A stretch of 9,091 bases of DNA, taken from JBFLYE01 sp040756715 [NCBI: bacterium] (GTDB lineage Bacteria; UBA9089; UBA9088). The notes under the pieces were generated by a model, which saw only the letters and a list, made by a program, of their open reading frames with translations, did not search any database and was not told the origin of the DNA. The stretch is from contig JBFLYE010000191.1 in assembly GCA_040756715.1 (NCBI GenBank), forward strand, positions 1 to 9,091, given 5' to 3'. A program made the translations under genes and the position numbers. The first letter of the stretch is position 1, and each line of letters begins with the position of its first letter. Positions 1-9,091 of this stretch are shown one piece after another.

Positions 1-167
1 ACTAAGTAATGGAAGATACTATAAATGAGAAGGATAAAAGGTATTCCTTATAATCTTGGGAGTCCTTCTGAAGGGAAAAAAGGAGAAACTTAAGGTTAAG
101 GTTGCGAAATATCAGAAGTTTTCCTTAAGATTATCTAAACACATACCACATATGTTTTCCCTTTCCT
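1..167. other. Non-coding left end with part of a dispersed repeat
   Basis: I see no supported gene here. The only short open frames are a 14-codon one beginning at the ATG at 9 and a frame ending in TGA at 26-28, which might be the tail of a gene lying further left. A tandem pair of TTAAGG lies at 90-101. Positions 116-146 hold one arm of a 31-bp inverted repeat shared with the right end. No convincing terminator hairpin follows the leftward gene that stops at 168. Confidence 0.5.
116..146 (-). repeat. 31-bp dispersed repeat, left copy
   Basis: Read on the minus strand this is GTATG-T-GTTTAG followed by ATAATCTTAAGGAAAACTT. It matches 8997-9027 on the plus strand at 30 of 31 positions, the one difference being T versus G at the sixth base. 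It begins 21 nt after the stop codon of the GAF-domain gene. It is not coding. Two copies in the same position relative to their upstream gene suggest a 3'-untranslated element or a small family of intergenic repeats; that role is inference. Confidence 0.75.
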
Positions 168-1226
168 TTATCCATTTGAAATAACCACCCTATTTTTATG
201 TTTAAATGCACTTGCCAAAGCAGAGTTTGCACTCCTTAAAAACTCAATATGCGATGTTTCTGATGAGGGATAGCAGGCAATACCAATAATGGGAAAATAC
301 CCTGTGTTTGCCTCTATTTCCTTTTTTATCCTCTCTACCAAAATCATAATCCTATTCCTTCCTGTCCTTAAGGCTAAAATGTAAAACCTTCCATCGTTAT
401 ACGAGACTATATCATCAGCCCTTGTCTGTGAATTTATAATGAGCCCTATTTTTTGAACCTCAGAAAGAGAAGAAGGAAGCTCAAGCTTTATAATTATTAA
501 GGATAAAGGCCTTAAAATCCTCATACTCCTTGCAAATTCTTCCTTAAGCTTATTTTCAAAAAATGAATAGGCAAAGAGGGCTGTTTTATTATCGGTTATG
601 CTTAATCTACTTATCTCCTCATAAAACCTTTCATTCTTAAGATGTAATGAAACGATATTAGAAATAAGCTCAAGAAAGACCTTCTCTTTATCAGAAAACC
701 TCCTTTTTGCATAAGAGCCACAAAGGATAAGCCCCTGTGGAGAATCGGGAAGACCAAGGCAAACAGAAATGGCAGAGAGAAGCTTAATCTCCTTAAGAAA
801 GCTATAATTTGGCTCATCCTTCATATATACATCATTGATAATTATTGTCTTTCCCTCCTTTACAGCCCCTCCCACAAAACCATCTCCCATCTTAAATTGT
901 GGTATAGCCACAGAAGGTTTTCCAGAGCTTGCTATAAGCTCTAACCTTCCTATTTCGGGATTTAAAAGGAATATAAGGTTGATGTCTGTCTTTAAAAAGC
1001 CCATAATCTCTTGAATAATATAATCAAGTCTCTTTTTAAAAGGAAGGTCTTCATCCATTTTTAATGAGATGCTACAAAGCTCTTGTAGCTTCTTTGATTC
1101 CATATTCAATTCATACATCGTTGATTGAAGACGTGGTTGCAAAATCTTTGCCTGCTGCCTTTCATCCTCAAGGGCTTCTTCACAAAGCATTGTTTCAGAA
1201 ACAAGGACAGAGCCCATTCCAGCCAT
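168..1226 (-). CDS. GAF plus degenerate GGDEF signalling protein (C-terminal part of an interrupted membrane sensor)
   Basis: This is a 352-residue cytoplasmic sensor fragment. In order it has a hydrophobic start (residues 1-10, the end of a membrane helix), a charged coiled-coil-like linker (about 15-55), a GAF-like domain (about 60-200) and a C-terminal GGDEF-like domain (about 205-350). The GGDEF signature is replaced by N277-D-G-R-F281 after RADDIVSY, so diguanylate cyclase activity is unlikely; the domain may only bind or signal. The ATG at 1226 has no Shine-Dalgarno sequence. The frame is open upstream for 18 more codons, encoding a likely transmembrane helix, up to a TAA at 1281-1283. 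That TAA is in frame with the membrane gene ending there. I therefore read this as the C-terminal two thirds of one receptor cut by a nonsense codon. The GAF ligand is unknown. The domain assignment is fairly sure; independent translation from 1226 is not. Confidence 0.7.
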   Translation of the reverse strand: MAGMGSVLVSETMLCEEALEDERQQAKILQPRLQSTMYELNMESKKLQELCSISLKMDEDLPFKKRLDYIIQEIMGFLKTDINLIFLLNPEIGRLELIASSGKPSVAIPQFKMGDGFVGGAVKEGKTIIINDVYMKDEPNYSFLKEIKLLSAISVCLGLPDSPQGLILCGSYAKRRFSDKEKVFLELISNIVSLHLKNERFYEEISRLSITDNKTALFAYSFFENKLKEEFARSMRILRPLSLIIIKLELPSSLSEVQKIGLIINSQTRADDIVSYNDGRFYILALRTGRNRIMILVERIKKEIEANTGYFPIIGIACYPSSETSHIEFLRSANSALASAFKHKNRVVISNG

Positions 1227-1280
1227 AACAATAAATAGAGGAATTCTTATTAAAAGATAGGGGGAAAGGCTTACATCTTT

Positions 1281-1283
1281 TTA
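1281..1283 (-). other. In-frame TAA stop that splits a sensor gene
   Basis: The stop ending the membrane fragment is in the same frame as the downstream GAF gene (1667 to 168 is exactly 500 codons). Eighteen sense codons (KDVSLSPYLLIRIPLFIV) connect it to the ATG at 1226 and supply the missing sixth membrane helix. A single substitution in a sense codon would explain it. TAA also ends metG, ricT, ssb, tyrA and the cobA-hemD gene here, so global reassignment of TAA is excluded. Confidence 0.8.
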
Positions 1284-1667
1284 AACAAAAAAGATAAGAA
1301 AATATATCAGACAGACCCCAAAGCTTAAGATAATAGCACCCTTTGTTCTGTAATAGCAGGCAGCAAATATAAGGATGAGAAAATAAAATAAATAAAATGG
1401 GCTTTTTATTCCACCCGTTGAGGCAATAAGGGATGAGACAAAAAATATATCAAGTGTGCTTTCAAGATAGCAAATCCTAAAAGAGGTTATCTTTTTGTAA
1501 AGAAAATTGGCAATAAGGTTGTAAAATGTAATAATTAAAAGGGGAATAAATATCTCGGGTTTTGTCGCATTCTCTTTTGCAATAAGGACAACAGTTAATA
1601 TAGAAAGGGCAATCATTAACCATCTAACCTTATTAGCAATCGGAAAAACCTTTTTACTTAAATCCAT
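1281..1667 (-). CDS. Polytopic membrane sensor domain (N-terminal part of an interrupted signalling protein)
   Basis: This 128-residue protein is almost entirely membrane segments: about residues 15-31, 38-57, 63-81, 87-104 and 109-127. The loop motif STGGIKSPFYLFYF (about 82-95) resembles the six-helix sensor domains found at the N-terminus of many histidine kinases and GGDEF proteins. It ends abruptly after FLIFFV. The same frame continues past the TAA into a sixth helix and then the GAF/GGDEF gene, so the natural protein was probably about 499 residues. The ATG at 1665-1667 is preceded by a near-perfect promoter (TTGACA, 17 bp, TATTAT) that would put the transcript start on the A of the ATG. 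It lies 43 nt after metG. No signal peptide beyond the first helix is seen. The stimulus is unknown. Confidence 0.65.
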   Translation of the reverse strand: MDLSKKVFPIANKVRWLMIALSILTVVLIAKENATKPEIFIPLLIITFYNLIANFLYKKITSFRICYLESTLDIFFVSSLIASTGGIKSPFYLFYFLILIFAACYYRTKGAIILSFGVCLIYFLIFFV

Positions 1668-1673
1668 ATTAAA

Positions 1674-1702
1674 ATAATAACATATTTAGAGGCAGATGTC
1701 AA
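1674..1702 (-). promoter_or_regulatory. Sigma70-type promoter of the membrane sensor gene, leaderless spacing
   Basis: On the minus strand TTGACA (1702-1697) and TATTAT (1679-1674) are separated by 17 bp. The expected start, 7 nt past the last -10 base, is 1667, the A of the ATG. No Shine-Dalgarno sequence is present. Six of six and five of six consensus bases with ideal spacing make this a strong candidate; transcription itself is inferred. Confidence 0.65.
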
Positions 1703-1710
1703 AAAAGGTA

Positions 1711-3168
1711 TTAAGATTTTCTTATAAATAGATGTGAAGGAGGGGAAATTTTTATTCCCTGTGCAAGCCCTCCCCATTCTGTGTTTAAAAGGGAAAACCC
1801 AAGTTTTTCTAAAATCTTCAGACCTGCATCTGGCATTACTGGATAGATAAATAAAGCAATTAGTCTTATGCTTTCAAGTAACCTATAAAGGCAATCACAA
1901 AGCCTTCTTTTAGAAGGAATTGCCCAGGGTTTTTCTTTGTCAATGTATCTATTACACTCATTTATAAAAGCCCAAACGACCTCAAGGTATGTATGAAATT
2001 TTAATTCATCAAAATAGGAATCCATATTTTTAATGATATTAAAAGCAGATTCCCATAAAGCCCCTCCATCACTCTTTCCTGGAATAATCCCTCCTAAATA
2101 TTTATTTACCATAGCAAGTGTCCTTGAGACAAGATTTCCAAGGTCATTTACTAAGTCAGAATTAAGCCTTTGGATAAGGGCTTGATATGAAAAATCTCCA
2201 TCCAAGCCAAAAGGAAGGTCTCTTAAGAGAAAATACCTTAAACAATCAGCTCCTACATCATCGGCTAATTCAGATGGAGAAACAACATTTCCTAAAGACT
2301 TTGACATCTTCTCTCCCTTTATCCTCCACCACCCATGTCCAAAAACCATTTTTGGTAAGGAAAGACCACAAGAAAAAAGCATAGAAGGCCAGATTATTGT
2401 ATGAAACCTTAAGATATCCTTTCCCACCAGATGTAGGTCAGGTGGCCAATATTTTTCAAATTTCTCTTTATTGTCAGGAAAACCCGCACCGGTTAAATAA
2501 TTTGTTAAAGCTTCAAACCAGACATATATAACATCCTCAGAAGAAATTGGGATTCCCCATTTAAGACCTCTCCTTGTAATACTTAAATCCATTAGCCCAT
2601 CCTTTACTATATTTTCCATTTCAGTAGACCGAAAGGAAGGCTTAATAAAATTTGAATTCTCCTTAAAATATGAAAGAAGCCTCTCTTTATATTTTGAAAG
2701 AGAAAAATAGTAGGTTGGAGATTCTAAAAATGTTGTCTTTCTTCCGCAAGATGGGCAAATTTTTTCTTTTAAACAATAGCTTTCGCAGGGTATGCAATAA
2801 TTTCCGCTGTATTGCCCCCGATAGATATCGCCATTTTTATAGATAAGCTCAAATACATATTTTGCTGTTTTTTTATGCCCTCTGCTCGTTGTCCTTATAA
2901 AATCATCGTATGAAATATTAAGCTTCTTCCATAGAGATTTAAAATTCTCTGATTGAAAGTCTGCAAGGGCTTGAGGAGAAATACCCTTTTCCTTTGCAGA
3001 TTGCTCTATTTTTTGTCCATGCTCATCTGTGCCTGTGATAAACAAAACATCGAATCCTTTAAGCCTCTTATACCTTGCAATGCAATCAGCGGCAATCGTT
3101 GTATATGCATGGCCAATATGGGGAATATCATTTACATAATAAAGGGGGGTGGTAATGTAATATTTCAT
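1711..3168 (-). CDS. metG: Methionyl-tRNA synthetase
   Basis: This class I aminoacyl-tRNA synthetase charges tRNA-Met with methionine in the cytoplasm, for both initiation and elongation. The 485-residue protein opens with KYYITTPLYYVNDIPHIGHA, with the HIGH signature at residues 17-20. A zinc knuckle follows with cysteines C125, C128, C138 and C141 (an extra C132 lies between the pairs). The KMSKS loop is at 287-291 within KGEKMSKSLGN, and a helical anticodon-binding domain fills about 340-470. It is complete but lacks the C-terminal tRNA-binding domain found in the longer E. coli and Bacillus enzymes. It follows ricT by 29 nt and has no Shine-Dalgarno sequence; a weak promoter-like pair upstream would start the RNA at the ATG. 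The holB-ricT-metG order resembles the Bacillus holB-yaaT-metS region. Confidence 0.97.
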   Translation of the reverse strand: MKYYITTPLYYVNDIPHIGHAYTTIAADCIARYKRLKGFDVLFITGTDEHGQKIEQSAKEKGISPQALADFQSENFKSLWKKLNISYDDFIRTTSRGHKKTAKYVFELIYKNGDIYRGQYSGNYCIPCESYCLKEKICPSCGRKTTFLESPTYYFSLSKYKERLLSYFKENSNFIKPSFRSTEMENIVKDGLMDLSITRRGLKWGIPISSEDVIYVWFEALTNYLTGAGFPDNKEKFEKYWPPDLHLVGKDILRFHTIIWPSMLFSCGLSLPKMVFGHGWWRIKGEKMSKSLGNVVSPSELADDVGADCLRYFLLRDLPFGLDGDFSYQALIQRLNSDLVNDLGNLVSRTLAMVNKYLGGIIPGKSDGGALWESAFNIIKNMDSYFDELKFHTYLEVVWAFINECNRYIDKEKPWAIPSKRRLCDCLYRLLESIRLIALFIYPVMPDAGLKILEKLGFSLLNTEWGGLAQGIKISPPSHLFIRKS

Positions 3169-3173
3169 TTAGC

Positions 3174-3201
3174 ATTTTAAATGATAAATTTGCAATGTTA
3201 A
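3174..3201 (-). promoter_or_regulatory. Possible weak internal promoter for metG
   Basis: On the minus strand TTAACA (3201-3196) and TAAAAT (3179-3174) are 16 bp apart. The expected start is 3167, within one base of the metG ATG (3168). The spacer is very AT-rich, so this can arise by chance. I list it because it repeats the geometry seen at rpsF and the membrane sensor and because metG has no ribosome binding site. Confidence 0.3.
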
Positions 3202-3980
3202 ATTTTAACTTCTACTATTCTTTCATCCTCAAGCTTTACTTTTATGGAGGATCTGATTGGACAGACCTCTTCAATAATACCAATTCCCTCCTCTGTTTTA
3301 TAAGAAGAGCCCTCTTTTGGTGTTTTTTTTCTAAATTCCTTATAAAACTCATATTCAAAAGCAAGGCAGCACATAAACCTTCCACATACACCTATTATCT
3401 TAGAAAAAGACATAGATAGATTTTGTTCCTTTATCATCTTTATATTAACACCTTTAATCTCCTTTAAAAATTTAGAACAACAGGGTTCCCTTCCACACCA
3501 GGAAAAACCCCCAAACAGCTTTACCTCCTCCTTTATCCCTATCTGATAAAGCTCAATTTTAGAACCCAAAGAGCTCGAAAACTCTTTAACAAGGTTTCTA
3601 AAATCAACCCTCTCGTTTGCACTAAAATAGAATGTGTACTTTTTTTCATCCAAAGAGAGGTGAACATCGATAAACTTCATATCAAGGTTATGGGCTTCTA
3701 CCTTTTCTATAAAAAGCTTTTTAGAAAGCTCCTCTTTTTCTTTATTTAGCTTCTGTTTTTCTAGATCTTCTTCGGATGCCTTCTTGATAATCCTTGGAAT
3801 ATGCTCTTTTATTTTCTCATCATCTAAAACCTTTGGCCCTTCAACACTTAAGCCTATATCACAATATCCTTCCATCTCAACAAGATACATTTTGCCCATT
3901 TCAATTGAGATCTCTCCACAATCGCAATAGTTTATCCTAGGATCCTTTAAAAACCTTATTCCCACTACCTCTCTAATCAT
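3198..3980 (-). CDS. ricT: PSP1-domain protein, RicT/YaaT family
   Basis: The 260-residue protein has the hallmark core of the YaaT/RicT family: FIDVHLSLDEKKYTFYFSAN with ERVDF (about 103-127), then IELYQIGIKEEVKLFGG (about 142-158). Two cysteine clusters follow, C162-x4-C167-C168 and C199-x4-C204-C205 (CGRFMCC), with KMIKEQNLSMSFSKI between them. In Bacillus subtilis RicT acts with RicA and RicF in an iron-sulfur-containing complex affecting mRNA maturation, sporulation and competence. No RicA or RicF gene is visible here, so the role in this organism is open. A charged helical insert lies at about 53-95. The gene overlaps the end of holB by 8 nt (ATGATTAG), indicating coupled translation. 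The family call is secure; the exact function is inferred. Confidence 0.9.
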   Translation of the reverse strand: MIREVVGIRFLKDPRINYCDCGEISIEMGKMYLVEMEGYCDIGLSVEGPKVLDDEKIKEHIPRIIKKASEEDLEKQKLNKEKEELSKKLFIEKVEAHNLDMKFIDVHLSLDEKKYTFYFSANERVDFRNLVKEFSSSLGSKIELYQIGIKEEVKLFGGFSWCGREPCCSKFLKEIKGVNIKMIKEQNLSMSFSKIIGVCGRFMCCLAFEYEFYKEFRKKTPKEGSSYKTEEGIGIIEEVCPIRSSIKVKLEDERIVEVKI

Positions 3981-4803
3981 TTGTTATCCCAAATACCATC
4001 TTTTCTAAAGCAAGCCTTCTATGGACATTTGCTTTTAGAGCTTCTTTTGCCTCTAAAACTTTATCAATCATAAAATAAAGGCCATTTTTCTTAAAGATAA
4101 AAAGGAGAAGCTCTAATGTATGTGGAAACCTTTCATACATCTTAACAAGCTCCTCTATGAGAAGAAAAGGAGACTTTGTTTTAAGAGAAGAGACCCATAA
4201 TGAAAGGGCTTTTTTTTCTTCGTCTATGTTTATCTTGCTATAATTTAATATTTTTTCCATACTTCCTCCCGACATTTCAACTAACATCTCATCTTCTATA
4301 CCAAGGGATTTAAAGCTATTTAAAGAAAGGGGCTTAAACCTTATTTTAAAACAGCGGGATCTAATTGTGGGAAGGAGGCTATTTATTGAGCTTGTAATTA
4401 GAATAAACAATTGGGTTGCCTCCTCCAATGTTTTAAGAAGACAAGATGATGCAGAAGGGGTAAGAAGATGGGCATTATCAATTATATAGACCCTCTTCTT
4501 ATAGGTTGGCTTAAGATTTGCCTCTTTTATTATCTCCCTTATTGTATCAATCTTTATATAGCCCTGCTCATCCTTTATTTCCCTTATGTCGGGATGGTTT
4601 TTAAGGCTATTACAAGAGCTACAAAAAACACAACCATTATCATCGCAATTTATAGCCCCGGCAAAAGCAATTGCTGCCATTCTCTTTCCAATTCCGCTCT
4701 TTCCATAAAAGATTAAAGGAGGGATATCCCTCCTTCTTAAAAGGTTTTTTAAAGATGATATTGCTTCTCTCTGACCTATGATTTTATCCAAAAGCATAAA
4801 CAT
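3973..4803 (-). CDS. holB: DNA polymerase III delta' subunit (clamp loader)
   Basis: This AAA+ clamp-loader subunit helps open and load the sliding clamp at primed DNA. The sequence starts with LLDKIIGQREAISSL. It has a P-loop-like GKSGIGKR (34-41) with Arg where Ser/Thr normally follows the lysine. A four-cysteine zinc module is at C53, C58, C61 and C64. A Walker-B-like VYIIDNAH lies at 105-112, followed by LLKTLEE and the SRC arginine-finger motif (149-151). At 276 residues it is shorter than the E. coli protein (334), mainly in the C-terminal collar domain. Delta' rather than gamma/tau is supported by length, by DNAH in place of DEAH, and by the ricT neighbour. ATGs at 4803 and 4797 are both possible; MLLDKIIGQ from 4797 is the more family-like start. 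Neither has a Shine-Dalgarno sequence. Confidence 0.9.
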   Translation of the reverse strand: MFMLLDKIIGQREAISSLKNLLRRRDIPPLIFYGKSGIGKRMAAIAFAGAINCDDNGCVFCSSCNSLKNHPDIREIKDEQGYIKIDTIREIIKEANLKPTYKKRVYIIDNAHLLTPSASSCLLKTLEEATQLFILITSSINSLLPTIRSRCFKIRFKPLSLNSFKSLGIEDEMLVEMSGGSMEKILNYSKINIDEEKKALSLWVSSLKTKSPFLLIEELVKMYERFPHTLELLLFIFKKNGLYFMIDKVLEAKEALKANVHRRLALEKMVFGITND

Positions 4804-4805
4804 AT

Positions 4806-4835
4806 AGGATATAAATATTGGGCTTAATCTGTCAA
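4806..4835 (-). promoter_or_regulatory. Leftward promoter of the holB-ricT-metG unit
   Basis: On the minus strand a perfect TTGACA (4835-4830) is followed after 18 bp by TATCCT (4811-4806, four of six consensus bases). TATATC with a 16-bp spacer is an alternative. The predicted start falls near 4799-4801, between the two candidate holB ATGs, and would favour a nearly leaderless start at 4797. The -10 box is weak, so confidence is moderate. Confidence 0.5.
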
Positions 4836-4843
4836 TCTTGACT
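4830..4843. promoter_or_regulatory. Dyad formed by back-to-back divergent -35 boxes
   Basis: TGTCAA-TC-TTGACT reads as TTGACA on the minus strand and TTGACT on the plus strand with only 2 bp between. The two -35 elements of the divergent promoters therefore face outward from one 14-bp imperfect palindrome. Two polymerases could hardly bind at once, so rpsF and holB transcription may compete. A repressor or activator site at the dyad is also possible but not shown. Confidence 0.6.
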
Positions 4844-4867
4844 TAAAAAGGATTTATTTTGTATAAT
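4838..4867 (+). promoter_or_regulatory. Strong sigma70-type promoter of rpsF, leaderless spacing
   Basis: TTGACT (4838-4843, five of six) and a perfect TATAAT (4862-4867) are 18 bp apart. Seven nucleotides past the -10 box lies 4874, the A of the rpsF ATG. No Shine-Dalgarno sequence precedes this ATG. The element also argues against the in-frame TTG at 4859, which would lie inside the promoter. Confidence 0.8.
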
Positions 4868-4873
4868 ATTTTT

Positions 4874-5212
4874 ATGGAAAATAAATTTTATGACCTAATG
4901 GTTATTTTTGATGAAAAAGAAGCAAAAAGGGAAAAAATTACATCTGAAATTACTGGAATTATCAATGAAAACAATGGTTTTATTGAGCATATTGATGAAT
5001 GGGGTATAAAAACCCTTAGCTATCCAATCAAGAAACACTTAGAAGGATTTTATTTGCTTATAAGATTTTCTGTAAAAAAAGAGGCAATTTCTTTAATCTC
5101 AGAGGTCTTAAGGGTTTCAGAACATGTTTTGAGGTTTCTTATTACAAAAAGAAAAAATCCCCTTCCAAAGGAAGGGGAAAAAGAGAATGAAGAGGAGGTA
5201 AAGGAAGAATGA
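4874..5212 (+). CDS. rpsF: 30S ribosomal protein S6
   Basis: S6 binds the central domain of 16S rRNA, normally as a partner of S18. The 112-residue protein shows the family pattern: FYDLMVIFDE near the start, then an alpha helix, DEWGIKTLSYPIKKHLEGFYLLIRF (typical of the S6 beta sheet) and LRVSEHVLRFLITK. A charged, glutamate-rich tail (EGEKENEEEVKEE) follows, as in several bacterial S6 proteins. I place the start at ATG 4874. A frame-extending TTG at 4859 has an AAAGGA-like sequence ahead of it but sits within the promoter. It overlaps ssb by 4 nt (ATGA). The usual partners rpsR and rplI are absent after ssb. A perfect hairpin lies near the 3' end of the gene. Confidence 0.93.
   Translation: MENKFYDLMVIFDEKEAKREKITSEITGIINENNGFIEHIDEWGIKTLSYPIKKHLEGFYLLIRFSVKKEAISLISEVLRVSEHVLRFLITKRKNPLPKEGEKENEEEVKEE
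5159..5177 (-). terminator. Perfect 8-bp hairpin inside rpsF, terminator-like on the minus strand
   Basis: CCCCTTCC-AAA-GGAAGGGG is a perfect inverted repeat with a 3-nt loop. On the minus strand it is followed by ATTTTTT, the layout of an intrinsic terminator. On the plus strand it is followed by a run of A, so it should not stop rpsF mRNA that way. It lies within codons for NPLPKEG. It may stop antisense transcripts running toward the divergent promoters, or modulate ssb expression. It could also be a coding coincidence. Confidence 0.4.
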
Positions 5213-5601
5213 GAGGATACTCAAGGGCAATAATTATGGGGAATTTGACAAGGGATCCTGAGCTAAAATACATTCCATCTGGAACAGCTGTTACAAGCTT
5301 TACCGTAGCTGTCAACAGAAAGTACACCCTTCAGGGTGAGACAAAGGATGAGACAAGCTTTATTCCCGTTGTTGTTTGGGGAAAACAGGCAGAGAATTGC
5401 AATCAATACCTTAAAAAGGGATCTGCTGTTTTTGTTGATGGAAGGCTTCGTCAACGCTCATGGGAAACATCGGATGGTCAAAAGAAATCCGTGGTTGAAA
5501 TAGTAGGATTGACGGTTCAATTTCTTTCAGGAAGGCCACAAGAGGAAGAAATTATTGAAGAAGAACCACCCCTTCCTCCCGAAGAAGACCTTCCTTTTTA
5601 A
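5209..5601 (+). CDS. ssb: Single-stranded DNA-binding protein
   Basis: This 130-residue SSB coats single-stranded DNA during replication, repair and recombination and normally acts as a tetramer. An OB fold spans about residues 1-108, with the family signatures RAIIMGNLTRDPELKYIPSG, TSFTVAVNR, FIPVVVWGKQAENCNQYLKKG and VFVDGRLRQRSWE. The short C-terminal tail is acidic and proline-rich and ends in EEDLPF, the usual docking tip for partner proteins (DDIPF in E. coli). The ATG overlaps the rpsF stop and has AAGGA at 5201-5205 plus GGAGG at 5194-5198, so translation is probably both coupled and Shine-Dalgarno driven. rpsF-ssb adjacency is conserved in bacteria; here rpsR does not follow. Confidence 0.97.
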   Translation: MRGYSRAIIMGNLTRDPELKYIPSGTAVTSFTVAVNRKYTLQGETKDETSFIPVVVWGKQAENCNQYLKKGSAVFVDGRLRQRSWETSDGQKKSVVEIVGLTVQFLSGRPQEEEIIEEEPPLPPEEDLPF

Positions 5602-5653
5602 GAGGAATTGCAAATTTTAAATTGATCATGAGGATAAAAATTTAAATTATAAA
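5602..5653. other. AT-rich spacer between ssb and the tRNA
   Basis: This 52-bp gap has AAATTTTAAATT at 5612-5623 and AAAAATTTAAATT at 5637-5649, which can pair imperfectly, but no GC-rich terminator stem. A TTGATC at 5622-5627 and a TATAAA abutting the tRNA are poorly spaced as a promoter. The tRNA may therefore be cut from the rpsF transcript. Confidence 0.35.
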
Positions 5654-5743
5654 GGAGAGGTGCCAGAGAGGTCGAATGGGGCTGCCTGCTAAGCAGTTAT
5701 ACAGGCAAAACTTGTATCCTGGGTTCAAATCCCAGCCTCTCCG
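5654..5743 (+). tRNA. tRNA-Ser (anticodon GCU)
   Basis: A full 90-nt class II tRNA can be folded by eye. Acceptor stem GGAGAGG (5654-5660) pairs with CCTCTCC (5736-5742), with discriminator G at 5743 as usual for serine. The anticodon arm is GCTGC-CTGCTAA-GCAGT (5681-5697) with anticodon GCT at 5688-5690, reading AGC/AGU. A long variable arm pairs ATAC with GTAT. The T arm is CTGGG-TTCAAAT-CCCAG (5719-5735). The 3' CCA is not encoded, so it must be added after processing. The tyrA frame begins only a few bases later, suggesting that tRNA 3' cleavage also defines the 5' end of the tyrA message. Confidence 0.96.
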
Positions 5744-5756
5744 GGGAAGGTGAAAA

Positions 5757-6602
5757 ATCAGGGTTGGAATAATTGGTCTTGGATTGATTGGCGGCTCAAT
5801 TGGGTTAAGCTTAAAGAAAAATAAGCTTTGCTCCTCAATAATCGGCTTTGGAAGGAATAGAGAAAGGCTAGAGGAGGCAAAAAAATTAGGGGCAATTGAT
5901 GAGATAGGGAAAGATTACAAAGAGCTAGCAAAAGTAGAGGTTATCTTCCTTGCCACACCTGTTTTATCAATTATAGAAATAGGAAAAGAGGTCTCTAAAT
6001 TTATAAAAGAGGCTATTGTCTCTGATGCTGGTTCAACAAAGGCTGAAATTGTAAAAAATCTCTCTCCCTTAATCCCAAAGTTTGTTGGCTGCCATCCTAT
6101 GGCAGGCTCTCATAAATCTGGGATAAAATTTGCATCTGGTGAATTGTTTCTCAATGCCAATGTTGTCCTAACGCCGAATAGCCGAACAGATAAAAAGGCA
6201 AAGGAGGTTATATCCTCTCTTTGGAAAGGAATGGGAGCAAATGTAATTGAAATGAACCCAGAGCTTCACGATGAGCTGGTTGCCTTATCATCCCATATCC
6301 CACATATTGTTTCAAACATCCTGGTTGAGCTTGTCTTAAAAAGAAAAGAGGCTTTATCTCTTATCTCCTCTGGCTTTCGTGATATGGCAAGGCTTTCCCT
6401 TTCCGAGCCTTTACTTTGGAATGATATATTTTTAACCAACCAGGAGAATATCATAAAAGGGCTTGATAAAATGAAGGAGATTATTGTAAAATGGAAAAAA
6501 TTATTAAACAATAAAGAAAGGCTTTTGCTTTATTTAAAATTAAAAGAAATAAATGATCGGGCAAAAGGCCTAAGGGAGGAAAGAAATGGAAAAAACGGAT
6601 AA
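5757..6602 (+). CDS. tyrA: Prephenate dehydrogenase (tyrosine synthesis), start codon unclear
   Basis: This enzyme oxidatively decarboxylates prephenate to 4-hydroxyphenylpyruvate using NAD(P). Counting from 5757, the Rossmann motif is G7-L-G-L-I-G12, followed by FLATPV, DAGSTK (90-95), GCHPMAGSHKSG (from 112), the catalytic-region SSHIPH (178-183) and ARLSLSEPLLWNDI, whose Arg212 matches the substrate-binding arginine of the family. No ATG, GTG or TTG precedes the Rossmann motif in frame: after the TGA at 5751 the codons are AAA ATC AGG GTT GGA. TTG at 5784 would delete half of the nucleotide-binding loop. I therefore extend to the ATC at 5757. Alternatively one extra A in the A5 tract (5753-5757) shifts the frame away from GTG 5750, which would give MKIRVGIIGLG. 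It overlaps ilvE by 17 nt. Function is sure, the 5' end is not. Confidence 0.88.
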   Translation: MRVGIIGLGLIGGSIGLSLKKNKLCSSIIGFGRNRERLEEAKKLGAIDEIGKDYKELAKVEVIFLATPVLSIIEIGKEVSKFIKEAIVSDAGSTKAEIVKNLSPLIPKFVGCHPMAGSHKSGIKFASGELFLNANVVLTPNSRTDKKAKEVISSLWKGMGANVIEMNPELHDELVALSSHIPHIVSNILVELVLKRKEALSLISSGFRDMARLSLSEPLLWNDIFLTNQENIIKGLDKMKEIIVKWKKLLNNKERLLLYLKLKEINDRAKGLREERNGKNG

Positions 6603-7506
6603 GATTTGGATGGATGGTGAGTTTGTGGATTGGGATGCTTGTAATATCCACATCCTGACACACTCCCTCCATTATGGGATGGCAATATTTGAGGGAATAA
6701 GGTGTTATAAGACAGAGAAGGGACCTGCTGTCTTTAGGCTAGCCGAGCATATTGAAAGGATGTTTTCGGGTATGCATTTCTGCAAGATGAAGGTCTCCTA
6801 TACAGAGGAGGATATTTGTAAAGCAATCTGTGAGCTTATTAGGATAAATAGGTTGGATGCTTGTTATATAAGACCGATTGCCTATTTTGGATTTAAAGAG
6901 ATGGGTCTTTTTCCCTTGAATAACCCGGTAAATTTTGCCATTGCTGTCTGGCCCTGGGGGACATATTTGGGAGAAGAGGGGATAAAGGAGGGGATAAGGT
7001 GTAAGATCTCATCCTGGCTAAGGATGGATTCAAGAATCTTCCCCCCCCAGGTAAAAAACTCGGGAAACTACGCAAATTCAATTTTGGCAAAGATAGAGGC
7101 TTTGGAATGTGGATACAATGAGGCAATCCAGCTAAATACTCAAGGTTTAGTATCAGAAGGTCCAGGTGAAAATATCTTTCTGATAAAGAATGGAAAATTA
7201 TTTACCCCATCTATAGCTTCTGGCTCTCTTTATGGCATTACCGCCCAATCTGTGATAAAAATAGCAGATGACTTGGGGATTTCATTTGAAAGGAGGGATA
7301 TTTTAAGGGATGAGTTATTCTTTGCTGATGAGCTATTCTTTACTGGAACAGCGGCAGAGATTACACCCATAAGGGAGGTAGATGGAAGGATAATCAAAGA
7401 TGGCAAAAGGGGTCCTTTAACCGAGAAGATACAAAATATATTCTTTGATGCGGTAAAAGGAAACCTTCCCCAATACCATCCCTGGCTTACCTTTGTTAAT
7501 CCTTGA
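6586..7506 (+). CDS. ilvE: Branched-chain amino acid aminotransferase
   Basis: This fold-type IV PLP enzyme makes valine, leucine and isoleucine from their keto acids using glutamate; some family members also accept aromatic keto acids. The 306-residue protein opens with KIWMDGEFVDWD and contains HSLHYGMAIFEGIRCY (27-41). The PLP lysine is K157 in QVKNSGNYANS. Cofactor-contacting E191 lies in VSEGPGENIF (189-198), and the phosphate-binding GTAAEITPI is at 254-262. The ATG has an ideal GGGAGGA (6574-6580) five bases upstream, inside the end of tyrA. A C8 run at 7041-7048 is a slippage risk but the frame is intact. It overlaps cobA by TTGA. Next to tyrA it could also supply the last transamination to tyrosine; this is inference. 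Confidence 0.95.
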   Translation: MEKTDKIWMDGEFVDWDACNIHILTHSLHYGMAIFEGIRCYKTEKGPAVFRLAEHIERMFSGMHFCKMKVSYTEEDICKAICELIRINRLDACYIRPIAYFGFKEMGLFPLNNPVNFAIAVWPWGTYLGEEGIKEGIRCKISSWLRMDSRIFPPQVKNSGNYANSILAKIEALECGYNEAIQLNTQGLVSEGPGENIFLIKNGKLFTPSIASGSLYGITAQSVIKIADDLGISFERRDILRDELFFADELFFTGTAAEITPIREVDGRIIKDGKRGPLTEKIQNIFFDAVKGNLPQYHPWLTFVNP

Positions 7507-8975
7507 AAGGAAAGGTCTACCTTATCGGAGCAGGGCCAGGCGACCCTTCTCTTCTTACCCTAAAGGCAATTAAAGCAATTGAGGAATCAGATATAATTTT
7601 ATACGATTGCCTTGTCTCAAAAGAGATAATTGATACCCTCCCAAAAAACAAAAGCCTTTTGTGTGTAGGAAAGATGGGGCAAAATCACATTATGGAGCAG
7701 GATGAGATAAACAGCCTTCTTTATAACCTTGCCCAAAGCGGAAATATTGTGGCAAGGCTTAAAGGAGGGGATCCCTTCTTGTTTGGAAGAGGTGGAGAGG
7801 AGGCGCTATATCTTATGGAAAAAGGGGTTGAGGTTGAGATAATCCCGGGAATATCCTCGGCACTTGCTTGCCCCTTGTATGCTGGAATCTCTATAACCCA
7901 TCGGGGTTATGCCTCAGCTTGCACAATCATTACCGGCCATAGAAAGGATAATGAAAATATTAGTTGGAAAGAAATGGCAAAAATAGGTGGAACCCTCATT
8001 ATCCTTATGGGGATTGAAAATATTGGAGAGATTGTCCAAAACCTCATAGAAAATGGAAAAGACCCAAAAACACCAACCGCGGTTATAAGATGGGGAAGCC
8101 TTCCCGATCAAAAAACAATTACAGGAAGTTTGAAAGAAATGCCAAAATTGGTAAAAGAAAACAATATTACCCCACCTGGGGTGATTGTAATTGGCGAGGT
8201 TGTGAAATTGCGAGAAAAAATGCTCTGGTTTGAGAAAAAGCCCTTATTTGGAAAGAAAATCCTTATTTTAAGGCCAGAAGGACAAATAGATAACCTGGCA
8301 AATATGCTTTTTGATAAAGGGGCATCTGTGATCAAATTTCCCATAATCTCCATTGTTCGATATAATGATCCCAGCCTTCCTTATATCTTAGAAAGGATAA
8401 ATACCTACGATTGGCTTGTCTTTACATCCACCAATGGCGTTAGGCTATTCTTTGAAAAATTGGATGATCTAAGGGGTTTTTATGGGCCAAAGATTGCGGC
8501 AATTGGAGAGAAAACAAGGGATGAGATAGCAAGGCTTAAAATTAAGGTAGATATTATGCCAGAAACTTACCAGCAAGAAGCCTTGCTTGAGGTGCTTTTA
8601 AAGGAAGGCATCAAGGACAAAAAGATCCTTGTTATAAGGTCAAAGAAGGGAAGGGATATTCTTATTTCAGGCCTTTCTGAGAAAGGTGCAAATGTGGAAA
8701 GCCTTATATTATATGAGGCAAAGCCAACAGAACAAGACCCAAGCCCTATAAAAAGCATCATCCAAAACAACGAAATAGATGTAATTTGCTTTACCAGCCC
8801 ATCTTGTGTTTATTCCTTCATTAAGCTAGTAGAAAATATTCCTTCTCTTAAAATTGCAAGCATAGGACCTATAACCAGCAAGGCTCTAATGGACAATGGG
8901 TTTGTTCCCGATATTATTGCTTCTACCTTTACAGATGAAGGTCTTGTTATGGCAATATGTGAATATTATAGTTAA
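7503..8975 (+). CDS. cobA-hemD: Fused uroporphyrinogen-III C-methyltransferase / uroporphyrinogen-III synthase
   Basis: This bifunctional tetrapyrrole enzyme has 490 residues. The N-terminal SUMT domain (about 1-240) transfers two methyl groups from S-adenosylmethionine to make precorrin-2, for siroheme, cobalamin or alternative heme synthesis. It shows VYLIGAGPGDPSLLTLKA (5-22), RLKGGDPFLFGRGGEE (85-100), IIPGISSALA (113-122) and TGH (144-146). The HemD domain (about 248-490) closes hydroxymethylbilane to uroporphyrinogen III and shows KKILILRPEG, WLVFTSTNGVRLFF, KIAAIGEKT and VICFTSPSCVYSF. The linker WFEKKPLFGKKILI is typical of such fusions. It starts with TTG at 7503, overlapping the ilvE stop as TTGA, so translation is probably coupled. 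No hemA, hemC or hemB is present in the window. Confidence 0.95.
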   Translation: MKGKVYLIGAGPGDPSLLTLKAIKAIEESDIILYDCLVSKEIIDTLPKNKSLLCVGKMGQNHIMEQDEINSLLYNLAQSGNIVARLKGGDPFLFGRGGEEALYLMEKGVEVEIIPGISSALACPLYAGISITHRGYASACTIITGHRKDNENISWKEMAKIGGTLIILMGIENIGEIVQNLIENGKDPKTPTAVIRWGSLPDQKTITGSLKEMPKLVKENNITPPGVIVIGEVVKLREKMLWFEKKPLFGKKILILRPEGQIDNLANMLFDKGASVIKFPIISIVRYNDPSLPYILERINTYDWLVFTSTNGVRLFFEKLDDLRGFYGPKIAAIGEKTRDEIARLKIKVDIMPETYQQEALLEVLLKEGIKDKKILVIRSKKGRDILISGLSEKGANVESLILYEAKPTEQDPSPIKSIIQNNEIDVICFTSPSCVYSFIKLVENIPSLKIASIGPITSKALMDNGFVPDIIASTFTDEGLVMAICEYYS

Positions 8976-8996
8976 TTCCATAACGCTTTACAAAAT

Positions 8997-9027
8997 GTAT
9001 GGGTTTAGATAATCTTAAGGAAAACTT
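8997..9027 (+). repeat. 31-bp dispersed repeat, right copy
   Basis: GTATG-G-GTTTAG followed by ATAATCTTAAGGAAAACTT matches the minus strand of 116-146 at 30 of 31 bases. It begins 21 nt after the cobA-hemD stop, the same distance as the left copy from its gene. The sequence between stop and repeat is not shared, so the conservation is confined to the element. Confidence 0.75.
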
Positions 9028-9036
9028 TATATAAAA

Positions 9037-9064
9037 TTTTGAATTTTGAATGTTGAATTTTGAA
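9037..9064 (+). repeat. Tandem TTTTGAA 7-mers, four copies
   Basis: Four consecutive 7-bp units run TTTTGAA, TTTTGAA, TGTTGAA, TTTTGAA. The block is bracketed by TATAAAATTTT (9030-9040) and its reverse complement AAAATTTTATA (9076-9086). It is too short and simple to be a CRISPR. It may be a slippage-derived intergenic tract or part of a larger AT-rich repeat continuing beyond the window. Confidence 0.6.
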
Positions 9065-9091
9065 TTAAAAGGGGAAAAATTTTATAAAACT

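Follow-up and report, generated by a model that had tools for sequence, protein, structure and literature searches.

A single in-frame TAA interrupts an otherwise conserved membrane sensor gene in the assembly of an uncultured UBA9089 bacterium

Two open reading frames that form one sensor gene

The window analysed here, a whole contig (C191) of 9,091 bases, appears to carry one inherited membrane sensor gene of ~ 499 aa that is interrupted, in this assembly, by one derived TAA at codon 129. We assign this reading, which is built on sequence comparisons, a probability of about 0.9. Two open reading frames on the minus strand, at 1281–1667 (128 aa) and 168–1226 (352 aa), shared a single frame. 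Read from 1667 to 168, the minus strand gave 500 codons, interrupted by a TAA at 1281–1283 and closed by a terminal stop; both the list of open reading frames and our reading of the frame bear out this arrangement, as it was given in the preliminary description. The pair is confirmed, as sequence, to be a single gene, and the overall interpretation of that description, a membrane sensor split by one stop, is supported. A 269-kb sample of the genome contained 43 pairs of consecutive open reading frames in the same frame, each member being 80 codons or longer and chance frames included. The pattern of open reading frames alone is therefore not rare, and it is the homology with a genome of the same genus that raises the case above chance. 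We caution that the two apparent genes at this place are one. The features of the region are as follows.

1281–1667, minus strand: N-terminal piece, 128 aa, with membrane helices 1–5 (open reading frame, hydropathy windows and a weak 6TM_PilS match)
1281–1283, minus strand: internal TAA, derived, in the loop between helices 5 and 6 (sense codon in 12 other aligned rows)
168–1226, minus strand: C-terminal piece, 352 aa, from ATG 1226, with part of helix 6, the linker, the GAF domain and the GGDEF remnant (open reading frame, Pfam)
1200–1256, minus strand: predicted membrane helix 6, residues 138–156 (hydropathy peak; behind the stop, spanning the restart ATG 1226)
642–1031, minus strand: GAF domain (Pfam GAF PF01590, 23.3 bits against a cut-off of 22.4)
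171–602, minus strand: degenerate GGDEF domain (Pfam GGDEF, 20.6 bits against a cut-off of 23.8; the outer edge at 602 is estimated)
1674–1702, minus strand: promoter-like site, with −35 TTGACA at 1702–1697, a 17-nt spacer and −10 TATTAT at 1679–1674 (11 of 12 consensus matches)

Orthologues without the stop

We compared the genome under study (G000) with relatives from the same genus (G001), the same family (G002) and the same order (G003 and G004). In total, 61 genomes were searched, G000 included; matches to the C-terminal piece, most of them due to general GAF/GGDEF similarity, came from at least 47, and matches to the N-terminal piece from 19. Among the matches listed, the orthologue was one open frame in all four nearest genomes, with 499 aa in G001, 492 aa in G002, and 498 aa in both G003 and G004 (only open reading frames of at least 100 aa were compared in the relatives' contigs). 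The identities over 499 positions were 89.6%, 64.7%, 50.5% and 49.7%, respectively. Uninterrupted relatives of about 500 residues, which the preliminary description had proposed to look for, thus exist. The arrangement it had named as speaking against a single gene, with relatives encoding the sensor as two separate genes, was found in none of the four. Five genomes of the phylum at a greater distance (G012, G013, G014, G017 and G018, among the matches listed) likewise had both pieces within one frame of 540–552 aa, at 30–38% identity.

The G001 orthologue aligned straight across the TAA over its 499 residues, and no frameshift separated the two genes. No gap was present at or beside the TAA in the alignments with G001, G003 and G004. 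The column of the TAA held a sense codon in all 12 other rows (four orthologues and eight paralogues), with varied residues. Since the stop is absent from the four nearest orthologues, it is derived, and we observed it in this assembly only. The gene thus resembles a pseudogene in one respect, a frame interrupted relative to intact orthologues.

A contig search with the 352-aa piece alone confirmed no relative among 43 stretches. With the alignment of the four orthologues as the query, three loci (L089–L091) were confirmed among 216 stretches; their match positions are those of G002–G004, and they were not counted again. The order of neighbouring genes was considered as a guide to orthology and rejected, as the stretches compared differed in the genes that flank the sensor; in consequence, orthology rests on identity and collinearity. 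The literature found under the name of the putative phylum (e.g. PMC11484514, available in part) contained no report on this sensor gene.

Predicted domains and role of the sensor

Hydropathy indicated six membrane helices, taken from overlapping windows above the threshold and judged by eye. The TAA directly follows helix 5, in a variable loop between helices 5 and 6. The ATG at 1226 is codon 148 and lies within the hydropathy peak of helix 6. The preliminary description had assigned the whole sixth helix to the 18 codons that follow the TAA; these codons do encode part of it, about its first half, preceded by a short loop. The match to 6TM_PilS (PF25323) was weak, its 17.2 bits falling below the cut-off of 27. 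Weak scores for this family were also obtained for G003 and for two paralogues, p1 and p2, and none was listed for G001 and G002.

With its PF01590 score above the family cut-off, the protein belongs to the GAF-domain sensors, whereas its GAF_2 score of 26.2 bits was under the cut-off of 28.6. We scanned G001, G002, G003, p1 and p2 in the same manner, and all except the G001 orthologue exceeded a GAF cut-off; that orthologue scored 26.7 against 28.6 for GAF_2 and 19.5 against 22.4 for GAF.

The GG[DE]EF motif is the A-site signature of diguanylate cyclases, and the metal/GTP-binding stretch is a further motif of these enzymes. In the alignment with p2, the A-site equivalent of the sensor was NDGRF, at 384–398, and the metal/GTP-binding stretch was shortened; the sensor therefore lacks the pair of motifs that would mark it as a diguanylate cyclase. 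The earlier label “GGDEF” holds insofar as a GGDEF-type C-terminus is present, but this is only a degenerate remnant. A profile search of the PDB returned 15 matches, all confined to either the GAF or the GGDEF part. The ancestral sensor would have comprised six helices, a linker, a GAF domain and the degenerate GGDEF remnant. Because the GGDEF part is degenerate, we propose that in its normal role the protein would sense a signal via its membrane and GAF parts and relay it by protein contact, and not by c-di-GMP synthesis.

The paralogues p1 and p2 are similar to the sensor in having a membrane part, a GAF domain and a GGDEF-type end. They lie in tandem on contig C41 of G000 (L042:5120–6613 and L042:3526–5157) and, unlike the sensor, both are uninterrupted. 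The GGDEF domain of p2 is near-canonical, with 143 bits, GEEEF at the signature in both G000 and G001, and most of the substrate-binding stretch kept. That of p1 is degenerate and barely above the cut-off (25.4 versus 23.8). The tandem pair (L042:3526–6613) recurs in G001 (L043) and G002 (L044), and the stretches of G003 and G004 (L045 and L046) contain a p1-like copy only.

Selection on both sides of the stop

Between G000 and G001, the sensor gene showed a dN of 0.055 and a dS of 0.407. The dN/dS ratio was 0.142 before the stop and 0.125 from ATG 1226 on. In the 18 codons between the stop and ATG 1226 it was 0.31, a value made of only three changes of each kind. For comparison, the intact paralogue pairs of the two genomes gave 0.34 and 0.22. 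These values show that both halves of the sensor were under similar purifying selection until recently. With dN/dS ≈ 0.13 in both halves and no second lesion, neither relaxed selection nor further damage was observed; in consequence, a pseudogene would fit only as a very recent event.

When the changes were polarised with G002, nonsynonymous and synonymous changes came to 28 and 44 on the G000 branch and to 20 and 42 on the G001 branch (Fisher p = 0.47). Under a simple Poisson model, the neutral share of the G000 branch was 5% as a point value, with an upper bound of 15%. Amino-acid changes, again with G002 as the outgroup, numbered 23 in G000 and 14 in G001 (p = 0.19), and behind the stop 18 and 8 (p = 0.076). 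This lean towards G000 could mean some relaxation. For the whole gene, the lean was reversed with the other outgroups (10 versus 18 with G003 and 11 versus 16 with G004), and these outgroups lend no support to the lean behind the stop. The selection pattern implies that the stop is very recent, or tolerated via residual expression, or not real.

Release factors in the genus

A single class-I release factor was found in G000 (contig C30, L105:8862–9935, plus strand) and in G001 (contig C20, L101), and both are of the RF2 type; for G000 we take the SPF motif to identify it as such. RF2 reads TAA and TGA. Searches with PF00472, PF03462 and the RF1 protein of G002 yielded no RF1 in either assembly (96 and 97% complete), whereas G002, G003 and G004 contained both RF1 and RF2. 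Nevertheless, TAG terminated 41 of 212 sampled open reading frames in G000 and 8 of 42 in G001. All six TAG-ended G000 frames with homologues ended at a conserved place, one of them in comparison with a relative that is only 40% identical. The absence of RF1 from the two assemblies may be accidental; if not, TAG must be dealt with in some other way. Among the papers listed on the topic, the titles and opening lines of the abstracts described no natural absence of RF1, and neither did the available passages of PMC4989110. This anomaly is more curious than the stop in the sensor. If the missing RF1 is not an assembly gap, the handling of TAG by an RF2-only cell becomes testable.

Origin of the internal stop

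We favour a very recent nonsense mutation or a strain polymorphism as the source of the TAA, and consider it the more probable explanation. Translation would normally stop at the TAA, so that a five-helix fragment without function would take the place of the full-length sensor. As biology, the interruption is most likely ordinary. As reported by Belinky et al. in 2021 (PMC7918605, in the portion of the article available), internal stops occur widely among bacterial genes with dN/dS < 1 and for the most part are short-lived; the authors proposed readthrough. The sensor is like their cases in having a single internal stop in a conserved gene, a dN/dS well below 1 and a probably short-lived interruption. 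It differs from their filtered set, in which the stop was present in at least two species, as the sensor stop occurs in one genome only. The sensor thus joins the bacterial genes, constrained until recently, in which an internal stop has been seen, and taken alone it matters little.

A possible, though less likely, explanation is that the gene of the organism is intact and that the TAA arose in assembly or sequencing, or entered the consensus from a minor strain. Such an error would agree with two halves that look fully constrained and bear no second lesion, and the assembly, of 1,552,737 bases and 95.98% complete, is in 218 contigs. In the part of their article available, Cooley and Wright (2024; PMC11017572) documented assembly mistakes as a source of false internal stops and showed many purported pseudogenes to be assembly errors. 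The sensor is similar to these spurious pseudogenes in that its internal stop sits in an otherwise intact-looking gene. Unlike in their cases, the sampled part of the assembly was not enriched in internal stops. Among 29 non-redundant homologous stretches (8,705 residues, from the 269-kb sample), the TAA of the sensor was the only internal stop, with stops counted only inside local alignments and matches below 35% identity dropped. Since the other 28 stretches were clean, the assembly is not generally poor. Across the whole G000 genome, no internal stop was present in 16 of 16 ABC_tran matches or 6 of 6 GGDEF matches.

The explanations in which the stop is used, tolerated or read as sense (readthrough, restart or a code change) are improbable even when taken together. 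Functional readthrough, with the TAA as a leaky attenuator that allows some full-length sensor to be produced, seems very unlikely. It would agree with the low dN/dS behind the stop and with the frequent readthrough that Belinky et al. proposed for such genes; however, a low dN/dS is equally expected from a very recent stop, and all four orthologues have a sense codon at the site. With only an RF2-type factor found in the genus, the TAA may be served by one factor only. Nevertheless, TAA was the commonest stop in the sample, terminating 96 of 212 open reading frames (the longest non-overlapping frames of at least 120 aa, a few of which may be chance frames). None of the 37 tRNAs found in this incomplete assembly, of which all anticodons were read, decodes a stop codon. 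Neither mark of programmed readthrough, a stop conserved across species or a dedicated decoder, was observed. If readthrough were true, the sensor would provide a natural stop-codon attenuator in an uncultured lineage. A more elaborate version, to which we give still less credence, is that the genus has no RF1, a modified RF2-type factor terminates at all three stops, and the leaky TAA is a tolerated attenuator behind which full-length sensor is made. Reassignment of TAA across the genome would explain the open frame, and little else; the counts of stops and tRNAs render it negligible, in agreement with the preliminary description, which had judged a global code change unlikely. Moreover, 16 of 18 TAA-ended frames with a homologue finished at conserved C-termini, within 15 aa of the end of the homologue (frames of at least 80 aa, with matches below 35% identity dropped). 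The two exceptions were the N-terminal piece of the sensor and one frame whose relative extends 306 aa further.

A split protein, in which the five-helix piece would cooperate with a separate GAF/GGDEF-remnant protein started anew at ATG 1226, is slightly less probable than readthrough. The 352-aa open reading frame downstream of the TAA is compatible with it, and there is a precedent in Shigella, where, according to the part of Ojha et al. (2024; PMC11327459) available, diguanylate cyclase genes with nonsense mutations still yield c-di-GMP. Like these genes, the sensor has a premature stop ahead of its GGDEF-type C-terminus and an in-frame ATG nearby. In contrast to them, its GGDEF signature is lost, so that no catalytic activity is expected of the remnant alone, and its host is an uncultured bacterium. 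A restart at 1226 would also cut helix 6, which makes a functional restart there unlikely, and the unsplit state of the four nearest relatives argues in the same direction. No Shine-Dalgarno-like 5-mer precedes ATG 1226, which is weak evidence against a restart, because such a motif was present upstream of only 21 of 129 ATG-started open reading frames of at least 200 aa in the G000 sample, and ATG 1667 lacks one as well. We considered the missing motif as strong proof against a restart and rejected it on account of this low frequency. Of the four options listed in the preliminary description, a recent nonsense mutation and an assembly error hold up, readthrough is weak, and the split protein restarted at 1226 fares worst.

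Promoter and genomic setting

The promoter-like site ahead of the sensor was the best of eight in the window region 1–2000; shuffled sequences averaged 7.1 sites. Its −10 box ends 6 nt ahead of ATG 1667, which suggests that the sensor mRNA is probably leaderless. We also observed a TANNNT box shortly ahead of the ATG in 43 of the same 129 open reading frames, a raw count that may point to leaderless mRNAs being numerous in G000. A search of the window with Rfam at gathering scores returned only a tRNA.

In G001, too, the promoter-like site precedes the orthologue; the two genomes match in DNA across 162–1702, with 88.8% identity over 1,542 nt. The adjacent block, 1717–5756, starts with a gene that we take, from its sequence, to be metG, and matches another G001 contig (L126) at 83.8% over 4,079 nt. 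On L126, the 238 nt beyond the putative metG showed no match to the sensor. Given its own promoter-like site and the separate matches in G001, the sensor and its promoter behave as a unit of their own. Despite the high identity, the sensor and its promoter-like site lie in different neighbourhoods in G000 and G001, meaning that a rearrangement within the genus affected either the sensor or the DNA around it.

We must also note a dispersed repeat with the core TTTAGATAATCTTAAGGAAAACTT (up to three mismatches), located in the window at 116–146 (minus strand) and 8997–9027 (plus strand). The possibility that it is a structured RNA element was rejected, as two copies folded no better than shuffled sequences (z = −0.88 and 0.41). 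No copy was found in the stretches of G001–G004, except for a diverged one at L126:697–727. The 269-kb sample of G000 contained 18 copies, 15 of which were aligned, with copies near both ends of C191 and near several other contig ends. One copy includes the TAG stop of the RF2 gene.
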